Part shown: positions 1 through 64,000 of the stretch, one piece after another | Position numbering within the stretch: position 1 is the first letter of the stretch | Layout of the letters: the number at the start of each line of letters is the position of its first letter | From: Anaeropeptidivorans aminofermentans | GTDB lineage: Bacteria; Bacillota; Clostridia; Lachnospirales; UBA5962 | Direction of reading: 5' to 3' | Assembly (NCBI RefSeq): GCF_940670685.1 | Contig: NZ_OW711693.1 | Coordinates: 1,178,001-1,242,000 of the forward strand | DNA length: 64,000 nt | Translations under genes and position numbers: made by a program | The notes under the pieces: model-generated | Databases searched by the model: none | What the model was told of the DNA's origin: nothing | What the model saw: only the letters and a program-made list of their open reading frames with translations

Positions 1-321
1 GTTTTAGAACTTGAAGCAAAGAAAAAATCTGAGGAAAACAAAAGACAGGCAGAGCTTGATGCTGCCCGGGAAATGAAAGAAATCCTTGAAAACCTGTCTA
101 TTGATTTATATGTAAAGGCCGGAGAAAGCGGAAAGCTTTTCGGTTCCGTTACAAATAAGGAAATAGCTCAGGCTCTTGAAGAACAGAAAAATATACAAAT
201 AGACAGAAAGAAAATAAGCATCAGGAACATAAAATCCGTAGGAGAAGAAAAGGCGGATATTAAGCTTCATCCGAAAGTTTCGGCCCAGCTTAAATTAAAT
301 ATTTTAGGTCTTAAGGATTGA
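1..321 (+). CDS. rplI: 50S ribosomal protein L9, C-terminal part
   Basis: This is the last 106 residues of ribosomal protein L9; the gene begins before the window. L9 binds 23S rRNA near the base of the L1 stalk, joining an N-terminal RNA-binding domain to a C-terminal domain by a long helix. The fragment opens with the Lys/Glu-rich end of that helix and continues into the C-terminal domain, with the conserved GKLFGSVTNKEI stretch at about residues 39-50. The reading frame is open from base 1. The stop is 4 bp before the dnaB start, and rplI-dnaB adjacency is common in Firmicutes. The identification is secure; only the 5' part is missing. Confidence 0.95.
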   Translation, partial: VLELEAKKKSEENKRQAELDAAREMKEILENLSIDLYVKAGESGKLFGSVTNKEIAQALEEQKNIQIDRKKISIRNIKSVGEEKADIKLHPKVSAQLKLNILGLKD

Positions 322-325
322 TACT

Positions 326-1678
326 ATGTTTTCAGCTCAGCAGGATAATAAAGACAGTATATACGGCACGAGGATTCTGCCTAACGATATAGAGGCGGAA
401 CAGGCTGTGCTCGGTTCTATGTTTTTCGGAAGCGACGCCGTAAGCACGGCTTATGAGTCTTTAAAGCCGGAAGATTTTTACCGTGGAGACAACAGGGCCA
501 TATTTGAAGCCATGATTGAGCTTTTCATGAACAATATTCCCGTAGACCTTGTTACTCTGAAGGATAAGCTTGACGAAAAAGGTCTTACGGAGCAGGTTGG
601 GGGAAAGCAATATCTTGTTGTGCTTGCAGGGGCTGTTTCCACCTCTGCCAATTTAAGCCATTATATAAAAATCATTGAAAAGAAATCCACCCTTAGAAAG
701 CTGATACAGGCTTCCACTGATATTTCAAAGGATAGCTACGACGGCACTAAGGAACTTGAGGAAATAATTGAAAATGCTGAAAAAAGCATATTCAATATTG
801 TTCAGAACAGAAACAGCGGCGATTTTTCTTCTATCAATGAAATACTTATAGATTCCGTCAGTAAAATTGAAGAGGTATATATTAATAAAGGCAATGTCTC
901 AGGCATTGCCACAGGCTTTATTGACTTTGATAATAAAACGGCGGGGCTTCAGCCTTCCGACCTGGTACTGATAGCTGCAAGGCCCTCTATGGGAAAAACA
1001 GCCTTTGCCCTTAATATCGCCCAAAATGTTTCTGTGAGAAAGGGCTTAAGTACGGCTATTTTCAGCTTGGAAATGAGTAAAGCCCAGCTTGTTTCAAGAC
1101 TTTTATGCGCGGAAGCGATGATAGACAGCCATAAATTAAGAACAGGAGACCTTGCGCCGGAGGATTGGGAGAAGATTGCAGAAGCTATAGGACCTCTGGG
1201 AAGCGCTCCCATTTACATAGACGATACCCCGGGCATCAGCATATCGGAGCTTAGGGCGAAATGCCGAAGGCTCAAGATGGAAAAGGGCCTTGATTTAATC
1301 ATGATAGACTATCTTCAGTTAATGAGCGGCAGCAGAAAAAACGAATCAAGACAGCAGGAAATTTCAGAAATATCCCGAAGCCTTAAAGCCGTTGCAAGGG
1401 AAATGAATGCTCCTGTTATTGCTCTGAGCCAGCTAAGCCGTGCCTGTGAAACAAGAACCGACCACAGACCCATGCTTTCAGACTTGAGAGAATCGGGAGC
1501 CATAGAGCAGGATGCCGACCTTGTGGCCTTTATCTATAGAGATGAATATTACCACCCGGATACGGAAAAAAAGGGCCAGGCAGAAGTTATTATTTCAAAG
1601 CAGAGAAACGGTCCCACAGGAACTGTGGATTTACTCTATCTTGATAATTATACTAAATTTGTAAATATTCAAAGATAA
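326..1678 (+). CDS. dnaB: Replicative DNA helicase DnaB
   Basis: The protein has 450 residues, the usual length for the hexameric helicase that unwinds DNA at the replication fork and recruits primase. The N-terminal domain starts with the typical ILPNDIEAEQAVLGSM stretch (residues 17-32). The RecA-like ATPase domain has Walker A ARPSMGKT at 218-225, a Walker B region ending LIMIDYLQLM near 325-334, and a C-terminal loop with SDLRESGAIEQDAD. It follows rplI after 4 bp and is probably co-transcribed with it. Only a weak AAGGA site precedes the ATG, which suggests translational coupling to rplI. No intein or frameshift is visible. Confidence 0.97.
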   Translation: MFSAQQDNKDSIYGTRILPNDIEAEQAVLGSMFFGSDAVSTAYESLKPEDFYRGDNRAIFEAMIELFMNNIPVDLVTLKDKLDEKGLTEQVGGKQYLVVLAGAVSTSANLSHYIKIIEKKSTLRKLIQASTDISKDSYDGTKELEEIIENAEKSIFNIVQNRNSGDFSSINEILIDSVSKIEEVYINKGNVSGIATGFIDFDNKTAGLQPSDLVLIAARPSMGKTAFALNIAQNVSVRKGLSTAIFSLEMSKAQLVSRLLCAEAMIDSHKLRTGDLAPEDWEKIAEAIGPLGSAPIYIDDTPGISISELRAKCRRLKMEKGLDLIMIDYLQLMSGSRKNESRQQEISEISRSLKAVAREMNAPVIALSQLSRACETRTDHRPMLSDLRESGAIEQDADLVAFIYRDEYYHPDTEKKGQAEVIISKQRNGPTGTVDLLYLDNYTKFVNIQR

Positions 1679-1699
1679 ATTTAAAAGCAATATTAAATA

Positions 1700-1751
1700 T
1701 AAGCCAAGCGCCGGTAGAGGAATCCGAAAGGTATTATCGGGTCTTGGCTTA
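1700..1751 (+). other. Structured hairpin downstream of dnaB
   Basis: A 9-bp perfect stem (TAAGCCAAG with CTTGGCTTA) closes over a second helix (CCGGTA with TATCGG) and an inner hairpin capped by a GAAA tetraloop. No T-run follows, so it is not a textbook intrinsic terminator. It may be a 3'-end processing or terminator structure for dnaB, or a small structured RNA. The fold is read by eye only. Confidence 0.5.
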
Positions 1752-1877
1752 ATTGATTTATGGCAAAGATTTTGTTTTCAAGATATAGTATAGTAAAATA
1801 ATTTAATTACAGGAACAAAACCTTATCTTCACGCAGATTCAACAATGCGTTTTAGAAAAATACAATAATTCATATTT

Positions 1878-1952
1878 TGTGAAACTGCCTTTATTTGATT
1901 TTATATATTGAAAGCTTCCTTATCTATTACGGTATAAAGGCAATTTCATCAT
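1878..1952. repeat. Imperfect inverted repeat in the dnaB-SLH gap
   Basis: The left arm GTGAAACTGCCTTTAT matches a right arm ATAAAGGCAATTTCAT, and an outer TTTGA/TCAAA pair extends the symmetry. It is one of several palindromes filling the 680-bp gap between dnaB and the SLH gene. No coding potential is apparent in it. Confidence 0.45.
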
Positions 1953-1982
1953 ATTTTCAAATAAAATCCGTGCCTTTGGGTC

Positions 1983-2028
1983 TATAGTGAATCAGTTTTT
2001 GTTGCTTCTCTATAAGAAATTTACTGTA
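1983..2028. repeat. Short remnant of palindromic repeat family A
   Basis: The segment keeps both ends of the family (TATAGT... and ...AAATTTACTGTA) and the GTTTTTGTTGCTTCTCTATAAG piece, but the centre is deleted, leaving about 46 bp. Confidence 0.5.
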
Positions 2029-2084
2029 AATTAATTTATGTAGCCCTATAACCTTAGATAAAATAAAAAATAAGCCGATATGTT

Positions 2085-2190
2085 TATAGTAAGTCAAATT
2101 CAAAACAGTTCAAAGGTACTTTAAGTTGTTTTGAATTTGGCGTCCTACTTAATACAGTCAATTAATCTTTTAATCTTAATTGGCTGTATC
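2085..2190. repeat. Palindromic repeat family C, copy 1
   Basis: Two consecutive hairpins are visible: AAATTCAAAACAG with a TTGTTTTGAATTT arm, and ACAGTCAATTAA with TTAATTGGCTGT. A second copy with the same order of hairpins lies at 14450-14550. It abuts a family A copy that starts at 2194. Confidence 0.6.
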
Positions 2191-2193
2191 AGA

Positions 2194-2329
2194 TATAGTA
2201 AATTTAACAGTAAAGAGTAACAAAACCATAGATGCATGAAGACGCAAAAATGTACAGTTACAAAGGAAGTTTATGTTTTTGAATCTATGTAAATAAGTTT
2301 TTGCTGCTTTTTATGAGTAATTTACTATA
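2194..2329. repeat. Palindromic repeat family A, copy 1
   Basis: This 136-bp element has TATAGTAAATTT at the left end and its near-complement TAATTTACTATA at the right end. Just inside are an AGAGTAACAAAACC block and the matching AAGTTTTTGCTGCTTTTTAT. It is oriented opposite to the copies at 31068 and 42134. It ends 31 bp before the SLH gene start, so it may carry or disturb that gene's promoter. Confidence 0.65.
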
Positions 2330-2360
2330 TTAAGTTTTATGTATATTACGGGAGGTAGAA

Positions 2361-4337
2361 ATGAAAAAGTTATTTTTGTGGTTTTCTTGCCTGTTGCTTT
2401 CAGTAAGCGTTTTTTCCTATAAAGCTGAGGCTAGTGAAATATCAGACATTAATGGCCACTGGGCCGAGGCTGTAATGAGAGACTGGAGGTCTAAAGACTA
2501 TATTTCCGGTTATGCAGACGGAAGTGTTCGCCCGGATAATCTTGTTACAAGGGCAGAATTTTTTGCCATGGTAAATAAGCCCTTCGGCTTTATCTATTCG
2601 TCTCCTATTAATTTTTCTGACGTAAGATACGGTTCATGGTACTACAATATCATAAGCACAGCCGTAGCTGCAGGATACGTTTCAGGCTACAGTGACGGTA
2701 CAATACAGCCCGACCGCTATATAACAAGAGAAGAAGCCGCCGTCATGCTTTGCAAGGCCGTAGGCCTTGTACCCTATGAACCGGGGGCTGATATATATAA
2801 GGATTCTGCCATTAGCCAGTGGAGCAGGCCCTATATAGGGGCAATATCAAACGCAGGTATAATGCAGGGATATTCCGATGGGACATTTCGCCCCTTAGGA
2901 ACCATGACAAGGGCTGAGGCTGTTACATCGATAAATAATGGGCTGATGAGAAGAAACCAGAACATAGGCTCTTTCGTTCAGCCTGTGGAAAATCAGCAGA
3001 TAAGCAGCGGCCTTACGGTAATTACCCCCAACACAGGAACAAATACTCAAAGCAATTCTTCTTCAAGCAATAGCCAAGGCTGGCAGGATATTGAGGATTT
3101 TGAAGTAGTAATAAGCGCTTCATCCTACGGCTCTTCCAGAGATGACAAATACATAAACGGCAACGTAAGAATAGACGCCAATTCAACTACCGTAAGAAAC
3201 ACAGAAATCACAGGAGACTTACTTATTTCTTCATCGTCAAAGGGAAGAGTTACCCTTGATAAGGTATCCGTAAGCGGAACCATTTATGTAGAAGGGAAAT
3301 CAAGGCTTGTTTTAAGCGACAGCGACGTTTCGGACATTTTAGTCCGGTCAAGTAATTCCGACGTAATATTATCGGCGGAAGGAGAGACCACCGCAGGAAC
3401 CGTATATTTATATTCAGGTGCCGAAATCTCCGAGGGAAAGCTTAAAAAATCTTATTACGGCTTTGAAGATATTGTGATAGAAGACTCTGTTAAAAATAAT
3501 TCCAGATTTGAATTTTCAGGCGATTTTAATCAAATCGATATCTATGCTTCCAGAATAAAATTCATATTTACCTCCGGAACCATATCCAGCCTTAATATTG
3601 AAGACACTGCCGAAAGAGGAACTTATGACATTCATTCAGGAACTACCGTGGATACGGTGGATATATATGGCCAAAATTCTTCCTTTTCAGGCCGAGGCCG
3701 TATTAAATATGCCAATGTATATGCTAAATATGCTTATTTTTCCGTAAAGCCGGATACGGTTTATAATGATTACGATTATGATACAGGCTCAGGAAGCGTA
3801 AGTTACGGCGACTACAACCTTACGGTATATGTGGAAGATGAAGACGGTGACGACCTTGAAGATGCAAGAGTTACCATAAAAAGAGAAGGCTATTCTTCAG
3901 AAGATTGGGAAAGAACCAATTCCGCCGGCAGAGCTTACTTTGGCGATTTATATAATGATTATTACGATATAACCGTGGAAAAAAGCGGATATACTACAGA
4001 AACAAAGAGAGTTAATGTAAGGTATGACGATACGGAGATAAGGATAACGCTTCGGGAATCAAATTATAAAAAAACAATATTTACCGTTTTTGTTACAGAA
4101 GTAGATACAGATGGAGAGTATGTTTTTTTACCTGGGGCAAAGGTAGTTCTTAAAGTAGGAACATCTACTGTGGAAAAAATTACAAGTGCTGTAGGCATGG
4201 TCGTATTTACAGACTTGGATATTGGCAGATATGATATTACCATATCTAAGGACGGATATGAAAGCGAGACGGGGCAGATATTAGTTTCTTCAAACGAGGC
4301 AGATAATTTGTTAACTTTAGCTTTGATTAAAAAATAA
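2361..4337 (+). CDS. S-layer homology (SLH) domain surface protein
   Basis: A 658-residue secreted protein. A Sec signal peptide (about residues 1-25, cut after AEA) is followed by three SLH domains at about 28-72, 85-133 and 145-194, each with the GYSDGT-type turn and TRAE motif. SLH triplets anchor proteins to pyruvylated secondary cell-wall polymers. After a Ser/Asn-rich linker (about 205-245) comes a beta-rich stretch of repeated short strands, then two Gly/Asp-rich beta-sandwich repeats at about 490-565 and 575-655. These resemble carboxypeptidase-regulatory or PEGA-like domains (ARVTIKREGY, TVEKSGY). There is no catalytic motif, so a structural role is likely. GGGAGGT lies 7 bp before the ATG. 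It is monocistronic, ending at a strong bidirectional terminator. Confidence 0.88.
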   Translation: MKKLFLWFSCLLLSVSVFSYKAEASEISDINGHWAEAVMRDWRSKDYISGYADGSVRPDNLVTRAEFFAMVNKPFGFIYSSPINFSDVRYGSWYYNIISTAVAAGYVSGYSDGTIQPDRYITREEAAVMLCKAVGLVPYEPGADIYKDSAISQWSRPYIGAISNAGIMQGYSDGTFRPLGTMTRAEAVTSINNGLMRRNQNIGSFVQPVENQQISSGLTVITPNTGTNTQSNSSSSNSQGWQDIEDFEVVISASSYGSSRDDKYINGNVRIDANSTTVRNTEITGDLLISSSSKGRVTLDKVSVSGTIYVEGKSRLVLSDSDVSDILVRSSNSDVILSAEGETTAGTVYLYSGAEISEGKLKKSYYGFEDIVIEDSVKNNSRFEFSGDFNQIDIYASRIKFIFTSGTISSLNIEDTAERGTYDIHSGTTVDTVDIYGQNSSFSGRGRIKYANVYAKYAYFSVKPDTVYNDYDYDTGSGSVSYGDYNLTVYVEDEDGDDLEDARVTIKREGYSSEDWERTNSAGRAYFGDLYNDYYDITVEKSGYTTETKRVNVRYDDTEIRITLRESNYKKTIFTVFVTEVDTDGEYVFLPGAKVVLKVGTSTVEKITSAVGMVVFTDLDIGRYDITISKDGYESETGQILVSSNEADNLLTLALIKK

Positions 4338-4357
4338 AACAAAATAAATTTTCAATT

Positions 4358-4398
4358 AAAATACCCCTTTATTTCTTATTAGAAATAAAGGGGTATTT
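4358..4398. terminator. Bidirectional terminator between SLH gene and lyase
   Basis: A perfect 18-bp stem, AAATACCCCTTTATTTCT with its complement, closes a TATT loop. The A and T tracts at the stem base allow it to work on both strands, for the converging SLH gene (+) and lyase gene (-). Confidence 0.85.
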
Positions 4399-4432
4399 AT
4401 AGCATTGCTATTTTTACATTGATTAAAGCTAA

Positions 4433-5884
4433 TTACAGCCCGGAAGGCATATCTTTTTTAAACTTTTCACAAAGCTTTTCCTGCCAGTCGGTTTTTGCTT
4501 TAAGCTTTCCTAAGAAAAATCTTAAGGTTTCAGGTTCTTCGGTAAATTCAAGGCCGCCTATTAAATGGCGGTTTTCAAAAAGCCAGGATACACGGTCTGC
4601 AACAAATTTAACCTGAGAAAGGGTGAAAACTCTTTTTGGGAGAGCAAGGCGTACAAGCTCCATGCTCGCAAGCTGCTCGCTTCCGTCGGGATTTCTCTGT
4701 TCAGACATGGTTCCTCTTTCCATTCCTCTGACACCGCTTGCAATGTAGATGGCAGCGGCCAATGCGCCGGCAGGGTATTCTTCCTGAGGGATATGGTCTA
4801 CAAAGCGGGAAGCGTCAATATGACAGCCAAGGCCTCCGGCAGGCGTTACTACAGGAACGTTCTTTTTCATAAGTTCTTCGCATAAGGCATTAACAAATAA
4901 TGGGGTCTGGCTTATTACATCAATATCAAGGGTTTCTATAAGCCCTACTGCCAGTGCTTCCATTTCACGGATACTCATGCCGCCATAGGTAAGAAAGCCT
5001 TCAAATAAAGGAACCAATGTTTTTAAGCTGTCGAAATGATTTTGATTATTTGTAACGATTCCGCCGCCTCTTGCACAGCCGAGTTTTCTTGCAGAAAAGT
5101 AGATAATATCAAACATCTGGCCGATTTCGCTTGTAATTTCTTTTAAGGTTTTATCTTTGCAGCTTTCGTCTTTTGTTTTTATAAAGTAAAGATTATCGGC
5201 AAGAAGGCTTGCATCAAGGATTGAAAGAAGGCCCTTTTCTCTGCAGAAATCAGTTACCTCTTTCATATTGGATAAGGACACAGGCTGACCGCCTATGAGA
5301 TTTGTTCCGGCTTCAACACGCACAAAGGATATTTTTTCGTTTCCAAGCTCGCAATGAAGCTTTTTAAGCTTATCCATGTCTATATTGCCCTTAAAGGGGC
5401 AGTCACTGTCTATATTAAGACCTTCATCTTTCAGTATTTCTTCTACTGAGCCGCCTAAGCGGGTAATATGGGCTTTTGTTGTCGTAAAATGAAAATTCAT
5501 AATAGCTGTAGAATCCTCTTTTACAAAGGCTTGGGCCAATATGTTTTCACAGGCTCTGCCCTGATGCGCGGGAAGGAAAAATTTCGTCCCGAAAACCTCT
5601 TTCAAGGCTTCTTCCAGTCTGTAAAATGTTTCGCTTCCGGCATAGCTGTCGTCTGCAACCATCATAGCAGCATATTGCTTGTCACTCATGGCATTGACGC
5701 CGCTGTCGGTAAGCATATCAAGAAAAACATCTTTGTTTTTAAGAAGAAAAGTATTGTTTCCTGCTTCTTGGATTGCTTCAAGCCTTTCGTCAACGGAAAT
5801 TAAATTAAGCTTTTGAACCATCCTCACTTTGTGCATTTCGAGAGGAATGTTTTCACCCGAGAAAAATGATACTGTGTTATTCAT
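4433..5884 (-). CDS. Tyrosine phenol-lyase/tryptophanase family PLP enzyme
   Basis: The 483-residue protein is a beta-eliminating lyase of fold-type I. These enzymes cleave tyrosine to phenol, pyruvate and ammonia, or tryptophan to indole. It resembles tyrosine phenol-lyase (TPL) more: the LTDSGVNAMSDKQ, DDSYAGSETFY, HQGRACEN, NFHFTTTKAH and IGGQPVS blocks match, and GVRGMERG keeps the Arg (Arg381 in the Citrobacter enzyme) that marks TPL. The PLP lysine is in SARKLG, where TPL has SGKKD. The DATR segment of TPL is DASL here, so the Arg contacting PLP is lost. About 20 extra C-terminal residues are present. The ATG at 5884 follows TGGAGGT; the open frame upstream of it is leader RNA. A tyrosine-type T-box precedes it. 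Substrate unproven. Confidence 0.85.
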   Translation of the reverse strand: MNNTVSFFSGENIPLEMHKVRMVQKLNLISVDERLEAIQEAGNNTFLLKNKDVFLDMLTDSGVNAMSDKQYAAMMVADDSYAGSETFYRLEEALKEVFGTKFFLPAHQGRACENILAQAFVKEDSTAIMNFHFTTTKAHITRLGGSVEEILKDEGLNIDSDCPFKGNIDMDKLKKLHCELGNEKISFVRVEAGTNLIGGQPVSLSNMKEVTDFCREKGLLSILDASLLADNLYFIKTKDESCKDKTLKEITSEIGQMFDIIYFSARKLGCARGGGIVTNNQNHFDSLKTLVPLFEGFLTYGGMSIREMEALAVGLIETLDIDVISQTPLFVNALCEELMKKNVPVVTPAGGLGCHIDASRFVDHIPQEEYPAGALAAAIYIASGVRGMERGTMSEQRNPDGSEQLASMELVRLALPKRVFTLSQVKFVADRVSWLFENRHLIGGLEFTEEPETLRFFLGKLKAKTDWQEKLCEKFKKDMPSGL

Positions 5885-5894
5885 AATGTACCTC

Positions 5895-6205
5895 CATAGA
5901 ATTAGTTGTGCCCTATGGAAAAAAGCATAAAAAAAGCTCTCGTCCTTGGGCCATTTACCCAAGGGACGAAAGCAAAGCTTCCGCGGTACCACCCTTATTA
6001 CGGTATTATTACCGTCACTTAATTAAACAGGTCATATAAACCCTTGCCCAATAACGGAGGCATCCGTATATGCCTACTAAAGATATTCAGCATATCGGCT
6101 CAAGAGTGTATTTATATATAACATACGGGTTTTGCTCGCACCAACCGCAAAATCTCTGAATCCGGCCTAGTTATATTTTTCTCTCTGTCTCAGCCTTTTA
6201 ATATT
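5895..6205 (-). promoter_or_regulatory. T-box riboswitch with tyrosine (UAC) specifier
   Basis: Read on the minus strand, all T-box landmarks are present. Stem I has a CAGAGA bulge and a GGTTGGTGCGAGC distal loop. A UAC codon at 6110-6108 sits directly before ACTCTTGAGC, the usual specifier position. The conserved AGTAGG linker and TCCGTTA follow. The T-box AAGGGTGGTACCGCG (complement at 5983-5997) comes before the terminator. Known T-boxes read uncharged tRNA by codon-anticodon pairing and permit read-through when the tRNA is uncharged. The specifier assignment rests on position in the leader and has not been folded computationally. Confidence 0.9.
5929..5973 (-). terminator. T-box terminator hairpin
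   Basis: A long stem (GCTTTCGTCCCTTGGG with CCCAAGGACGAGAGC) is followed by seven T on the minus strand. It overlaps the segment that would form the antiterminator with the T-box sequence, as in canonical T-box leaders. Confidence 0.88.
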
Positions 6206-6209
6206 TAGG

Positions 6210-6238
6210 ATAATATCATATAGACATTTATATGTCAA
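6210..6238 (-). promoter_or_regulatory. Sigma-A promoter of the T-box/lyase transcript
   Basis: On the minus strand a perfect TTGACA (6238-6233) is separated by 17 bp from TATTAT (6215-6210). Transcription would start about 7 bp downstream, just before stem I of the T-box. Confidence 0.85.
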
Positions 6239-6262
6239 CAGGAATTTCTTTATTCTTTTAAA

Positions 6263-6290
6263 TAAGAAAGGAGCCATAAGGCTCCTAAAA
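6263..6290 (-). terminator. Terminator of the PG-binding protein gene
   Basis: AGGAGCC and GGCTCCT (6269-6275 and 6280-6286) form a 7-bp stem with an ATAA loop. On the minus strand a T-rich tract follows. It lies between the upstream gene's stop and the lyase promoter. Confidence 0.75.
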
Positions 6291-6340
6291 GTTTCTGGAA
6301 TATAAAAAATATTCATTCATATTATTTTTGAATTTTCATG

Positions 6341-8518
6341 CTATCTGATAAAATACCTTCTTAAAAGGGTAATACCAATTTTATTTGCCATTTGCTTTCT
6401 GTTTATAATGCTTTCATATTCATTATTAATAGAGTATATTGTTGCAGAATCTACAATGCCTGTGGGCGGAAGATATTTGAATTTCTGGAATGCTTCAACA
6501 AGCTTTGAAGTGCTGGGATTATAGATTCCTGTTGCCTTAATGGGCTTATGGAAAACATAATGGCTTGCGATGGTATTGAGCTTCCTTTGAAGCAGTTCTA
6601 TTTCTTCCGTCCTTTCTTCATTTTTTATTTCGTTTATATAAAGAGCCTCGGGCACTTCGTTTTCTTCCGATGTTACTTCGTCATAGATTTCTATCATTTT
6701 ATTCCATGTAATAGGGCCAACAATTCCGTCGGGATTAAGATCAAACTGCTTTTGAAATGCTACTACTGCCGCTTCAGTTGCGTCGCCGAATATGCCGTCA
6801 ACATTAAGTTTTTGAACGATTCTATAACGGTCTCCTATTCTATTTAAATGTTCCTGAATAAATTCCACATGCTCGCCTCTTGAACCGTAACCCATAAGGT
6901 ATCCGGGGAAAGGTGTAAGCTCTGGGGACGGCAGCTCTGAGGGAGATAGGGATATAGTGTCTTTGATACGCCAGTAAGTGTTATATAATCTCTGCCATGT
7001 TTCCGGGCCTACTACTCCGTCGGCGGGAACGCCGGTATAGCTTTGGAAGCTTCTTACGCTTTCTGCGGTTTTAGGGCCGAATAATCCGTCCGGTTCAACA
7101 GAAAGAACTTCGGGAATGAAAAAAGAAAGATAATCTATCATATACTGCAATGTTCTGACATCGTCTCCCGTGTCTCCCTGCCTTAAGGTAACATCAGGCG
7201 GTGTATCGCCTACAGCCATGCTTCCTATGACGGAAAGGGCAAAAAGGTTTCTCATTGCGGCATAAACTCTTGTAAGATTATACCATGTTTCTACGCCCAC
7301 GATGCCGTCAACATCAAGGCTAAAAATCTGCTGAAATGTTCTTACTGCCATTTCTGTAGTTTCGTCAAATATACCGTTGGGATTTTCTATTTTCGGTATA
7401 AAGGGGAAATTAATGCTGATTTCATTAAGGTACCTTTGAATCAACTCAACATCGTCACCTCGGCTTCCAAGCCTTAAGGGCGTTCCGGGATAGAGAATAT
7501 AGAAGCTTTCAAAAAGGTCGCTGGTCACGATGCCGATATCAGGGGGATAAAAATACCTTAATATTTGATAGCTGTTAAAACCTCTTTTTGCTAAATCCAG
7601 GCTTTCCCATAGAGACATGCCGTCGCAATCTTCCGAATCCCCATTGCAATAGGTTGCTAAAAAAGGTTCCTTTCTGCCGGCTCTTTTAATATATTGATTA
7701 AATATACGGTCTACAATAAGGCTGACGTTTCCGTAGATATTTCTGCCCTCTTCAAATTTCTGGTCATATTCTTCTGTGCTTGTTACGTCAAAAGGATACC
7801 CTCTGGAGGGATACCATTCGTTATAAAGCCTGTTGAGAATGAAAGATATTTGCGCATAAATATTTGCTTCAAGGGCAGATTCCGGCCATGTGGGATATAC
7901 GACAGAAGAGGCTACATTTTTTATATAGTCTGAAAAGCTTACCTGAATGTTTCTTGCAGGCTCATCGGGTGGACCGAGATGGACGACGACATAGTCGGGT
8001 ATTACGACTTCTTTAAGCATTCTGGCATTGGGTTCATTGGTTTCTAATTTTTTAAACTGCCGCAATGCTTTATAAGTTTTAAAGCCTTGCATATTTGTGC
8101 CGGGTGGATTAGGTGAACCGGTGCCCGGTGCCCGGGGATTTCCTTCCAGTATATGGGGCCCAATATCAAATATTAAAGGCCCTGATGGTCCCTCTATGCC
8201 GCTTTCTTGAGGGATCATATTTACAGGAAGTATAGACATTTGCCCGTCAAAAATCTGAACACCTCTTACGACCGTTTCTATGAAAGCTTGTTTCATTACA
8301 GAAACTACATAGGTTGAATATTCGATTTCAGTTCCACTTATTAAGGAAAGGCCTCTGTCAGGGGCAGGCAGCTCAATTATATCGGTATTTCCATTCATAT
8401 CGGAAAAAGTTTCATATACTAAAACATCATCAGTGGTATATACGGTGACTCTGGCATTTTCGATAGGCAGAAGTCCTTGTGCGGCGCGGGCTTCTACCTT
8501 TAATGTTCCTGATCCCAT
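6341..8518 (-). CDS. Multi-domain peptidoglycan-binding protein
   Basis: A 725-residue protein without a signal peptide. Residues about 1-110 look like a beta-sandwich carboxypeptidase-regulatory domain (GLLPIENARVTVYT). A central region of about 110-330 matches nothing I recognise. The C-terminal half has three clear PG_binding_1 repeats, each with a GSRG/GDTG start, a DG(I/L)FG turn and a VDGIVGPxTW end, then a fourth degenerate repeat near 640-705. Such repeats bind muropeptides. Lack of a secretion signal with multiple PG-binding repeats is seen in clostridial spore coat or cortex proteins, so a role in the mother cell is possible but inferred. GGAGG lies 7 bp before the ATG. The gene is monocistronic with its own terminator. 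Confidence 0.8.
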   Translation of the reverse strand: MGSGTLKVEARAAQGLLPIENARVTVYTTDDVLVYETFSDMNGNTDIIELPAPDRGLSLISGTEIEYSTYVVSVMKQAFIETVVRGVQIFDGQMSILPVNMIPQESGIEGPSGPLIFDIGPHILEGNPRAPGTGSPNPPGTNMQGFKTYKALRQFKKLETNEPNARMLKEVVIPDYVVVHLGPPDEPARNIQVSFSDYIKNVASSVVYPTWPESALEANIYAQISFILNRLYNEWYPSRGYPFDVTSTEEYDQKFEEGRNIYGNVSLIVDRIFNQYIKRAGRKEPFLATYCNGDSEDCDGMSLWESLDLAKRGFNSYQILRYFYPPDIGIVTSDLFESFYILYPGTPLRLGSRGDDVELIQRYLNEISINFPFIPKIENPNGIFDETTEMAVRTFQQIFSLDVDGIVGVETWYNLTRVYAAMRNLFALSVIGSMAVGDTPPDVTLRQGDTGDDVRTLQYMIDYLSFFIPEVLSVEPDGLFGPKTAESVRSFQSYTGVPADGVVGPETWQRLYNTYWRIKDTISLSPSELPSPELTPFPGYLMGYGSRGEHVEFIQEHLNRIGDRYRIVQKLNVDGIFGDATEAAVVAFQKQFDLNPDGIVGPITWNKMIEIYDEVTSEENEVPEALYINEIKNEERTEEIELLQRKLNTIASHYVFHKPIKATGIYNPSTSKLVEAFQKFKYLPPTGIVDSATIYSINNEYESIINRKQMANKIGITLLRRYFIR

Positions 8519-8740
8519 TTTTATTCCTCCAACATAGTAATGTTTATTTATTCTATTCTTATAAATTTTTTTTGTGATTTTATAGTAGAAGAAATTTAAT
8601 TTTAACCTGGAATTTTGTCAACAGAGTGGTATCATTTAAGTAACTGGGGTATTTAATAATTAAACAAGAAGCCGAAGTGCTAAAAATATTGATTTTATTA
8701 TGAACTTGTGATAATCTTAAATACCGTACAGGAAATTAAA

Positions 8741-8779
8741 ATGGGGGGATTTTGGGAAAATTTTCTTTTTTACTTATAA
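8741..8779 (+). CDS. Possible short upstream ORF before mntP
   Basis: An ATG at 8741 opens a 12-codon frame (MGGFWENFLFYL) ending before the mntP start in another frame. Its GGGGGGA directly follows the ATG and is more likely a ribosome site or chance. No recognisable RNA motif supports regulation, so this is a weak call. Confidence 0.2.
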   Translation: MGGFWENFLFYL

Positions 8780-8802
8780 AAAACGGTTTGGGAGTGTTTA
8801 AA

Positions 8803-9378
8803 TTGAGCTTACTTGAAATCATGCTCACTTCTATTGCCCTGGCAATGGACGCATTTGCCGTTTCTATTTCAAGCGGTATGTGCATTAGGGATTTCAAGCT
8901 AAATCATGGATTAAGGTTCGGCTTGTATTTTGGTTTTTTTCAGTTTAGTATGGCCGTATTAGGATTTTTTCTTGCTTTTTCATATGCAGGCTACATAAGG
9001 AGCTTCGACCACTGGATAGCGTTTATTCTTCTTGGCGTAATCGGCGGAAAGATGATATATGAAACATTTAAAGAAGAGGAGCTTGAATGCGACGTTCTAT
9101 CTGACGCTGTAATGAACTTTAAGAATATGATTATGCTGTCTATTGCTACAAGTATAGACGCCATGGCTGTAGGAGTAAGTTTTGCCTTCCTTGAGGTAAA
9201 TATATGGGATTCTGCGGCTTCCATCGGCATTGTAACCTTTGTGCTTTCCTTTGCAGGAGGGTTCATAGGGAACAAAATAGGCGGCTTTTTTCATAAAGAA
9301 ACTCAAAGAATAGGAGGGGTTGTACTGATATTTATAGGACTAAAAATATTAATAGAGCACTTAAGTATAGGGGGGTAA
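8803..9378 (+). CDS. mntP: Manganese efflux pump MntP
   Basis: A small six-helix membrane protein of 191 residues that exports Mn(II). The two signature segments IALAMDAFAVSIS and IATSIDAMAVGVSFAFL, with paired acidic residues in the membrane, identify the family. The start is taken at TTG 8803, because GGAG lies 8 bp upstream and this gives the family-typical 15 residues before MDAFA. An alternative TTG at 8752 would add 17 residues. I looked for the yybP-ykoY manganese riboswitch upstream and did not find a convincing one. The gene ends 5 bp before the formate/nitrite channel gene, suggesting a two-gene operon ending at the 10168 terminator. Confidence 0.9.
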   Translation: MSLLEIMLTSIALAMDAFAVSISSGMCIRDFKLNHGLRFGLYFGFFQFSMAVLGFFLAFSYAGYIRSFDHWIAFILLGVIGGKMIYETFKEEELECDVLSDAVMNFKNMIMLSIATSIDAMAVGVSFAFLEVNIWDSAASIGIVTFVLSFAGGFIGNKIGGFFHKETQRIGGVVLIFIGLKILIEHLSIGG

Positions 9379-9383
9379 TATCT

Positions 9384-10157
9384 TTGTATAGGGAAGACTA
9401 TCTTACGCTGGCGGAAGCGGCTAAGAAAAAAGTAGTATTTTTAAAAAATAATCCTGCAGGTTATTTTGTATCATCTATGCTTGCAGGTATTTATGTTGGT
9501 TTTGCGATGCTTTTCATTTATATCATTGGCGGAAACCTCGATGGGGCGGGGATATCAAAGGTAATAATGGGAGCATCATTTCCTGTGGCTTTAAGCCTTG
9601 TTCTTATGGCAGGCTCAGAGCTTTTTACAGGAAACAACATGGCTATGACAGCAGGTGTATTGGAAAAAAAGGTAAAAACTAAAGACGCTCTTTACTTATG
9701 GTTTGTATGCTATTTAGGAAACTTTGCCGGTTCTATCCTTCTTGCCGTAATTTTCTGCTCAGGCGGCTACGCTACGGGAAAAGTAGGCGTATTCTTAGCG
9801 GAAGGTGCTTTAAGCAAAATGAGCCATGGGTCTCTTGAGCTTTTTTGCAGAGGAATCCTTTGTAACATCCTTGTTTGCGCCGCCGTATGGTGTTTTTATA
9901 AGCTGAAAACTGAAAGCGGCAAGCTGATTATGATTTTCTGGTGTATTTTCGCATTTATAACAAGTGGATATGAGCACAGCGTTGCAAACATGACACTTTT
10001 TACGGCGGCTCTTATAAGCCCCAACGGTGTTGCGGTAACGCCAGCCCTTGCTTTCCATAATTTACTTTTTGTTACTTTGGGAAATATTGTAGGCGGGGTT
10101 GTATTCTTAGGAGTCGCCTATTACATAATATCGAAAGAGCCTGGTAAAAAGGCTTAA
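9384..10157 (+). CDS. Formate/nitrite transporter family channel
   Basis: A 257-residue inner-membrane protein of the FNT family (FocA/NirC/HSC), pentameric channels for small monovalent anions such as formate, nitrite or hydrosulfide. Visible hallmarks are the PAGYFVSSMLAGIYVGF first helix, GSELFTGNNMAMT after helix 2, and GYEHSVANM with the conserved channel His. The GNIVGGVVF motif closes the last helix. It starts with TTG at 9384 behind GGGGGG and is probably translated together with mntP. Substrate cannot be fixed by eye; in a fermenting anaerobe formate export is the simplest guess. Confidence 0.88.
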   Translation: MYREDYLTLAEAAKKKVVFLKNNPAGYFVSSMLAGIYVGFAMLFIYIIGGNLDGAGISKVIMGASFPVALSLVLMAGSELFTGNNMAMTAGVLEKKVKTKDALYLWFVCYLGNFAGSILLAVIFCSGGYATGKVGVFLAEGALSKMSHGSLELFCRGILCNILVCAAVWCFYKLKTESGKLIMIFWCIFAFITSGYEHSVANMTLFTAALISPNGVAVTPALAFHNLLFVTLGNIVGGVVFLGVAYYIISKEPGKKA

Positions 10158-10167
10158 AAACAGGTTT

Positions 10168-10205
10168 CGCAAAAGCAGCCAAGGGCTGCTTTTGCGAGTT
10201 TTTAT
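10168..10205 (+). terminator. Terminator of the mntP-FNT operon
   Basis: A 13-bp perfect stem, CGCAAAAGCAGCC with GGCTGCTTTTGCG, is followed by GAGTTTTT. Confidence 0.88.
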
Positions 10206-10314
10206 CTGCCGCCAATATTTAACCCACAAAGGAGCAAAGCACTCTTTGCAGCTTAAAGTCTGGGCTTTTAGAGCTATTATACCATGAGCATAATTTTGTT
10301 CATATTATACCTTT

Positions 10315-10339
10315 AGCATCTCATTGAGATGCTTTTTTT
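10315..10339 (+). terminator. Orphan intrinsic terminator
   Basis: AGCATCTC and GAGATGCT form an 8-bp stem with a 3-nt loop and then seven T. No gene is visible between this and the preceding operon terminator, so it ends either read-through or an unseen short transcript from 10206-10314. Confidence 0.8.
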
Positions 10340-10371
10340 AACTGGCAATGACTGCCTTTGATGAATTCAAA

Positions 10372-10400
10372 TTGACAGTTTTATATGAAAATGCTATACT
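10372..10400 (+). promoter_or_regulatory. Promoter of the MutS2-like gene leader
   Basis: A perfect TTGACA (10372-10377), a 17-bp spacer and TATACT (10395-10400). This strong sigma-A promoter lies about 560 bp before the MutS2-like start, so the transcript has a very long 5' leader. Confidence 0.88.
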
Positions 10401-10427
10401 TTAAAAAAACTTAAAGGGTGTGTATTG

Positions 10428-10463
10428 ATGTCGGTTCTGTCTGTAATGGTGGAAATCAACTAA
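10428..10463 (+). CDS. Putative 11-residue leader peptide
   Basis: ATG at 10428 opens the frame MSVLSVMVEIN followed by TAA. It starts about 21 bp after the expected transcription start and has an AAGGGTG site 8 bp upstream. It is followed by competing hairpins and intrinsic terminators before the MutS2-like gene. This is the layout of translation-sensing attenuators (erm, vmlR-like ABC-F, hflXr leaders). The peptide itself is not a known sequence to me. Confidence 0.55.
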   Translation: MSVLSVMVEIN

Positions 10464-10487
10464 ATAGACGCTGATTAATTTAATATA

Positions 10488-10580
10488 AGTAAAACTTTTC
10501 AAATTTTACTCTGTTAAGCTTAATTGGCGCAGTTGAAAAAGTGTAAGGGCATAGAATGCTTTTTTTGTATTACACTTTTA
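10488..10580 (+). promoter_or_regulatory. Competing hairpins and terminator T1 in the MutS2-like leader
   Basis: Three segments can pair in exclusive ways. ACTTTTCAA (near 10493) can pair with TTGAAAAAGT (10533-10542). The latter, extended to GTGTAA, can instead pair with TTACACTTTT (10570-10579). Inside the second helix a small GCAT/ATGC hairpin followed by seven T (10549-10566) could terminate transcription. The arrangement suits an attenuator. Confidence 0.55.
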
Positions 10581-10624
10581 CAGAACATACCTAACAGACT
10601 GCTTCAATACCTTAAATAATCGGT

Positions 10625-10656
10625 GCGTGGTAAGGTGTTATTGCCGCGTATTTTTT
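10625..10656 (+). terminator. Leader terminator T2
   Basis: GCGTGGTAA and TTGCCGCGT pair over nine positions (some G-T) around a 7-nt loop and are followed by ATTTTTT. It lies within the 5' leader of the MutS2-like gene. Confidence 0.65.
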
Positions 10657-10690
10657 ATATAATAAATTATTCTGCAAACAATTAAGATAC

Positions 10691-10727
10691 CCTTAAAAAT
10701 ACTTAAGTTTTTTAAGTTATTTTTAGG
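10691..10727 (+). other. AT-rich hairpin in the MutS2-like leader
   Basis: CCTTAAAAATACTTAA pairs with TTAAGTTATTTTTAGG around a short loop, with one bulged base. It may be an alternative pairing partner in the leader; no T-run follows. Confidence 0.4.
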
Positions 10728-10769
10728 CATGTTATTATACTATTCCATGTTTTTCCTGCAGATTTAATT

Positions 10770-10828
10770 TGCCCACAGGAGCATTCTGCACTTTTATAGG
10801 TGTAGGTATGTTCTTGTGGGCATTTTTT
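10770..10828 (+). terminator. Leader terminator T3, 130 bp before the MutS2-like start
   Basis: TGCCCACA and TGTGGGCA close a long hairpin with further internal pairing and are followed directly by TTTTTTG. There is no stop codon of a full-length gene in the 600 bp before it, so it can only control read-through into the MutS2-like gene. Confidence 0.85.
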
Positions 10829-10957
10829 GTATTTATGCTTGAATGATACTGAAACGATGGCATTGTTAATTTACTGTACTTTATTTTAAATTTTACCCAG
10901 ATTAGTACTGGTAGAGAAGCAAAAGTAAATTGAACCTATTTTGTAAGGAGATTAAAT

Positions 10958-12886
10958 ATGAATAGTTATAAAACACTTGAATTTGATATAATACTTGAAA
11001 AATTAGCTGAAAAGGCTTTATCAGAAGGCGCAAAGGAAAAATGCCTTAAACTTCGGCCGTCTTTGGCGGAAGAAGAGGCTCTCCGTTTTCTTGATGAAAC
11101 TACCCAGACAAGAAGCATTATAGAGCAGATGGGAAAACCGCCCCTTCCTGTTATGCCGGATCTTGAAAAAATAATAGACTATATTAATATTGAGGCGATG
11201 CTAATGCCGGAGCAGATTGAAAAGGTACTATCCTTTCTTGTATCCTGCAGAAGAATGAAGGAATATTTAAAGTCTGCAGAGGCTACCGAATGCAGTATCG
11301 CCTGGTATGGCGGCAATATAGACGAGCTGCGTTTTCTTGAAGAAGAAATTGAAAAATCCATTTCCAATGGGGCCGTTTCCAATAAGGCATCTTCAAAGCT
11401 TGACAGCATAAGGCGGCAGATAGATATTACCTCAGACCAGATGAAAGAAAAGCTTAACGAGATTTTAAGAAAAAACAAATCATGGTTTTCCGAAAGCTTT
11501 GTGGTTATAAGAAACGGGCATTATACCCTTCCTGTAAAAAGAGAATATAAAAACTATGTTTCCGGTACAGTAATCGAAATATCCAATAAAGGCGGTACGT
11601 GTTTTATTGAACCTTCTTCTATGGAAAAATACCAGTCGAAGCTTTCACTGCTGCAAATAGAAGAAGACAGTGAGGTAAGGCGGATATTGTATTATATTAC
11701 CGGCATCATAAGCGATAATATAAAAGCCATTCAGCTTAATATGGAGACAATAGAGACATTGGATTTTCTTTTCGCTAAGGGTAAGCTTAGTATCTCCATG
11801 AATGCATCTTCCGTGAATATAAATACAGAAAGAAAGATATCCATAATAAACGGAAGACACCCTTTAATTAATGAAGAAGAGGCGGTCCCTTTAAATTTTC
11901 AAATTGAAGGGGAGACAAAAGGCGTGGTTATTACCGGACCCAATACAGGAGGGAAGACCGTCGCATTAAAAACAGTAGGGCTTCTTTCCCTGATGGCCCA
12001 AAGCGGACTCCATGTTCCGGCAGACAGTCAAAGCAGTTTTGCCATGAATAATATCATTATGAGCGATATCGGGGATGGCCAAAGCATTACGGAAAATTTA
12101 TCTACATTTTCGTCTCATATGAAAAAGGTTATTTCAATTTTAAAAGAAATTAACGAGGAATCCTTAGTGCTTATTGACGAGCTGGGTTCAGGAACAGACC
12201 CTGCTGAGGGCATGGGCATTGCCATAGCTGTTTTAGATGCTTTATGCGGGAAAAAATGCAATTTTATTGTGACGACCCATTACCCGGAGGTTAAGGAATA
12301 TGCGGAAAAGACGAAAGGTATTGTAAATGCCAGAATGGCTTTCGATAAAAACAGCCTTATGCCTCTTTACAGACTTGAAATAGGCTTGGCAGGGGAAAGC
12401 TGTGCTTTATATATCGCTGAAAGGCTGGGTATGCCTTCCGGGATACTGAAGCGAGCCTATGAAGAAGCTTATGGAAAAGAAAACAGCAAAGAACATGATT
12501 TTAAAGACAAAGATTGCCATGAGCCTGAAAATGCAGATATACCCAAGATTATCAGAAAAAAGGAAGAAAGGTTTGCTGAACATCTATCATTACCGTCCTT
12601 TACCATAGGTGACAGCGTATTTGTTTACCCTGAAAAGGAAATAGGCATCGTCTATGCTTTATCTGATCATAAGGGAAATGTAGGCGTTCAGGTAAAGGGC
12701 CAGAAAAAGCTTATAAACCATAAACGCATTAAGCTTAATATACCTGCCTCTGAGCTTTATCCCGAAGGATATGATTTTTCAATTATTTTTGATACGGTTG
12801 AAAATAGAAAATCAAGGCATATTTTAGAAAAGCGCCATGAAGAAGGCAGAATTATAATCCTTGAAGAAGGAGACAAAGAAATATAA
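10958..12886 (+). CDS. MutS2-like ATPase lacking the Smr domain
   Basis: A 642-residue protein of the MutS2 branch. The N-terminal clamp/lever region covers about residues 1-290. The ABC-type ATPase has Walker A GPNTGGKT at 327-334, Walker B LVLIDELGSGTDP at 403-415 and THYPE near 441. A KOW-like beta segment follows at about 555-600 (GDSVFVYPEKEIGIVYAL). Canonical MutS2 is about 780-790 residues and ends in an Smr nuclease domain; here the protein stops about 40 residues after KOW, with no Smr motif. MutS2 of Bacillus acts on collided ribosomes. With the attenuator-type leader upstream, a ribosome-rescue or antibiotic-response role is plausible but inferred. AAGGAG lies 9 bp before the ATG. 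Confidence 0.85.
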   Translation: MNSYKTLEFDIILEKLAEKALSEGAKEKCLKLRPSLAEEEALRFLDETTQTRSIIEQMGKPPLPVMPDLEKIIDYINIEAMLMPEQIEKVLSFLVSCRRMKEYLKSAEATECSIAWYGGNIDELRFLEEEIEKSISNGAVSNKASSKLDSIRRQIDITSDQMKEKLNEILRKNKSWFSESFVVIRNGHYTLPVKREYKNYVSGTVIEISNKGGTCFIEPSSMEKYQSKLSLLQIEEDSEVRRILYYITGIISDNIKAIQLNMETIETLDFLFAKGKLSISMNASSVNINTERKISIINGRHPLINEEEAVPLNFQIEGETKGVVITGPNTGGKTVALKTVGLLSLMAQSGLHVPADSQSSFAMNNIIMSDIGDGQSITENLSTFSSHMKKVISILKEINEESLVLIDELGSGTDPAEGMGIAIAVLDALCGKKCNFIVTTHYPEVKEYAEKTKGIVNARMAFDKNSLMPLYRLEIGLAGESCALYIAERLGMPSGILKRAYEEAYGKENSKEHDFKDKDCHEPENADIPKIIRKKEERFAEHLSLPSFTIGDSVFVYPEKEIGIVYALSDHKGNVGVQVKGQKKLINHKRIKLNIPASELYPEGYDFSIIFDTVENRKSRHILEKRHEEGRIIILEEGDKEI

Positions 12887-12892
12887 CAGCAA

Positions 12893-12928
12893 AAGTCCCC
12901 CGACAGCGTATAGCATATCGAGGGACTT
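12893..12928 (+). terminator. Weak hairpin after the MutS2-like gene
   Basis: AAGTCCC and GGGACTT pair over 7 bp around a 22-nt loop. A proper T-run is missing, so termination efficiency is uncertain. Confidence 0.45.
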
Positions 12929-12947
12929 CATTATGGTTAATTTTAAT

Positions 12948-13096
12948 AAGTTAAGGGTCTTTAATTAAATAAGGCATAAGGCCAATAAGAAATTGAAGAA
13001 CATTATTGGATTTTGTCATACTTAAAAATATTTATTTATAAGAAATAATTTTGTTATTTTAAGGAATATGCCTTATATAAAGACCCGGACTTATTA
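12948..13096. repeat. Long imperfect palindrome between MutS2-like and SASP genes
   Basis: The left arm GGGTCTTTA...AAATAAGGCATA mirrors the right arm TATGCCTTATATAAAGACCC about 90 bp later, with outer TAAG/CTTA ends. The structure resembles a miniature inverted-repeat element, but its ends differ from families A, B and C. Confidence 0.5.
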
Positions 13097-13125
13097 TATT
13101 TATATATTAATCTAATAGGCCCAGA

Positions 13126-13344
13126 CTATTTTCCTGCCATCTGTCTTTTCTGAGCATCAATCATCTTCTTAACCATATATCCGCCAACGTAACCGTTTTG
13201 AGCTGAAGTTAAATCTCCATTGTATCCCTGCTTAAGAGGAACACCGATTTCGTTTGCAACCTCATACTTGAACTGATCAAGAGCGGCTCTAGCTTCAGGT
13301 ACAGAATTTTTGCTGTTTGTACTTGGTATATTCGGTATATTCAT
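13126..13344 (-). CDS. Alpha/beta-type small acid-soluble spore protein
   Basis: A 72-residue SASP, a DNA-coating spore protein that protects DNA in the forespore and is digested at germination. The YEVANEIGV block holds the GPR protease site region, and the GYNGDLTSAQNGYVGGYMVKKMI block is the conserved DNA-binding half. The ATG at 13344 is chosen because GGAGG lies 8 bp upstream; a GTG nine bases earlier sits inside the ribosome site. A sigma-G promoter would be expected but I could not place one firmly. This gene shows that the organism, or a close ancestor, sporulates. Confidence 0.93.
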   Translation of the reverse strand: MNIPNIPSTNSKNSVPEARAALDQFKYEVANEIGVPLKQGYNGDLTSAQNGYVGGYMVKKMIDAQKRQMAGK

Positions 13345-13405
13345 TATATTCACCTCCTCAATAGTATTATTAACTTAAGAAGGCAATATATTCTGGAAAA
13401 AATTA

Positions 13406-13924
13406 TTAATATTTGGCGTTGATATAGTGATCTATTTTTGAGATTCTAATTTTTTCGTCAAAAACCCGTTCCCTCCGTAAAAGACTAAGGATTGAATCGT
13501 TTGCAGAATGCAGTATCATGTCATAATCTTCCATAATGATTTCAAAAAGTTTTCCCTTTAAGTACGAGCTTCTTACTTTAATGAAATAAGCGTCGATACC
13601 TCTAAAATCTAAAAGCTCAAGAGTTTTCCTGGTGGCAAAGTCCTTTTTGTCATAATAATATTTTACTTTTTCAAGATAAAGATTTTTATGTTCATAGTCG
13701 GAATAAGTATGGCTTATCATTTTGGCACTTTTGGCTTTGGCGTTAAAATATTGGTAATTAAAAAGGCATTTCTCTATAGAATCCAAATATTTAAAAGGCT
13801 TTTCTCTAAGGCTTAAAACGGCATCAAGGTTTTTATTCAAATATTCATGCTTATTCATATCGCCTTTAATATACTGGTCTATCAGGTCCTGCCTGTATTT
13901 AAAGTATTTTTCAAGTTCGTTCAA
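13406..13924 (-). CDS. Conserved-looking protein of unknown function
   Basis: A 172-residue soluble protein, predicted largely helical, rich in Tyr, Lys and Asp. There is no signal peptide, membrane segment or cofactor motif. The N-terminal half starts MNELEKYFKYRQDLIDQYIKG, and the C-terminal half carries a FRGIDAYFIKVRSSYLKGKLFEI stretch that reads as an amphipathic strand-helix unit. I do not recognise the family with certainty. It lies upstream of the SASP gene on the same strand with a 61-bp gap and diverges from the gene at 14029, sharing a 104-bp promoter region. GAGGGTG lies 6 bp before the ATG. A sporulation link is only positional. Confidence 0.7.
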   Translation of the reverse strand: MNELEKYFKYRQDLIDQYIKGDMNKHEYLNKNLDAVLSLREKPFKYLDSIEKCLFNYQYFNAKAKSAKMISHTYSDYEHKNLYLEKVKYYYDKKDFATRKTLELLDFRGIDAYFIKVRSSYLKGKLFEIIMEDYDMILHSANDSILSLLRRERVFDEKIRISKIDHYINAKY

Positions 13925-14028
13925 GATTTCACCCTCTGTACGATAGCATTAATTGCCAGTGAAATTTAATGATATTTCATATATAATTATAACAGATTTC
14001 AATTATTATTCAAAGGGCAGGTTCTGGC

Positions 14029-14445
14029 ATGGAATATACGTTTTTAGACTATTTTAACGAAGTATTGTCTATTCGGCTAAAAGAAATTGATATTTTAATA
14101 AAATGTAATGAAACTATATCCATAGGCAAGGTATCTGAGCTTTTGGATATTTCGGAAAGAGAGATTATGAAAATCTCTGCCCCCGAAGATGACTTTATTG
14201 AAGCAAAAGAAATTCTGCATATTATGGAGGAAGGTTCCTCTGAAATATGCCTCATGTATCAAAGGGAAATAGAATGCAATTCTCCTTACATATATTCTGC
14301 GGAAGAAATAGCTTATATATACGGCTTTGATTTGCCGAAAGTGAAAGAAGCCATGGAAAAAAACGACATTAAGGCCGTAACATGGCAGGTTCTTCCTTTT
14401 GTATTTTCATTAATACCTTATAATCAAAATGCCATGAAAAAGTAA
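14029..14445 (+). CDS. Small protein of unknown function, helix-turn-helix-like
   Basis: A 138-residue soluble protein that I cannot assign. Two segments look like helix-turn-helix units: SIGKVSELLDISEREIMKI (about 31-49) and AEEIAYIYGFDLPKVKEAM (about 92-110), each with the small residue-turn-hydrophobic spacing. It could therefore be a DNA-binding or adaptor protein. It is transcribed away from the unknown gene ending at 13406. The family C repeat begins immediately after its stop, and no classical terminator lies before that repeat, so the repeat's hairpins may serve as the transcript end. Confidence 0.6.
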   Translation: MEYTFLDYFNEVLSIRLKEIDILIKCNETISIGKVSELLDISEREIMKISAPEDDFIEAKEILHIMEEGSSEICLMYQREIECNSPYIYSAEEIAYIYGFDLPKVKEAMEKNDIKAVTWQVLPFVFSLIPYNQNAMKK

Positions 14446-14449
14446 TTTT

Positions 14450-14550
14450 TATAATAAGTCAAGTTCAAAATAGTTTAATGTAGTTGGAGCTATTTTGAAC
14501 TTGATGTTTCACGCCGTACAGTCAAACGGCTTTTTAAATTGATTGACTGT
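14450..14550. repeat. Palindromic repeat family C, copy 2
   Basis: TCAAGTTCAAAATAG and CTATTTTGAACTTGA form a 15-bp hairpin, and TACAGTCAA with TTGACTGTA forms the second. The order and sequence match copy 1 at 2085-2190. Confidence 0.65.
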
Positions 14551-14574
14551 AAAAAACTTGGATTTTTTAAATTA

Positions 14575-14610
14575 CATTAAAAGGCCCCGGTTAATCAGGG
14601 CCTTTTAATG
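14575..14610. terminator. Palindromic terminator-like hairpin
   Basis: CATTAAAAGGCCC and GGGCCTTTTAATG pair perfectly over 13 bp around a 10-nt loop. A/T tracts within the stem base suggest bidirectional use. Confidence 0.65.
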
Positions 14611-14720
14611 TGTGAAGTATTATGGCGAATTTAAAGTTAACCAGTAGCAAAGCCGTATATTCAGACAGGCTAAAAAATATATTGTTTCTGAAGGAAAGCC
14701 GTGTTTTTATACAAAGCGAA

Positions 14721-14762
14721 CTTAAAAAAGGATACAGGTATAAGCCTGTATCCTTTTTTAAG
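14721..14762. terminator. Strong bidirectional terminator
   Basis: An 18-bp perfect stem, CTTAAAAAAGGATACAGG with its complement, encloses a TATAAG loop. It protects the 3' side of the antiporter gene (-) and of whatever reads in from the + strand. Confidence 0.85.
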
Positions 14763-14827
14763 TGAATATTTTCTTATGATTATCAAACTTGTTTTTTGTT
14801 TGGTAACGATATGCCTTAAGGGAATAG

Positions 14828-14861
14828 ACTTTTGCTGCTTCTTCATAATAAATTTACTATG
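14828..14861. repeat. Half copy of repeat family A
   Basis: Only the right part remains (TTTTGCTGCTTCTTCATAATAAATTTACTAT). It lies just behind the antiporter stop codon. Confidence 0.45.
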
Positions 14862-14877
14862 ATAAACAATGAGAAGG

Positions 14878-16056
14878 TTAAGAAGCCTTCAATAATTTGC
14901 GGTAAGTTAAGTCAACGCCCAGAGCGCCAAGAGGTGCGGTAATTAAAATTGATAAAACAGCTACAGTCAAAACGATTTGGCCGCAGGGTAAACCCATTGC
15001 CAGTGGCAAACCGCCAATGGCCGCCTGTACAGTAGCTTTCGGCATATATGCAATCATGCAAAAAAGCCGCTCTTTAAGTGATAGCCCTGTCTTTAGCAAA
15101 CAAAAGAAAACACCTGTCATACGAAGTGCCAGAACAGAAAAAATAAGTATCATAGATGGCAATCCGGCTGAAAGTGCGTAGCTTACATCAACAGTAGCAC
15201 CAACAAGGACAAATAAGAGAATTTCAGCACCCACCCAAAGCTTTGTGAACTTATTGGATAAGCGTTCAGAAAGTACGGGGTATCTTCTGAAAATCATAGC
15301 GCCCATAGCCATTACTGCAAGCAATCCGGATACAGGAAAAAGATTTTCGGCATATTTCTCAAAGGCAACAAGCAGAAAAGATATGCTTAAAAGGATAATT
15401 ACTTTTGCAGAATCTCGAAAATGCTTTTTTTTGAAGAATATTACTAACAAATAGCCTATTAAGCTTCCAATCAAAGCACCCGTAATAATAGACACGGGTA
15501 TTTTGGCAAAGCTTATGGCAGAAATATTGCCGCCGGTGGCTAATGATGTAAAGGAAGTAAAAAGCACAATTACAAAAACATCATCAACGGAAGCTCCAGC
15601 CATAATAAGTTGAGGAATACTATTATTAATACCGTATCCTTCTTCCATAAGCTTTAGCATTCTTGGAACTATTACAGCGGGGGAGACAGCCGCAATGACA
15701 GAACCCATTATTGCAGCTTCAAGGTAAGAAATTCCCAATAAAGGCGGTGCCAACAACACTGTTCCTGCAATTTCAAAGCATGCTGGAACGAAGCACATGA
15801 GCATTGCTGGGCGGCCTACTTTCTTCAAATCCTCAATGTTTAATGAAAGCCCTGCTCTCGTCAATATGATTATAAGGGCAAGCTGTCGTAAATCAGCAGA
15901 TATAGAAAGTATTGAATTATCTAAAAGGTTTAGCAAATAAGGTCCAAGGATTATTCCAGTAAGCAGTAGTCCTATAAGATTTGGAAGCTTTAGTTTTTGA
16001 AAGACTGAACCAAGAAGCAAACCTAAAAGAAAGATAAAAGCAAGACTAGTAAGCAT
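14878..16056 (-). CDS. Cation/proton antiporter family protein, fluoride-controlled
   Basis: A 392-residue integral membrane protein with about 11-13 helices, of the CPA (NhaP/Kef-like) superfamily. Family-like features are LLLTGIILGPYLL in the first repeat, LRQLALIIILTRAGLSL, and SVIAAVSPAVIVPRML and AGASVDDVFVIVLF with the membrane Asp pair. The start is placed at ATG 16056 because GGGGG lies 9 bp upstream. A fluoride riboswitch with its own terminator controls it. Fluoride riboswitches are known to govern fluoride exporters (CrcB/Fluc, CLC-F) and some antiporter-type genes, so a role in fluoride resistance is a reasonable inference. It is monocistronic. Confidence 0.88.
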   Translation of the reverse strand: MLTSLAFIFLLGLLLGSVFQKLKLPNLIGLLLTGIILGPYLLNLLDNSILSISADLRQLALIIILTRAGLSLNIEDLKKVGRPAMLMCFVPACFEIAGTVLLAPPLLGISYLEAAIMGSVIAAVSPAVIVPRMLKLMEEGYGINNSIPQLIMAGASVDDVFVIVLFTSFTSLATGGNISAISFAKIPVSIITGALIGSLIGYLLVIFFKKKHFRDSAKVIILLSISFLLVAFEKYAENLFPVSGLLAVMAMGAMIFRRYPVLSERLSNKFTKLWVGAEILLFVLVGATVDVSYALSAGLPSMILIFSVLALRMTGVFFCLLKTGLSLKERLFCMIAYMPKATVQAAIGGLPLAMGLPCGQIVLTVAVLSILITAPLGALGVDLTYRKLLKAS

Positions 16057-16095
16057 AAATATTCCCCCTAAAGTTTGTTTTGCCGCAAAAAACAA

Positions 16096-16185
16096 AAAGC
16101 TGATACCTTCTGCGACAATTTATCACAGAAGTCATCAGCTTAATAAGCGGTTTTGGCAATTGCCATGGGAGAACTTCATTCCCAG
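16096..16185 (-). promoter_or_regulatory. Fluoride riboswitch (crcB motif)
   Basis: On the minus strand the aptamer reads GGGAATGAAGTTCTCCC, a linker with a TGGCAATTGCCA palindrome, AACCGC, and GCTGATGACTTCTG. This matches the fluoride aptamer order: P1 hairpin with GAAGT in its loop, the AA-CYGC strand, then GCUGAUG followed by a strand that pairs back with the loop as a pseudoknot. The 3' part, AAGCTGATGACTTCTG, can alternatively pair with CAGAAGGTATCAGCTT and form a terminator followed by TTTTGTTTTTT. Fluoride binding would therefore favour read-through. Confidence 0.9.
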
Positions 16186-16189
16186 AGAA

Positions 16190-16219
16190 AGTATATCATA
16201 AACATAGGATGAATTTCAA
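16190..16219 (-). promoter_or_regulatory. Promoter of the fluoride riboswitch transcript
   Basis: On the minus strand TTGAAA (16219-16214), 18 bp, TATACT (16195-16190). The expected transcription start falls at the GGG that opens the aptamer. Confidence 0.75.
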
Positions 16220-16284
16220 GATATACATTTATAAATAAGTGAGTTCATGGAACTAAAATTCCGCAAACTTCAAACCATATTCGT

Positions 16285-16425
16285 ACAAATTTGCAGGAAA
16301 ACACAGCAATGCGTACACCCAAAGGTGTAATTAAAGTTTTATACTCATGACATGAAAAGTCCCACGGCTTTTCCCTTGCTATGCAAGAGGTTCGGCTCCG
16401 CCGAACTCACATTAAATTATGTACT
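16285..16425. repeat. Possible repeat family D, copy 1
   Basis: The stretch has GTACAAATTTGCAG, a CATGAAAAGT block, a GGTTCGGC-tcc-GCCGAA palindrome and a GAACTCACATTAAATTATGTA end. Similar pieces occur at 55060-55180. The relation is loose and only visible by eye. Confidence 0.35.
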
Positions 16426-16433
16426 GTTGATGT

Positions 16434-16925
16434 TTATTTTTTATTTTTGGCTCTTACGTATTCAATGGCTTCTTTTCCCGTTATATGGTCTATATCGATT
16501 GCAATAATATGGCTATGATTGCAGCCGGATATTTCTTTAATTCTATTTTCTTCCGGCTGGTCTTTCGAATATTTTTCAACAAGAGCCTTAAAGGCTTCAA
16601 ACCATTCGCCGTCTTCGGCAATTCTTGCCCTGCCAAATGCGATGACGCTCCGAAAATAACTTGTATATTCTTCACTTACAATATTGTCTTCGTCTATTAC
16701 GGTAAAAGAAACCTTTGGACTTTTTTCGATTGCGTCTATTTTATGCCCGGACTTTGCAGAATGAAAATATATTTTTTCATTAAAATATACATAGCTTAAA
16801 GGAACGGCATAAGGATAATCTTCATCTCCCAAACATGCCAAAACACCGTTTGTGCATCTATTCATTACGGCTAAGGTATCTTCTTCAGATAATAATTGCT
16901 TTATTCTTCTCATTGGCCTAAACAT
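16434..16925 (-). CDS. NimA-like pyridoxamine 5'-phosphate oxidase-fold protein
   Basis: A 163-residue flavin-binding split-barrel protein. The MRRIKQLLSEEDTLAVMNRCTNGVLACLGDEDYPYAVPLSYVY start is typical of the NimA/MJ0208-like subfamily, which includes nitroimidazole-resistance reductases. The HSAKSGHKIDAI segment with the conserved His and SGHK is the FMN-contact region. The C-terminal HIIAIDIDHITGKEA closes the barrel. AGGAGAG lies 6 bp before the ATG. It is monocistronic between repeats. Substrate is unknown; resistance activity should not be assumed. Confidence 0.85.
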   Translation of the reverse strand: MFRPMRRIKQLLSEEDTLAVMNRCTNGVLACLGDEDYPYAVPLSYVYFNEKIYFHSAKSGHKIDAIEKSPKVSFTVIDEDNIVSEEYTSYFRSVIAFGRARIAEDGEWFEAFKALVEKYSKDQPEENRIKEISGCNHSHIIAIDIDHITGKEAIEYVRAKNKK

Positions 16926-16940
16926 AATTTATCTCTCCTT

Positions 16941-17170
16941 TATAGTAAATTTCACAGAAGGATGCAATAAAAATCTATTTTTCATAAACGGTTTAAACAT
17001 ATAGAATCGCTATGTTTAAGCCATTCATAGCCAACAAAGATTAAAATATCTTTGTTGGCTATAAGGGGCGTTCGCCTGAAAACACTTTAACAGTTTCCCT
17101 GTAAGCGTTTTCAGGTTCACTAAACATAAAATATACGATTTTTATTACTGTTTAATTGAAATTGACTTTA
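16941..17170. repeat. Family A copy interrupted by a 100-bp palindromic insert
   Basis: The outer parts match the copy at 42477 (TATAGTAAATTTCAC..., GTTTAAACATATAG...CTATGTTTAAGCCATTCA, ...ACGATTTTTATTACTG). Between about 17027 and 17125 an extra piece splits it. That piece holds two hairpins: TAGCCAACAAAGAT with its complement, and CCTGAAAAC-aCTT with AAGcGTTTTCAGG. Confidence 0.65.
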
Positions 17171-17186
17171 GTCCTCTAAACAGCGC

Positions 17187-17738
17187 CTATTCTTTTGTAA
17201 GACAGCCCAATTCATAATAATTATTGTTGTTGAACTGGAAATTTTTGATTACGTCAAGATTAAGTTTTTTCGTATGGGCAGCGTAAGACCTTTCATTAAT
17301 ATGATTGATGAAGGTGATTAATATAGGGTATCTTTCACTCATTTGTTTTTTGGAATAATTAAAAACCTTTGGCAGAACCTCGGTACCTCTATAGGCTTTG
17401 TCAATGCAGATAGGGCCGTATTGATAGGAGTTTTCGGTGGAGAGCCTGTTACCTTTATATTCCGTATTGTTTAAGTCGCTTATCATATGCTGAAAAAGAG
17501 GCCATTTTGACCAATATTCCCAGGAAGCCGCCATAGCGTAAGCGACTATTTTTTCTTCATCACAGGCAATGGCTATGCCGTTTTCTTTTTCGATTAATTC
17601 CTTAAATTGCTCTTCCGTAAACAATGTTGTAACAAAACCATTGGGCTTATCTTCTTCACTTATGGTTGAAACATGGTATTTTTTCTGTAATTCCATTATT
17701 TGGGGTATGTCGCTGATAACAGCATTTCTATAAATCAT
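17187..17738 (-). CDS. GNAT-like acetyltransferase
   Basis: A 183-residue soluble protein that starts like a GNAT fold (MIYRNAVISDIPQIMELQKKYHV), with a central IAIACDEEKIVAYAMAA strand pair and a PILITFINHINERSYAAHTK stretch resembling motif A/B and the Asn-x-x-Ser-x-x-x-Tyr end of GNAT enzymes. The classic R/Q-x-x-G-x-G/A acetyl-CoA loop is not clear: CIDKAYRGTEVLPKVF sits at that position. The start at 17738 is chosen because AGGAGG lies 6 bp upstream. Family assignment is moderate; the substrate is unknown. It is flanked by repeats on both sides and looks monocistronic. Confidence 0.65.
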   Translation of the reverse strand: MIYRNAVISDIPQIMELQKKYHVSTISEEDKPNGFVTTLFTEEQFKELIEKENGIAIACDEEKIVAYAMAASWEYWSKWPLFQHMISDLNNTEYKGNRLSTENSYQYGPICIDKAYRGTEVLPKVFNYSKKQMSERYPILITFINHINERSYAAHTKKLNLDVIKNFQFNNNNYYELGCLTKE

Positions 17739-17881
17739 AGGGTTCCTCCTGATTTGAGATTTCATTTGCCCTTTAGTACAAGCATACCTTTATTATATAT
17801 ATTTGAAAGTGGATTTGCTATATGCTAAAATGTTTTTATACTAAAAACATGTCTTTATGCTTACATAAGCAAAACATTTTA

Positions 17882-17969
17882 AGGAAGCGGCAAAAATCTA
17901 TTTTTCGTAAACAGCTTAAATGTATAAAAAAATCTATATTTGAGCTATTCAAAGCATACGATTTTTCCT
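17882..17969. repeat. Degenerate family A copy
   Basis: GCAAAAATCTATTTTTCGTAAACAGCTTAAA and GAGCTATTCAAAGCATACGATTTTT correspond to the central arms of the 42477 copy, but both terminal TATAGTAAATTT blocks are lost. Confidence 0.5.
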
Positions 17970-18020
17970 ACCTTGATTATTTTATTTAGCTATAAGCGTA
18001 AAAGGCCCAAGAGGACTTAT

Positions 18021-18905
18021 ATGATATATTTTATTGTGAATCCTGCCGCAGGAAACGGAAGAGGGGAAGCGGCAGCAAATAGGGCAGGAAAGCTCCTGAA
18101 TGAAAAGGGAATTGATTACAAAATATTATTTACAAAAGAGCCGTATCACGCGGCAGAGCTTACAAGAAAGGCCATAGGGGAAGGAGCTAAAACAATTGTT
18201 GCCGTAGGGGGAGACGGAACCCTCCTTGAGGCGGCCCAAGGCTTTATGGATGGAAATGAAAATATTGCTCCTCATATTAATTTTGGCATTATACCCGTAG
18301 GAAGCGGCAATGATTTTATAAAAAGCCTTCATATCCCTAAGGATATTGATGGGGCGGTGGAAGTTATTTTAAGAGGAAGGTCTAAGAAAACCGATATTTT
18401 AAAGTATAACGAGGGATACTGCTTGAATATAGGCTGCATTGGCATTGATTCCGAAATAGCCTATCTGGCGTCCAAAACAAAAAACATCTGGGGAAAGTTT
18501 TCGTATATTGTATCGGTACTAAGAAATATATTCACATATAAATGCATCAGGGCGAAAATAAAAATAGATGGCATGACATTAGAGCAGAAATTTACTTTAA
18601 TCGCTGTCTGCAACGGAAAGTATTACGGCGGGGGATTTAAAATAACCCCCATGAGCCAAGTAAATGACGGCTATATTACCCTTTGCTATGTGGACGCTCT
18701 TATGTTTTTAAAAATATTATTAATATTTCCCCTTGTTGCTTTTGGGATGCATAAGGATTTAAAAATAGTTCATTTTAAAAACTGCAAAGAGCTTACCCTT
18801 GAGTTTGACAGGGAGTATAAATTTAATATTGACGGCAATGTTATTTATACAGACGGAAAGGTTAAATTTGAGGTAATAAAGGAAGCTTTAAATATTATAT
18901 GTTAG
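18021..18905 (+). CDS. YegS/DagK-family lipid kinase
   Basis: A 294-residue diacylglycerol-kinase catalytic-domain protein. It phosphorylates diacylglycerol or a related lipid, which recycles phospholipid after cell-wall polymer synthesis. FIVNPAAGNGRG opens the domain, VAVGGDGTLLEAAQG is the nucleotide loop, and GIIPVGSGNDF follows. A C-terminal beta-sandwich with CNGKYYGGGF completes the fold. ATG 18021 is chosen because AGAGG lies 8 bp upstream and the family begins at this MIYFIVNP; upstream codons are in a degenerate repeat. The stop is 9 bp before the MoxR gene, so kinase-MoxR-DUF58 form one operon. Confidence 0.9.
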   Translation: MIYFIVNPAAGNGRGEAAANRAGKLLNEKGIDYKILFTKEPYHAAELTRKAIGEGAKTIVAVGGDGTLLEAAQGFMDGNENIAPHINFGIIPVGSGNDFIKSLHIPKDIDGAVEVILRGRSKKTDILKYNEGYCLNIGCIGIDSEIAYLASKTKNIWGKFSYIVSVLRNIFTYKCIRAKIKIDGMTLEQKFTLIAVCNGKYYGGGFKITPMSQVNDGYITLCYVDALMFLKILLIFPLVAFGMHKDLKIVHFKNCKELTLEFDREYKFNIDGNVIYTDGKVKFEVIKEALNIIC

Positions 18906-18914
18906 AGGTAGATT

Positions 18915-19901
18915 ATGGATAAAGATAAAGGCTTGAACTTAGAGGGCTTCAGTAAAGACTTTGAGCTTATAGAAGAGAAAATAGGAGAAAGCATCATCGG
19001 TCAGAAAGATACCGTCAGAAATGTTCTTTCGGCTATTATAGCGGGGGGAAACGTTCTTCTTGAAGGGCTTCCCGGTCTTGGAAAAACAAGGCTTGTGAAA
19101 ACCATAGGAGATATTTTCAATATGGAGTTTTCAAGGATACAGTTTACTCCGGATTTAATGCCCGCCGATATAACGGGAACGGATATATTGGTTAAGACCT
19201 CCGGTGACGAAGGAAGCTTTAAATTTCAAAAGGGGCCTGTTTTTGCCAATATCATTCTTGCAGACGAAATCAACAGGGCGACTCCGAAAACCCAATCTGC
19301 CCTTTTGGAAGCCATGCAGGAAAAGACCGTTACCGTAGGCGGAAAAACCTATCATCTGCCGGAGCCTTTCTTTGTGCTGGCAACCCAAAACCCCATTGAA
19401 ACGGAAGGAACATATCCCTTGCCTGAGGCCCAGCTGGATAGATTCATGATAAAGCTGAATGTTGATTTTCCGTCTAAAAAAGATGTTCTTGAAATTCTTG
19501 ACATTACTGCTGTAAAAGAAGAAAAAGAGAAAACGGAAAAGCTCTTTGGCTCTGAAAAAATTATCCAGATGAGAGAAGCAGCAAAAAGCGTTGCCATATC
19601 CGAGCCTGTTATGGATTATGCCGCGGAAATCGTAATGCGCAGCCATCCGGATTATGAAAACGCTCCGGACAGCGTAAAAAATTACGTGCATTACGGCTCA
19701 AGCCCAAGAGGGGCACAGGCAATTATAAATATCAGCAGGGTATACGCCCTTATAGACGGCCGTTTTAATTTAAGCTATGACGATATAAAAAAGGCGGCGT
19801 TTCCCGTTCTTCGCCATAGGATTTATTTAAATTTTGAGGCTGTATCCCAAGGCATAGACACAGATCGGATTATTAAAGAGCTTATTAAAGAGGAAAAATA
19901 A
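18915..19901 (+). CDS. MoxR family AAA+ ATPase
   Basis: A 328-residue MoxR-type ATPase chaperone. Walker A is GLPGLGKT (about 53-60) and Walker B is ILADEINRATPKTQSALLEAMQE (about 112-134). Sensor 1 ATQNPIETEGTYPLPEAQLDRF and a C-terminal helical lid are present. MoxR proteins typically act with a VWA or DUF58 partner to mature or activate protein complexes. Here the DUF58 gene follows directly, with start and stop abutting. No membrane VWA or transglutaminase-like gene, frequent further members of this cluster, is nearby. The target is unknown. Confidence 0.93.
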   Translation: MDKDKGLNLEGFSKDFELIEEKIGESIIGQKDTVRNVLSAIIAGGNVLLEGLPGLGKTRLVKTIGDIFNMEFSRIQFTPDLMPADITGTDILVKTSGDEGSFKFQKGPVFANIILADEINRATPKTQSALLEAMQEKTVTVGGKTYHLPEPFFVLATQNPIETEGTYPLPEAQLDRFMIKLNVDFPSKKDVLEILDITAVKEEKEKTEKLFGSEKIIQMREAAKSVAISEPVMDYAAEIVMRSHPDYENAPDSVKNYVHYGSSPRGAQAIINISRVYALIDGRFNLSYDDIKKAAFPVLRHRIYLNFEAVSQGIDTDRIIKELIKEEK

Positions 19902-20768
19902 ATGGATTATGTAAAAGACATATTTACCCAGGAATATATAGAAATGCTGAATTCCTTAAAGCTTGATATAAGTAAAAATCTTACGGGAAGCTTCGCAGGC
20001 AACAGAAGGTCGCGAGCTAAAGGTTCAAGCGTTGATTTTTCCGACTTCAGAAACTATACCTTAGGAGATGATATCAGGCGGATTGACTGGAATAGCTACG
20101 GAAGGCTCAATAAGCTTTACGTTAAAATATTTGAAGAAGAAAGACAGGCCTCAGTAAATATATTTCTGGATATAAGTAACTCTATGGACTTCGGCGAAAA
20201 TAATAAGCTTTTTTTCAGCAAGGTAATAGCCGCAAGCCTTGCTTATATTGCTATTTCCAAGGCTGATAATGTAAATATATTTACATTCCACAGAAAGCTT
20301 GAGCTTAATATAAAAAATGCTTCTGCTAAAAACAAGCTTGCTTCTATTGTAGAGTTCATGGATTCCTTAGAGGCTTCAGGAGAAACAGACATGGAGGAAG
20401 CTTTTTCTTTAATCGATAAATACGGTATCCGGTCGGGCGTAGGAATCTTTATTTCCGATTTTCTTACGAAAGGCGATTATAAGAAAATCCTTTTGAATCT
20501 TCTTTATAAGAAACAGAAGCTTTCTGTTCTCCATGTTTTATCAAAGGAAGAGCTGTTCCCGGAGCTTTCAGGAGGGGTTCGCCTTGTAGATTCAGAGAAT
20601 GATTCAAAGCTTGATATTGAAATAGACCCTTCGGTTTTAGAAGAATATAAAAAAGAGCTTACGGCTTTCATTGAAGAAACGGAAAACTTCTGCAAATCAA
20701 GAGGGATTCATTACAGCCTTATGAATTCAGGCGACCCTTTTAATAAATACTTAAATAAACTTAGATAA
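19902..20768 (+). CDS. DUF58 protein, MoxR partner
   Basis: A 288-residue DUF58 protein. The diagnostic segment is about residues 45-65 (DFRNYTLGDDIRRIDWNSYG), followed by a VWA-like domain with VNIFLDISNSMDFG, a MIDAS-like DxSxS. No transmembrane segment is present, so this is the short cytoplasmic form. It starts at the base after the MoxR stop and must be translationally coupled. The stop codon lies inside the left arm of a 20-bp terminator stem. Confidence 0.9.
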   Translation: MDYVKDIFTQEYIEMLNSLKLDISKNLTGSFAGNRRSRAKGSSVDFSDFRNYTLGDDIRRIDWNSYGRLNKLYVKIFEEERQASVNIFLDISNSMDFGENNKLFFSKVIAASLAYIAISKADNVNIFTFHRKLELNIKNASAKNKLASIVEFMDSLEASGETDMEEAFSLIDKYGIRSGVGIFISDFLTKGDYKKILLNLLYKKQKLSVLHVLSKEELFPELSGGVRLVDSENDSKLDIEIDPSVLEEYKKELTAFIEETENFCKSRGIHYSLMNSGDPFNKYLNKLR

Positions 20769-20801
20769 AACACCGCCTAAATAGGCGGTGTTTTATCTAA
20801 G
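20760..20801. terminator. 20-bp bidirectional terminator containing two stop codons
   Basis: CTTAGATAAAACACCGCCTA and its perfect complement flank a 2-nt spacer. The DUF58 TAA (20766-20768) and the manA TAG (complement of 20797-20799) both lie within the stem, so the two convergent genes share it. Confidence 0.9.
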
Positions 20802-21834
20802 TTGCCCATGTTTTTTCAGTAATTACCTCCATCGAATAACCATAAGATAAAAGGGGGAATAAAAAATCCTTTTCCTTATGGCCTATAAATGTTTTAATAA
20901 TGATGCCTTTTCCCCGTATCATATATTTTCCCAATGCTGCAGGGATAAAAATCGATTCCCCTGGAGAAAGCCCCATTGCTTTATCAGAATATTCTATTTT
21001 TCCAGAGCCTTCGGCTAAGGTTAAAATGAAAAATTTGTCTATATCGCTTTCTTCCGTATAATAATTTTCAAATTCATATTTTATAAGAGAAAAATGATTA
21101 TTGCATATGTAATATGTTTTTAAAACTCCGTCTTCTTTAATAGAAAGACCTTTTACCGGATTTTTATTTTCCGGTAAATTATAATCTATAGCTTCAAGGG
21201 CCTCATTTATATGAAGTTCCCTTTTCCCGTCTTTCCAAACCCTCCCATAATCGTAGAGCCTGTAGGTTCTGTCGGAATTTTGCTGTATCTCCATTAAGAC
21301 GATACTTTTTGTTATGGCATGGACCATGCCGGCAGGGATATTGATAACATCGCCTTTTTTTACCGGTATAGAATTCAGTACATTTCTAATCTTTTCACTT
21401 CCTGCGAGCTTTGACAAAACCTCCTTTGGTACTCCCGGCTTAAGGCCTGCTATTATTTTTGCATTTTCCGGTGCGGATAAAATATACCATGCTTCGTTTT
21501 TGCCTATAAAATGTCTTTCATTTTTCTCATTATATTGATTAGAAGGATGGACCTGTATAGATAAATCAGAGCTTGCATCAATAAGTTTAAGCAAAAGAGG
21601 AAAGGGATTTTCAGATAAAATATTTTTTCCAAGATATTTTTCAGGCTCTTTTTTTAGTACTTCATAAAAGGGTATTCCTTTATAGATGCCGTTTGAGATT
21701 ATCGCTGTTTCTGCAATTTCAAGGCTTTCTCCTGTTTTTTCATATGGAAGGCTCCTGTTGAAAATTCTTTTAAGCCCATCTCCGCCCCATATTTTTTCTA
21801 CATATACAGGTTTCAGTTTTAGGGGATATATCAT
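20797..21834 (-). CDS. manA: Mannose-6-phosphate isomerase, class I
   Basis: A 345-residue zinc isomerase that interconverts fructose-6-phosphate and mannose-6-phosphate. It has the short Firmicutes form. YVEKIWGGDGLKRIF opens the cupin, LSIQVHPSNQYN and KNEAWYILSA carry metal ligands, and INIPAGMVHAI is the second metal motif. The C-terminal barrel ends with GESIFIPAALG. AAAGGAGG lies 7 bp before the ATG. It is monocistronic, facing the DUF58 operon. It would feed mannose for glycolysis or supply GDP-mannose precursors. Confidence 0.92.
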   Translation of the reverse strand: MIYPLKLKPVYVEKIWGGDGLKRIFNRSLPYEKTGESLEIAETAIISNGIYKGIPFYEVLKKEPEKYLGKNILSENPFPLLLKLIDASSDLSIQVHPSNQYNEKNERHFIGKNEAWYILSAPENAKIIAGLKPGVPKEVLSKLAGSEKIRNVLNSIPVKKGDVINIPAGMVHAITKSIVLMEIQQNSDRTYRLYDYGRVWKDGKRELHINEALEAIDYNLPENKNPVKGLSIKEDGVLKTYYICNNHFSLIKYEFENYYTEESDIDKFFILTLAEGSGKIEYSDKAMGLSPGESIFIPAALGKYMIRGKGIIIKTFIGHKEKDFLFPLLSYGYSMEVITEKTWAT

Positions 21835-21957
21835 AAAAACCTCCTTTAAAAAGCATTTTAAAACTTAATAAAAGCTCAATTTCTTACGGCAATTTTTAGC
21901 ATTTATATATTTAAACCAAAGGGATTATTACGATTTTTTTAATAAATCTTTTTTTTG

Positions 21958-21986
21958 TTAACAGCGTATGGGTATTATGATAGAAT
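21958..21986 (+). promoter_or_regulatory. Candidate promoter of the LCP gene
   Basis: TTAACA (21958-21963), a 17-bp spacer and TAGAAT (21981-21986), 31 bp before the ATG. Confidence 0.55.
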
Positions 21987-22017
21987 GTATCTAATTCAGT
22001 AAGGTACGGAGGAATAT

Positions 22018-23307
22018 ATGAAAAAAACAGATAATCCCGTAAGAAAACGGAAAATCATAAGGAAATTTATAACTACCTTTTTAGGAACGGTGGGTATTTT
22101 TTTGTTGGCCTTTGTTGTTGTTGTGGCAGGGCTTAGTATGTTTGGCTCGGGAAATGAAGCTGTAAACCATTTAACAGAAGGTCTTGGAGAAAAAACATCT
22201 ATAAACAATATATTTTCTTCCAAGGAAGAAAGAACATTTTTTTTAATCGCAGGAACAGACGACGACGGAACAAGAACAGACGTTATGATTTTAGGCTGCT
22301 TTAATCCTGAAACCACAGGAATCGACCTTATCTCTCTTCCCAGAGATACAAAGGTTACGATGCCTAAAGATAGAATTGACGTTTTAAAAGAAAAGGGGAA
22401 AGTCGTTCCCTCAGACGGAATTATGAAGCTTACGGAAGTGCATCATTATGCAGGCAAGGAATTAGGCATGGATTATTTAAAGGCCCAGATATATGATTTG
22501 CTTGGCGTTAAACCGGAATTTTATGTAAAGATTGACTTAGACGCTTTTGAATATCTTGTTGACGAAATTGGCGGGGTGGAATTTGATGTTCCTCAGAGAA
22601 TGTATTATCATGACCCTATTCAAAATCTTCATATAGACTTATACCCGGGGGTTCAAACCCTTGATGGAAAAAGCGCAGAAGGTCTCGTAAGATACCGTTC
22701 TTATCCCCAGGGGGATATAAAGAGAATGGAAGTTCAGCAGGCATTTATAAAGGCCTTTGTAAAGAAGGCCCTTACAAAAGAGAACTTGCTCAATAATGCC
22801 GCTTCCGCAGTTAGTGCGGCGCTGAAATATGTAGAAACGGATTTTAACATGACGAAGCTTCCCGGATACCTGAAATATGTTACAGGATTTAAAACAGAAA
22901 ACATAAGCACTTATACTCTTCCCATGACGGGAACTGTATATATTAATTCAAAATCCTATGTAGTTTTAGATGAGCCTAAGAGCAAAGAGTTGGTTCAAAG
23001 CCTCTTCTACGACTCAGACCCTGTAGAAGAAGAGCCTGCTACTGAAAAGCGCATTCAGGTGCTTAACGGAGGGAATTCAGCAGGCCTTGCCAAAAAGGGG
23101 AAAGAAGTTCTTGAAGAAAACGGCTTTGCAGTGGAAGCCGTAGGCGATTATAGCGGAACAAGGGAAGATAACCCCAGAATATTCGTAAACAGCCGTTCCT
23201 TAGGAAAGGATATTCAAAAGATTCTTCCTGAAAGTGTCGTGATTTTCGATCCCAATTTAGACAAAAATTACGATATCATAGTAGTTATAGGGAAAAAGGG
23301 TGTGTAG
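22018..23307 (+). CDS. LytR-CpsA-Psr (LCP) family cell-wall ligase
   Basis: A 429-residue membrane-anchored protein. A cytoplasmic Lys/Arg-rich start is followed by one helix (about 18-42). The LCP domain begins FFLIAGTDDDGTRTDVMILGCF, has LISLPRDTKV with the catalytic Arg-Asp, and continues to VRYRSYPQGDIKRMEVQQAF. LCP enzymes transfer teichoic-acid or polysaccharide precursors from lipid carriers to peptidoglycan. A C-terminal LytR_C domain follows at about 345-429 (IQVLNGGNSAGLAKK). CGGAGG lies 6 bp before the ATG. The TagO/WecA-type transferase at 27154 could supply the lipid-linked precursor. Confidence 0.92.
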   Translation: MKKTDNPVRKRKIIRKFITTFLGTVGIFLLAFVVVVAGLSMFGSGNEAVNHLTEGLGEKTSINNIFSSKEERTFFLIAGTDDDGTRTDVMILGCFNPETTGIDLISLPRDTKVTMPKDRIDVLKEKGKVVPSDGIMKLTEVHHYAGKELGMDYLKAQIYDLLGVKPEFYVKIDLDAFEYLVDEIGGVEFDVPQRMYYHDPIQNLHIDLYPGVQTLDGKSAEGLVRYRSYPQGDIKRMEVQQAFIKAFVKKALTKENLLNNAASAVSAALKYVETDFNMTKLPGYLKYVTGFKTENISTYTLPMTGTVYINSKSYVVLDEPKSKELVQSLFYDSDPVEEEPATEKRIQVLNGGNSAGLAKKGKEVLEENGFAVEAVGDYSGTREDNPRIFVNSRSLGKDIQKILPESVVIFDPNLDKNYDIIVVIGKKGV

Positions 23308-23318
23308 TATCGTAAGCT

Positions 23319-23420
23319 ATATAGTCAATTTGCTTTTATGACCCTATATGCATTTGGTTATAGAGGGAATACGGGGAACATGCTTATGAAAGCAGAAAAA
23401 ATGATATGCAAATTTACGGT
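23319..23420. repeat. Degenerate family B-like repeat
   Basis: TATATAGTCAATTTGCTTTTATGA and ATGATATGCAAATTTACGG resemble the outer arms of family B, but the middle differs. The rest of the 220-bp gap before the next gene shows nothing else. Confidence 0.35.
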
Positions 23421-23536
23421 GGATTTGACGGTTTTTATAATTCACTGATTGCTTACTTGATTTTTTGAAGTATTAATATTAAAATACAATAGGCTTATGT
23501 ATTTGAAGATCACCAATTCAGTAGAGGGTGTTAAAA

Positions 23537-23932
23537 TTGAGCATAGTAAAGAAGAACGTTTTGGTATGCATTACTCCGCAGACAAACAGTAAAAGGCTTA
23601 TAGATAAAGGCAGCCAGATTGCGGGAGAAGGGAAGCTGCATATTTTTCACATGCAAAGAGGCAACAGCGTTTTTGATGATTCCAATGCAGGAAAGCTTCT
23701 CGAAGAACTGTTTGATTATGGAAAGACAAAAGGCGGTATGGTTCATTTTCTAAGTGAGGGTGATTTTTATGTAAGTGTGCGGGTATTCGCTTTAAGCCAT
23801 AAAATCACAAGCATTGTCCTTGGGGAGCCGCCTTCCGAGTCCATGAGCAGAGATGACCTTAAAAAGAGGATTGCAGAAAACCTGCCGGGCATCGAGGTAA
23901 TCGTTCTTGAAAGACCTAAGGACTCTATATAA
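23537..23932 (+). CDS. Universal stress protein-like protein
   Basis: A 131-residue single-domain protein with a Usp/adenine-nucleotide alpha-hydrolase-like pattern. The first strand NVLVCITPQTNSKRLIDKGSQIA is like the Usp domain of KdpD sensors. A central AGKLLEELFDYGKTKGGMVHF helix and a SHKITSIVLGEPP strand-loop follow. TTG 23537 is preferred to GTG 23528, because GAGGGTG lies 6 bp before it while the GTG overlaps the ribosome site. It lies before the SEC-C gene with a 51-bp gap. Potassium or turgor control is possible by analogy with KdpD, but there is no kdp gene here. Confidence 0.65.
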   Translation: MSIVKKNVLVCITPQTNSKRLIDKGSQIAGEGKLHIFHMQRGNSVFDDSNAGKLLEELFDYGKTKGGMVHFLSEGDFYVSVRVFALSHKITSIVLGEPPSESMSRDDLKKRIAENLPGIEVIVLERPKDSI

Positions 23933-23983
23933 GACAAAATTTAAATTTACACATTAAGATTTTTACAGAAACGGGGAAATTAA

Positions 23984-24478
23984 ATGAGCTTATATGAAAA
24001 TTGGATAAGATCAAGCTATGATAATCAGGGAAGGAGCATAAAAAGCTTCTGGAACATATATATGCCTAAGGAACAAGCTATTTATGAAGACATTATAGGC
24101 AATAAAATTGAAAAAATAGAAATGCCCCTTAATGAGCTTGCTGAAAAATACAATATGAAAGACTATGAAATCGTAGGCTTTATTGACGGTATAAACGGCG
24201 GCCTGAAAGAAGAAATAAATGTTGAAGAACTTGAAGAAACTTCAAATGTAAAGCTTGAGATTGATTTTGAAGCCCTTTATAAAAAAATGGTAGAGTATAA
24301 GGCTGAGCATCTTTATACCTTAAGCCAGTGGGACCATATTTTTGACGAGGAAACAAGGAAAAAATTAACCCATGATCAGAGAGTGTCCGGCACCATAGTG
24401 AAAGGCCAGAAAACAGGAAGAAATGACCCCTGCCCATGCGGAAGCGGAAAGAAATTTAAACAGTGCTGTGGTAAATAA
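23984..24478 (+). CDS. SEC-C metal-binding motif protein
   Basis: A 164-residue protein. The C-terminal [20 protein letters not shown] is a complete SEC-C zinc motif (C-x-C-x8-C-C), as found at the SecA C terminus and in many small adaptor proteins. The first 130 residues are soluble, acidic and unassigned; [14 protein letters not shown]-like segments are helical. ACGGGGAAA lies before the ATG. Its stop TAA overlaps the ATG of sua5 by one base, so the two are translationally coupled. Confidence 0.85.
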
Positions 24479-25521
24479 TGAATACTTTAATAAAAAAAGT
24501 AAGGAATACGGCGGAGCTTTCTAATGACCCTGTCATAAAGGAAGCGGGCCGTATTTTAAAAAACGGAGGGTTAGTAGCTTTCCCTACGGAAACTGTATAT
24601 GGTCTCGGGGCGAATGCCCTTAGCTTAGAAGCCTCAGGAAAAATATATGCCGCAAAGGGCCGCCCGTCAGATAATCCGCTGATAGCCCATATTGCGGATA
24701 TTGATATGCTTGAAAGCCTTGTATACGATATAAGTGAAAAGGCAAGGCTTCTTATGGAAGCCTTCTGGCCGGGGCCGATGACCCTTATCTTTAAAAAGAA
24801 AGACATTGTTCCCTATGCTACCACGGGGGGGCTTAACACCGTAGCCATAAGAATGCCTTCAAATAATATCGCAAGGGCCCTTATAAGACAAGCGGGTGTT
24901 CCCATAGCCGCCCCCAGTGCCAACAAAAGCGGCAGGCCGAGCCCTACGATGGCAGAGCATGTGAAAGAGGATTTGTATGGAGTTATCGATATGATTATAG
25001 ATGACGGGCCTACGGATTTCGGCCTTGAATCTACAATCATCGACGTTTCCGAAGAAGAGCCTGTGATATTAAGGCCGGGAGCCATAACAGATTCAATGGT
25101 ACAAAATGTTCTTGGCAAAATATCAAGCTCCTTCGAATTTTTAGAAGAAGAAGGGGAAGGTCCTAAGGCACCGGGAATGAAGTACAAACACTATGCACCA
25201 AAGGCAAAAATGATTTTACTTCGGGGAAATCAGAATAAAATTATTTCAACTATAAATCAATTATCCGCCGGTGAAAAAAATTTTGCCCTTATGATTACGA
25301 AAGAGCTTCAAGAACAATATCAAGGTCCCGGCAGGATATATATTATGGGAAAAGCAAGTGAACCCGAAACCATAGGGGCTAATATATTTAAGCTATTAAG
25401 GCAGATTGATGCCGACGGCTGCGAGCTTGTTTTTACCGAAGGCATTGAAGAAAAGGGCATAGGCATAGCTGTTATGAACAGGCTGAAAAAGGCCTGCGGG
25501 TACAATATCGTTGATGTTTAA
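24478..25521 (+). CDS. sua5: L-threonylcarbamoyladenylate synthase (Sua5 type)
   Basis: A 347-residue enzyme that makes threonylcarbamoyl-AMP from threonine, bicarbonate and ATP for the t6A37 modification of ANN-decoding tRNAs. The YrdC domain has GGLVAFPTETVYGLGANAL, KGRPSDNPLIAHI, PGPMTLIFKKK and VAIRMPSN. A PAPSANKSGRPSPT-like segment reads here as AAPSANKSGRPSPT. A C-terminal Sua5 domain starts near KAPGMKYKHYAPKA. This long form matches the Bacillus YwlC arrangement. The neighbouring phosphatase and upp echo the ywlC-ywlE-upp region of Bacillus. Confidence 0.95.
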   Translation: MNTLIKKVRNTAELSNDPVIKEAGRILKNGGLVAFPTETVYGLGANALSLEASGKIYAAKGRPSDNPLIAHIADIDMLESLVYDISEKARLLMEAFWPGPMTLIFKKKDIVPYATTGGLNTVAIRMPSNNIARALIRQAGVPIAAPSANKSGRPSPTMAEHVKEDLYGVIDMIIDDGPTDFGLESTIIDVSEEEPVILRPGAITDSMVQNVLGKISSSFEFLEEEGEGPKAPGMKYKHYAPKAKMILLRGNQNKIISTINQLSAGEKNFALMITKELQEQYQGPGRIYIMGKASEPETIGANIFKLLRQIDADGCELVFTEGIEEKGIGIAVMNRLKKACGYNIVDV

Positions 25522-25532
25522 GGAGGATTTTT

Positions 25533-25976
25533 ATGAATATATCCTTTATATGCACCGGAAATACTTGCAGAAGCCCTATGGCCTGCGCCTTATTTAAAAG
25601 CCTTGACACAAGGGGCCGAAATGCAATCAGCAGAGGCCTTTCTCATGAAAGCAACATCCCTGTAAGTAAAAATGCAGTCCTTGCCATGGAAGAACTAGGC
25701 ATAGATATATCAGCTCATAAGTCGAAGCAGGTTCGTTATGAAGACATTGAAGAAAGCGATTTAATACTCACCATGGGGAAATTTCACAAAGATGCAATCC
25801 TTAATATGAATCCCAATGCGAAGCTTAAGGTTTTTACTATATATGAATATGCTTTGGGGCTCAATAAGGAAGTAGCTGATCCTTTCATGCAGTCTGTTGA
25901 AGTTTATAAAAAATCCAGAGACGAGCTTAAAATGCTTGTGGAAGCAGTATTAAAAAGGCTGGAAGAAAATGAATAA
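25533..25976 (+). CDS. Low-molecular-weight protein phosphatase (YwlE-like)
   Basis: A 147-residue phosphatase of the LMW-PTP family. The P-loop CTGNTCRS at residues 7-14 carries the nucleophilic Cys and Arg, and ADPFMQSVEVY near 115-125 supplies the general acid Asp. In Bacillus the YwlE homologue removes phosphate from arginine residues. The Thr in the P-loop (CTGNTCRS) is the feature that favours phosphoarginine over phosphotyrosine in YwlE, so an arginine phosphatase is likely. No McsB kinase is in this window. It follows sua5 by 11 bp with AAGGAGG. Confidence 0.88.
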   Translation: MNISFICTGNTCRSPMACALFKSLDTRGRNAISRGLSHESNIPVSKNAVLAMEELGIDISAHKSKQVRYEDIEESDLILTMGKFHKDAILNMNPNAKLKVFTIYEYALGLNKEVADPFMQSVEVYKKSRDELKMLVEAVLKRLEENE

Positions 25977-26102
25977 AATTTATACTTGAATGAAGATGAA
26001 ACAATACATTGTCAATTTGTTTTTACTCTATTTTAAGCTATTTGAAGACAAATACGCACAGTGGAGAAAAAACAAAGAGGCTGCATATCTTTTGCTGTAA
26101 AA

Positions 26103-26208
26103 TATAGTAAATTTGCTTTTCTTCCGTAGTAAGGAGCGGGCTTTAAGAGAGCATAAAATCAAGGAAAAACAAATTTACAACGCTACTATTTTCTTTTATT
26201 TGAGTATA
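26103..26208. repeat. Palindromic repeat family B, copy 1
   Basis: TATAGTAAATTTGCTTTTC at the left and AAGGAAAAACAAATTTACAA inside form an inverted pair. A CGCTACTATTTTCTTTTATTTGAGTATA tail is shared with the copies at 33351, 36035 and 50419. It lies in the 496-bp gap before upp. Confidence 0.65.
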
Positions 26209-26472
26209 AATATAAAATTTGTCCGGTTGTAAATTTATTTTTAAGAATTCTTTCAGAATTGCGGCTGTATTTTTAAGCACATACTATGGTTACGTTAACC
26301 ATAAGAAGGTTCTCCCTTCGCATAAAATAAATTTACTAACGGTCAAAGAAGGTTGTTTTATAGTTATATAAAACAGAATTTGATTTTTTAACCACAGAAG
26401 TCTATAGTAAAATAGGTTTTTGTTACTACCTTAAAGCTATTTTGCTATAAAATTAAATTATGGAGGCAAGTA
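26209..26472. other. Repeat debris before upp
   Basis: Fragments such as AAATAAATTTACTAAC (near 26327) and CTATAGTAAAATAGGTTTTTGTTACT (near 26402) look like broken ends of family A. A GGTTACGTTAACC palindrome sits near 26287. No gene is seen. Confidence 0.4.
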
Positions 26473-27102
26473 ATGGGAGAATTATATGTTATAGACCACC
26501 CGCTTGTGGTAGACAAGGTTTCAATGCTTAGAAACGAGGAAACAGGCAATAAGGAGTTTAGAGAACTTGTAGAAGAAATTGCCCTTCTTATATGCTACGA
26601 AGCCACAAGAAATATTGCTCTTAAGGAAGTAATCATTAAAACCCCTATCGGCTTTACCCAGTGCAAGGTGATTGCCGATAAGAAATTTGCGCTTATTCCT
26701 ATTTTAAGAGCGGGTATAGGCATGACAGACGGTATGCTTAAGCTTATGCCTACAGCAAAGGTAGGCCATGTAGGCTTATACCGTGACCCTGAAACTCTGA
26801 ACCCTGTTGAATATTACTGCAAGCTCCCAAGCGACGTAGAAGAAAGAGATGTTTATATTATAGATCCGATGCTCGCTACCGGCGGTACTGCCTCTGCGGC
26901 CATACAGTTTTTAAAGGAAAAGGGCGTAAAAGCCATGAAGTTCCTTTGTATTATAGCTTGCCCTGAGGGCGTGGAAAGACTTAAAAAAGAACATCCCGAC
27001 GTAGATATTTATACTGCTGCTTACGACGAGAAATTAAACGACCACGGCTATATTGTACCGGGCTTAGGTGACGCAGGCGACAGGCTTTTCGGAACGAAGT
27101 AA
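26473..27102 (+). CDS. upp: Uracil phosphoribosyltransferase
   Basis: A 209-residue salvage enzyme that makes UMP from uracil and PRPP. The family-typical [25 protein letters not shown] start, [16 protein letters not shown], and the PRPP loop [17 protein letters not shown] are present. The uracil-binding [17 protein letters not shown] forms the C terminus. GGAGGCAA lies before the ATG. The next gene begins 51 bp later and may be co-transcribed. Confidence 0.97.
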
Positions 27103-27153
27103 TAAGAATACGAATCTTGCCTGTACCGGCTTTGATTAAAGGAGCACATTGTT

Positions 27154-28212
27154 TTGATTGAAAATCAGATTTTTGTCGCAAACCACAACTGGATTTTATA
27201 TATAGCGGCGTTTGCCTGTGCATTCGGAATTTCTATTTTAGCTACACCTTTTTCGAAAAAGGTTTCTTTAAAGCTTGGGGCAATAGATTATCCGAAAAAA
27301 AGAGGCCTTCATACGGAGCCTATTCCAAGAATGGGGGGCATAGCTATTGTATTGGGCTTTATGCTTACCATGCTTATTCTTATGCCCTTTTTGGCAGAAA
27401 TCAGGACAAGGCAGTTTACCGGATTTTTAATAGGCGGAATCATCATTGTTGCCTTAGGCATGCTTGATGATATTTATAATTTGAATGCAAAGCTTAAGCT
27501 TGCCATACAGTTTATCGCGGCCCTTGTTGTGGTACTTACGGGAACTACGATAAACACGCTTATGTGGCCCTTTGCTACATATTTAGAAAGCCTTAGTGCG
27601 CCCATAACCATAATCTGGATTATAGGCGTTACCAATGCCGTTAATTTTATTGACGGCGTTGACGGCCTTGCAGCCGGTGTCACAAGCATCTGTGCAACCT
27701 GCCTTATGGTTTTATGCCTTCTTACAGGAACGGAGCTTGCGGTTGTTCTTACGGCTACCCTTGCGGGAAGCTGCCTTGGATTTTTACCCAGAAATTTTAA
27801 CCCTGCCGAAGTTTTTATGGGGGACACGGGAGCGACCTTTTTAGGCTACGTCCTTTCGGTATCCTCGATTCTTGGGGTATTTAAATCCTACGCTGTTCTT
27901 TCTGTGCTTCTTGCGGTTTTATGCATAGCCCTTCCGATTCTTGATACTTTATTTGCCATGTTAAGAAGAGCCATAAATCATAAGCCTATCATGAGCGCCG
28001 ACAGAGGCCATTTGCACCACAGGCTTATAGATAAGGGATATTCTCAGAAGCAGGCCGTCGGAATACTTTACGGTATTTCTGCCGTTTCAGGGCTTTTCGC
28101 CATATTAATAGCCCTTAGAAATATATACGCCATTGCAGTTGCGGCCGTATTTTTCATTGTACTTACCCTAATGCTTTTTGTTTATAAAAAGCGGACGGGA
28201 CACAATAATTAG
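27154..28212 (+). CDS. Undecaprenyl-phosphate sugar-1-phosphate transferase (TagO/WecA/MraY family)
   Basis: A 352-residue integral membrane enzyme with about 10-11 helices. It transfers a sugar-1-phosphate, usually GlcNAc-1-P, to undecaprenyl phosphate and starts wall-polymer synthesis. Motifs are [28 protein letters not shown] (catalytic Asp pair), [26 protein letters not shown], and the HIHH-like [10 protein letters not shown] loop that separates TagO/WecA from MraY. The start is TTG 27154 behind AAGGAG. It may supply the lipid-linked polymer that the LCP ligase attaches to the wall. Confidence 0.93.
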
Positions 28213-28230
28213 TTTTTATGTAAATTATTA

Positions 28231-28270
28231 AAAAACGCTGATGACTTTTTAGTTATGGCGTTTTTTTTTG
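28231..28270 (+). terminator. Terminator after the TagO-like gene
   Basis: AAAAACGCTGATGAC can pair with GTTATGGCGTTTTT, with bulges, and a run of nine T follows. Confidence 0.65.
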
Positions 28271-28365
28271 CGTAAAAAAACAGGATAAATTTCCATATAT
28301 TTACAAAAATTCTTGTTCTAAATTATTATAATTGTGAATATGGCAGGAAGTGGAAAATTACAGCT

Positions 28366-28496
28366 TATAGTAAATTTATATAAAGCAGGAACGAAAGCTG
28401 ATTCACTATAAATTTAAAGATTTCCACAGAAAACGGTATGTTTTAAGTCCACATGGATATACGGTTTTATTACTGTTTAACTTTAAATTTACTGTA
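28366..28496. repeat. Family A copy upstream of spoIIE
   Basis: TATAGTAAATTT at the left, GGTTTTATTACTGTTTAACTTTAAATTTACTGTA at the right. It ends 37 bp before the spoIIE start and so occupies the place where the spoIIE promoter is expected. Confidence 0.6.
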
Positions 28497-28532
28497 ACTA
28501 TGCTTTCAAAAGATAAGCGGAGGTGTTTTATT

Positions 28533-30893
28533 TTGGACAGAATATTCCTAACAGAAAGGCAGGAAACAAAGAAGGAGAAAAATATTTTATTTGCTTTGAA
28601 GAAAGAGGCCCCTACATTTTTAATGTCTGCTATGGGCCTTTTTATAGGGCGCCTTGCATTATTCGGCTTTATGAACCCTGTGGCCATAGCCTTTATTTCT
28701 CTTTTTATGGGAAGAGGATATAAGCTCATTGCCGTAGCTTTTTTTACGGCCATAGGCATGCTTACAAGGTTTAACGGAATTTATATATTAAAATATCTTT
28801 CTTCTATTATGCTCATATGCGCAGCGGAGTTTTTTCTGGGATTTTTCAATATAAAGCTTGGAGAAAAAATAAGAGCTGTTCCGGGAGCCATAGGCATAGC
28901 ACTTATGGGGCTTCTATTTTCTTATATAGGAAAATACAATGCATATTATATATTCATGTCCTTTCTTGAAGGAATTCTTGCGCTTGCCCTTTATTTCATT
29001 ATCCTCGAAGGAAGCTCTATTCTGGAAGGAAAAAATAAAAAACTGATTCTTGGAAATGAATCCATCATAAGCCTTGCAATACTCCTTGGTGCCGTACTTG
29101 CAGGGGTTTCGGACATATACATATTGAATATCAGCCTGAAATATCTTTTTTCCTCTCTTTTAATCCTTTTGACCGCTTATAAAGGAGGCGGGGCGTTAGG
29201 CTCTGCCTCAGGGGTTTTAATAGGGTTTATTTTGACCCTTACAGGATATGCCAATTATTCTTTGGTAGGCATATTAAGCATAGGGGGAATGATCGCAGGC
29301 CTTATGAAAGATGCAGGAAAGCTGGGCTCTGTTATAGGCTTTTTATGCGGCGGAATAATAACAGGGTTTTACCTTGATATCTCTATTTTTGATAAATCCT
29401 TATTGCTAAGCGTATTTTTGGCATCTATTATTTTTTATGTAATGCCTAAAAATATACGCTTAAGTACAAATGCGATTATTAACGAAGGCGCCTCCAGTAT
29501 CCTATATGCCGATAAATCCCGTGAACTATCCGTAGAACGGCTTAAAGGCTTTTCTCAGTCCTTTAAAAGGCTTGGGGATACCTTTAATCTTCTTTATGAA
29601 AAAAATTACACCCTAAGCCAGAAGGATATTTCCAGCCTTATTGATGACGTTGCGGCAAAGTGCTGTGAAAACTGCAAATTTAAAGAAGACTGCTGGGAGA
29701 TTAATTTTTATTCCACCTATCAGATGGCCTTTGCCCTTCTGGAAATACGGGAAAAAGAAGGGTATCTTTCTTTAAGCAATATTCCTCCGGACCTTCAGAA
29801 ATTCTGTGTAAAAATGGATAGCTTTTCTTCTGCTATAGGCAGTTATTTTGAATTATATAAAAACAATATTTCATGGCAGAATAAAATAGCGGAAAGCAGG
29901 CAGCTTGTAAGCAGCCAGCTTACAGGGCTTTCCAATATCATAGATAAGCTTAGCGACGAAATGGAGTATGAATTTAAATTTGTTACAGAAGCGGAAGAAG
30001 CCATTTTAAACGAGCTTATGAAAAATAATATTGACGCCGGCAGCGTTCTTGTCATGGAGAACAGAGCCAGTAAATATGAAATATCTATTGATTTAAAGCC
30101 CTGTAACGGTAAAAGAAGCTGCACAAGGCAAATCATTCCCATAATCAACAGGGTCACGGGAAGAAAAATGAAAAAAGAGGTAGCCCAGTGCTATGCAAAA
30201 AACGGAAGCTGTATGCTTCGCCTTATAGAAGAACAAAAATATCAGTTTATAAATGCGGTTGCATCATCGGCGAAAGAAGGCAGCTTATCTTCGGGAGATA
30301 GCCACACCACATTAGAGCTTAAAAACGGAAGACAGCTTCTGGCCCTTTCAGACGGCATGGGCTCCGGCAAAAGAGCAAAGGCGGAAAGCGAAGCCTCCAT
30401 AAGCCTTACGGAAGAGCTTCTGGAATCCGGCTTTGATATAGAGACGGCAATCGATATGATTAATTCCGTATTGATATTAAAATCCGATGAGGACAGCTTT
30501 TCTACGCTTGATATTTGTCTTGCTGACGGTTTTGATGGCAGTGCCCAGTTTGTGAAAATAGGGGCAGCACCTACGTTTATCATCAGAGGAAAAACTGTTA
30601 TGACAGTGGAAGCCTCTGCCCTTCCCATAGGTATTTTAAAGGACATTGACGTTAAAATAAGCAAAAGAAAGCTAAAAGACGGCGATATCATTGTAATGGT
30701 TACAGACGGGATAACAGAAATAAAAAAAGGCAGTTTAAATAAGGATTGGATTTTAAACTTTTTAAGCGATTTAAAAAGCAGTAATCCCGACTTCATCGCC
30801 CAGTCTTTAATTAAAGAGGCAATATTTCTTTCCGATAATAAAATAAAAGACGATATGACAGTTATTGTATCCAAGGTTTGGGTAAGGCCATAA
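28533..30893 (+). CDS. spoIIE: Stage II sporulation protein E
   Basis: A 786-residue membrane phosphatase that dephosphorylates SpoIIAA and so activates sigma-F in the forespore. The N-terminal third has about ten hydrophobic helices (about 25-310). A linker with a CENCKFKEDCW cysteine cluster follows, then CNGKRSCTRQIIPIINRVTG. The PP2C domain has LALSDGMGSGKRAKAES, a second metal site and VMVTDGITE near the end. TTG 28533 is chosen because GGAGG lies 9 bp upstream; an ATG at 28500 lies at the end of the repeat. It is single, and flanked on both sides by family A repeats. Confidence 0.95.
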   Translation: MDRIFLTERQETKKEKNILFALKKEAPTFLMSAMGLFIGRLALFGFMNPVAIAFISLFMGRGYKLIAVAFFTAIGMLTRFNGIYILKYLSSIMLICAAEFFLGFFNIKLGEKIRAVPGAIGIALMGLLFSYIGKYNAYYIFMSFLEGILALALYFIILEGSSILEGKNKKLILGNESIISLAILLGAVLAGVSDIYILNISLKYLFSSLLILLTAYKGGGALGSASGVLIGFILTLTGYANYSLVGILSIGGMIAGLMKDAGKLGSVIGFLCGGIITGFYLDISIFDKSLLLSVFLASIIFYVMPKNIRLSTNAIINEGASSILYADKSRELSVERLKGFSQSFKRLGDTFNLLYEKNYTLSQKDISSLIDDVAAKCCENCKFKEDCWEINFYSTYQMAFALLEIREKEGYLSLSNIPPDLQKFCVKMDSFSSAIGSYFELYKNNISWQNKIAESRQLVSSQLTGLSNIIDKLSDEMEYEFKFVTEAEEAILNELMKNNIDAGSVLVMENRASKYEISIDLKPCNGKRSCTRQIIPIINRVTGRKMKKEVAQCYAKNGSCMLRLIEEQKYQFINAVASSAKEGSLSSGDSHTTLELKNGRQLLALSDGMGSGKRAKAESEASISLTEELLESGFDIETAIDMINSVLILKSDEDSFSTLDICLADGFDGSAQFVKIGAAPTFIIRGKTVMTVEASALPIGILKDIDVKISKRKLKDGDIIVMVTDGITEIKKGSLNKDWILNFLSDLKSSNPDFIAQSLIKEAIFLSDNKIKDDMTVIVSKVWVRP

Positions 30894-31067
30894 AATTATA
30901 AATAAAATCTAAATTTATTTATAAATTTAAACCATTATTTAGTAAGCTTACGGAGTATCTTTAAAAAAATCTATCCTGTTCTCTATGGTCGTGCCTTTTA
31001 AATTTGAATAAAAATTCAAAAAAACATTGATAATTATAAAGGTTTAAACTATCATATAAATAATAAA

Positions 31068-31205
31068 TATAGTAAATTTCTCATAAAGAAATAACAAGAA
31101 CCGATTTGCTGTAGACTCCAAAATGTGGATTTCTTTTGAAATCCATACATTTTTGGCCCTTATGAATATACGGTTTTGTTACTGTTTCACTTTAAATTTA
31201 TTATA
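31068..31205. repeat. Family A copy downstream of spoIIE
   Basis: TATAGTAAATTTCTCATAAAGAAATAACAAGAACC at the left and GGTTTTGTTACTGTTTCACTTTAAATTTATTATA at the right. The centre holds AAAATGTGGATTTC and GAAATCCATACATTTT, a nested hairpin. The rest of the 334-bp gap shows nothing else. Confidence 0.68.
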
Positions 31206-31227
31206 ATTGCTTATTTAAAATAAGGAG

Positions 31228-32154
31228 ATGATGGGTATTAAACCTTTTAAAGAAAATTTGAGGATTGCAGTAGCCCAGGCGGCGCCTGTTATCATGGATA
31301 AAGAAAAAACCATAGATAAAATAATAAGCCTTACGGAAGAAGCGGCATCAAAAGGTGCAGAAATGATTATTTTTCCTGAAACATTCATTCCGGCTTATCC
31401 AAGAGGATTTTCTTACGGCTTTATTGTTGGCAGCAGAACCATGGAAGGCCGTGAGGACTGGAAAAGATATTACGATAATTCCATCATCGTACCGGGAGAA
31501 GATACAAAAAGGCTTTCAAAGGCAGCGAAGGATAATCATATTTACTTAACCCTAGGGGTAACGGAGAAGGATGAAATCGATGCAACTTTATACTGCACCT
31601 TCGTATTTTTCGGCCCGGACGGTGAATATTTAGGAAAACATAGAAAGCTTAAACCTACAGGCTCCGAAAGGCTCATATGGGGAGAAGGAGACGGCTCCAC
31701 CCTTACAGCCATTGACACACCTTACGGCGTCGTAGGCTCTCTTATTTGCTGGGAAAATTATATGCCTTTGGCAAGAATGGCCATGTACTCCAAGGGCGTA
31801 AGCATTTATCTTGCCCCTACGGCCGACGCAAGGCCTGTATGGCAGTCCACCATAAAACATATAGCCCTCGAAGGCAGATGCTTTGTTATAAGCTGTAATC
31901 AATATGTTGAAAAGAGCATGTATCCTACAGACCTTAACTATTATAAAGAGCTTGAAAACCAGCCTGAAATCATGTGCAGAGGCGGAAGCGCCATAGTGAA
32001 TCCCTTCGGTGAGTACGTAACGGAGCCTGTATGGGATAAAGAGGAGCTTATCATAGCAGACCTTGACTTAAATCAGGTGGTTTTAAGCAGGCTTGATTTT
32101 GACCCTTGCGGCCATTATAACAGGCCTGATGTTTTTGAATTTAAAATAAAATAA
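31228..32154 (+). CDS. Nitrilase family carbon-nitrogen hydrolase
   Basis: A 308-residue protein of the nitrilase superfamily, closest to true nitrilases. The triad is visible: Glu in IIFPETFIPAYPRG, Lys in LGKHRKLKPTGSERLIWG, and Cys in SLICWENYMPLARMAMYSKG. The SERLIWGEGDGSTL and ADARPVWQSTIKHIALEGRCFVISCNQ blocks are typical of nitrilases and cyanide-hydrating enzymes. These convert a nitrile to acid and ammonia. AAGGAG immediately precedes the first ATG, so the second ATG at 31231 is as likely a start. It is a single gene with no aldoxime or nitrile pathway partner nearby. Unusual cargo for a strict anaerobe, perhaps horizontally acquired. Confidence 0.88.
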   Translation: MMGIKPFKENLRIAVAQAAPVIMDKEKTIDKIISLTEEAASKGAEMIIFPETFIPAYPRGFSYGFIVGSRTMEGREDWKRYYDNSIIVPGEDTKRLSKAAKDNHIYLTLGVTEKDEIDATLYCTFVFFGPDGEYLGKHRKLKPTGSERLIWGEGDGSTLTAIDTPYGVVGSLICWENYMPLARMAMYSKGVSIYLAPTADARPVWQSTIKHIALEGRCFVISCNQYVEKSMYPTDLNYYKELENQPEIMCRGGSAIVNPFGEYVTEPVWDKEELIIADLDLNQVVLSRLDFDPCGHYNRPDVFEFKIK

Positions 32155-32171
32155 ATTAAAATACCATTTTT

Positions 32172-32208
32172 AGGCAAGGGCTTTTGCTTTACGGCAAAGT
32201 CCTTGTCT
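32172..32208 (+). terminator. Hairpin after the nitrilase gene
   Basis: AGGCAAGGGCTTTTGC and GGCAAAGTCCTTGTCT pair with one internal mismatch around TTTAC. No T-run follows, so it is an imperfect terminator. Confidence 0.5.
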
Positions 32209-32412
32209 AATGTAAATTCCATGTAATTTTACCAAATATAGAATTAACGAAATATTAATAGATTTATTTTTTGATTTATGATATTATTTATCTATTGAAA
32301 ACATAAAAAATAAAGATTATAAAAACAGGCTTGCTGCTTCTATAACGAATTCATTTGGCAGTAAGTTCCCTTATTTATAATCTTAGCATAATAATAAGGA
32401 TGTGCTGCATAG

Positions 32413-32961
32413 TTGAGAAAAGCCATTTGGTCAAAGGTATGGTTGGATAGTAACAGCGAAGAACTTGCAATTGAATTTAGAGATTGTGTCGAAGATCTTC
32501 TTCAAGATGAAATGGTTCAAAAGCTTGATGATTTTATACAGCATTTTAGTACAACAAGGCTTCAGCATAGTATAAACGTAGCTTACCACAGTTATTTAAT
32601 ATGCAAGTTTTTAGGGCTTGATTACAGGTCCGCCGCAAGAGCAGGAATTCTGCACGATTTGTTTTTATATGACTGGAGAGTGGAAAGACAGCCGGAAGGA
32701 AGGCATGCTTTCGCCCACCCAAAGGTTGCCTTGAGAAACGCCAGAAAGATTGCCAAATTAAACCCTATCGAGGAAGACGGCATCGTTAAGCATATGTGGC
32801 CTGTAACCTTTGCGCTTCCTAAATATTTGGAATCTTATATTATTACGTTTGTAGATAAGTATTGCGCTTACGGAGAAACAATGGAAGGCCTTATATATGG
32901 GATAGCGGAAAAATCCATGATTTTAAACTGTCTTATTTCAGGAGGAGTGTATGCCAAATAA
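32413..32961 (+). CDS. HD-domain phosphohydrolase-like protein
   Basis: A 182-residue protein with an HD metal-binding signature. RLQHSINVAYHSYLICKFLGLDY carries the first His, ARAGILHDLFLYDW carries the His-Asp pair, and HAFAHPKVALRNARKIAKLNP with IVKHMWPVTF follows. The last metal Asp is in IITFVDKYCAYGE. HD proteins hydrolyse nucleotides or phosphoesters. The substrate is not predictable. The start is TTG 32413, but an AAGGATG site is 12 bp upstream, so the exact start is uncertain. It stands alone, followed 100 bp later by the DUF951 gene. Confidence 0.85.
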   Translation: MRKAIWSKVWLDSNSEELAIEFRDCVEDLLQDEMVQKLDDFIQHFSTTRLQHSINVAYHSYLICKFLGLDYRSAARAGILHDLFLYDWRVERQPEGRHAFAHPKVALRNARKIAKLNPIEEDGIVKHMWPVTFALPKYLESYIITFVDKYCAYGETMEGLIYGIAEKSMILNCLISGGVYAK

Positions 32962-33060
32962 GCATACCTCTTCTTTTTATACCTCCTCGTTTTATTCGTA
33001 TAATTTATGAACTTGGCTTGCGATGAAATGGCGTTTTAAGTGATTTAAGGAAGGTGCTTT

Positions 33061-33273
33061 ATGAAATTTTCAGTTGGCGATATTGTTACTATGAAAAAGC
33101 CCCACCCCTGCGGAACCAACGAATGGGAGGTTTTGCGGGTAGGAGTGGATTTTCGCCTTAAATGCAGAAACTGCGGGCATTTAATAATGATACCCCGGAC
33201 AAAATTTGAAAAAAGCGTAAAAAAAGTCTTGTTTTCTGCTGAACAAGAAGAAAATACAGAAACAGGCATATAA
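33061..33273 (+). CDS. DUF951 family protein
   Basis: A 70-residue protein matching the short DUF951 family. MKFSVGDIVTMKKPHPCGTNEWEVLRVG forms a small beta-barrel start, and LKCRNCGHLIMIPRTKFEKSVKK holds a CxxC and a basic tail. Function is unknown; a nucleic-acid-binding role has been suggested by its size and basic tail only. GGAAGG lies 7 bp before the ATG. In many Clostridia this gene sits near mscS and ychF, which are not here. Confidence 0.88.
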   Translation: MKFSVGDIVTMKKPHPCGTNEWEVLRVGVDFRLKCRNCGHLIMIPRTKFEKSVKKVLFSAEQEENTETGI

Positions 33274-33307
33274 ATTTATTTATTCACAATGATAATAAAA
33301 CAAGACA

Positions 33308-33333
33308 TAAAAAGGGCTTTATGCTCTTTTTTA
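33308..33333 (+). terminator. Terminator after DUF951 gene
   Basis: AAAAAGGGC pairs with GCTCTTTTTT around TTTAT, with one G-T pair, in a T-rich context. Confidence 0.55.
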
Positions 33334-33350
33334 TATTCTGTAAAGAGAAG

Positions 33351-33450
33351 TATAGTTAATTTACTTTTCTTCCGCAGTAAGGGATGGGCTTTAAGAAGGC
33401 ATAAAATCTAGGAAAAGTAAGTTTACAACGCTACTGTTTTATTTGAATTC
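33351..33450. repeat. Palindromic repeat family B, copy 2
   Basis: TATAGTTAATTTACTTTTC with CTAGGAAAAGTAAGTTTACAACGCTACTGTTTTA. The 3' tail is truncated compared with the other copies. Confidence 0.62.
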
Positions 33451-33543
33451 ACCTATGGTCTGATTTTTTATAAAAAATTAGCCGCTCTTTACATCTATTT
33501 CAATTTTTAATTTATCAGCTATAAAGCCATCTGCCCTACTCAA

Positions 33544-33592
33544 ATTAAAAAGCCGCTGTGCCAAATAAAGGCTGCAGCGGCTTTTTTTAATT
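33544..33592. terminator. Bidirectional terminator behind tspO
   Basis: AATTAAAAAGCCGCTG pairs with CAGCGGCTTTTTTTAATT around a 16-nt loop. It serves the minus-strand tspO gene and blocks plus-strand read-through; the tspO stop lies within the right arm. Confidence 0.82.
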
Positions 33593-34057
33593 AAGAATTG
33601 CGATACCGAGATTCAGATACCCTGCAAAAGTTACCCACAGAAGATATGGCAGCATGAAATATGCCGCTATTTTTGATATCCTTAAAAATGAAATGGTCGT
33701 AGCCAGAATTAGAAGCCATAAAGTAACGAGCCAGATAAAGGCGAAAAAATACAAATTTAAATTAAAAAATAAAAAAGACCAAAAAAAGTTAAAGAAAAGT
33801 TGCAAGCCATAAAGTCTTATAGCTCTGCCAATGTTTTCTTGCGGTGCCCGCGATGTAAGAATTAGATAGGAAGCAATGCCCATTAGTATATAGAGTATAG
33901 TCCAAGCCACTGGAAATACCCATCCCGGAGGCGACAATGGAGGCTTGTCTAGAACTTCAAAAGTCCCCATGCTGTTCTTTGAAATAAATCCTGCAACGCC
34001 GCCTGCAATCAGTGGAATCGCAATGCAAATTAATAGTGTTTTCCATTTAATTTTCAA
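33587..34057 (-). CDS. TspO/MBR family protein
   Basis: A 156-residue, five-helix membrane protein of the TspO/translocator family that binds porphyrins and cholesterol-like ligands. PPLSPPGWVFPVAWTILYILMGIASYLI is the conserved helix 1-2 region, and ALQLFFNFFWS and a C-terminal PYLLWVTFAGYLNLGIAILN stretch are also typical. In bacteria it affects tetrapyrrole and stress responses. TTG 34057 is chosen because GAGGGTGATT lies upstream at good spacing; upstream codons carry no family residues. Monocistronic. Confidence 0.9.
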   Translation of the reverse strand: MKIKWKTLLICIAIPLIAGGVAGFISKNSMGTFEVLDKPPLSPPGWVFPVAWTILYILMGIASYLILTSRAPQENIGRAIRLYGLQLFFNFFWSFLFFNLNLYFFAFIWLVTLWLLILATTISFLRISKIAAYFMLPYLLWVTFAGYLNLGIAILN

Positions 34058-34464
34058 GTAATCACCCTCTTTGCGTATATAATATGCCAAAGCGATAGAA
34101 ATTATGAGGATAAAAGCCGACTGATGACTTTATACATCATCGCAGAAGTGATTTTTCAGTATAACTTTTTGTAAAAGAATCTATCTGAAGGCCTTTATCA
34201 TTATATGTTTATCCTCTTTTTTCTATATCTTATGGCGGTTTTTGAAAATTATCAAAGGCTTTGCAGTCCTATATCAATAGATATTATCTGTATCGAATTA
34301 TCCTTTGAAAAGTATAAATTAGGTATCATTGAGCAGAATAATAACTGCTGATCTATTTATACAGATAAATATTATAGTAAATCATCTTAAAGGGAAAAAT
34401 TTTGCCTTCTTTAAGTCTAATTACTATCTTATGCTGTAATTAAAACCTCTTATAAGGAGGAGCA
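34058..34464. other. 407-bp gap between tspO and prsW-like genes
   Basis: The gap is a divergent regulatory region. It holds a GATGA/TCATC hairpin near 34123-34141 and AT-rich stretches. A fragment TATAGTAAATC at 34374 recalls a repeat end. No gene is seen. Confidence 0.4.
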
Positions 34465-35151
34465 ATGAAGCTTTTAAGTATTGCCATAGCACCTGTTATA
34501 ATTGCCGTTATTTATATTTATATAAGAGATAAATATGAAAAAGAGCCCTGGGACCTGCTTTTTTTAGGGGTAATTTTTGGGGCGGTTATAACGGCTCCTA
34601 TAATAAAAATTGAAAATATTGTTACTTCATGGATGCCGGTCCTTGGAAAAATAGAAGAAGCATTTTATATGGCTTTTATTGTTGCGTCTTTGGTTGAGGA
34701 AGCGATGAAATATATAGTGCTTTATTTTCTATCCTGGAGAAACAGAAATTTTAATGAAAAGTTTGACGGAATCGTCTATGCCGTTTTTATAGCCCTTGGA
34801 TTTGCCGGGGTTGAAAATATTCTTTATGTATTTAACCCGGATTTCGGCGGCCTGGATACGGCCATAGGCAGAAGCATAATATCTGTTCCCGCCCATGGAA
34901 TATTTGGCGTAAGCATGGGCTATAGCTTTGCCATGGCAAAATTTGAGCCTGAAAACAGAACAAGACATATGCTTTTGGGCTTTATCGTGCCTTTGCTTCT
35001 TCATGGGGTTTTCGACTTCATTTTGTTGTCGGAAATATCTGTTCTTATGCCGCTCTTTTGGGTTTTTGTTCTCTTCCTATGGGTATATGCCCTTAAAAGA
35101 ATTAAAATTCATGTGGAAAGCTCTCCCTTTAAGCCTACAAAAGAAAAATAA
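34465..35151 (+). CDS. PrsW family membrane metalloprotease
   Basis: A 228-residue, roughly seven-helix membrane protein. The family motifs are SLVEEAMKYIVLYF (EExxK), FAGVENILYVF (ExxxY/F-type), VPAHGIFGVSMGYSFA and LLLHGVFDFIL (HxxxD). In Bacillus subtilis PrsW starts degradation of anti-sigma factor RsiW; other homologues act on unknown substrates. GGAGGAGCA lies 5 bp before the ATG. No sigma/anti-sigma pair is adjacent. The next gene (Nudix) starts 95 bp later. Confidence 0.9.
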   Translation: MKLLSIAIAPVIIAVIYIYIRDKYEKEPWDLLFLGVIFGAVITAPIIKIENIVTSWMPVLGKIEEAFYMAFIVASLVEEAMKYIVLYFLSWRNRNFNEKFDGIVYAVFIALGFAGVENILYVFNPDFGGLDTAIGRSIISVPAHGIFGVSMGYSFAMAKFEPENRTRHMLLGFIVPLLLHGVFDFILLSEISVLMPLFWVFVLFLWVYALKRIKIHVESSPFKPTKEK

Positions 35152-35245
35152 ATATGTTGAAAAAAAGGGGTATATAGTTTATACTTTTTATAGTTAAGTA
35201 AATAAGTAGCATTGTAAGTCAATGCCCCTATCGGAGGAATTCAAA

Positions 35246-35716
35246 TTGATTGAAGCAGTTAGCTGCGGAGGCGTTGTTTTCCATAAAGGGAAGGTCTTAT
35301 TACTGTATAAAAACCAAAACGGTAAATACATGGGATGGGTAATGCCGAAGGGTACCATAGAAGAAGGGGAAACTTTTAAGCAAACTGCTTTGCGTGAGGT
35401 AAAGGAGGAAACAGGAGTTAGTGCTAAAATAATTAAATATATCGGAAAAACCCAGTACAGCTTTAAAGGCAATGACGATTTAGTCAATAAAACTGTCCAC
35501 TGGTATCTGATGAGCGCCGATTCTTTTTACTGCAAGCCTCAGGCTGAAGAGTTTTTTGCAGACGCAGGGTACTACAAACAGCATGAGGCATATCATCTGC
35601 TTAAATTTCATGATGAAAAACAGATAATGCGAAAAGCCTACCATGAATATAATGAACTAAGGCGTAATAAAGACCGGATAAACAAGCCTTACCGCAAAAG
35701 CGGAATAAAATATTAG
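35246..35716 (+). CDS. Nudix hydrolase
   Basis: A 156-residue Nudix hydrolase. The Nudix box GTIEEGETFKQTALREVKEETGV matches G-x5-E-x7-R-E-U-x-E-E-x-G-U exactly. Such enzymes cleave nucleoside diphosphates linked to another moiety; the substrate is not predictable. TTG 35246 is chosen because GGAGG lies 8 bp upstream; ATG 35222 lies before that site and would be untranslated. The next small membrane protein follows after 15 bp behind AGGAGG, forming an operon. Confidence 0.9.
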   Translation: MIEAVSCGGVVFHKGKVLLLYKNQNGKYMGWVMPKGTIEEGETFKQTALREVKEETGVSAKIIKYIGKTQYSFKGNDDLVNKTVHWYLMSADSFYCKPQAEEFFADAGYYKQHEAYHLLKFHDEKQIMRKAYHEYNELRRNKDRINKPYRKSGIKY

Positions 35717-35731
35717 TTAGGAGGAAAGTCA

Positions 35732-35986
35732 ATGAAAAAAATGTTTGATGAAGAATTCAGCTTAGACGAGATAAAAAACAGCCTGAGAAAACTTCAAAAA
35801 TCAAGTAAGGAAAAGAACTGCTGGATTACAGCCCTTGTAATTATTTCTATAGTTGCCGTAATAGCTACAATGGCCGTTGCTATAGTAAAGCTTACAAACA
35901 AAAACGACCTTGATGACTTGTTTGACGAAGAGTTTGATGAAGATTATGACGATTACTACGCAAGCGACGAGGACTTTGAACAATAA
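35732..35986 (+). CDS. Small single-pass membrane protein with acidic tail
   Basis: An 84-residue protein. A charged start (MKKMFDEEFSLDEIKNSLRKLQKSS) is followed by one hydrophobic helix at about 32-54 and a strikingly acidic C-terminal tail in which about 20 of 27 residues are Asp or Glu. I do not recognise a named family. It follows the Nudix gene closely and precedes a strong terminator. The tail could bind cations or basic proteins. Confidence 0.72.
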   Translation: MKKMFDEEFSLDEIKNSLRKLQKSSKEKNCWITALVIISIVAVIATMAVAIVKLTNKNDLDDLFDEEFDEDYDDYYASDEDFEQ

Positions 35987-35992
35987 TATCTC

Positions 35993-36022
35993 AGGAGCTT
36001 TCTAAAAGAAAGCTCCTTTTTT
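35993..36022 (+). terminator. Terminator of the Nudix operon
   Basis: AGGAGCTTTCT and AGAAAGCTCCT form an 11-bp perfect stem with an AAA loop, followed by TTTTTTG. Confidence 0.9.
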
Positions 36023-36034
36023 GTTGCTTTTATG

Positions 36035-36140
36035 TATAGCCAGTTTGCTTTTGTTTCGCAGTAAGCAACAGGCTCCAAAAGGCATAAAATCAAGGAAAAG
36101 CGAATTTACAACGCTACTGTTTTACTTTTATTCAAGTATA
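36035..36140. repeat. Palindromic repeat family B, copy 3
   Basis: TATAGCCAGTTTGCTTTTG with AAGGAAAAGCGAATTTACAACGCTACTG and the TTTTACTTTTATTCAAGTATA tail. It follows the terminator by 12 bp. Confidence 0.65.
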
Positions 36141-36400
36141 AACGGTATTTTAATCCAATCAGGTTTTTTTTGGTCTATTTGATAAAGTTACTCTTTCATA
36201 TGTATTCAAGTATACGTTTAAAGAAAAATATAATAGTATAAATATTTATGGAAACCATGAGTAAATCATATGAATATTTTTAATTTTCAGATAAATATAG
36301 TCATAAGAGAAACTTTTTCTGTGGAAAACACCTTCCTTATTATGGAAATTTGAAAACTTATTAATTTTAAATAAAAAAATGTACAATTTTAATATACATA

Positions 36401-36430
36401 TTGAAAAAAATTTGATAGAATATATATAAT
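36401..36430 (+). promoter_or_regulatory. Candidate promoter of exoA
   Basis: TTGAAA (36401-36406), 18 bp, TATAAT (36425-36430), about 130 bp before the exoA start. Confidence 0.6.
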
Positions 36431-36558
36431 GTGCTTTTTATATATAGTTAACAAATCTATTTTTGATTGATATGCTTTAAAGAATAGGAACTTAAAAATG
36501 TTTTACAAGCGTATGCTTGTATCATTTTAGTATATATTATACAAAAAGGAGTAGTTTT

Positions 36559-37317
36559 ATGCTGAAGATGATTTCCTGGAATGTTAACGGGCTTAGGGCC
36601 GCCATTACGAAAGGATTTGAAGATTTTTTCAAAAGCGAAGACGCCGACATTTTCTGCATACAGGAAACTAAAATGCAGGAAGGGCAGGCAGAGCTTAATT
36701 TAGAGGGATATTATCAGTATTTTAACAGTGCCGTTAAAAAAGGGTATTCAGGAACAGGCCTTTTTACAAAAATTAAACCTTTAAATGTTACTTACGGGAT
36801 AAATATAGCAGACCATGATAATGAAGGTAGGGTGATTACTGCCGAATATGAGAACTTTTTCCTTGTGAATGTCTATACTCCTAATTCTCAAAGGGAGCTT
36901 GCAAGGCTCAGCTACCGTATGGAATGGGAGGAGGCCTTTCTTTCCTATTTGAATGGCCTTAGAGAGAAAAAGCCTTTGGTTTTATGCGGAGACCTTAATG
37001 TTGCCCATAAAGAAATAGACCTTAAGAATCCAAAGACCAACAGGAAAAATGCCGGCTTTACAGATGAAGAAAGAGAAAAGTTCACCGTCCTTCTTGGTGA
37101 AGGATATGTAGATTCTTTCAGGCATTTTTATCCCGATAAAGAAGGGGCCTATACCTGGTGGAGCTACATGAGAAACGCCAGAGGAACAAATGCAGGGTGG
37201 CGTATTGACTATTTTGTTGTTTCGGAAAACATAAAGGACAAGCTTAAGGACGCTGTTATTTATTCTGATATTTACGGAAGCGACCATTGCCCTGTGGGCA
37301 TTTTGATTGATTTATAG
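36559..37317 (+). CDS. exoA: Exodeoxyribonuclease III / AP endonuclease
   Basis: A 252-residue enzyme of the exonuclease III family, which cuts DNA at abasic sites and removes 3' blocks in base-excision repair. MISWNVNGLRAAITKGF, IFCIQETKMQ (metal Glu), VNVYTPNS, LCGDLNVAHKEIDL, WWSYMRNARGTNAGWRIDY and GSDHCPVGI are the standard catalytic segments. ATG 36559 is chosen because AAAAGGAG lies 8 bp upstream. Monocistronic. Confidence 0.96.
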   Translation: MLKMISWNVNGLRAAITKGFEDFFKSEDADIFCIQETKMQEGQAELNLEGYYQYFNSAVKKGYSGTGLFTKIKPLNVTYGINIADHDNEGRVITAEYENFFLVNVYTPNSQRELARLSYRMEWEEAFLSYLNGLREKKPLVLCGDLNVAHKEIDLKNPKTNRKNAGFTDEEREKFTVLLGEGYVDSFRHFYPDKEGAYTWWSYMRNARGTNAGWRIDYFVVSENIKDKLKDAVIYSDIYGSDHCPVGILIDL

Positions 37318-37677
37318 CATTTGATTTGTCTATGATGATATAAAATATGATTTTGGGTATGCTATAATTAACAAAAGGAATTGACATTTACTGTATTATT
37401 TATATTCTTTCTATAAAAAAAATTAAGTTTTTTTAAATTTGCTCTTTAAATTTTGCTGAATATGTTATAAACTTGTATCAAGGGTTTAATCTGAGTTTTA
37501 TATGTTAAATTCCATGTAAAAAGTGCGTGCACAGTTGATTATCCTATAGCTTTCTAAAAAGGTACTAAAAATTATCAAAATTCAGCCGCTATGAACAGAA
37601 ATTCTTAACTTAAAGGTTAATATTTGATTCTAATGATGCAAATGCGAGGCATGAATCAACGAATAAGGAGAGGTATT
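37318..37677. other. 360-bp AT-rich gap before the CdaR-type gene
   Basis: I see only AT-rich sequence with a possible TTGACA at 37381 that lacks a good -10 partner. No terminator for exoA is evident. Confidence 0.4.
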
Positions 37678-38769
37678 ATGATTTCGAATCAAATTCTGCA
37701 AAACACAATTAATGGATTAAAAAATATAACTAAATGTGATTTAAGCGTAATTGAAAGAGAAGGAAAAATAATTGTAAGCACCGAGGAAGACATGATAGGT
37801 AAATATGCCGACAGCATAGAAAGCTTTATTTCTTCACCGGCTGAAGGCCAGAGCCTTCAAGGATATAATTATTTTAAAGTATTTGATAATAATGTTGCAG
37901 AATATGTTGTTGCTGCAAAAGGCGAGGATGTTGAAAGCTACAGGGTAGGCCAGATTGCCGCCTTTAATATTCAAAACCTTCTTGTGGCATATAAAGAACG
38001 CTACGATAAGGATAATTTCATAAAAAATCTTCTTCTTGATAATTTGCTTTTAGTTGATATATACGGCAGGGCGAAAAAGCTGCACATCGAAAACAGCGTT
38101 CCCAGAATCGTATATTTAATTGAAACAGATATTGACAAGGAAATGAATGTCGTTGAAATCGTGAGAAATATTTTCCCTACGAGAAGCAAGGATTTCGTTA
38201 CGGCAGTGGATGAAAAAAGCATTATTCTTGTGAAAGAATTAAAGGATAAAGAAAATAAAGAAGAAATTGAAAAAACAGCAAAGGTAATCAGTGAGACTCT
38301 TTTAAGTGAAGTTATGATTAAATGCCATATTGCTATCGGTACCGTTGTAAGCGACCTTAAATTCGTTTCCGCTTCCTATAAAGAGGCTAAAATGGCCCTT
38401 GAAGTAGGTAAAATATTTGAATCGGATAAAACCATAGTAAATTATGATAAGCTTGGCATAGGCCGTTTGATTTACCAGCTTCCCCTTTCCCTTTGCAAAA
38501 TGTTTGTGGATGAAGTTCTTCACGGTATCACTATGGACCAGTTTGATGAGGAGACTTTAACAACAGTAAACAAGTTTTTTGAAAATAATCTGAATGTTTC
38601 CGAAACTTCACGCCAGATTTATATTCATAGAAATACCCTTGTTTACAGGCTTGACAAGCTTCAGAAAATGACAGGCCTTGACCTTAGAAATTTCGATGAT
38701 GCCATTATTTTTAAAATTACCCTTATGGTAAGTAAATATATGGCATATAAGGAAAACAATATGTATTAA
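37678..38769 (+). CDS. CdaR/PucR-type transcriptional regulator
   Basis: A 363-residue regulator. The N-terminal part resembles the sugar-diacid recognition domain of CdaR (MISNQILQNTINGLKNITKCDLSVI). A GGDEF-like degenerate middle carries IGTVVSDLKFVSASYKEAKMALEVG. The C-terminal PucR-type helix-turn-helix is NNLNVSETSRQIYIHRNTLVYRLDKLQKMTGLD. CdaR in E. coli controls glucarate/glycerate use. A glycerate kinase gene lies 5 kb downstream, so a regulatory link is possible but separated by the fts genes. ATG 37678 is chosen because AAGGAGAGG lies upstream. Confidence 0.88.
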   Translation: MISNQILQNTINGLKNITKCDLSVIEREGKIIVSTEEDMIGKYADSIESFISSPAEGQSLQGYNYFKVFDNNVAEYVVAAKGEDVESYRVGQIAAFNIQNLLVAYKERYDKDNFIKNLLLDNLLLVDIYGRAKKLHIENSVPRIVYLIETDIDKEMNVVEIVRNIFPTRSKDFVTAVDEKSIILVKELKDKENKEEIEKTAKVISETLLSEVMIKCHIAIGTVVSDLKFVSASYKEAKMALEVGKIFESDKTIVNYDKLGIGRLIYQLPLSLCKMFVDEVLHGITMDQFDEETLTTVNKFFENNLNVSETSRQIYIHRNTLVYRLDKLQKMTGLDLRNFDDAIIFKITLMVSKYMAYKENNMY

Positions 38770-39070
38770 ATCTTAATTTGATTTTTACTCTGAAAAAGTT
38801 TAATATACTTATATTAGGGCGAGCTTAAATATCAATTAATTTGATTATTCAAAAACGCCAAGCAAATTAAGCCCTATTATTTAGGGTTTAATTTATATTG
38901 AGGAACAAAACTTTAATATAGGTATTTGCTTTATAATTATCGAACTAAAAATAAGCTTGGTAATTATAGGAGGTCGCTCACTTAAAAAAGATTTACAAGC
39001 TTTCGCGTGTATCTTTTTCCAAGTTCGCTTCGTATAAATAGGCGCTATGAAGGGCGCTGTAAAAGCAGAG
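38770..39070. other. Gap between the CdaR-type gene and ftsE region
   Basis: AT-rich, with a CGAGCTTAAAT...ATTTAGGG mixed region and a GGAGGTCGCTC near 38970 that opens no recognisable gene. No clear terminator is visible. Confidence 0.35.
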
Positions 39071-39151
39071 CATAGTAAATTTAAAATTAAACAGTAACAA
39101 AATCTGTATATTTGTTGGGTTTTGCTGTTTCTTTATAGGAAATTTACGACA
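39071..39151. repeat. Shortened family A copy before ftsE
   Basis: CATAGTAAATTTAAAATTAAACAGTAACAAAATC at the left and GGGTTTTGCTGTTTCTTTATAGGAAATTTACG at the right, with most of the centre deleted (81 bp). Confidence 0.58.
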
Positions 39152-39219
39152 TATGTGCGGAACTTGAAATTTTCATCAGTTCCGCTTAAATGCTTTCTTG
39201 TAACGGAAGGAAGATAATT

Positions 39220-39906
39220 TTGATTGAGCTTAAGAATGTTACAAAGGTCTACGAAAACGGTGCGGAGGCCGTAAATAATATTTCATTGAAAATAAATCAG
39301 GACGAATTTGTTTTTATAGTAGGTTCAAGCGGTTCGGGAAAATCTACCCTCATAAGAATGCTTATGAAAGAGGTTGAGCCTACGGAGGGAAGCATTTATA
39401 TAAATGATACGGATATCACACAGCTTTCAAGAAATGAGATTCCTTATTTAAGAAGGCAGATGGGCGTGGTGTTTCAGGATTTCAGGCTCCTTAAAAATAA
39501 AACGGTTTATGAAAACGTCGCTTTTGCCATGGAGGTTACGGAAGCAAGCAACAGGGAAATAAGACGTTCTGTTCCTGCGGTGCTTGCCTTGGTAGGGCTT
39601 CAAAGGAAGGCAAAGGCCTATCCGAACCAGCTTTCAGGCGGAGAACAGCAAAGATGCGCCCTTGCAAGAGCCATTGTGAATAAGCCGCCCATACTTCTTG
39701 CGGACGAGCCTACAGGAAATCTGGATCCTGATACTGCATGGGAAATAATGCAGCTTTTAGATGATATTAATTACAGGGGTACAACCGTCGTTATTGCTAC
39801 CCATGCCAAGGACATAGTAGACGAAATGCAAAAAAGAGTTGTAACCATTAAAAACGGCATTATATTAAGAGACGTTGAAAAGGGTGGTTATAGCGATGAA
39901 GCTTAG
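39220..39906 (+). CDS. ftsE: Cell division ATP-binding protein FtsE
   Basis: A 228-residue ABC ATPase that pairs with FtsX and couples division to septal peptidoglycan hydrolysis. Walker A is GSSGSGKST (about 35-43), the signature is [17 protein letters not shown], Walker B is [13 protein letters not shown], and the switch is [11 protein letters not shown] 39220 is chosen as it gives the conserved [14 protein letters not shown] start with AAGGAAG before it; the ATG at 39190 would add 10 unconserved residues. It overlaps ftsX by 11 bp. Confidence 0.96.
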
Positions 39907-40813
39907 AAATATGAAATATTATTTCCGCGAATCCATAAGCAGCATAATAAGAAACAGACTTATGAGCGTTGCCTCAATAATTACTGTGGCTTGTTGCATA
40001 TTAATCCTTGGATTTTCATACTGTATAGTATCAAACCTTGATTATATATTAAAAAATCTGGAAAGCGAAATGATGCTTTCAGTATATGTGATGGATTCTT
40101 ATGATGAAGACAAAATTGAAGAGTTAAAATCTAAAATTTTAAGTATAGAACATGTCACAGGAACAGACTATATATCCTCTAAAGAGGCAATGGAGAACTT
40201 TGCCAAGACCTACGGTTCAGACGATGAGGAAAATTTCTTCACAGGTCTTGAAGATTCCGAGGATAATATTCTTCCCCGGTCCTTTGACATTCAGGTTGAT
40301 GATATAGAAAATCAGGAATATGTAAAAAATGAACTTGAAAAAATGGTAGGGGAAGAGCTTGAAAAAGTCAAATATGACAAGGAAAGCATAGACGTTATCA
40401 TAGGGATTAATAATATAATAAGAATAGCCAGTATCATAATTATTTTGTTTTTAGGCCTAGTCTCTGTTATAATAATCATGAACACTATAAAATTGACCGT
40501 AAACAACAGGAAAATCGAAATCAATATTATGAAATACGTAGGCGCTACGGATTCTTTCATACGCTGGCCCTTTATTATTGAAGGCATGATTATAGGCTTA
40601 ATCGGTGCGGCAATACCTACAGCCTTATGCTGGTTCAGCTATGGAAAAGCTATAGACCTTATCAATGCAAATATACCGGCCCTTACATCATTGGTAGAAT
40701 TTAAGTCGGTTTATTCCGTTTTTGCTGTTTTGATACCGTTTTCGTTGGTGCTTGGTGTTATTATAGGAGCAATAGGAAGCGTAACTTCTATAAAGAGACA
40801 CCTGCTGGTCTAA
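39896..40813 (+). CDS. ftsX: Cell division protein FtsX
   Basis: A 305-residue four-helix membrane protein. [28 protein letters not shown] leads into helix 1, an extracellular domain with YDEDKIEELKSKILSIEHV and FDIQV follows, and then three helices with MKYVGATDSFIRWPFIIEGMIIGLIGA. ATG 39896 lies 8 bp behind AGGGTGG and inside the end of ftsE. FtsX relays ATP hydrolysis by FtsE to an extracellular hydrolase or activator, here most likely the M23 protein encoded next. Confidence 0.95.
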   Translation: MKLRNMKYYFRESISSIIRNRLMSVASIITVACCILILGFSYCIVSNLDYILKNLESEMMLSVYVMDSYDEDKIEELKSKILSIEHVTGTDYISSKEAMENFAKTYGSDDEENFFTGLEDSEDNILPRSFDIQVDDIENQEYVKNELEKMVGEELEKVKYDKESIDVIIGINNIIRIASIIIILFLGLVSVIIIMNTIKLTVNNRKIEINIMKYVGATDSFIRWPFIIEGMIIGLIGAAIPTALCWFSYGKAIDLINANIPALTSLVEFKSVYSVFAVLIPFSLVLGVIIGAIGSVTSIKRHLLV

Positions 40814-40837
40814 TTTAAGTTAGGAAGGTGCTTGCTC

Positions 40838-42001
40838 TTGAAAAGGCTTAGATTGATATTAACTGTATTATTGCTTATCATTTCTTTTTCCGGCAATGTA
40901 TATGCAAAAAGTATAAGCGATTTAATGAAAGACAGAGATAGCTTAAAAAATCAGCAAAGTGATATTAAAAGCTCTCTTTCAGACGTTCAGAATAAAAAGA
41001 AAACTACTCAGGAAGAAATAGCGGAATATGATGAGCAGCTTAATAAAGTTACGGAGCAGCTTGAAGAAATAGCGCTTCAGCTTGAAAAGTCAAATGAGCT
41101 TCTTAAAAAAACGGGCAAAGAGCTTGAAGAAGCAAAAAAAGCCTGTGAAAATCAAAATGAAACCTTTAGAAAACGCGCACGGTACATGTACATGAACGGA
41201 AAGCTCAATTATCTTGACATTGTTTTAAAGGCTGAAAGCATAAGTGATTTGATTAAAAGAATAGATTATGTCAACAGGATTGTTGCATATGATTTAAGCC
41301 TTATTGAAAGGCTTGAAAAAGGCCAGCAGCTAATAGACGAAAAATACGCTGAATACCAAAAGCAAAAAGACGATTTGGCGGCATTTGAGCTTGTTGAAAC
41401 AGGAAGACAGCATAGCTATGAAGCCCTTGTAAAAGAAAAGGAGGCCATGCTTGCATCTCTTTCCGCCGATGAGGTTGAATGGCTTAAAAAGCTTGAAATT
41501 CTGGATAATGACAGTAAAGAAGTAGAAAAACAGATTACTAAAATGCAGGAAGAAGAAAGAAGAAAGGCGGCAGCGGCAAAAGGTGCTGCAAGCCCGGCTT
41601 ATACATATGACGGCGGCTCTCTTCAATGGCCGGTTCCGGGTAAAGCATACATATCTTCAGGCTACGGATGGAGAACCATGTCCGGTAAAAAGGAATTCCA
41701 TACTGGAATAGACATACCTGCTGCCAGAGGCTGGAATATTATAGCTGCCGAAGGCGGAACAGTCATAAGCGCCGGCTGGATGAACGGATATGGCAATACA
41801 GTGGTTATAAGTCACGGAAATGGTTTAAGCACATTATATGCCCATAACTCCAGCCTCTCTGTGAGAGCAGGAGATACAGTATCACGAGGCCAAGTTATTG
41901 CCAAATGCGGAAGCACGGGAATTTCCACCGGTAATCACAGCCACTTTGAAGTAAGAGTAAACGGTAAGCATACAAACCCGAGAACTTATGTAAGCCCCTA
42001 A
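40838..42001 (+). CDS. EnvC-type M23 peptidase / FtsEX partner
   Basis: A 387-residue secreted protein. A signal peptide (about 1-25) precedes a long coiled coil (about 27-250) rich in Glu, Gln and Lys. A C-terminal M23 domain has FHTGIDIPAARG, GTVISAGWMNGYGNTVVISHG, TLYAHNS and GNHSHFEVRVNG. The zinc ligands His-x3-Asp and H-x-H are present, so it may be an active endopeptidase rather than a dead activator. The third motif is HSHFE, not the more usual HLHFE. TTG 40838 is chosen, 9 bp after AGGAAGG; TTG 40832 is too near. It is encoded 24 bp after ftsX. Confidence 0.92.
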   Translation: MKRLRLILTVLLLIISFSGNVYAKSISDLMKDRDSLKNQQSDIKSSLSDVQNKKKTTQEEIAEYDEQLNKVTEQLEEIALQLEKSNELLKKTGKELEEAKKACENQNETFRKRARYMYMNGKLNYLDIVLKAESISDLIKRIDYVNRIVAYDLSLIERLEKGQQLIDEKYAEYQKQKDDLAAFELVETGRQHSYEALVKEKEAMLASLSADEVEWLKKLEILDNDSKEVEKQITKMQEEERRKAAAAKGAASPAYTYDGGSLQWPVPGKAYISSGYGWRTMSGKKEFHTGIDIPAARGWNIIAAEGGTVISAGWMNGYGNTVVISHGNGLSTLYAHNSSLSVRAGDTVSRGQVIAKCGSTGISTGNHSHFEVRVNGKHTNPRTYVSP

Positions 42002-42018
42002 AATTAAAGACTAATATG

Positions 42019-42046
42019 AAAAACAGCCGTTAGGCTGTTTTTTTAT
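42019..42046 (+). terminator. Terminator of the ftsEX operon
   Basis: AAAAACAGCC and GGCTGTTTTT pair perfectly around GTTA, followed by TT. Confidence 0.88.
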
Positions 42047-42133
42047 GTAATTATCTATAATGAAAAGACACGCCTTAGAACAGGGCGGGTTGGTTTACAA
42101 ATTAAAGAAAACGGTTTGAATTGTAAAGCAATC

Positions 42134-42273
42134 TATAGTAATTTTCTTATAAAGAAGTAATAAAAACCTATCCACAAGGGACTCAAAAACACGGCTTTCC
42201 ACAGGAAACGGTACATTTTTGAACTCTCGTAAATATACGGTTTTTGTTACTGTTTAACTTTAAATTTACTGTA
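42134..42273. repeat. Family A copy after the EnvC-like gene
   Basis: TATAGTAATTTTCTTATAAAGAAGTAATAAAAACC left, GGTTTTTGTTACTGTTTAACTTTAAATTTACTGTA right, and a nested CAAAAACACGGCTTTCC / GGAAACGGTACATTTTTG hairpin at the centre. Confidence 0.68.
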
Positions 42274-42476
42274 AATTTCATTTTCTGTTCTTTTATAGAA
42301 GAAGTTCTTATAAAAATATAATATACTTAAGTCAATAGGAAAATCTAGCATAGTTAAATGAAGAAAAGGAAAAACCTAACTGGATGAAACAGCATTTACG
42401 GCATTTTTATCTTATGATATTTTGTGAAGCAAAAATTCTTCTTGTTTTAAAGCCCAATATAGTAAAGCAAATTGAT

Positions 42477-42606
42477 TATAGTAAATTTCACTGAAAGATG
42501 TAATAAAAATCTATTTTTCATAAACGGCTTAAACATATAAAATTCCTATGTTTAAGCCATTCAAAACATACGATTTTTATTACTGTTTAATTTGAAATTT
42601 ACTATA
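42477..42606. repeat. Family A copy, GGCTTAAACATA subtype
   Basis: TATAGTAAATTTCACTGAAAGATG at the left and ATTACTGTTTAATTTGAAATTTACTATA at the right. The central hairpin is GGCTTAAACATATA with TATGTTTAAGCC. The copy at 52951 is the same subtype in the opposite orientation. Confidence 0.7.
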
Positions 42607-42830
42607 CATAATAAAACCCGTAGATTTTATACTTAGGTTTTCAGATAATTTTACATTAGGTTTCTATTTGTGGTAAAATATATAATTGTTGTAAAATAAT
42701 GAAAAAATATGATACTTGCTTAAAAATAATTTGCACGTTGACACTATCATTTTTCAGTTCACTTAGTATAAATTAATTTCAGAGGAAACACGCAGGCGTA
42801 AAGTATTATCTTAAAAGGACAGGTGAAGAA

Positions 42831-43922
42831 TTGGACTTGATAATAAGACTTATAATAACTATAGGAATAGGTGTTACGGGAGGAATACTTGCGAAGAAGC
42901 TTAAATTTATTCCGGCTGCTTTTATGCTTGGTTCTCTTACATTCGTCACTGTTTTTAACCTTACTACAGAATATACATATTTTCCTTATTGGATAAGAAT
43001 ACTTACCCAGATTGTGGCGGGAGCCTATCTTGGGCTTAATATAACAAAAGAAAGTCTACATTCTATTAAAACGGTATTTTTTCCTATAGCTGTTATAATG
43101 TTTCAATATACTTTGTTCACCTTATTCTTTGGATATATTATGCATAAGGTTTCGGGAACCGATATAGTAACTTCCCTTTACTGTTTTGCCCCCGGCGGGA
43201 TTTCAGATTTAGGCATCATTGCCGACAGTCTCGGGGGAGATGTTGCAGTCATTACATTTATGCAGCTTATCCGGCTCATAACTGTCTTTGGATTTTATCC
43301 TTTCTTCTACAATTTCATAGCTAAAAAAGGTATAATAAAAGTAGGGGAAGAACGGGGTAAAAGAGAACCGAAAGAGCCTAAAGAAATAAAGGAGTCGGAT
43401 ATTACCTTTTTTACTAAAGAGAGAAAAATAAAAGGCACTTTTGTGGCTTTGAGTTTTTGCAGTATAGGTGGTCTTACAGGATATTTTCTTGGGCTTCCGG
43501 CCGGCGCCATGGTGTTTTCTATGTTATTTGCAGTAATAATAAATCTCTTATATAGGTATAGCTATATGCCTATACAAATGCGTTTTTTTTCTCAAATGCT
43601 TTCTGGGGTATACCTCGGTTTAAAAATAACAAAAGCAAGCTTAATAGGCATATCTAATTCTATGGGCTCTGTCGTTATTATGTTAATAAGCATCATAACT
43701 ACCCCTATAATATTCGGATATATTACACATAAGATAACAAAGCTTGATTTAGGAACGTCACTTTTTGCCTGTACCCCCGGCGGAATGTCGGAGATGACCC
43801 TTTTAGCAGATGATATGGGTTTTGATTTTGTTAAAGTAAGTATTATTCACTTAGCCAGAATGTTAGTTGTAATTTCAATATTTCCTTATATAATTAACGC
43901 TTTTATAAGCTTAATATCTTAA
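42831..43922 (+). CDS. AbrB-family membrane protein (putative transporter)
   Basis: A 363-residue integral membrane protein with two homologous halves, each with PAAFMLGSL or LPAGAMVFSM and a YLGLNITKESL / YLGLKITKASL motif, followed by the CFAPGGISDLGIIADSLGG and ACTPGGMSEMTLLADDMGF blocks. This is the membrane AbrB duplication family, formerly confused with ammonia monooxygenase. A charged linker (about 175-195) joins the halves. It starts with TTG 42831 behind AGGTGAAG. The glycerate kinase gene follows by 14 bp, so transport of a sugar acid or organic acid is a reasonable guess. Confidence 0.85.
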   Translation: MDLIIRLIITIGIGVTGGILAKKLKFIPAAFMLGSLTFVTVFNLTTEYTYFPYWIRILTQIVAGAYLGLNITKESLHSIKTVFFPIAVIMFQYTLFTLFFGYIMHKVSGTDIVTSLYCFAPGGISDLGIIADSLGGDVAVITFMQLIRLITVFGFYPFFYNFIAKKGIIKVGEERGKREPKEPKEIKESDITFFTKERKIKGTFVALSFCSIGGLTGYFLGLPAGAMVFSMLFAVIINLLYRYSYMPIQMRFFSQMLSGVYLGLKITKASLIGISNSMGSVVIMLISIITTPIIFGYITHKITKLDLGTSLFACTPGGMSEMTLLADDMGFDFVKVSIIHLARMLVVISIFPYIINAFISLIS

Positions 43923-43936
43923 GAAGAGGTGGCTTT

Positions 43937-45172
43937 ATGGATTTGAGAAATGATGCTGAAAAAATCATATCAGGTGCTATAAAAGATGTTTTACCGGGGA
44001 AAGGCGTTTTTGACGCCCTTAGAGATTTCCATGAAAAGGCATATTTTATTGCCATAGGCAAGGCCGCTTGGGAAATGGGCAACGCCTGTGCCTTGCATCT
44101 GAAAGAAAATCTTATAAAAGGCATTGTTATTACGAAATACGGCCACTCAAGAGGCCCCATAGAAAATACGGATATTTATGAAGCAGGCCACCCTATTTTA
44201 GATGATAATGGCGTAAGTGCTACGGAAAAGGCTGTAGAAATGGCAAAAGGGCTTAAAGAGGGAGATCATCTTATATTTCTTATATCGGGAGGAGGCTCTG
44301 CTTTATTTGAAATTCCTGAAAAAGGCCTTTCTATTAAAGATATTGAAATGATTACCCAGAAGCTTCTTGCTTGCGGGGCAGATATTAAAGAAATGAACAT
44401 CATCAGAAAAAGGCTTTCTGCCGTTAAAGGCGGAAAGTTTGCCATGATTTGTCCTAAGGCTAATATATATGCAGTAATTTTATCCGATGTATTGGGAGAT
44501 AACCCTGAATTTATAGCTTCAGGTCCGGTATCTCCAGACAGCAGCACTTTTGAAGACGTTACAAATATCATCGATAAATATAATCTTGATTTTGACAGTA
44601 AAATAATGCCTTATCTGAAAGCTGAAACCCCAAAAAATATAGAAAATGTCAAAATAAACATAACAGGCTCCGTAACAAAGCTATGTCAATCAGCTTCGGA
44701 GCATGCAAAGAGCCTTGGCTATCGAACCTCCATTATGACTTCTACACTAGACTGTGAAGCTTATGAGGCAGGAATACTCATATCAAGCATGGCAATACAT
44801 ATTAAAAAATGCTGTGAAGGCATGCTTCCCTGTGCTTTGATATTTGGCGGCGAAACAGTCGTTAAACTGAAAGGAAAGGGAAAAGGCGGAAGAAATCAAG
44901 AGATAGCAATTTCCGCAGCTCAAGGCTTGGAAAATATGGAAAACGTCCTTGTGTTTTCCGTAGGCTCCGACGGTACTGACGGCCCTACGGATGCAGCGGG
45001 AGGAATGGCAGACGGTACTACTGTAAAGCGGTTAAAAGAGGTAGGTTTTTTCGTTAAAGACGTCCTTGATAACAATGATTCCTATAATGCTTTAAAAGCA
45101 ATTGGGGATTTAATTCTTACAGGTCCCACAGGAACAAATGTAAACGATATCGCAGTTTTGCTTATGAAATGA
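43937..45172 (+). CDS. Glycerate 2-kinase (MOFRL type)
   Basis: A 411-residue kinase of the DUF4147/MOFRL family, producing 2-phosphoglycerate from D-glycerate and ATP. AYFIAIGKAAWEMG, YEAGHPILDDNGVSATE, FLISGGGSALFEIPEKGLS, MNIIRKRLSAVKGGKFA and AVILSDVLGDNPEFIASGP form the first domain. The C-terminal MOFRL domain has KGKGGRNQEIAISAA and SVGSDGTDGPTDAAGGMADG. AGAGGTGG lies before the ATG. It forms an operon with the AbrB-family gene, which suggests coupled uptake and phosphorylation. Confidence 0.93.
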   Translation: MDLRNDAEKIISGAIKDVLPGKGVFDALRDFHEKAYFIAIGKAAWEMGNACALHLKENLIKGIVITKYGHSRGPIENTDIYEAGHPILDDNGVSATEKAVEMAKGLKEGDHLIFLISGGGSALFEIPEKGLSIKDIEMITQKLLACGADIKEMNIIRKRLSAVKGGKFAMICPKANIYAVILSDVLGDNPEFIASGPVSPDSSTFEDVTNIIDKYNLDFDSKIMPYLKAETPKNIENVKINITGSVTKLCQSASEHAKSLGYRTSIMTSTLDCEAYEAGILISSMAIHIKKCCEGMLPCALIFGGETVVKLKGKGKGGRNQEIAISAAQGLENMENVLVFSVGSDGTDGPTDAAGGMADGTTVKRLKEVGFFVKDVLDNNDSYNALKAIGDLILTGPTGTNVNDIAVLLMK

Positions 45173-45225
45173 TAAAAATAGGAAAGATTTTCTATTAAGA
45201 ATAGCCAGTATATATAATTCATATT

Positions 45226-45364
45226 TATAATAAATTTCTTATAAAGAAGCAAGAAAAACCTATTCATTAAAGATTCAAAAACATAGATTTCCTTCGGAAA
45301 CAGTAGATTTTTGAGTCTATATGAATATACGGCTTTGCTACTGTTTAACTTTAAATTTATTATA
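45226..45364. repeat. Family A copy after the glycerate kinase gene
   Basis: TATAATAAATTTCTTATAAAGAAGCAAGAAAAACC left, GGCTTTGCTACTGTTTAACTTTAAATTTATTATA right, central AAAAACATAGATTTCC / GGAAACAGTAGATTTTT hairpin. Confidence 0.68.
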
Positions 45365-45376
45365 AATACAATAATA

Positions 45377-45406
45377 AAGAGGCTGCTCTCAAAAGAGCAG
45401 CCTCTT
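45377..45406. terminator. Bidirectional terminator behind mecA
   Basis: AAGAGGCTGCTCT and AGAGCAGCCTCTT pair perfectly around CAAA. It terminates mecA (-) and the glycerate kinase side (+). Confidence 0.85.
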
Positions 45407-45413
45407 AAAATTA

Positions 45414-46046
45414 TTATACATTTGCAAGTATTTGAACGGCTGGATTTTTTACTATCAGCTCACCGTGTTCTAAAAGATAATATTTAGTGATAGGGTCTGA
45501 TATATGCTTTTGGCCGTATTCGTTTAATATCGGTTCAATTTCTCCCGTTTCGGAAAGATATTCAGGCCCTTCAAGGATCAGATAGTAGGTATTGTTATAT
45601 TTGTACATACTGCTTTCGCCTATAAAGGTGCTTTCCAACCTCTTTGATAAATCAATGGCATTATCTATGTTTAAGAATGAATATATATATATGCTCGGCT
45701 TACCGTTATCATCCTTAAAATCTGAAAGACTTTTCTTTTTAAACTTTCCCTGTTCCTTTGCACGGGGAAGAAGATTGAATTTATTTTCGGCGTATTCATT
45801 TCCAGTGACCTTGGTTACAATAATCATTATACTTTCTTGTGTAACGGGGATAGCTTCTATCATTAGCGGAGCGTTTTCAGCTTCAAAGCCGCATTCGGCC
45901 ATGGCCTGCTCCATCATTTCACGGAAAAGCTCCTGAGTTTTTTCAGAGCCGTAGGCAAGCTCTGTAATCTTTATGTCTCTTTCCGTTAAATCAGCTTTGC
46001 TAAGTAAGAATTTGATCTGATTTTCGCTTATTTTTTCTATCCTCAT
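45414..46046 (-). CDS. mecA: Adaptor protein MecA
   Basis: A 210-residue adaptor for the ClpCP protease. MRIEKISENQIKFLLSKADLTERDIKITELAYGSEKTQELFREMM is the conserved substrate-binding N domain. The C-terminal domain, about 120-210, has the SFLNIDNAIDLSKRLE helix and YYLILEG strand that bind ClpC. In Bacillus MecA targets ComK and other proteins. ATG 46046 is chosen since GAAGGATG lies 6 bp upstream; residues upstream of it are not family-like. Monocistronic. Confidence 0.93.
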   Translation of the reverse strand: MRIEKISENQIKFLLSKADLTERDIKITELAYGSEKTQELFREMMEQAMAECGFEAENAPLMIEAIPVTQESIMIIVTKVTGNEYAENKFNLLPRAKEQGKFKKKSLSDFKDDNGKPSIYIYSFLNIDNAIDLSKRLESTFIGESSMYKYNNTYYLILEGPEYLSETGEIEPILNEYGQKHISDPITKYYLLEHGELIVKNPAVQILANV

Positions 46047-46710
46047 ATTATCACATCCTTCAATAATGCAGTTATACTGCACAGCGATGACTTAAAGCTT
46101 TGCCTTTCTGTCATATGGTTTAATACCAGCATAGCTTCTTTAAAGCTTGCGGAGAAAGGCAATAGTTATACTGAAAAAATATCCCCATATAATGATTATT
46201 TAATACTATACAATAGTATAAATAGAGTATAATTAAAAATCACTATTATGTAAAGAGAAGAATATACATTTAACAATATTGTAAGAAAAGCTAATATCTA
46301 TAGAAAAAATGCTTAAAAAATGCAAATTATTTATATAAAGTCTAGTTTATTATATTATAATTTTGAAAAATAATCACATGAAAAGCTTTATTTGATAGAT
46401 TATTTTAGATTAGATTTATTATACATACGCTTATAATGGATTTTTTATAAATATTTTCCAAATAGTATTGAAATTAATAAAAACATAGAACCTATATTTT
46501 TATCTTAAAAATTAATTAAGGTTTTATTAAAAAAACAAAAGGTGTTTACAGCTTTTGTAAGCTTAATATTTAAACACGGTGAATTTTTTAATGTTATTTT
46601 GCTGTATAATTGTTGATTTTTGATGGTTTTTAGAGGCTTTTTTATGCTTTAATTCCTGAAAAATATTTGTATATTATTTCCTTTTGCTTTGGCGGATATA
46701 CGGGGGATAA
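46047..46710. other. AT-rich gap upstream of mecA
   Basis: The first 120 bp (46047-46165) hold an imperfect pair TTGCCTTTC/GAAAGGCAAT. The rest is very AT-rich, and I see no gene or repeat copy in it. Confidence 0.4.
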
Positions 46711-46713
46711 AGC

Positions 46714-46742
46714 TTGACACTTTTAATTAATGATAATAAAAT
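46714..46742 (+). promoter_or_regulatory. Promoter of the LysM protein gene
   Basis: TTGACA (46714-46719), 17-bp spacer, TAAAAT (46737-46742). The start codon is 260 bp further on. Confidence 0.7.
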
Positions 46743-46778
46743 ATAAATTAGAATTAAAGTAAAGATTATTAAAAAGAA

Positions 46779-46834
46779 TCTGAAATTTTTAGAAAATCAG
46801 CATGACCCTCTGTATTTAGAAAAATTTCAGACAT
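46779..46834 (+). other. Leader hairpin before the LysM gene
   Basis: CTGAAATTTTTAGAAAA pairs with TTTAGAAAAATTTCAG with one small mismatch, about 40 nt after the expected transcription start. It may be a regulatory or stabilising 5' structure. Confidence 0.45.
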
Positions 46835-47001
46835 TATTTAATATTTGCGAGAATTTCAGATTGAAGAAGCCTTGTTATAAATTATATTCTTTTTTATATT
46901 ATCTATGTGCTTTTCTTAAATCATATTTGAATTTATCTCATTTTTCTACAAACATACAATTAAAAATTCCGTATTATTTTCCTGTACAAGGAGGAAAGGC
47001 A

Positions 47002-48111
47002 ATGAATGACGAAAATAAAAATCCTGAAGAAGGAAGTATAGAAAAAGAAAAATTAGGCAACACATTGGATTATTATAATGATGAGCTCAGCAGAAAAGCC
47101 GTTGGTAAGCTTTTTAACAATACCATAGATGATTTTGATTCTTCAGAGGAGAAGGAACAGGGTCTTGATGATTTAAAGCCGAAAACAGAAGACATTTCCA
47201 TCAATAATCACTTTTATGAAGAATCAAGGGCAGCTAATTCTGATTCCGACGGGAGGATTGTAAAGGGCTTTAAAAGTGCCGAATCTGAAGACGGCGGCAG
47301 AAGCTCCGTAGGGGAAGAGCTGGGAAGCTATAGAAAAAGAGTTTTAGATGATTTTTATAGTGCTTCCGCAAGAACTCCTGTAAGAAGAAAAACAGAGCCC
47401 GTTAAAACCGAAAAAAGAAGTCGAAATATATCTTCTAAAAAAATGCAAAAAGATGAAGATATATTATTTAACAAAGAAAGTGAAGAGGAAGAAGATTCCG
47501 AAATACAAGAAGTTAAATACACAAAAATTGAAAGACCTGTAAGACAGAGAGAGCCTGTTGCAAGACAAATTCCAAGGGACAGGCCCCAGAGAGAGCGAAG
47601 CGAAAGAAGAACCCAAAGTGCTGCCAGCCAGAATGTCACTTCTGTTCCTTTGTTTAAAATTTTATGTGCCGCGATTGGTATAATGCTTATTATTACAGTA
47701 GTGCTTGTTTTTCAGGTGAATTCTATTTCAGGACAGCTTGAAAAATATAAAACTGCCGAAGCAGAATTTTTGGAAGAAAAAGAAAACTACGACTCCATTG
47801 TAAAGGCTAAAGAAAGCGCAGAGCAGCTTACAAGAACACTGCAGGAGGAAAACGCCGCCTTAAATCTTAAGATAAAAGAGCTTGAGGCAGGGGAAAGCAA
47901 TGCTACTGAAACGCCTGCACCGGAAGAAACACCTTCCACAACTTCGCCTCAGGGAACACAATCCACTTACACAGTAGTTGCCGGAGATACTTTATCTGCC
48001 GTAAGCCAAAAATTTTACGGAAATACTCTTGGCGTAGATAAAATAATGAAAGCAAACAATCTTGCCAACGAAAACTTAAAAATCGGTCAGGTTTTGACAA
48101 TTCCTCAATAA
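47002..48111 (+). CDS. LysM-domain single-pass membrane protein
   Basis: A 369-residue protein. The N-terminal 210 residues are low-complexity, charged and presumably cytoplasmic; Arg-rich REPVARQIPRDRPQRERSERR sits just before one membrane helix (about 215-240). A coiled coil (about 245-295), a Thr/Pro linker and a C-terminal LysM domain (about 320-368, YTVVAGDTLSAVSQKFYG) follow. The topology is N-in with LysM outside, binding peptidoglycan. ATG 47002 is chosen because AAGGAGG lies upstream. There is no enzymatic domain; a role in cell-envelope scaffolding or division is possible. It is a single gene ending at 48111 before a terminator. Confidence 0.85.
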   Translation: MNDENKNPEEGSIEKEKLGNTLDYYNDELSRKAVGKLFNNTIDDFDSSEEKEQGLDDLKPKTEDISINNHFYEESRAANSDSDGRIVKGFKSAESEDGGRSSVGEELGSYRKRVLDDFYSASARTPVRRKTEPVKTEKRSRNISSKKMQKDEDILFNKESEEEEDSEIQEVKYTKIERPVRQREPVARQIPRDRPQRERSERRTQSAASQNVTSVPLFKILCAAIGIMLIITVVLVFQVNSISGQLEKYKTAEAEFLEEKENYDSIVKAKESAEQLTRTLQEENAALNLKIKELEAGESNATETPAPEETPSTTSPQGTQSTYTVVAGDTLSAVSQKFYGNTLGVDKIMKANNLANENLKIGQVLTIPQ

Positions 48112-48142
48112 TTTTCAATAACCATTCTTAAAATATCACTTT

Positions 48143-48187
48143 ATGTATACAGCAGGCTTATTATATAACGAGGCCTGCTGTATACAT
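48143..48187 (+). terminator. Terminator after the LysM gene
   Basis: ATGTATACAGCAGGC and GCCTGCTGTATACAT pair perfectly over 15 bp around a 15-nt loop, with CTTTAAT after. Confidence 0.75.
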
Positions 48188-48478
48188 CTTTAATGATGAA
48201 AGGGCACGAACTTAGTAAACAGGAAAGTTTGCAGGAAATATCCCCTGTGCACTTAGAAAGTGACAATTTGGGTTGGAAGAATCCAAAATTCATTGATATA
48301 ATTTATACCATCAAACTTAAAAAACTAAAAATCTTTTAAGACGCATTACCTTATAGCTTATTGTTTTAATCTATAAACTTATTTCATTTCTTTTCTGAAT
48401 AGACTCTATGGCGCTATGCCATCTTGAATATCCGCAGAAACTTATTCATATAATTTGTAAATTCCAAGGGAGGATAAA

Positions 48479-49966
48479 ATGGAATTAGATACCATGAATT
48501 TAACTGCTCTTAGGGAGCAGGCTAAACTTTTAGGCATAAAAAGCATTACTAAATATAAAAAATCCGAGCTTATTGATTTGATAAAGGATAACGATGCCAA
48601 AAATCAAAGCAATGAGATCGATAAAGAAAAAACACTTGAAAAAATATCTGAAGAGATAGATGAAGAAACTATTGAAGAGCCCATTAAAGAGCCCATTAAA
48701 GAGGAAACAGCAAAAACAGAACCGGTGCGAACAGAAATAAGAAGAAATGACAGGTTAAAAAAGGAACAGGATACGGAGAATCCGCCTGTGCAAAGCCAGA
48801 GAAGCCTTGCTTTTGAGGCTCTTGACAGCGGCATTGCCGAAGAAGGCGTTCTTGAAGTCATGCCTGACGGCTTTGGCTTTTTACGTATGGAAAACTTCCT
48901 TCCTGGAACAAAGGATATTTATATTTCCCCGTCTCAGATAAGAAGATTCAACCTTAAAACAGGTGATTTAGTAAAAGGAAACGTTAGGATACCAAAAGAA
49001 AACGAAAAGTTTTCAGCCCTTCTTTACGTTACTAGCGTAAATGGGGATAAGCCCGAGGTAGCCGTTAGAAGAAGGAATTTTGAAGATCTTACGCCTATAT
49101 ATCCTATGAAAAAGATCCATCTTGAAACAAGCCATCTGGAGCTTTCAACAAGGCTTATTGATATGATTGCGCCCATAGGAAAGGGCCAAAGGGGTATGAT
49201 CGTTGCCCCTCCCAAGGCGGGAAAAACGGTGCTTCTTAAAAAAATAGCTAACGCCATAACAACAAACCATCCGGATATGCATATGATTGTTCTTCTGATA
49301 GACGAGCGCCCGGAGGAAGTAACCGATATGGAGCGCTCCATACAAGGAAAAAACGTAGACGTAATATACTCAACTTTTGATGAGCAGCCGGAGCATCATA
49401 AGAGAGTTGCGGAAATGGTGCTTGAAAGGGCAAAAAGGCTTGTGGAGCACGGAAAGGACCTTATTATTTTATTAGACAGCATCACAAGACTTTCAAGAGC
49501 CTATAACCTTACAATTCCGCCCAGCGGAAGAACATTATCCGGCGGTCTTGATCCTGCCGCCCTTTATATGCCTAAGAAATTTTTTGGCGCCGCGAGAAAT
49601 ATTGAAGAAGGCGGTTCTCTTACAGTGCTTGCTACGGCCCTTGTAGATACGGGAAGCAAAATGGACGACGTTATTTTTGAGGAATTTAAAGGCACAGGCA
49701 ATATGGAGCTTGTTCTCGACAGAAGAATGAGTGAAAAGAGAATATTCCCGGCTATTGACATTATGAAATCCGGCACAAGAAGAGAAGAAAATCTTTTAAG
49801 CTCTCAGGAGCTTGAAGCCGTATATACAATCCGTAAAGTAATGAGCAGAATGCCTGCAGAAGAGCTTACGGAAAAGGTAATAGATACCCTTGTAAAAACC
49901 AAATCCAATAAGGAATTTGTAGAAAAAATACCTACTCTTGAAAATAATTATCGGCTTAATATATAG
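48479..49966 (+). CDS. rho: Transcription termination factor Rho
   Basis: A 495-residue hexameric RNA helicase that ends transcription. Rho_N is at about 1-40 ([15 protein letters not shown]). A charged insert (about 45-105), with [10 protein letters not shown] duplicated, is longer than in E. coli. The RNA-binding cold-shock-like domain is at about 120-195 ([15 protein letters not shown]). The ATPase has Walker A APPKAGKT at 243-250, [11 protein letters not shown] and [20 protein letters not shown] lies 5 bp before the ATG. In many Firmicutes and Clostridia rpmE follows directly; here 2.6 kb intervenes. Confidence 0.97.
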
Positions 49967-50162
49967 AAAATTATAAACTGGATATAGAAAGGTATTTTTG
50001 CACTGAAATCTACTTTAAACAGGCCGCTTTACAATCGGTTCTCTTAAGAAAAGGCTCTGATATGCCTTAAAGAAAGGTCTTACATTAAAATTTTTGATGA
50101 AGGCAGTGAAGCATTTTAAACGAAAGAGGACGAACGCAGCGGAAAGTAGGCAGGCTACTTAT

Positions 50163-50264
50163 TTTTTACAGAAGGGAAAACAGGACATAAAACAGCTTGC
50201 CCATATTTTAGGCATAACCAATAAGGCGGCTTCAAAATAGGAAACAGGAGACTCACATAATTAA
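50163..50264 (+). pseudogene. Remnant of an XRE-family HTH regulator
   Basis: In one frame the translation from 50166 reads LQKGKQDIKQLAHILGITNKAASK, then a TAG stop, then ETGDSHN and TAA. The pattern matches the XRE helix-turn-helix consensus (KxLTQxxLAxxLGVTNKAVSKWETG); the expected Trp codon has become TAG. The N terminus is missing and frame continuity breaks after it. A terminator hairpin (50331-50368) probably once ended this gene. Confidence 0.65.
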
Positions 50265-50330
50265 GGGTACAATTTGACAGTTCACGATTACTTTGTCTGC
50301 GATAATAATAGACCGAACAGGGATTCCAAT

Positions 50331-50368
50331 AAAAAATGTCATGCCGAATGTAAGGGCATGACGTTTTA
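50331..50368 (+). terminator. Terminator hairpin downstream of the XRE remnant
   Basis: AAAATGTCATGCC pairs with GGCATGACGTTTT around GAATGTAAG, with a T-rich tail. Confidence 0.65.
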
Positions 50369-50418
50369 TTATTGGGCGGTAAGCCGGAGCCAAGCTTTTG
50401 ATACACGACTTTGCAGCA

Positions 50419-50522
50419 TATAGTAAATTTGCTTTTTCCCGCAGTAAATAACAGGCTCAATATGGCATAAAATCAAGGGAAGGCAAATTTGCGACACTAC
50501 TGTTTTACTTTTATTCGAGTAT
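50419..50522. repeat. Palindromic repeat family B, copy 4
   Basis: TATAGTAAATTTGCTTTTTCC with AAGGGAAGGCAAATTTGCGACACTACTG and the TTTTACTTTTATTCGAGTATA tail. It lies inside the rho-rpmE interruption. Confidence 0.65.
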
Positions 50523-50990
50523 AGAAGCCGCAAATAACAATTTGACTAAGTGTAGATAAGCTTTCGTCTATGGAACACACCTTGTCTTAAATTATTGACA
50601 AAGCCTGTAACAAGCTTCCGGTAGAATAAAATGAGGATAGAAGAAAACTTAGAGAGAAAGCAAATGACGGCAAGAACCTGCAATATACGGGTTAGGTTTT
50701 ATAGAATTACAATAAACATCTTTGCAGGAGAACTATTTTCTATGCAAATCATACCGACTGCTTGATTTCCCATTTATTTATGAGGAAACGAAGGATATTA
50801 CCGCCATCATACATAGCAGGTCCTAAGTTTTCAACTGCAATTTAAATTTTTGAAACGGCTATGCTAAGGTTATATACTATAGTAAATAAATTTGAAAAAG
50901 ACCAGGTTTATTTACCCTAGGCTGAAGGAAAATGTATTAAACTTTAAAAATTGTTTTCAAGTTCAATAGGTATATATTGTAGGGAGGCTT
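50523..50990. other. Decayed sequence between the XRE remnant and the next gene
   Basis: Short open pieces (for example from ATG 50664, 36 codons) exist but none with a recognisable domain. A TTGACA near 50597 has no good -10 partner. The stretch looks like degraded coding DNA. Confidence 0.4.
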
Positions 50991-50995
50991 ATTAA

Positions 50996-52363
50996 ATGAA
51001 AAGAATTATCGGCATGCTGTTCATGGTGCTAATTGTTGTATCCGTATCTTACAGCGTACTTGCAGATACAAATACCAACGATAAAAGCGATAACAAATCT
51101 AAAACGCCAAGTGAAGAAACAATGAGGTTTATCACGGGGGATTGGAAAGTTGAGACGTTTTTAGGATTTCAAGCCATTACTAAAGACGATATAGAATGGC
51201 CAGACGGCGAAAAAATAATAGGAAGAATTGTATCCATCTCAAATACCTATTACAGCAGCGAGGATTTCGGCGCAGAATACAAAGAATATGGCGTTCAAAT
51301 TCCTAATGCACAATTTAATCTGTTAGAGGATTTTTCGGGTGAAGACTTTTTTTATTATTTTAGAATGAAGCCGGAGGATACTAAAATTGTATCTACAGAT
51401 AGAGTGCAAGTTATCCAGGCGGTTTCAAGCGGTCAGGGCGAATCTGCTGCGGGCTGTATGCTGGTAGCAGTAAATAACAATCGTCTTTTGATTTCCCTAA
51501 ACAGTGATTTGTTTGAGCTCAGTAAAGTTAACGAAGCAAATCATCCGTCTCCTGCATATAAAAGCATTGGTGAGCTGGGTAATGATGGCCTTACAGACAA
51601 TCAAATTTATAGTTTCATGGATGGCGATATAATTATTCAGTATGATGAACAGGCTTTGCTTATGCTGGACGGCAAATTTACATCAAAAGCTGCCGCTATT
51701 ATAAAAGATAGCCAGATACTTGTACCGCTTCGTTATATATCTGAAAATTTTGGCGCTGAAATTAATTGGATAGCAGCTGAGCAGAAAATAATTATTTCGA
51801 AGGATAACGATAAAATCGAACTGAAGTTAAATAGTGCGGATGCTTCAATAAACAAAGAAATAATTACCTTGGAAACACCGCCTGTTTTATTTGAGGGAAA
51901 AACCTTTGTGCCGATTAATTTTATTTCTGAAGCTTTTGGAAAAAAAGCTGGATATTTGCCCGCCGTTAATAAGTCTATAGAAGGCGCTTTAGCATATGAC
52001 ACTGTTGTCTGGATTGAGTCTGATGCTAATACTTACAGCGAAGATATAGCAACGGGTGAAATATTGAATATGCTTAAAATGAAGCTATTTGAGGGATTTG
52101 TGAATTATAAAGAATTAAATAAGGGCGGCCGTTTTGAAAAGGAAGTTAATAATATTTCGGAACAGATAAAAATAGATATTGAAAACACAAAATATATAGG
52201 CCAAGTTGGCAGATATGCATTATATTCTGGCCCATATACTATTTTGGTGGATATTTTGACAAATGAGATTTATTTCTACACACCCATAAACGCAGGGGCA
52301 ACACTTTATAAACCAGACTTTAATAGCTCCAGCCTATTTGGAAAGAGTTATATTGCAGGATAA
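50996..52363 (+). CDS. Secreted protein with copper amine oxidase-like N-terminal domain
   Basis: A 455-residue exported protein. A signal peptide (about 1-23) ends in VLADTN. Residues about 45-205 form an unassigned beta-rich region. The stalk domain, known as the copper amine oxidase N-terminal domain, is at about 225-325 (VPLRYISENFGAEINWI and FVPINFISEAFGKKAGY). The C-terminal 130 residues are unassigned. This domain is common in clostridial surface proteins and has no oxidase activity itself. GGGAGGC lies 7 bp before the ATG. It lies inside the interruption of the rho-rpmE pair, so it was probably acquired or moved. Confidence 0.85.
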   Translation: MKRIIGMLFMVLIVVSVSYSVLADTNTNDKSDNKSKTPSEETMRFITGDWKVETFLGFQAITKDDIEWPDGEKIIGRIVSISNTYYSSEDFGAEYKEYGVQIPNAQFNLLEDFSGEDFFYYFRMKPEDTKIVSTDRVQVIQAVSSGQGESAAGCMLVAVNNNRLLISLNSDLFELSKVNEANHPSPAYKSIGELGNDGLTDNQIYSFMDGDIIIQYDEQALLMLDGKFTSKAAAIIKDSQILVPLRYISENFGAEINWIAAEQKIIISKDNDKIELKLNSADASINKEIITLETPPVLFEGKTFVPINFISEAFGKKAGYLPAVNKSIEGALAYDTVVWIESDANTYSEDIATGEILNMLKMKLFEGFVNYKELNKGGRFEKEVNNISEQIKIDIENTKYIGQVGRYALYSGPYTILVDILTNEIYFYTPINAGATLYKPDFNSSSLFGKSYIAG

Positions 52364-52514
52364 AGGCTAAACCATTTTGATTAATAATAAAAGCCATAGT
52401 ACAATTGAAAATGGGGTTTTAAAACATTAAGAGTACATTTCAAGCCAAAAGGCAATGCAGAAAAATGCATTTCAGACTGTTTCAGACACTGCCTGGCGGT
52501 TTTAATATTTTATA

Positions 52515-52543
52515 TTGCGTTTTAATATCTCTTATGCTAAAAT
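52515..52543 (+). promoter_or_regulatory. Promoter of rpmE
   Basis: TTGCGT (52515-52520), 17 bp, TAAAAT (52538-52543), about 83 bp before the rpmE start. Having its own promoter explains why rpmE tolerates separation from rho. Confidence 0.65.
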
Positions 52544-52555
52544 AGATTTGTTATG

Positions 52556-52620
52556 TAAAAAACGGTTGTCCGTTTACCCATGGACGCCAACACGTGTCCA
52601 ATAAAGAGAAAAGAGGTGAA
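52556..52620 (+). promoter_or_regulatory. Putative L31 leader RNA
   Basis: Between promoter and ribosome site the RNA can form GTCCG...GGAC-type pairs (GGTTGTCCGTTTACCC, GGACGCC...GTGTCC). Structured L31 autoregulatory leaders are known in Firmicutes; this one fits by position and compactness only. Confidence 0.4.
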
Positions 52621-52625
52621 CGATT

Positions 52626-52826
52626 ATGAAAGAAAGCATTCAGCCAAAATATTATCAGGCTACGGTAAAATGCAATTGCGGCAATGAGTTCGTAACTGGT
52701 TCTACTAAGGAGAGTATTCGTGTGGAGGTATGTTCCAAGTGCCACCCATTCTATACAGGAAGCCAGAAACTCCTTCTTGAGGCCGGCGGTCAGGTAGAGA
52801 AATTCAAGAAGAAATACAATATGTAG
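52626..52826 (+). CDS. rpmE: 50S ribosomal protein L31
   Basis: A 66-residue L31 of the zinc-containing type. [13 protein letters not shown] supplies CxC and [12 protein letters not shown] supplies CxxC, together the four-cysteine zinc site. L31 bridges the 50S central protuberance to the 30S head. AGAGGTGA lies 8 bp before the ATG. It has its own promoter and terminator. Confidence 0.97.
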
Positions 52827-52835
52827 CGTAAAACT

Positions 52836-52861
52836 AAACCGGGGCTTACCCCGGTTTTTTT
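52836..52861 (+). terminator. Terminator of rpmE
   Basis: AAACCGGGG and CCCCGGTTT with a CTTA loop, followed by TTTT. Confidence 0.9.
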
Positions 52862-52950
52862 ACAATAAATGATTAATTATAAGGTGTTGCGAACTTAAAA
52901 ACTACCTACAAACGTATGCTTGTATAATTTTTGAAATTGCTAAGTATAAC

Positions 52951-53080
52951 TATGGTAAATTTCAAATTAAACAGTAATAAAAATTGTATATTTTGAATGG
53001 CTTAAACATAGCGATTCTATATGTTTAAGCCGTTTGTGAAAAATAGATTTTTATTGCATCCTTCTGTGAAATTTACTATA
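52951..53080. repeat. Family A copy, GGCTTAAACATA subtype, reversed
   Basis: TATGGTAAATTTCAAATTAAACAGTAATAAAAAT at the left, ATTTTTATTGCATCCTTCTGTGAAATTTACTATA at the right, and GGCTTAAACATA with TATGTTTAAGCC at the centre. The reverse complement of this element closely resembles the 42477 copy. Confidence 0.72.
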
Positions 53081-53211
53081 AGCTTATATATGATACTTTG
53101 TTTTTGATTCTGTAACTTACTTGATTAAAAGGAATTGTTTAGGCTTCTGGTAATAAATAAAATGTTTTGCAGATTTAATTTATTCCCTATAGCTTTTGAA
53201 AGGATAATGTT

Positions 53212-54180
53212 ATGAAAGATAAAGAATATATATCAACCCAAGGGACGAAGCCATGCTATATCGGCGGACAGGCAGTGATAGAAGGTGTAATGATGCGCGG
53301 AAAAAATATGTACTCCATGGCTGTAAGAAACGGTGACGGAGATATTGTGATAGAATCTCAGAATTTTGAGGAGAAGGAAAGCTCTAAAAACTTAAAGAAG
53401 ATGCCGATTGTAAGAGGGGTATTCGCTTTTATAGATTCGATGGTCCTTGGTATAAAGATTATATCAAGGTCAGCTGAAATGGCAGGCATTGAGGAAGAAG
53501 AAAATCCGGGGAAATTTGAAAAATTCTTAACTGAAAAACTTGGAGATAAGCTAAATGATATTATTATGGGAATCAGCATGGTTATTTCCGTTGTGCTTGC
53601 AGTAGGGCTTTTTATGCTCCTTCCTGTATTTATAGGAAGCTTTTTTAATAAAATAGAATATATATCAAATAATTCATGGGCTTTGGGAATAATAGAAGGT
53701 ATCATAAGACTTTTGATTTTTATTCTTTATATCTATATCATATCTTTAAATAAGGATATACACAGGGTATTCCAATACCACGGAGCAGAGCATAAAACCA
53801 TAAACTGCCTTGAGCATGAGGAAGAACTTACGGTTGAAAACGTAAAAAAATATTCAAGATACCACAGAAGATGCGGAACGAGCTTTCTTTTAATCGTAAT
53901 GGTAATTTCTATGATATTCTTTTTATTTGTGAACACAAAAAGCCTGCCTTTAAGGTTTTTTTCAAGAGTTATATTTGTTCCTTTCATAGCGGGTGTTTCC
54001 TATGAGGTCATAAGATGGGCCGGAAGGTCCAAATCAAGCCTTGTAGAGATTGTAAGCTATCCGGGAATGAAGCTCCAAGGTCTAACGACGAAAGAGCCGG
54101 AGGCCGAACATATCGAATGTGCAATTAAAGCAATGAAAGATGTTCTCGAAAGGGACGGGAAAAATGGAAGCCGTTCTTAG
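53212..54180 (+). CDS. DUF1385 (YqhQ-like) membrane protein
   Basis: A 322-residue DUF1385 protein. GGQAVIEGVMMRGKNMYSMAVRN is the family signature near the N terminus. Three to four hydrophobic helices lie between about 95 and 250, and VFQYHGAEHKTINCLEHEEELTVENVKKYSRYHRRCGTSFLLIV contains conserved His and Cys. Function is unknown. The gene sits in the usual Clostridia order rpmE-DUF1385-prmC-prfA, and its end overlaps the prmC start by 17 bp. Confidence 0.92.
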   Translation: MKDKEYISTQGTKPCYIGGQAVIEGVMMRGKNMYSMAVRNGDGDIVIESQNFEEKESSKNLKKMPIVRGVFAFIDSMVLGIKIISRSAEMAGIEEEENPGKFEKFLTEKLGDKLNDIIMGISMVISVVLAVGLFMLLPVFIGSFFNKIEYISNNSWALGIIEGIIRLLIFILYIYIISLNKDIHRVFQYHGAEHKTINCLEHEEELTVENVKKYSRYHRRCGTSFLLIVMVISMIFFLFVNTKSLPLRFFSRVIFVPFIAGVSYEVIRWAGRSKSSLVEIVSYPGMKLQGLTTKEPEAEHIECAIKAMKDVLERDGKNGSRS

Positions 54181-55012
54181 CATTGGTGAAGCCTTGAAAG
54201 AAGGCAAAAGGCTTTTAAGGGAAAAGGGGATTTCCTCATGGTCTCTTGATGGAGATTTGATTATGATAAATGTCTCCGGCCTAAGTAAAGTAGAGCTAAT
54301 TACAAAATCTCACACTTTATTAAGCCATGAGAAAAAAGAGAAATTTTTTGAATATATAAACAGAAGGCTTAATTTGGAGCCTATTCAGTATATTATTAAC
54401 CATGCGGAATTTATGGGGCTTGACTTTTATGTGGATAAAAATGTATTAATCCCCAGAGGCGATACGGAATGTGTTATTCAGCCGGCAATTGAGTATATAA
54501 ATGAAAATAAATGTGAAAGAATTCTCGATCTATGTTCAGGTTCCGGAGCCATAGCTATCAGTATCGCTGTTTACTGCAAGGATACGGAAGCAATATGGGC
54601 TTCGGATATTAGTTCGGAAGCTTTGGAGATCGTACGGAAAAATTCTAAATTAAATAAAGCGGATAATAAAATCAAAACCATCCAGTCGGATATGTTTGAT
54701 AAAATAGAAGATTGCTTCGATGTTATTATTTCCAATCCCCCTTATATTGAAAAGGAAGAGATAAATAAGCTTTTGCCTAATGTAAAAGATTATGAACCGA
54801 AAATAGCTTTAGACGGCGGTTTAGACGGTCTGGATTTTTATAGAATCATAGCCTCAGAGGCAAAGAAAAGGCTTAAGGATAACGGGAGAGTGTATCTTGA
54901 AATAGGAAGCTCACAGAAAGAAGAGGTTAAAAAAATATTTTCTTCTTATACGTATATTTGCGCGATTAAAGACCTTTATGGTCTTGACAGAGGGCTGGTT
55001 TTTCGTAAATAA
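54164..55012 (+). CDS. prmC: Release factor glutamine methyltransferase PrmC
   Basis: A 282-residue S-adenosylmethionine-dependent enzyme that methylates the Gln of the GGQ motif in release factors. The N-terminal five-helix domain covers about 1-80. VLIPRGDTECVIQ, ILDLCSGSGAIAISIA (motif I) and the catalytic ISNPPYIEKEEI (NPPY) are visible. ATG 54164 is preferred, with GGGACGGG upstream; it lies inside the end of DUF1385. Its substrate RF1 is encoded 220 bp downstream. Confidence 0.95.
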   Translation: MEAVLSIGEALKEGKRLLREKGISSWSLDGDLIMINVSGLSKVELITKSHTLLSHEKKEKFFEYINRRLNLEPIQYIINHAEFMGLDFYVDKNVLIPRGDTECVIQPAIEYINENKCERILDLCSGSGAIAISIAVYCKDTEAIWASDISSEALEIVRKNSKLNKADNKIKTIQSDMFDKIEDCFDVIISNPPYIEKEEINKLLPNVKDYEPKIALDGGLDGLDFYRIIASEAKKRLKDNGRVYLEIGSSQKEEVKKIFSSYTYICAIKDLYGLDRGLVFRK

Positions 55013-55059
55013 TATAAAGTAAGTTTGACGAAGTCGGATCCCTTGGTTTACCGAGGGAA

Positions 55060-55180
55060 AGTCCGAAGGGCTTTTCACGTTTTCATATAAATTTGCAGTA
55101 TTTTTCTGCAAATTTGTATGAAAAGTATCATAAGTTTGATGGGATTTTTATTCCATCGAGCTCACATTAATGTATTTGAT
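55060..55180. repeat. Possible repeat family D, copy 2
   Basis: A palindrome TTTTCATATAAATTTGCAG / CTGCAAATTTGTATGAAAA, then GATGGGATTTTTATTCCATC and GAGCTCACATTAATGTA. The AAATTTGCAG, ATGAAAAGT and CTCACATTAA pieces recur at 16285-16425. Confidence 0.4.
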
Positions 55181-55229
55181 GTTTTAGATGAATTAGTAAA
55201 TTAAATTGACTGTATAACAGGAGGATTTT

Positions 55230-56300
55230 ATGTTTGACCGTTTGGAAGAACTGGAAAAGAAATACGGTGAGCTTTCCGATAAGGTAAATTCACCGGATAT
55301 CATAGCCGACCAGAATAGATGGCGTGAGCTTATGAAGGAACATAGCGCCATAACACCTATAATTGAAAAATATAAAGAGTATAAAAAAACAATGTCTGAC
55401 ATTAAGGAAGCCAAGGAAATGCTAGGGGAAAGCCTTGACGACGAGATGAAGCAGATGTTTAAAGATGAGCTTAAGGAAGGGCAGGAGCGTATTGAAGAAA
55501 TTAAAGAAGAGCTTAAAATACTTCTTCTTCCTGCCGACCCTAACGATGAGAAGAACGTTATTGTGGAAATCAGAGGCGGCGCCGGCGGAGACGAAGCTGC
55601 GCTTTTTGCCGGTGACCTTTTCAGAATGTATTCAAGATATGCTGAAAGAAGGCGTTGGAAGACTGAAATCATGAGCTCCAATGAAAACGACCTTGGCGGA
55701 TATAAGGAAATCGTTTTCATGATCGCAGGAAAAGGAGCCTATTCAAGGCTTAAATATGAATCAGGGGTACACAGGGTTCAAAGGATACCTACTACTGAAT
55801 CCGGCGGAAGAATTCATACTTCTACCGTTACTGTAGCTGTTCTTCCCGAAGCTGAAGATGTAGACGTTGAAATAGACATGAACGATGTAAGAGTGGACGT
55901 TTTCCGCTCCTCTGGAAACGGCGGGCAGAGCGTAAACACAACAGATTCAGCCGTTCGCGTTACCCATGCCCCTACAGGAATTGTAATAAGCTGCCAAGAC
56001 GAGAAATCTCAGCTAAAAAACAAAGACAAGGCTCTTAAAATCCTTAGAGCAAAGCTTTATGAATTAGAGCTTCAAAAACAGCAAAACGAGCTTTCTGCCG
56101 AAAGAAGAAGCCAGGTTGGAACCGGGGACCGAAGCGAGCGTATCCGTACCTATAATTTCCCCCAGGGACGCGTGACGGACCATAGAGTGGGTCTTACTTT
56201 ACACAGGCTGGATTCCGTACTTGACGGTGATTTAGACGAAATTATGGATACATTAATTACAACGGTTCAGGCTGAAAAGCTTAAATCTGTAAATGAATAA
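55230..56300 (+). CDS. prfA: Peptide chain release factor 1
   Basis: A 356-residue RF1 that reads UAA and UAG. The tripeptide anticodon is IPTTES (PxT), the mark of RF1 rather than RF2, and the catalytic loop is [20 protein letters not shown] with [18 protein letters not shown] and a C-terminal domain with [16 protein letters not shown] are standard. ACAGGAGGA lies 6 bp before the ATG. A strong terminator follows. Confidence 0.97.
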
Positions 56301-56314
56301 AAGGAAATGATTTT

Positions 56315-56352
56315 AATAAAAAAAGCTCCGCCATGGCGGAGCTTTTTTTATT
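56315..56352. terminator. Bidirectional terminator between prfA and the nitroreductase gene
   Basis: AATAAAAAAAGCTCCGCCA is followed at once by its perfect complement, giving a 19-bp self-complementary stem. It ends prfA (+) and the nitroreductase gene (-). Confidence 0.9.
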
Positions 56353-56911
56353 ATCTTATGATTGAAAGTTTTTCTCTATTTATTTCACGTTCATTTCCCG
56401 GCATGTCCCCATACCCTATGGCAATGCCTATGGTAAAGTCATAACCTTCGGGGAATTGAAGCCTCTTCTTCCACTCCTCAGCTCTTTCACCTTTAAAAGC
56501 ATAAGCAAGCATTCCGAGAATTACGCTGTCAAGGCCCATACTTTTTGCCGCTAATGCCAAAGACTGTACTGCAATTCCTGCGTCTATGCCTGAATAAGAA
56601 GAAGGCTCGGCAGAAAGAATGATTAATGTCGGGGCATCATAAATGACTTTTCCTTTTCTGGATTTTATTCTTTCTAATAACTCTGTTGCAGAAGTCTTGG
56701 CAATCTCTCTTATAACATCTTCTTCAATCTCATTTATAATTTCTCTGTTCTGAATAACAGTAAAATGAAATCTCTGGCGGTTCGATGCTGTTGGAGATAT
56801 AAGCGCTGTTTTTATAAAAGCTTCCAACTGATCTTCTGAAATCTGATCAGGTTTATACGCTCTTATGCTTCTTCTTTGCATTATTGTATCCAATACTTGA
56901 TTACTTTCCAT
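56351..56911 (-). CDS. Nitroreductase family flavoprotein
   Basis: A 186-residue FMN enzyme of the nitroreductase fold. QVLDTIMQRRSIRAYKPDQISEDQLEAFIKTALISPTASNRQ is the FMN-binding start with R-R-S-x-R. IDAGIAVQSLALAAKSMGLDSVILGML and a GIAIGYGDMP end are typical of short oxygen-insensitive nitroreductases. AAAGG is 9 bp before ATG 56911. The electron donor and substrate are unknown. Monocistronic. Confidence 0.92.
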   Translation of the reverse strand: MESNQVLDTIMQRRSIRAYKPDQISEDQLEAFIKTALISPTASNRQRFHFTVIQNREIINEIEEDVIREIAKTSATELLERIKSRKGKVIYDAPTLIILSAEPSSYSGIDAGIAVQSLALAAKSMGLDSVILGMLAYAFKGERAEEWKKRLQFPEGYDFTIGIAIGYGDMPGNEREINREKLSIIR

Positions 56912-57103
56912 ACTGATCAACCTTTCTTTTGAAAATCTGATTATACTGAAAGAACTGGATATTAATGTCTTGCCTTTAAATTTATTTTACGCTAATAAAG
57001 GGATATAATCAAGGGAGAATCTGCTTTGTAAGGCTTATTTAAACTAAAAAATGCCTTATATACAGGGAAAGCGATAAATCGTTAAAAAAGTTCAAAAAAG
57101 AAG

Positions 57104-57132
57104 TTGACAATTGTAAAAGCATGTGGTAAACT
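57104..57132 (+). promoter_or_regulatory. rRNA operon promoter
   Basis: TTGACA (57104-57109), a 17-bp spacer and TAAACT (57127-57132), 235 bp before mature 16S rRNA. Confidence 0.82.
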
Positions 57133-57189
57133 AGATTTTGCGTCCGAGAGAGGACAGCGCAGGAAAAACAAGCATAAGAAACAAAAACC

Positions 57190-57216
57190 AGAACATTGAA
57201 AACTGAATAATAAGGA
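57190..57216 (+). other. 5' arm of the 16S processing stem
   Basis: GAACATTGAAAACTGAATAATAAGG can pair with CTTATTATTTAGTTTTGAGTGTTC at 59006-59030, so the stem encloses the 16S rRNA and would be cut by RNase III. Confidence 0.7.
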
Positions 57217-57366
57217 AAGAACCAACCCGAAAAAATAAAACTTTGAGAGCTTTAAGGCTAACGAAGAAAAGTAATACGAGATAAAAAATGCCAGATAGTC
57301 AAAAGGGATATGAAATATCCGTTTGACAGTCTAAAAGCTTGCTTTTAGACAAGAGTGGACAAGGAT

Positions 57367-58891
<1,525 letters not shown>

Positions 58892-59005
58892 AAAAGTAGG
58901 GTAGCACCCAAAAGAATTTGGGTCATTAAACGAAGTTTAATGATTTTGTGAAGCAAAATGCTGAGGAGATAGTTTTGTGAAACAAAACTGTCTGAAGGGT
59001 TTGAG

Positions 59006-59030
59006 TACTTATTATTTAGTTTTGAGTGTT
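59006..59030 (+). other. 3' arm of the 16S processing stem
   Basis: CTTATTATTTAGTTTTGAGTGTTC is the partner of 57190-57216. The spacer before it (58888-59005) has several short hairpins such as CATTAAACGAAGTTTAATG. Confidence 0.7.
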
Positions 59031-59138
59031 CATGTAAATGAATGCTGAAAATAAGTTTTGTTTTTATAGCTACTAGCTTATAGAAACAAAAATAAAATAT
59101 ATCAAGGTTATCTTGTGAAAGCAAGGATAACAAAGCTT

Positions 59139-59255
59139 TCCGGTGGTGATGCGTCTATGGGAAACATCCGTACCCATACCGAACACGACGATTAAGCCAC
59201 AGACGGCCGATGGTACTTGGCGGGAGACTGCCCGGGAGAGTAGGTGGCTGCCGGA
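59139..59255 (+). rRNA. rrf: 5S ribosomal RNA, inside the 16S-23S spacer
   Basis: A 117-nt 5S gene. TCCGGTGG at the 5' end pairs with the CTGCCGGA end. The CCGTACCCATACCGAACACGACGATTAAG loop and GGTACTTGGCGGGAGACTGCCCGGGAGAGTAGG arms are standard. It sits between 16S and the tRNA genes rather than after 23S. No second 5S is found after 23S. Confidence 0.97.
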
Positions 59256-59441
59256 TTCCAATTACATAAAAAAATCAAGGAAGTTTCATCTTTGTTTCAC
59301 AAAGATGAACATTTAGTAAAACATACCGGAAACATGTATGATTTTGCTTCACTAAAAGGGTGAAAGCCCTTGGTTTTTGTTATGTAAAGAGTAATTTAAC
59401 AGCAAGAATATAAATATCAGACGGATATTTATAACTAGCCG

Positions 59442-59515
<74 letters not shown>

Positions 59516-59570
59516 CTTTTCTATTTAAACAATAGAATACTGATTTAAAAGATAATCAGCCGCCTAATAC

Positions 59571-59646
59571 GGGGGTGTAGCTCAGATGGGAGAGCACCTG
59601 CCTTGCAAGCAGGGGGTCACGAGTTCGAATCTCGTCATCTCCACCA
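59571..59646 (+). tRNA. tRNA-Ala (TGC)
   Basis: A full cloverleaf with GGGGGTG acceptor, CTTGCAA anticodon loop (TGC) and GTTCGAATC T-arm. CCA is encoded at the 3' end. Confidence 0.97.
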
Positions 59647-59744
59647 AGGTTGATTATGAATTAACCTGAAAACCCAATTAAATCGTACTAGAAACGTGTG
59701 CGATTAAATCCAACAACTTTTACTAAAGTAAAAGTTATCCGGTA

Positions 59745-59771
59745 CCTTGAAAACTGAATAGAGAGAAGAAG
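59745..59771 (+). other. 5' arm of the 23S processing stem
   Basis: CCTTGAAAACTGAATAGAGAGAAGAAG can pair with CTTCTTTCTCTATTTAGTTTTTAGGG at 63121-63146. Confidence 0.7.
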
Positions 59772-60110
59772 AAAAACAATTTCATCGGAGTGCTTAAGAG
59801 AAGCAGGAGGATGGAGGCTTTGCAAGAAGCGTTCATTCAAATGAAGATTAAAGCATGACGAAAAAAGAAAATGTTAGGTCTGAAATGGTCTCTTGATAAG
59901 TAAATTATTACTTATCGAGAAAAATAAATGTATTACTGAAGAGAATAAATGAAGAGTTTTAAAACCTTAGGGTTTTAATTTAATCCGCAGAATGGGCTTT
60001 GCCCATTGGAGGAAAACAGCGTGTTTCAAGGCTTTTGTAAAAAGCCGCAGGAATAGCTGTTTCTGCCTTCAGTAAATTTCGTAAAAATCGCAAGATTTTT
60101 ACGACACAAA

Positions 60111-63019
<2,909 letters not shown>

Positions 63020-63120
63020 ATAAAAAGGGTATATGAAAATATATCAAAGATGCAAGGCTAAAGAAACAGCTTATCGAAAGATAGCTTACGCTATGGTTAA
63101 GCATCACAATCGTTTCAGAT

Positions 63121-63147
63121 CCTTCTTTCTCTATTTAGTTTTTAGGG
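63121..63147 (+). other. 3' arm of the 23S processing stem
   Basis: CTTCTTTCTCTATTTAGTTTTTAGGG is complementary to 59745-59771. No 5S lies between the 23S end and this arm. Confidence 0.7.
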
Positions 63148-63175
63148 TATTGATTTAATTGAATAAGTTTTTTAT

Positions 63176-63257
63176 GGGGGAATTCCCGAGTGGCCAAAGG
63201 GGGCAGACTGTAAATCTGTTAGCAACGCTTTCGAAGGTTCGAATCCTTCTTCCCCCA
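63176..63257 (+). tRNA. tRNA-Tyr (GTA)
   Basis: An 82-nt class II tRNA with long variable arm. GGGGGAA and TTCCCCC form the acceptor arm, CTGTAAA the anticodon loop (GTA). Its anticodon pairs with the UAC specifier of the T-box at 5895-6205. Confidence 0.97.
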
Positions 63258-63276
63258 TGTCTTTATTTTTTGGAAT

Positions 63277-63316
63277 AAAAGCTTAGTAGATTTTAAAATC
63301 TATTAAGCTTTTTTTG
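63277..63316 (+). terminator. Terminator after tRNA-Tyr
   Basis: AAAAGCTTAGTAGATTTT and AAAATCTATTAAGCTTTT form an 18-bp stem with one mismatch; T-run follows. Confidence 0.85.
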
Positions 63317-63898
63317 AATTTAATTAGAAATATTTGTTTAAATTAATTTCCAAGAAAAATTTAATCTCTATTTTTACTGTTTTAATAACTAGAAAGCAAG
63401 AATTAAAATACTATAAAAATAATATCGATGGATAATAAAATACAATATTTGATATAAATTTTAAAATGCCTAATATATTAGGCATTTTTTAATGGACCTT
63501 TATAAAAATATTTATTAAGAAGCTTTAAGCCAATAAATATGCATAATCATCTGCAAATATAATATTTCAATTATATATAGGGAATTTATTTTAATAATGA
63601 AGGTAGAAAAATGTCTTGCTATAGGCAGATGATGTTATTTAATGCCTGTTTTTTTCAAACAGTTTATCTTTTTTATTTGTTCTAAATTTATTCTATTGTC
63701 CATAATTATAAATAAGATTGTTCAAAATAAAAAATAAAATTTAATGATACTTTACTAAAATTCTGTAGGGCATAAAAGGGCATAAGCTTTATTTTAGCGC
63801 CCTGTAAAGTATGTAGTTCAATTTTCATCGAACTCATTATTTTAAACATAAATTAATGTTCATACGAATCAAATAATAAAGAGAGGACAGTGTTATTT
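63317..63898. other. AT-rich gap with hairpins
   Basis: A terminator-like hairpin AAAATGCCTAATA / TATTAGGCATTTT lies at 63463-63488 with a T-run. An inverted pair ACTTTAC...GTAAAGT with AGGGC/GCCCT lies at about 63751-63812. Otherwise I see nothing that codes. Confidence 0.5.
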
Positions 63899-64000
63899 AT
63901 GAAAAAGAAACTTGCTATATTTATGGCTTGTGTCATGTCTTTTGGTATGCTTGGAGGATGCTCAGGAAATAGTACAGATACTGCTTCAAAATCGGACTCT
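63899..64000 (+). CDS. Lipoprotein, N-terminal part
   Basis: An ATG at 63899 opens a frame of 34 codons running off the window end. A basic start and hydrophobic segment lead to a lipobox MLGGC, with Cys at about residue 21, followed by Ser/Asn/Thr. This is a lipoprotein signal, most often of an ABC-type solute-binding protein, but the family cannot be told from so little. A GAGAGG lies about 13 bp upstream, rather far. Confidence 0.75.
   Translation, partial: MKKKLAIFMACVMSFGMLGGCSGNSTDTASKSDS

Follow-up and report, generated by a model that had tools for sequence, protein, structure and literature searches.

The window analysed here is a 64 kb stretch of the genome of Anaeropeptidivorans aminofermentans. 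On its minus strand it carries a gene for a tyrosine phenol-lyase (TPL)-like, PLP-dependent lyase of 483 aa (positions 4433–5884), which starts with an ATG at 5884 and is preceded by the Shine-Dalgarno sequence GGAGG at 5895–5891. A longer frame of 519 aa with a GTG start (4433–5992) was rejected as the gene start, as it overlaps the leader described below. An inverted repeat, AATACCCCTTTATTTC..GAAATAAAGGGGTATT, noted by eye after the lyase stop codon (4363–4398, not assigned to a strand), is the probable terminator between two convergent genes, and the lyase gene is probably monocistronic. The convergent gene (2361–4337, plus strand) encodes an S-layer-homology-type surface protein with repeated beta-rich modules.

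The original prediction had placed a strong promoter, a complete T-box with UAC in the specifier position and a terminator ahead of this gene, and each was recovered on the minus strand, within the coordinates stated, in that order and followed by the TPL-like reading frame. The promoter (6238–6210), identified by its match to the consensus, is of the sigma-A type (TTGACA-17-TATTAT) with 11 of 12 matches and a TG before the second hexamer. The T-box leader RNA (6200–5959) aligns with the full length of the RF00230 covariance model (model positions 1–219), scores 132.9 bits against a gathering cut-off of 93 (E value 2.5e-29) and has a fold z-score of −2.8. In the covariance-model alignment the specifier triplet is UAC (tyrosine; 6110–6108) in the context AAA-UAC-A, and the antiterminator bulge is UGGU (AGGGUGGUACCGCG; 5991–5988) which, by the rules established for T-boxes, should in principle pair with the discriminator A of tRNA-Tyr. 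The UAC assignment is supported by this alignment, by the tyrS gene of the same genome, which has its own T-box, likewise with UAC, and by the UAC present in all other lyase leaders that were aligned. The competing intrinsic terminator (5973–5929), which is missed by a simple scan, was detected by folding, with arms at 5973–5958 and 5950–5936, a run of seven U at 5935–5929 and approximately −29.5 kcal/mol for the surrounding 71 nt stretch. The model score, the tyrosine specifier, the UGGN bulge and the competing terminator together identify the leader as a T-box and, judging from its sequence, antitermination in vivo would allow read-through into the lyase gene on uncharged tRNA-Tyr.

A cognate effector, tRNA-Tyr with anticodon GUA and discriminator base A, is encoded in the same window (63175–63258, plus strand). 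It is the last gene in an rRNA operon (57367–63258) with the order 16S – 5S – tRNA-Ile – tRNA-Ala – 23S – tRNA-Tyr, in which the position of the 5S gene between 16S and 23S is unusual. The window also includes a fluoride riboswitch (RF01734, 47 bits; 16119–16192, minus strand) just upstream of a cation/proton-antiporter-like gene (16095–14878, minus strand).

The lyase was originally described as an enzyme of a tyrosine-degrading type. The likeness to TPL stands, but the lyase lies below the cut-off for that enzyme and the term degrading derives solely from the family name. The window lyase matches Pfam PF01212 (E value 2e-48) and its best-scoring NCBIfam model is the broad PRK13238 'tryptophanase' (570.9 bits). 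Against TIGR02618, the TPL equivalog, it scores 437.3 bits (curated cut-off 720.7), and it is also under both tryptophanase equivalog cut-offs (329.5 versus 825.8 bits and 392.1 versus 750 bits). The same four families match 21 of 21 orthologues. An AlphaFold model of the window lyase (mean pLDDT 80) has TPL structures as its best fold matches (TM 0.87–0.92). The orthologues share 58–70 % identity with the window lyase (92 % in one case) and in a phylogenetic tree they group, with 100 % support, in a clade separate from canonical TPL and from tryptophanase. On sequence grounds, the window lyase is not a canonical TPL and is a member of a distinct subfamily. Members of the clade are found in Bacillota, Pseudomonadota, Spirochaetota, Myxococcota, Fusobacteriota, Elusimicrobiota and other groups, and this spread over many phyla suggests much horizontal transfer.

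No conserved neighbour of the lyase gene was found across the gene neighbourhoods compared, which fits a one-gene function. In one genus group of the window genome's order (loci L009, L010, L011, L012, L014 and L028) a lyase gene without a T-box follows a GH5-type glycosidase gene, the stop of which overlaps the lyase start in L010; the glycosidase could release a phenolic aglycone, or the arrangement could be due to chance. NiCo riboswitches lie within a few hundred bases to a few kb of the lyase gene at two unrelated loci (L080:5671–5771 and L128:7631–7737). In L016 and L070 the lyase frame is extended by about 100 aa beyond the usual C-terminus, through seemingly non-coding or other-gene sequence, probably because the stop codon was lost in a draft contig.

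When other lyases of the clade were surveyed for T-boxes, as had been suggested, the pairing was found to recur among anaerobic bacteria. A T-box above the Rfam cut-off precedes the lyase gene in 18 loci, and a profile search brought the number of relatives with this arrangement to about 30 in all, every one in the Bacillota; a partial match in L123, approximately 450 bases upstream of the lyase, is excluded from the count. UAC occupies the specifier column of every specifier-bearing leader aligned. The leaders are of two sequence types, GGUACCGCG and GGUAACACG. Most lyase loci have no T-box, and at least 13 changes of this trait were counted on the lyase tree. These repeated changes and the two leader types indicate that the link between T-box and lyase is not one frozen accident.

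The genome, which is 3.76 Mb in one contig, includes 16 T-box matches, the lyase leader among them. The remaining 15 precede leuA, ilvH, an ilvB-type gene, a gene for a trpX-type ABC substrate-binding protein and the synthetase genes valS, alaS, pheS, cysS, serS, metG, proS, thrS, tyrS, ileS and glyS, names that were recognised from the start sequences and not by family search; each of these genes belongs to the synthetase, biosynthesis or transport class. The lyase is the only catabolic-looking gene among the 16 targets. A canonical TPL, sharing 41 % identity with the lyase and adjoining a GntR-type regulator, and a tryptophanase, sharing 36 % identity, are also encoded in this genome, and no T-box was found before either.

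The T-box form of the lyase was enriched in genomes that lack TyrA (prephenate dehydrogenase, PF02153). In the first set, TyrA was absent from 17 of 24 genomes with a T-box lyase versus 5 of 49 without the T-box (Fisher p 2.7e-7, kinship ignored) and, when only Bacillota were considered, from 17 of 24 versus 4 of 34 (p 5e-6, kinship ignored). A second sample taken alone went in the same direction but was not significant (1 of 4 versus 1 of 18; p 0.34). With both samples pooled the figures are 18 of 28 versus 6 of 67, for a naive Fisher p of about 7e-8 that ignores kinship, and most of the TyrA-less genomes are incomplete drafts. Correction for relatedness gave independent pairs in the same direction (4.8 versus 0.2 on average), at a borderline median p of 0.06 when all rows are used and of 0.125 when only Bacillota are. 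Within the order of the window genome, 71 of 392 genomes are without TyrA. The TyrA-less members checked also lacked prephenate dehydratase, and chorismate synthase was missing from two of the five TyrA-less T-box members checked. These TyrA-less members look like aromatic auxotrophs, in which a tyrosine-destroying enzyme under a starvation switch makes little sense and a tyrosine-making salvage enzyme fits. That the lyase simply replaces TyrA as a general rule was considered and rejected, as many lyase genomes, including that of the window, have TyrA.

We lean towards the view that the lyase is a tyrosine-forming salvage enzyme that runs from phenol and is released by the T-box on tyrosine shortage. 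The transcription-attenuating T-box would sense uncharged tRNA-Tyr, and a shortage of tyrosine would release expression of a stand-alone TPL-like PLP enzyme. This enzyme would then join phenol to the three-carbon aminoacrylate, made either from pyruvate and ammonia or from an amino acid such as serine, and so provide a one-step salvage of tyrosine that is independent of the shikimate pathway and draws on a presumed source of phenol. TPL chemistry is reversible, and laboratory work exploits it for synthesis (PMC7431475). Operation in the synthetic direction was one of two options raised in the original prediction, and it is favoured by the company in which the T-box is found, by the enrichment of the T-box form in TyrA-less genomes and by the retention of the phenol-binding residues described below; the direction itself is deduced from these. 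Against this view, the window genome encodes TyrA as well as prephenate dehydratase and chorismate synthase and so has no obvious need for a phenol route, and its canonical TPL would run the reaction in the opposite direction. Certain residue replacements also count against it.

Residues were compared, in TPL numbering, across 93 subfamily sequences, with one or two gaps at some sites. Tyr71, Arg100, Phe123, Thr124, Asp214, Lys257, Met379, Arg381, Arg404, Phe448 and Phe449 are invariant. Leu takes the place of Arg217 and His343, Arg that of Lys256 and Asn262, and Asp that of Glu69, and these replacements are invariant within the clade. We take Glu69 and Asn262 to be K+ ligands in TPL, and the arginine at 262 may stand in for the ion. 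Met288 is replaced by Phe, as in tryptophanase, and the equivalents of tryptophanase Asp137 and His463 are absent from the lyase, which has Thr and Phe there. Five positions separate TPL from tryptophanase (PMC5805759), and the subfamily is TPL-type at four of them (Thr124, Met379, Arg381 and Phe448), the fifth being position 288. In TPL, the substrate is bound at its phenolic OH by Thr124 and Arg381 (PMC11301627). Mutants of TPL altered at Arg381 lose activity towards tyrosine and keep that towards other substrates, and contact with the carboxylate of the substrate is ascribed to the Arg equivalent to Arg217 (PMC3870968).

The second option in the original prediction, another substrate, we consider possible though unlikely. 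The lyase would then act on some other phenolic or thiol amino acid, or catalyse a racemase- or aldolase-type reaction, with a product that either eases a lack of tyrosine or is required during one. The changes at Arg217, Lys256 and His343 could indeed mean a different chemistry; these PLP-site residues, with Asn262 and Glu69, are invariant in TPL and tryptophanase and replaced throughout the subfamily, Met288 is also changed, and the top score is to the broad PRK13238 and not to the TPL equivalog. However, all sequences have the TPL-type residue at four of the five discriminating positions, among them the two that bind the phenolic OH, and the specifier points to tyrosine.

It is distinctly improbable that the enzyme does break down tyrosine while being controlled by a tyrosine T-box, whether it frees carbon, nitrogen or phenol in general starvation or whether uncharged tRNA-Tyr signals something else. 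Though the family name and the fold agree with degradation, and the direction of the reversible TPL reactions is not fixed by sequence alone, such an enzyme would remove an amino acid at the very moment at which the matching tRNA is uncharged, for the most part in genomes that cannot make tyrosine anew, and the canonical degradative paralogue in the window genome has no T-box. The paradox that was originally seen in a degradative lyase controlled by a tyrosine T-box is real if the enzyme degrades tyrosine. A hitch-hiking or decayed T-box, of no consequence for the regulation of the lyase, is very improbable. Such a reading would draw on the patchy distribution of the trait over the lyase tree and on the many lyase loci, the majority, that are without it, but the leaders are complete and above the Rfam cut-off, the specifier, the bulge and the spacing to the lyase are conserved in very divergent leaders, and the window has a strong promoter and a terminator.

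The T-box and the TPL-like enzyme are each of a known kind. The leader resembles T-boxes of the tyrosine class (RF00230), typified by that of Bacillus subtilis tyrS, in having a full stem I with UAC, a UGGU bulge, a terminator/antiterminator pair and a tRNA-Tyr with discriminator A, but its target is a TPL-like lyase in place of the usual synthetase, biosynthetic operon or transporter. The lyase has in common with TPL (EC 4.1.99.2) of Citrobacter freundii and Erwinia herbicola the fold, the PLP lysine, Asp214, Arg404, Tyr71 and the phenol-binding Thr124, Met379, Arg381 and Phe448; it differs in its low identity (41 %), a score far under the equivalog cut-off, control by a T-box, placement in its own fully supported clade and replacement of Arg217, Lys256, His343, Met288 and the presumed K+ ligands. 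Tryptophanase (EC 4.1.99.1) belongs to the same Pfam family, shares 35–36 % identity and has Phe at position 288, but the lyase lacks its Asp137 and His463 and falls under both of its equivalog cut-offs. A further parallel is the phenylalanine-4-hydroxylase of the Bacillus cereus group, a T-box-regulated enzyme that forms tyrosine in one step (PMC2494555). It too bypasses the TyrA route, as the lyase would if it runs in the presumed direction, but it is unrelated, depends on oxygen and starts from phenylalanine, whereas the lyase is independent of oxygen and would have phenol as its starting compound. No report of the lyase as a T-box target was found in the T-box literature examined, and in the one paper where 'T-box' and 'tyrosine phenol-lyase' occur together the T-box concerns tryptophan biosynthesis only. 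The openly searchable literature yielded no description of the pairing of the two, of its association with absent TyrA or of the unlabelled subfamily.

More broadly, and tentatively, this widespread, phylum-crossing, TPL-like subfamily, now annotated as tryptophanase, may be a dedicated tyrosine synthase, a one-gene, oxygen-free means for aromatic-auxotrophic anaerobes to use environmental phenol, placed under a tRNA-Tyr T-box in the Bacillota. The T-box is an independent, sequence-encoded statement of the use the cell has for the enzyme, and hence makes the long-standing ambiguity of reversible lyases directly testable. If the tyrosine-forming reading is correct, an essential amino acid would be obtained from phenol, a compound commonly regarded as waste from the breakdown of tyrosine, some of the genes that currently carry the tryptophanase label would do the reverse of what it says, and predictions of auxotrophy based on TyrA would be wrong for many bacteria of the termite gut, digesters and the rumen.

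Follow-up and report, generated by a model that had tools for sequence, protein, structure and literature searches.

The ErmAL1 leader peptide carries an IAVVE motif. MsrDL, with the sequence MYLIFM, stalls at its own stop codon (available sections of PMC10314930) and ErmCL reads MGIFSIFVI (PMC5915450, in extract). In the accessible text of PMC10897456, deletion of mutS2 in Bacillus subtilis is reported to cause hypersensitivity to chloramphenicol, tetracycline, and erythromycin, and a Walker B mutant of MutS2 is sensitive to erythromycin while KOW and SMR mutants are only modestly so. The same source places the KOW barrel on uS10 of the ribosome and describes a strong reduction in MutS2 binding to collided ribosomes when SMR is deleted; a protein without Smr would therefore need another route to its target. 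An increase of MutS2 in E. faecium, apparently with chloramphenicol as the treatment, could not be linked to the Smr-less family (PMC12441150, accessible portion). We found no prior description of an Smr-less MutS2 with an attenuator in the literature searched, a body of text that leaves most subscription journals outside it.

The window, a stretch of 64,000 nucleotides of Anaeropeptidivorans aminofermentans, harbors a gene for such a protein behind a short leader ORF and terminator-like hairpins (Table 1). In line with the interpretation in the initial annotation, our analysis suggests that this locus is probably an inducible ribosome-rescue gene, with a drug-inducible MutS2 paralogue that would split or rescue antibiotic-stalled ribosomes.

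Table 1. Features of the MutS2-like locus (positions in the window)
Feature	Position	Strand	Basis
Sigma-70-type promoter, TTGACA-17-TATACT with extended TG	10372..10400	+	Promoter scan, 11/12 matches
Ribosome-binding site of leader ORF, AAAGGG	10413..10418	+	Read and scored; 9 nt before ORF
Leader ORF, 11 codons, MSVLSVMVEIN and stop	10428..10463	+	Sequence; conserved in family
Segment A, TCTGTAATGG, leader codons 5-8, can pair with B	10440..10449	+	TCTGTAA/TTACAGA co-occurrence
Small hairpin GCATAGAATGC and T7, weak terminator candidate	10549..10566	+	Read; uncalled by scan
Segment B, CCTAACAGACTGCTTC, pairs with A or C	10590..10605	+	Pairing comparison
Second terminator-like hairpin with T-run	10622..10652	+	Terminator scan
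Last terminator, stem TGCCCACAGGA / TCTTGTGGGCA, then T6	10770..10828	+	B:C comparison; 10785-10806 called by scan
Segment C, GGAGCATTCTG, pairs with B as antiterminator; within last terminator	10778..10788	+	B:C comparison
Ribosome-binding site of MutS2-like gene, AAGGAG	10945..10950	+	Read; 7 nt before gene
Smr-less MutS2-like ATPase, 642 aa	10958..12886	+	ORF, Pfam, NCBIfam, structure match
KOW/SH3-like barrel, residues 548-596	12599..12745	+	AlphaFold, Foldseek, structure comparison
Family-specific tail ASELYPEGYDFSIIFDTVENRKSRHILEKRHEEG, residues 597-630, replacing Smr	12746..12847	+	Alignment of relatives

The initial annotation had read a perfect promoter at 10372, an 11-codon ORF with its own ribosome site at 10428, and a MutS2-like start at 10958. 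Both the ORF and the gene start are present as described, each with its ribosome-binding site. The promoter is there too but is near-perfect rather than perfect, and the promoter scan as a whole did not exceed shuffled sequence (10 sites found versus 11.1 expected); similar sites, judged by eye, lie upstream of several leaders in relatives.

The ATPase is complete, as had been proposed, with a Pfam match to PF00488 (E 2.4e-39) and both Walker A (GPNTGGKT) and Walker B (LVLIDELGSGTDP) present in the alignment. The core, a MutS2 core fold without the mismatch-recognition domains, matches 7qv3_w with a Z of 35.2 over 495 residues (rmsd 2.9), and the protein scores 566 against a cut-off of 400 with the NCBIfam MutS2 model (TIGR01069). 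The 7qv3_w chain is disome-bound B. subtilis MutS2. An Smr domain, which had been declared missing, was found by Pfam at E ≤ 0.1 in none of the 16 family members scanned, and the second, full-length MutS2 that was looked for in the same genome is present and contains both Smr (E 4e-27) and an MSSS/SH3 domain. There is likewise no Smr in a frame-shifted extension: the frame closes at 12886, no Smr-like frame follows in the ORF list, and the relatives end in the same C-terminal motif, the tail motif ELYPxDYDFSIIF..ENRK being conserved with L, Y, P, Y, F, R, and K invariant in 14 diverse rows.

The KOW-like segment of the initial annotation stands as a predicted fold and is less certain as a sequence domain, since Pfam does not find the KOW/SH3 domain (PF20297) and the hhalign match is marginal. 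AlphaFold predicts a 5-strand barrel (pLDDT about 91) whose best PDB match is 8r55_z, residues 639-688 (Foldseek E 3.6e-3), with a Z of 8.0 over 50 residues and an rmsd of 1.4, Tudor and Spt5 barrels being tied within 1 Z unit. The 8r55_z chain is MutS2 on the B. subtilis disome.

These features bear on whether the gene could instead be a DNA-side, antirecombination paralogue that came under a translation-coupled attenuator by happenstance. Antirecombination was the role first discussed for MutS2 (PMC3200294, in the part available) and NCBI names its model endonuclease MutS2, but the nuclease domain is missing, the predicted barrel resembles the uS10-binding barrel of B. subtilis MutS2, and the putative ribosome-stall sensor in front of the gene indicates a ribosome function, which makes the DNA-side role improbable. 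A KamC-like role, in which the protein would reactivate a metabolic enzyme in the manner of a chaperone, is more improbable still: all 16 members scanned do match the NCBIfam KamC model, but the window protein reaches 209.5 where the KamC cut-off is 300 while clearing the MutS2 one, and no aminomutase is found among the five neighbors scanned. In NCBIfam, KamC too is modeled as a MutS2-type ATPase, with a length of about 508 residues.

Leader peptides of two types, M[S/L]VxSVxV or M[S/L]xVVLN, were observed in the relatives, each with a ribosome-binding site. Short ones include MSVVGI, MSVNVLN, and MLGVVLN. Among the first 17 loci a leader was chosen by eye in 10. A position-specific score trained on 10 leaders, applied to ORFs of 5-14 codons with a threshold of ≥4, was reached at 39 of 65 test loci upstream of Smr-less relatives and at 18 of 31 in further, non-duplicate genomes. 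The controls gave 0/237 for upstreams of neighboring open frames (each frame having ≥150 residues and its own ribosome-binding site; a part of the upstream is itself coding in many cases) and 16/650 for shuffles, and none of 13 full-length mutS2 upstreams reached the threshold. A degenerate DNA pattern of the leader occurred in 2 of 295 genomes, both times at an Smr-less MutS2-like gene. Conservation of the leader in relatives, which had been named beforehand as a test, was therefore observed. A sizeable minority of relatives is without a recognizable leader; 26/65 test loci and 13/31 further-genome loci fall below the threshold, and L082, L103, and L110 are among those with no convincing leader by eye. 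At least one terminator was found in 39/64 family loci versus 62/237 controls, and short ORFs plus terminators are thus far more common upstream of Smr-less MutS2 genes than in controls, as had been anticipated.

In the window itself, the RNA from 10406 to 10960 folds with a z of -4.7 against 100 dinucleotide shuffles, and a terminator scan of 10000-13200 on both strands found 7 terminators versus 2.4 expected, 2 of them within the leader. Of the three T-run terminators initially listed (10549, 10625, and 10770), the latter two hold, the full hairpin of the last spanning 10770-10822 with T6 after it. The first was slightly overstated; it is uncalled by the scan and nested inside a larger hairpin at 10536-10579. 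No attenuator family was found in Rfam at gathering level. A lax Rfam search of the leader matched only a microRNA model and was disregarded, its 25 bits falling well short of the cut-off of 80.

We examined the alternative pairing, which goes beyond the initial annotation, core by core and clade by clade because automated duplex tests permit long bulges or use related sequences as controls. Those tests, run over long windows, were weak for A:B, with 13/65 at p ≤ 0.05 in the first and 8/60 (median p 0.35) in the second; the A:B helix of the window alone was not significant (p 0.71 and 0.75). Core by core, a downstream TTACAGA was present in 16/16 carriers of TCTGTAA versus 6/49 non-carriers, and the complement of the core TTCTTAAC in 3/4 carriers versus 0/61 others, with no excess of exact complements for TCTGTAG (0/4), GGTATC (1/6), AGTATCT (0/2), or TTTGTAA (0/2). 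The clade-wise test gave p ≤ 0.05 for 14 of 27 short leaders, which were hand-chosen and compared to shuffles that preserve base composition only. Leader Leu codons CTT, CTC, or CTG are matched in B by AAG, GAG, or CAG. At the 18 of 53 loci with both the B and C patterns, the varying position of B:C is G-C in 10, A-T in 6, G-T in 2, and A-C in none, and segment C lies within a T-tailed stem in all 18. At loci with identifiable elements, compensatory changes thus support both helices, A:B and B:C, and together with the fold of the leader RNA they bear out the competing hairpins first noted; an attenuator with mutually exclusive antiterminator and terminator pairing is well supported by these comparisons.

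The same comparisons address whether a short ORF and T-runs could have arisen by chance in the leader of a degenerate mutS2. The region is AT-rich, the promoter scan by itself does not rise above chance, and some copies are broken, as in L017 with two in-frame TGA codons. We nevertheless give this explanation hardly any weight and regard it as already refuted by the comparative controls: leaders and terminators exceed their controls, leaders appear again in further genomes, the A:B and B:C pairings show compensation, and intact frames with the conserved tail are found across the phylum.

The search for further Smr-less MutS2 proteins returned members of about 630-670 residues, and one of 726. 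In a tree used only for the split of the full-length group, 13 full-length MutS2 proteins form a separate group (bootstrap 100/100); long MutS1 rows join the tree in the midst of the Smr-less rows, which for that reason are not set off from the rest by a single branch (1% of bootstrap trees). Full-length MutS2 is also present in 19/19 carriers (57 genomes). Since the full-length group stands apart and all 19 carriers keep this protein, the Smr-less protein is not a recent truncation, and this separation agrees with the earlier suggestion of a regulated subtype distinct from housekeeping MutS2.

Occurrence of the family is patchy (64/295 order genomes and 31/398 phylum genomes), with carriers in Paenibacillus, Cytobacillus, Desulfosporosinus, and Ruminiclostridium among others. 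At least 80% of the query was covered in 6/17 plasmid records and 3/29 phage records, with all matches below 60% identity, and these searches gave no proof of recent transfer. The "phage" matches appear to be host contigs whose records are unverified. One Cytobacillus locus has a YbiT-type ABC-F ATPase 1.4 kb upstream, which scores 692 bits against the YbiT-model cut-off of 762 and 381.7 against 380 with a ribosomal-protection-like model. A scan for ABC-F frames in 87 sources returned none and was set aside because it also missed the known Cytobacillus one, failing its own control. No link between the family and known acquired resistance genes emerged.

In the model that we infer, the inducer would be an antibiotic and the protein would act by splitting or protecting ribosomes. 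When the drug is absent, the ribosome would exit the leader quickly, allowing A:B to form, followed by the terminator, and transcription would end. With a macrolide-like tunnel drug or a peptidyl-transferase drug present, the ribosome would stall around codons 6-9 or, in leaders of 6-7 residues, when it reaches the early stop codon. The stalled ribosome would presumably cover segment A, leaving B to pair with C, so that the terminator would be blocked and the gene transcribed. Powered by its ATPase, the induced protein would then rescue ribosomes that the drug has stalled or that have collided, by splitting them or in some other way. It would stand to MutS2 as HflXr does to HflX, as a paralogue of the resistance type that accompanies the housekeeping copy.

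A real attenuator could also respond to a non-antibiotic signal, such as too little charged tRNA for Val, Ser, or Leu or a general slowing of translation, with the protein acting as a stress-induced ribosome-rescue factor. The leaders are Val- and Ser-rich, and amino-acid attenuators employ the same A:B / B:C logic. However, the detected leaders have no single-codon runs and are conserved position by position (S5 V6 x V8 in one group and VVLN-stop in another), the gene has no evident tie to amino-acid synthesis, and such short peptides suit drug stalling after 6-9 residues, as in MsrDL and ErmCL; we consider this reading unlikely.

Returning to the drug-inducible paralogue, its RNA switch resembles the stall-sensing switch of known resistance genes, and the protein may therefore be an unrecognized antibiotic-rescue factor carried by many Gram-positive bacteria. 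We lean, by a little, toward a widespread unrecognized class of inducible resistance, in which Smr-less "MutS2r" proteins free drug-stalled ribosomes under stall-sensing leaders and lie hidden as endonuclease MutS2. If this is true, MutS2-type ribosome splitting became an inducible drug defense, in parallel to HflX/HflXr, and it did so in gut, soil, and anaerobic Bacillota. Resistance surveys would miss these genes because of their names, endonuclease MutS2 and DNA mismatch repair protein MutS in two annotated records, even though they have no nuclease domain. The natural Smr-free proteins would offer a way to separate the roles of Smr, KOW, and ATPase on collided ribosomes, and the leaders a large natural set of candidate stalling sequences with co-evolved peptide and RNA.

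The window protein shares with B. subtilis MutS2 the core and ATPase, a KOW-like barrel by predicted fold, and a score above the NCBIfam cut-off, but unlike it has no Smr, has a tail of its own, is a copy beside a full-length MutS2, and has an attenuator in front. A short leader peptide is common to the window locus, MsrD/MsrDL, ErmC/ErmCL, and other macrolide-inducible leaders, and MSVLSVMVE of the window aligns without gaps to MGIFSIFVI of ErmCL. MsrD also shares the use of an intrinsic terminator (PMC10314930, available sections). Unlike MsrD and ErmC, the window locus has another gene under its putative stalling leader, with trp-type A:B / B:C alternative pairing. The +X+ (RLR-type) motif is a feature of the HflXr and ErmDL leaders but is absent from the window leader and from 49 of 50 scored leaders, the exception being L050 with RVR. 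HflXr of Listeria monocytogenes (rli80) is, unlike the window protein, a GTPase of another family with an RLR-containing leader and demonstrated resistance; like the window locus, it is a paralogue of a ribosome-splitting factor that sits beside the housekeeping copy and behind a leader-ORF attenuator (accessible text of PMC6310831).

When we tested for the C-terminal Smr domain that the initial annotation had reported missing from the MutS2-like protein, it was indeed absent, and the family is therefore MutS2-related and not MutS2 in the strict sense. The NCBIfam mutS2 model scores the protein at 566 bits (cut-off 400), limited to model positions 3-515 of 790, and the MutS ATPase is its sole Pfam domain at E <= 0.001. 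We also checked the genome for a second, full-length mutS2 and found one; its product, 790 residues long when counted from the ATG, has both Smr and a MutS2-associated SH3 domain. A fourth MutS-type ATPase frame in this genome (L004, G000:C1:3042134-3042796) has 598 residues and an N-terminal stretch that is membrane-like by eye. The MutS2-like gene appears to be a single-gene unit, since the next ORF, spore-protein-like by eye, lies on the opposite strand. In the rRNA operon of the window, the 5S gene sits between the 16S and 23S genes.

Features of the window (positions 1178001-1242000 of the 3.76-Mb single-contig genome)
Feature	Position	Strand	Remark
T-box leader (Rfam RF00230)	5959-6200	-	132.9 bits
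MutS2-like gene	10958-12886	+	642 residues
Na+/H+-exchanger-like transporter gene	14878-16095	-	behind fluoride riboswitch
Fluoride riboswitch (Rfam RF01734)	16119-16192	-	directly upstream of 14878-16095 (-)
rRNA operon	57367-63258		order 16S, 5S, tRNA-Ile, tRNA-Ala, 23S, tRNA-Tyr

In an AlphaFold model of the entire protein (mean pLDDT 79.9), the core matches B. subtilis MutS2 as bound to the disome (7qv3_w; Z 35.2, 495 residues). The isolated predicted barrel, for which sequence methods are negative or marginal, finds its best match in MutS2 residues 639-688 in 8r55 (E 3.6e-3; Z 8.0 over 50 residues), with Tudor and Spt5 barrels at most one Z unit away. The family-wide mark is a tail, ELYPxDYDFSIIFxSxENRK, placed after the barrel.

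An Smr-less paralogue occurs in 19 of the 57 genomes searched (its own genome among them), and all 19 also have full-length MutS2. A C-terminal profile search recovered the family in 64/295 sampled genomes of the order and 31/398 of the phylum, so Smr-less mutS2 is an accessory gene; in keeping with this, one of the 19 carriers (L017) has a copy broken by two in-frame TGA, and those at L051, L074 and L078, which have no continuous frame, look broken or cut. Scanning GTDB contigs confirmed at least 587 relatives among at least 595 pattern matches listed, those listed including Desulfosporosinus, Ruminiclostridium, Lachnospiraceae and others, and the best 80 of the confirmed relatives were kept. 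The family is also present in Paenibacillus, Cytobacillus and contigs of Enterococcus- and Listeria-host records. L144 (OR846605) and L145 (OR846885), two 'phage' records that are unverified and name Enterococcus or Listeria as host, apparently contain host chromosome and carry Smr-less mutS2 with the GTG-start leaders MSVVGI and MSVAGI. In Cytobacillus spongiae (L146), Smr-less mutS2 is preceded at 1.4 kb, across two other genes, by a YbiT-type ABC-F ATPase (971-2572, minus strand) that is borderline for a ribosomal-protection-like NCBIfam model. A 60-row tree places the 13 full-length MutS2 in one group (100/100), with every one of the 45 Smr-less rows outside it; a single Smr-less clade was not recovered there, as two long rows of MutS1 type branch from among the Smr-less ones.

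Upstream of the gene, the 11-codon ORF with its ribosome-binding site and the T-tailed hairpins described initially are present, as is the promoter, which is near-consensus rather than perfect. The leader RNA folds more stably than its shuffles (z -4.7). Leaders were chosen by eye in 10 of the first 17 loci, window counted (MSVLSVTVMIN, MLIVSGMVRFN, MSASIVEVK, MSIVVSK and others), and trained a position score with a threshold of 4. This was reached in 39 of 65 GTDB test loci that repeat no training genome, against 0/237 upstreams of neighbouring open frames and 16/650 shuffles, while none of 13 full-length mutS2 upstreams scored above 0. In 31 further genomes, 18 reached 4 and 23 reached 2. 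T-tailed hairpins precede 39/64 Smr-less genes versus 62/237 controls, so that both short ORF and terminators recur in relatives above controls. A degenerate pattern built on leaders of the window type matched in 2/295 genomes, both times at Smr-less mutS2. The loci below threshold (26/65 and 13/31) are missed partly because starts and lengths vary and partly because no leader is visible; MLTVLVMEIAAN and MSVASVARFYN, for instance, each score 2.9. In L014 and L018, of one genus, a longer ORF starting MKSILFVELNK or MKSLYFVGLNK seems by eye to replace the leader. A small hairpin, CAAC-TAAATA-GTTG, spans the leader stop codon in 19/53 loci.

The leader codons (segment A) have a candidate partner downstream (segment B). 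TCTGTAA, codons 5-7 in the window, marks one large leader group, and TTACAGA follows in 16/16 carriers versus 6/49 non-carriers; for TTCTTAAC the complement is found in 3/4 carriers versus 0/61 others. In a second group the peptide ends in VLN-stop, encoded by GTTCTTAACTAA, with TTAGTTAAGAAC 85-170 bases downstream, and a Leu codon written CTC or CTG is accompanied by GAG or CAG in B (L187, L189). For several rarer leader cores, exact complements downstream are not enriched. Against base shuffles, 14 of 27 selected short leaders were significant at 0.05; two broader automated tests were weak (13/65 and 8/60), and the window's own A:B helix is not significant by itself.

Segment B (ACAGA..TGCT) has an alternative partner in segment C, GGAGCATTCTG. 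Both patterns are present in 18/53 loci, and in all 18 C lies within the 5' arm of a hairpin with a T tail. TGCT in B faces AGCA (10 loci) or AGTA (2), and TACT faces AGTA (6), with no clashing combination among the 18. Desulfosporosinus and a related metagenome bin have the A-T form, and it appears separately at one Anaerocolumna locus (L076).

The simplest model of the combined leader data is a switch in which the A:B helix would leave the terminator free to form, whereas a ribosome parked on A would release B, and the B:C helix would then break the terminator. Both putative helices follow from comparison of the loci; that a ribosome parks on A, and that a drug parks it there, we infer. Within the reach of sequence analysis, the ribosome-rescue or antibiotic-protection role first proposed is supported. 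In literature listings naming MutS2 or MutS, which cover a minority of subscription journals, there is no report of an Smr-less MutS2 family or of an attenuator at a mutS2 gene.

Known systems bear on a drug as inducer. The ErmAL1 leader contains an IAVVE motif. ErmCL is MGIFSIFVI (PMC5915450), and in an ungapped alignment the window's MSVLSVMVE shares S5 and V8 with it and has V6 for I6. On MsrDL (MYLIFM), erythromycin stalls the ribosome at the stop codon and polymerase then passes an intrinsic terminator (PMC10314930), which would fit the 6-7-residue leaders of the Smr-less family (MSVVGI, MLGVVLN). Full-length MutS2 is already protective, since B. subtilis without it is hypersensitive to chloramphenicol, tetracycline and erythromycin; a Walker B mutant is erythromycin-sensitive, KOW or SMR mutants only modestly so, and MutS2 lacking SMR binds collided ribosomes far less (PMC10897456). 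S. aureus mutS2 is among the linezolid-sensitive mutants named (PMC5165250). The +X+ motif of ErmDL and HflXr leaders is absent from the window leader and 49/50 scored leaders. HflXr itself is a ribosome-splitter paralogue behind an attenuator of this type (PMC6310831), and the Smr-less MutS2-related family most likely works as HflXr does.
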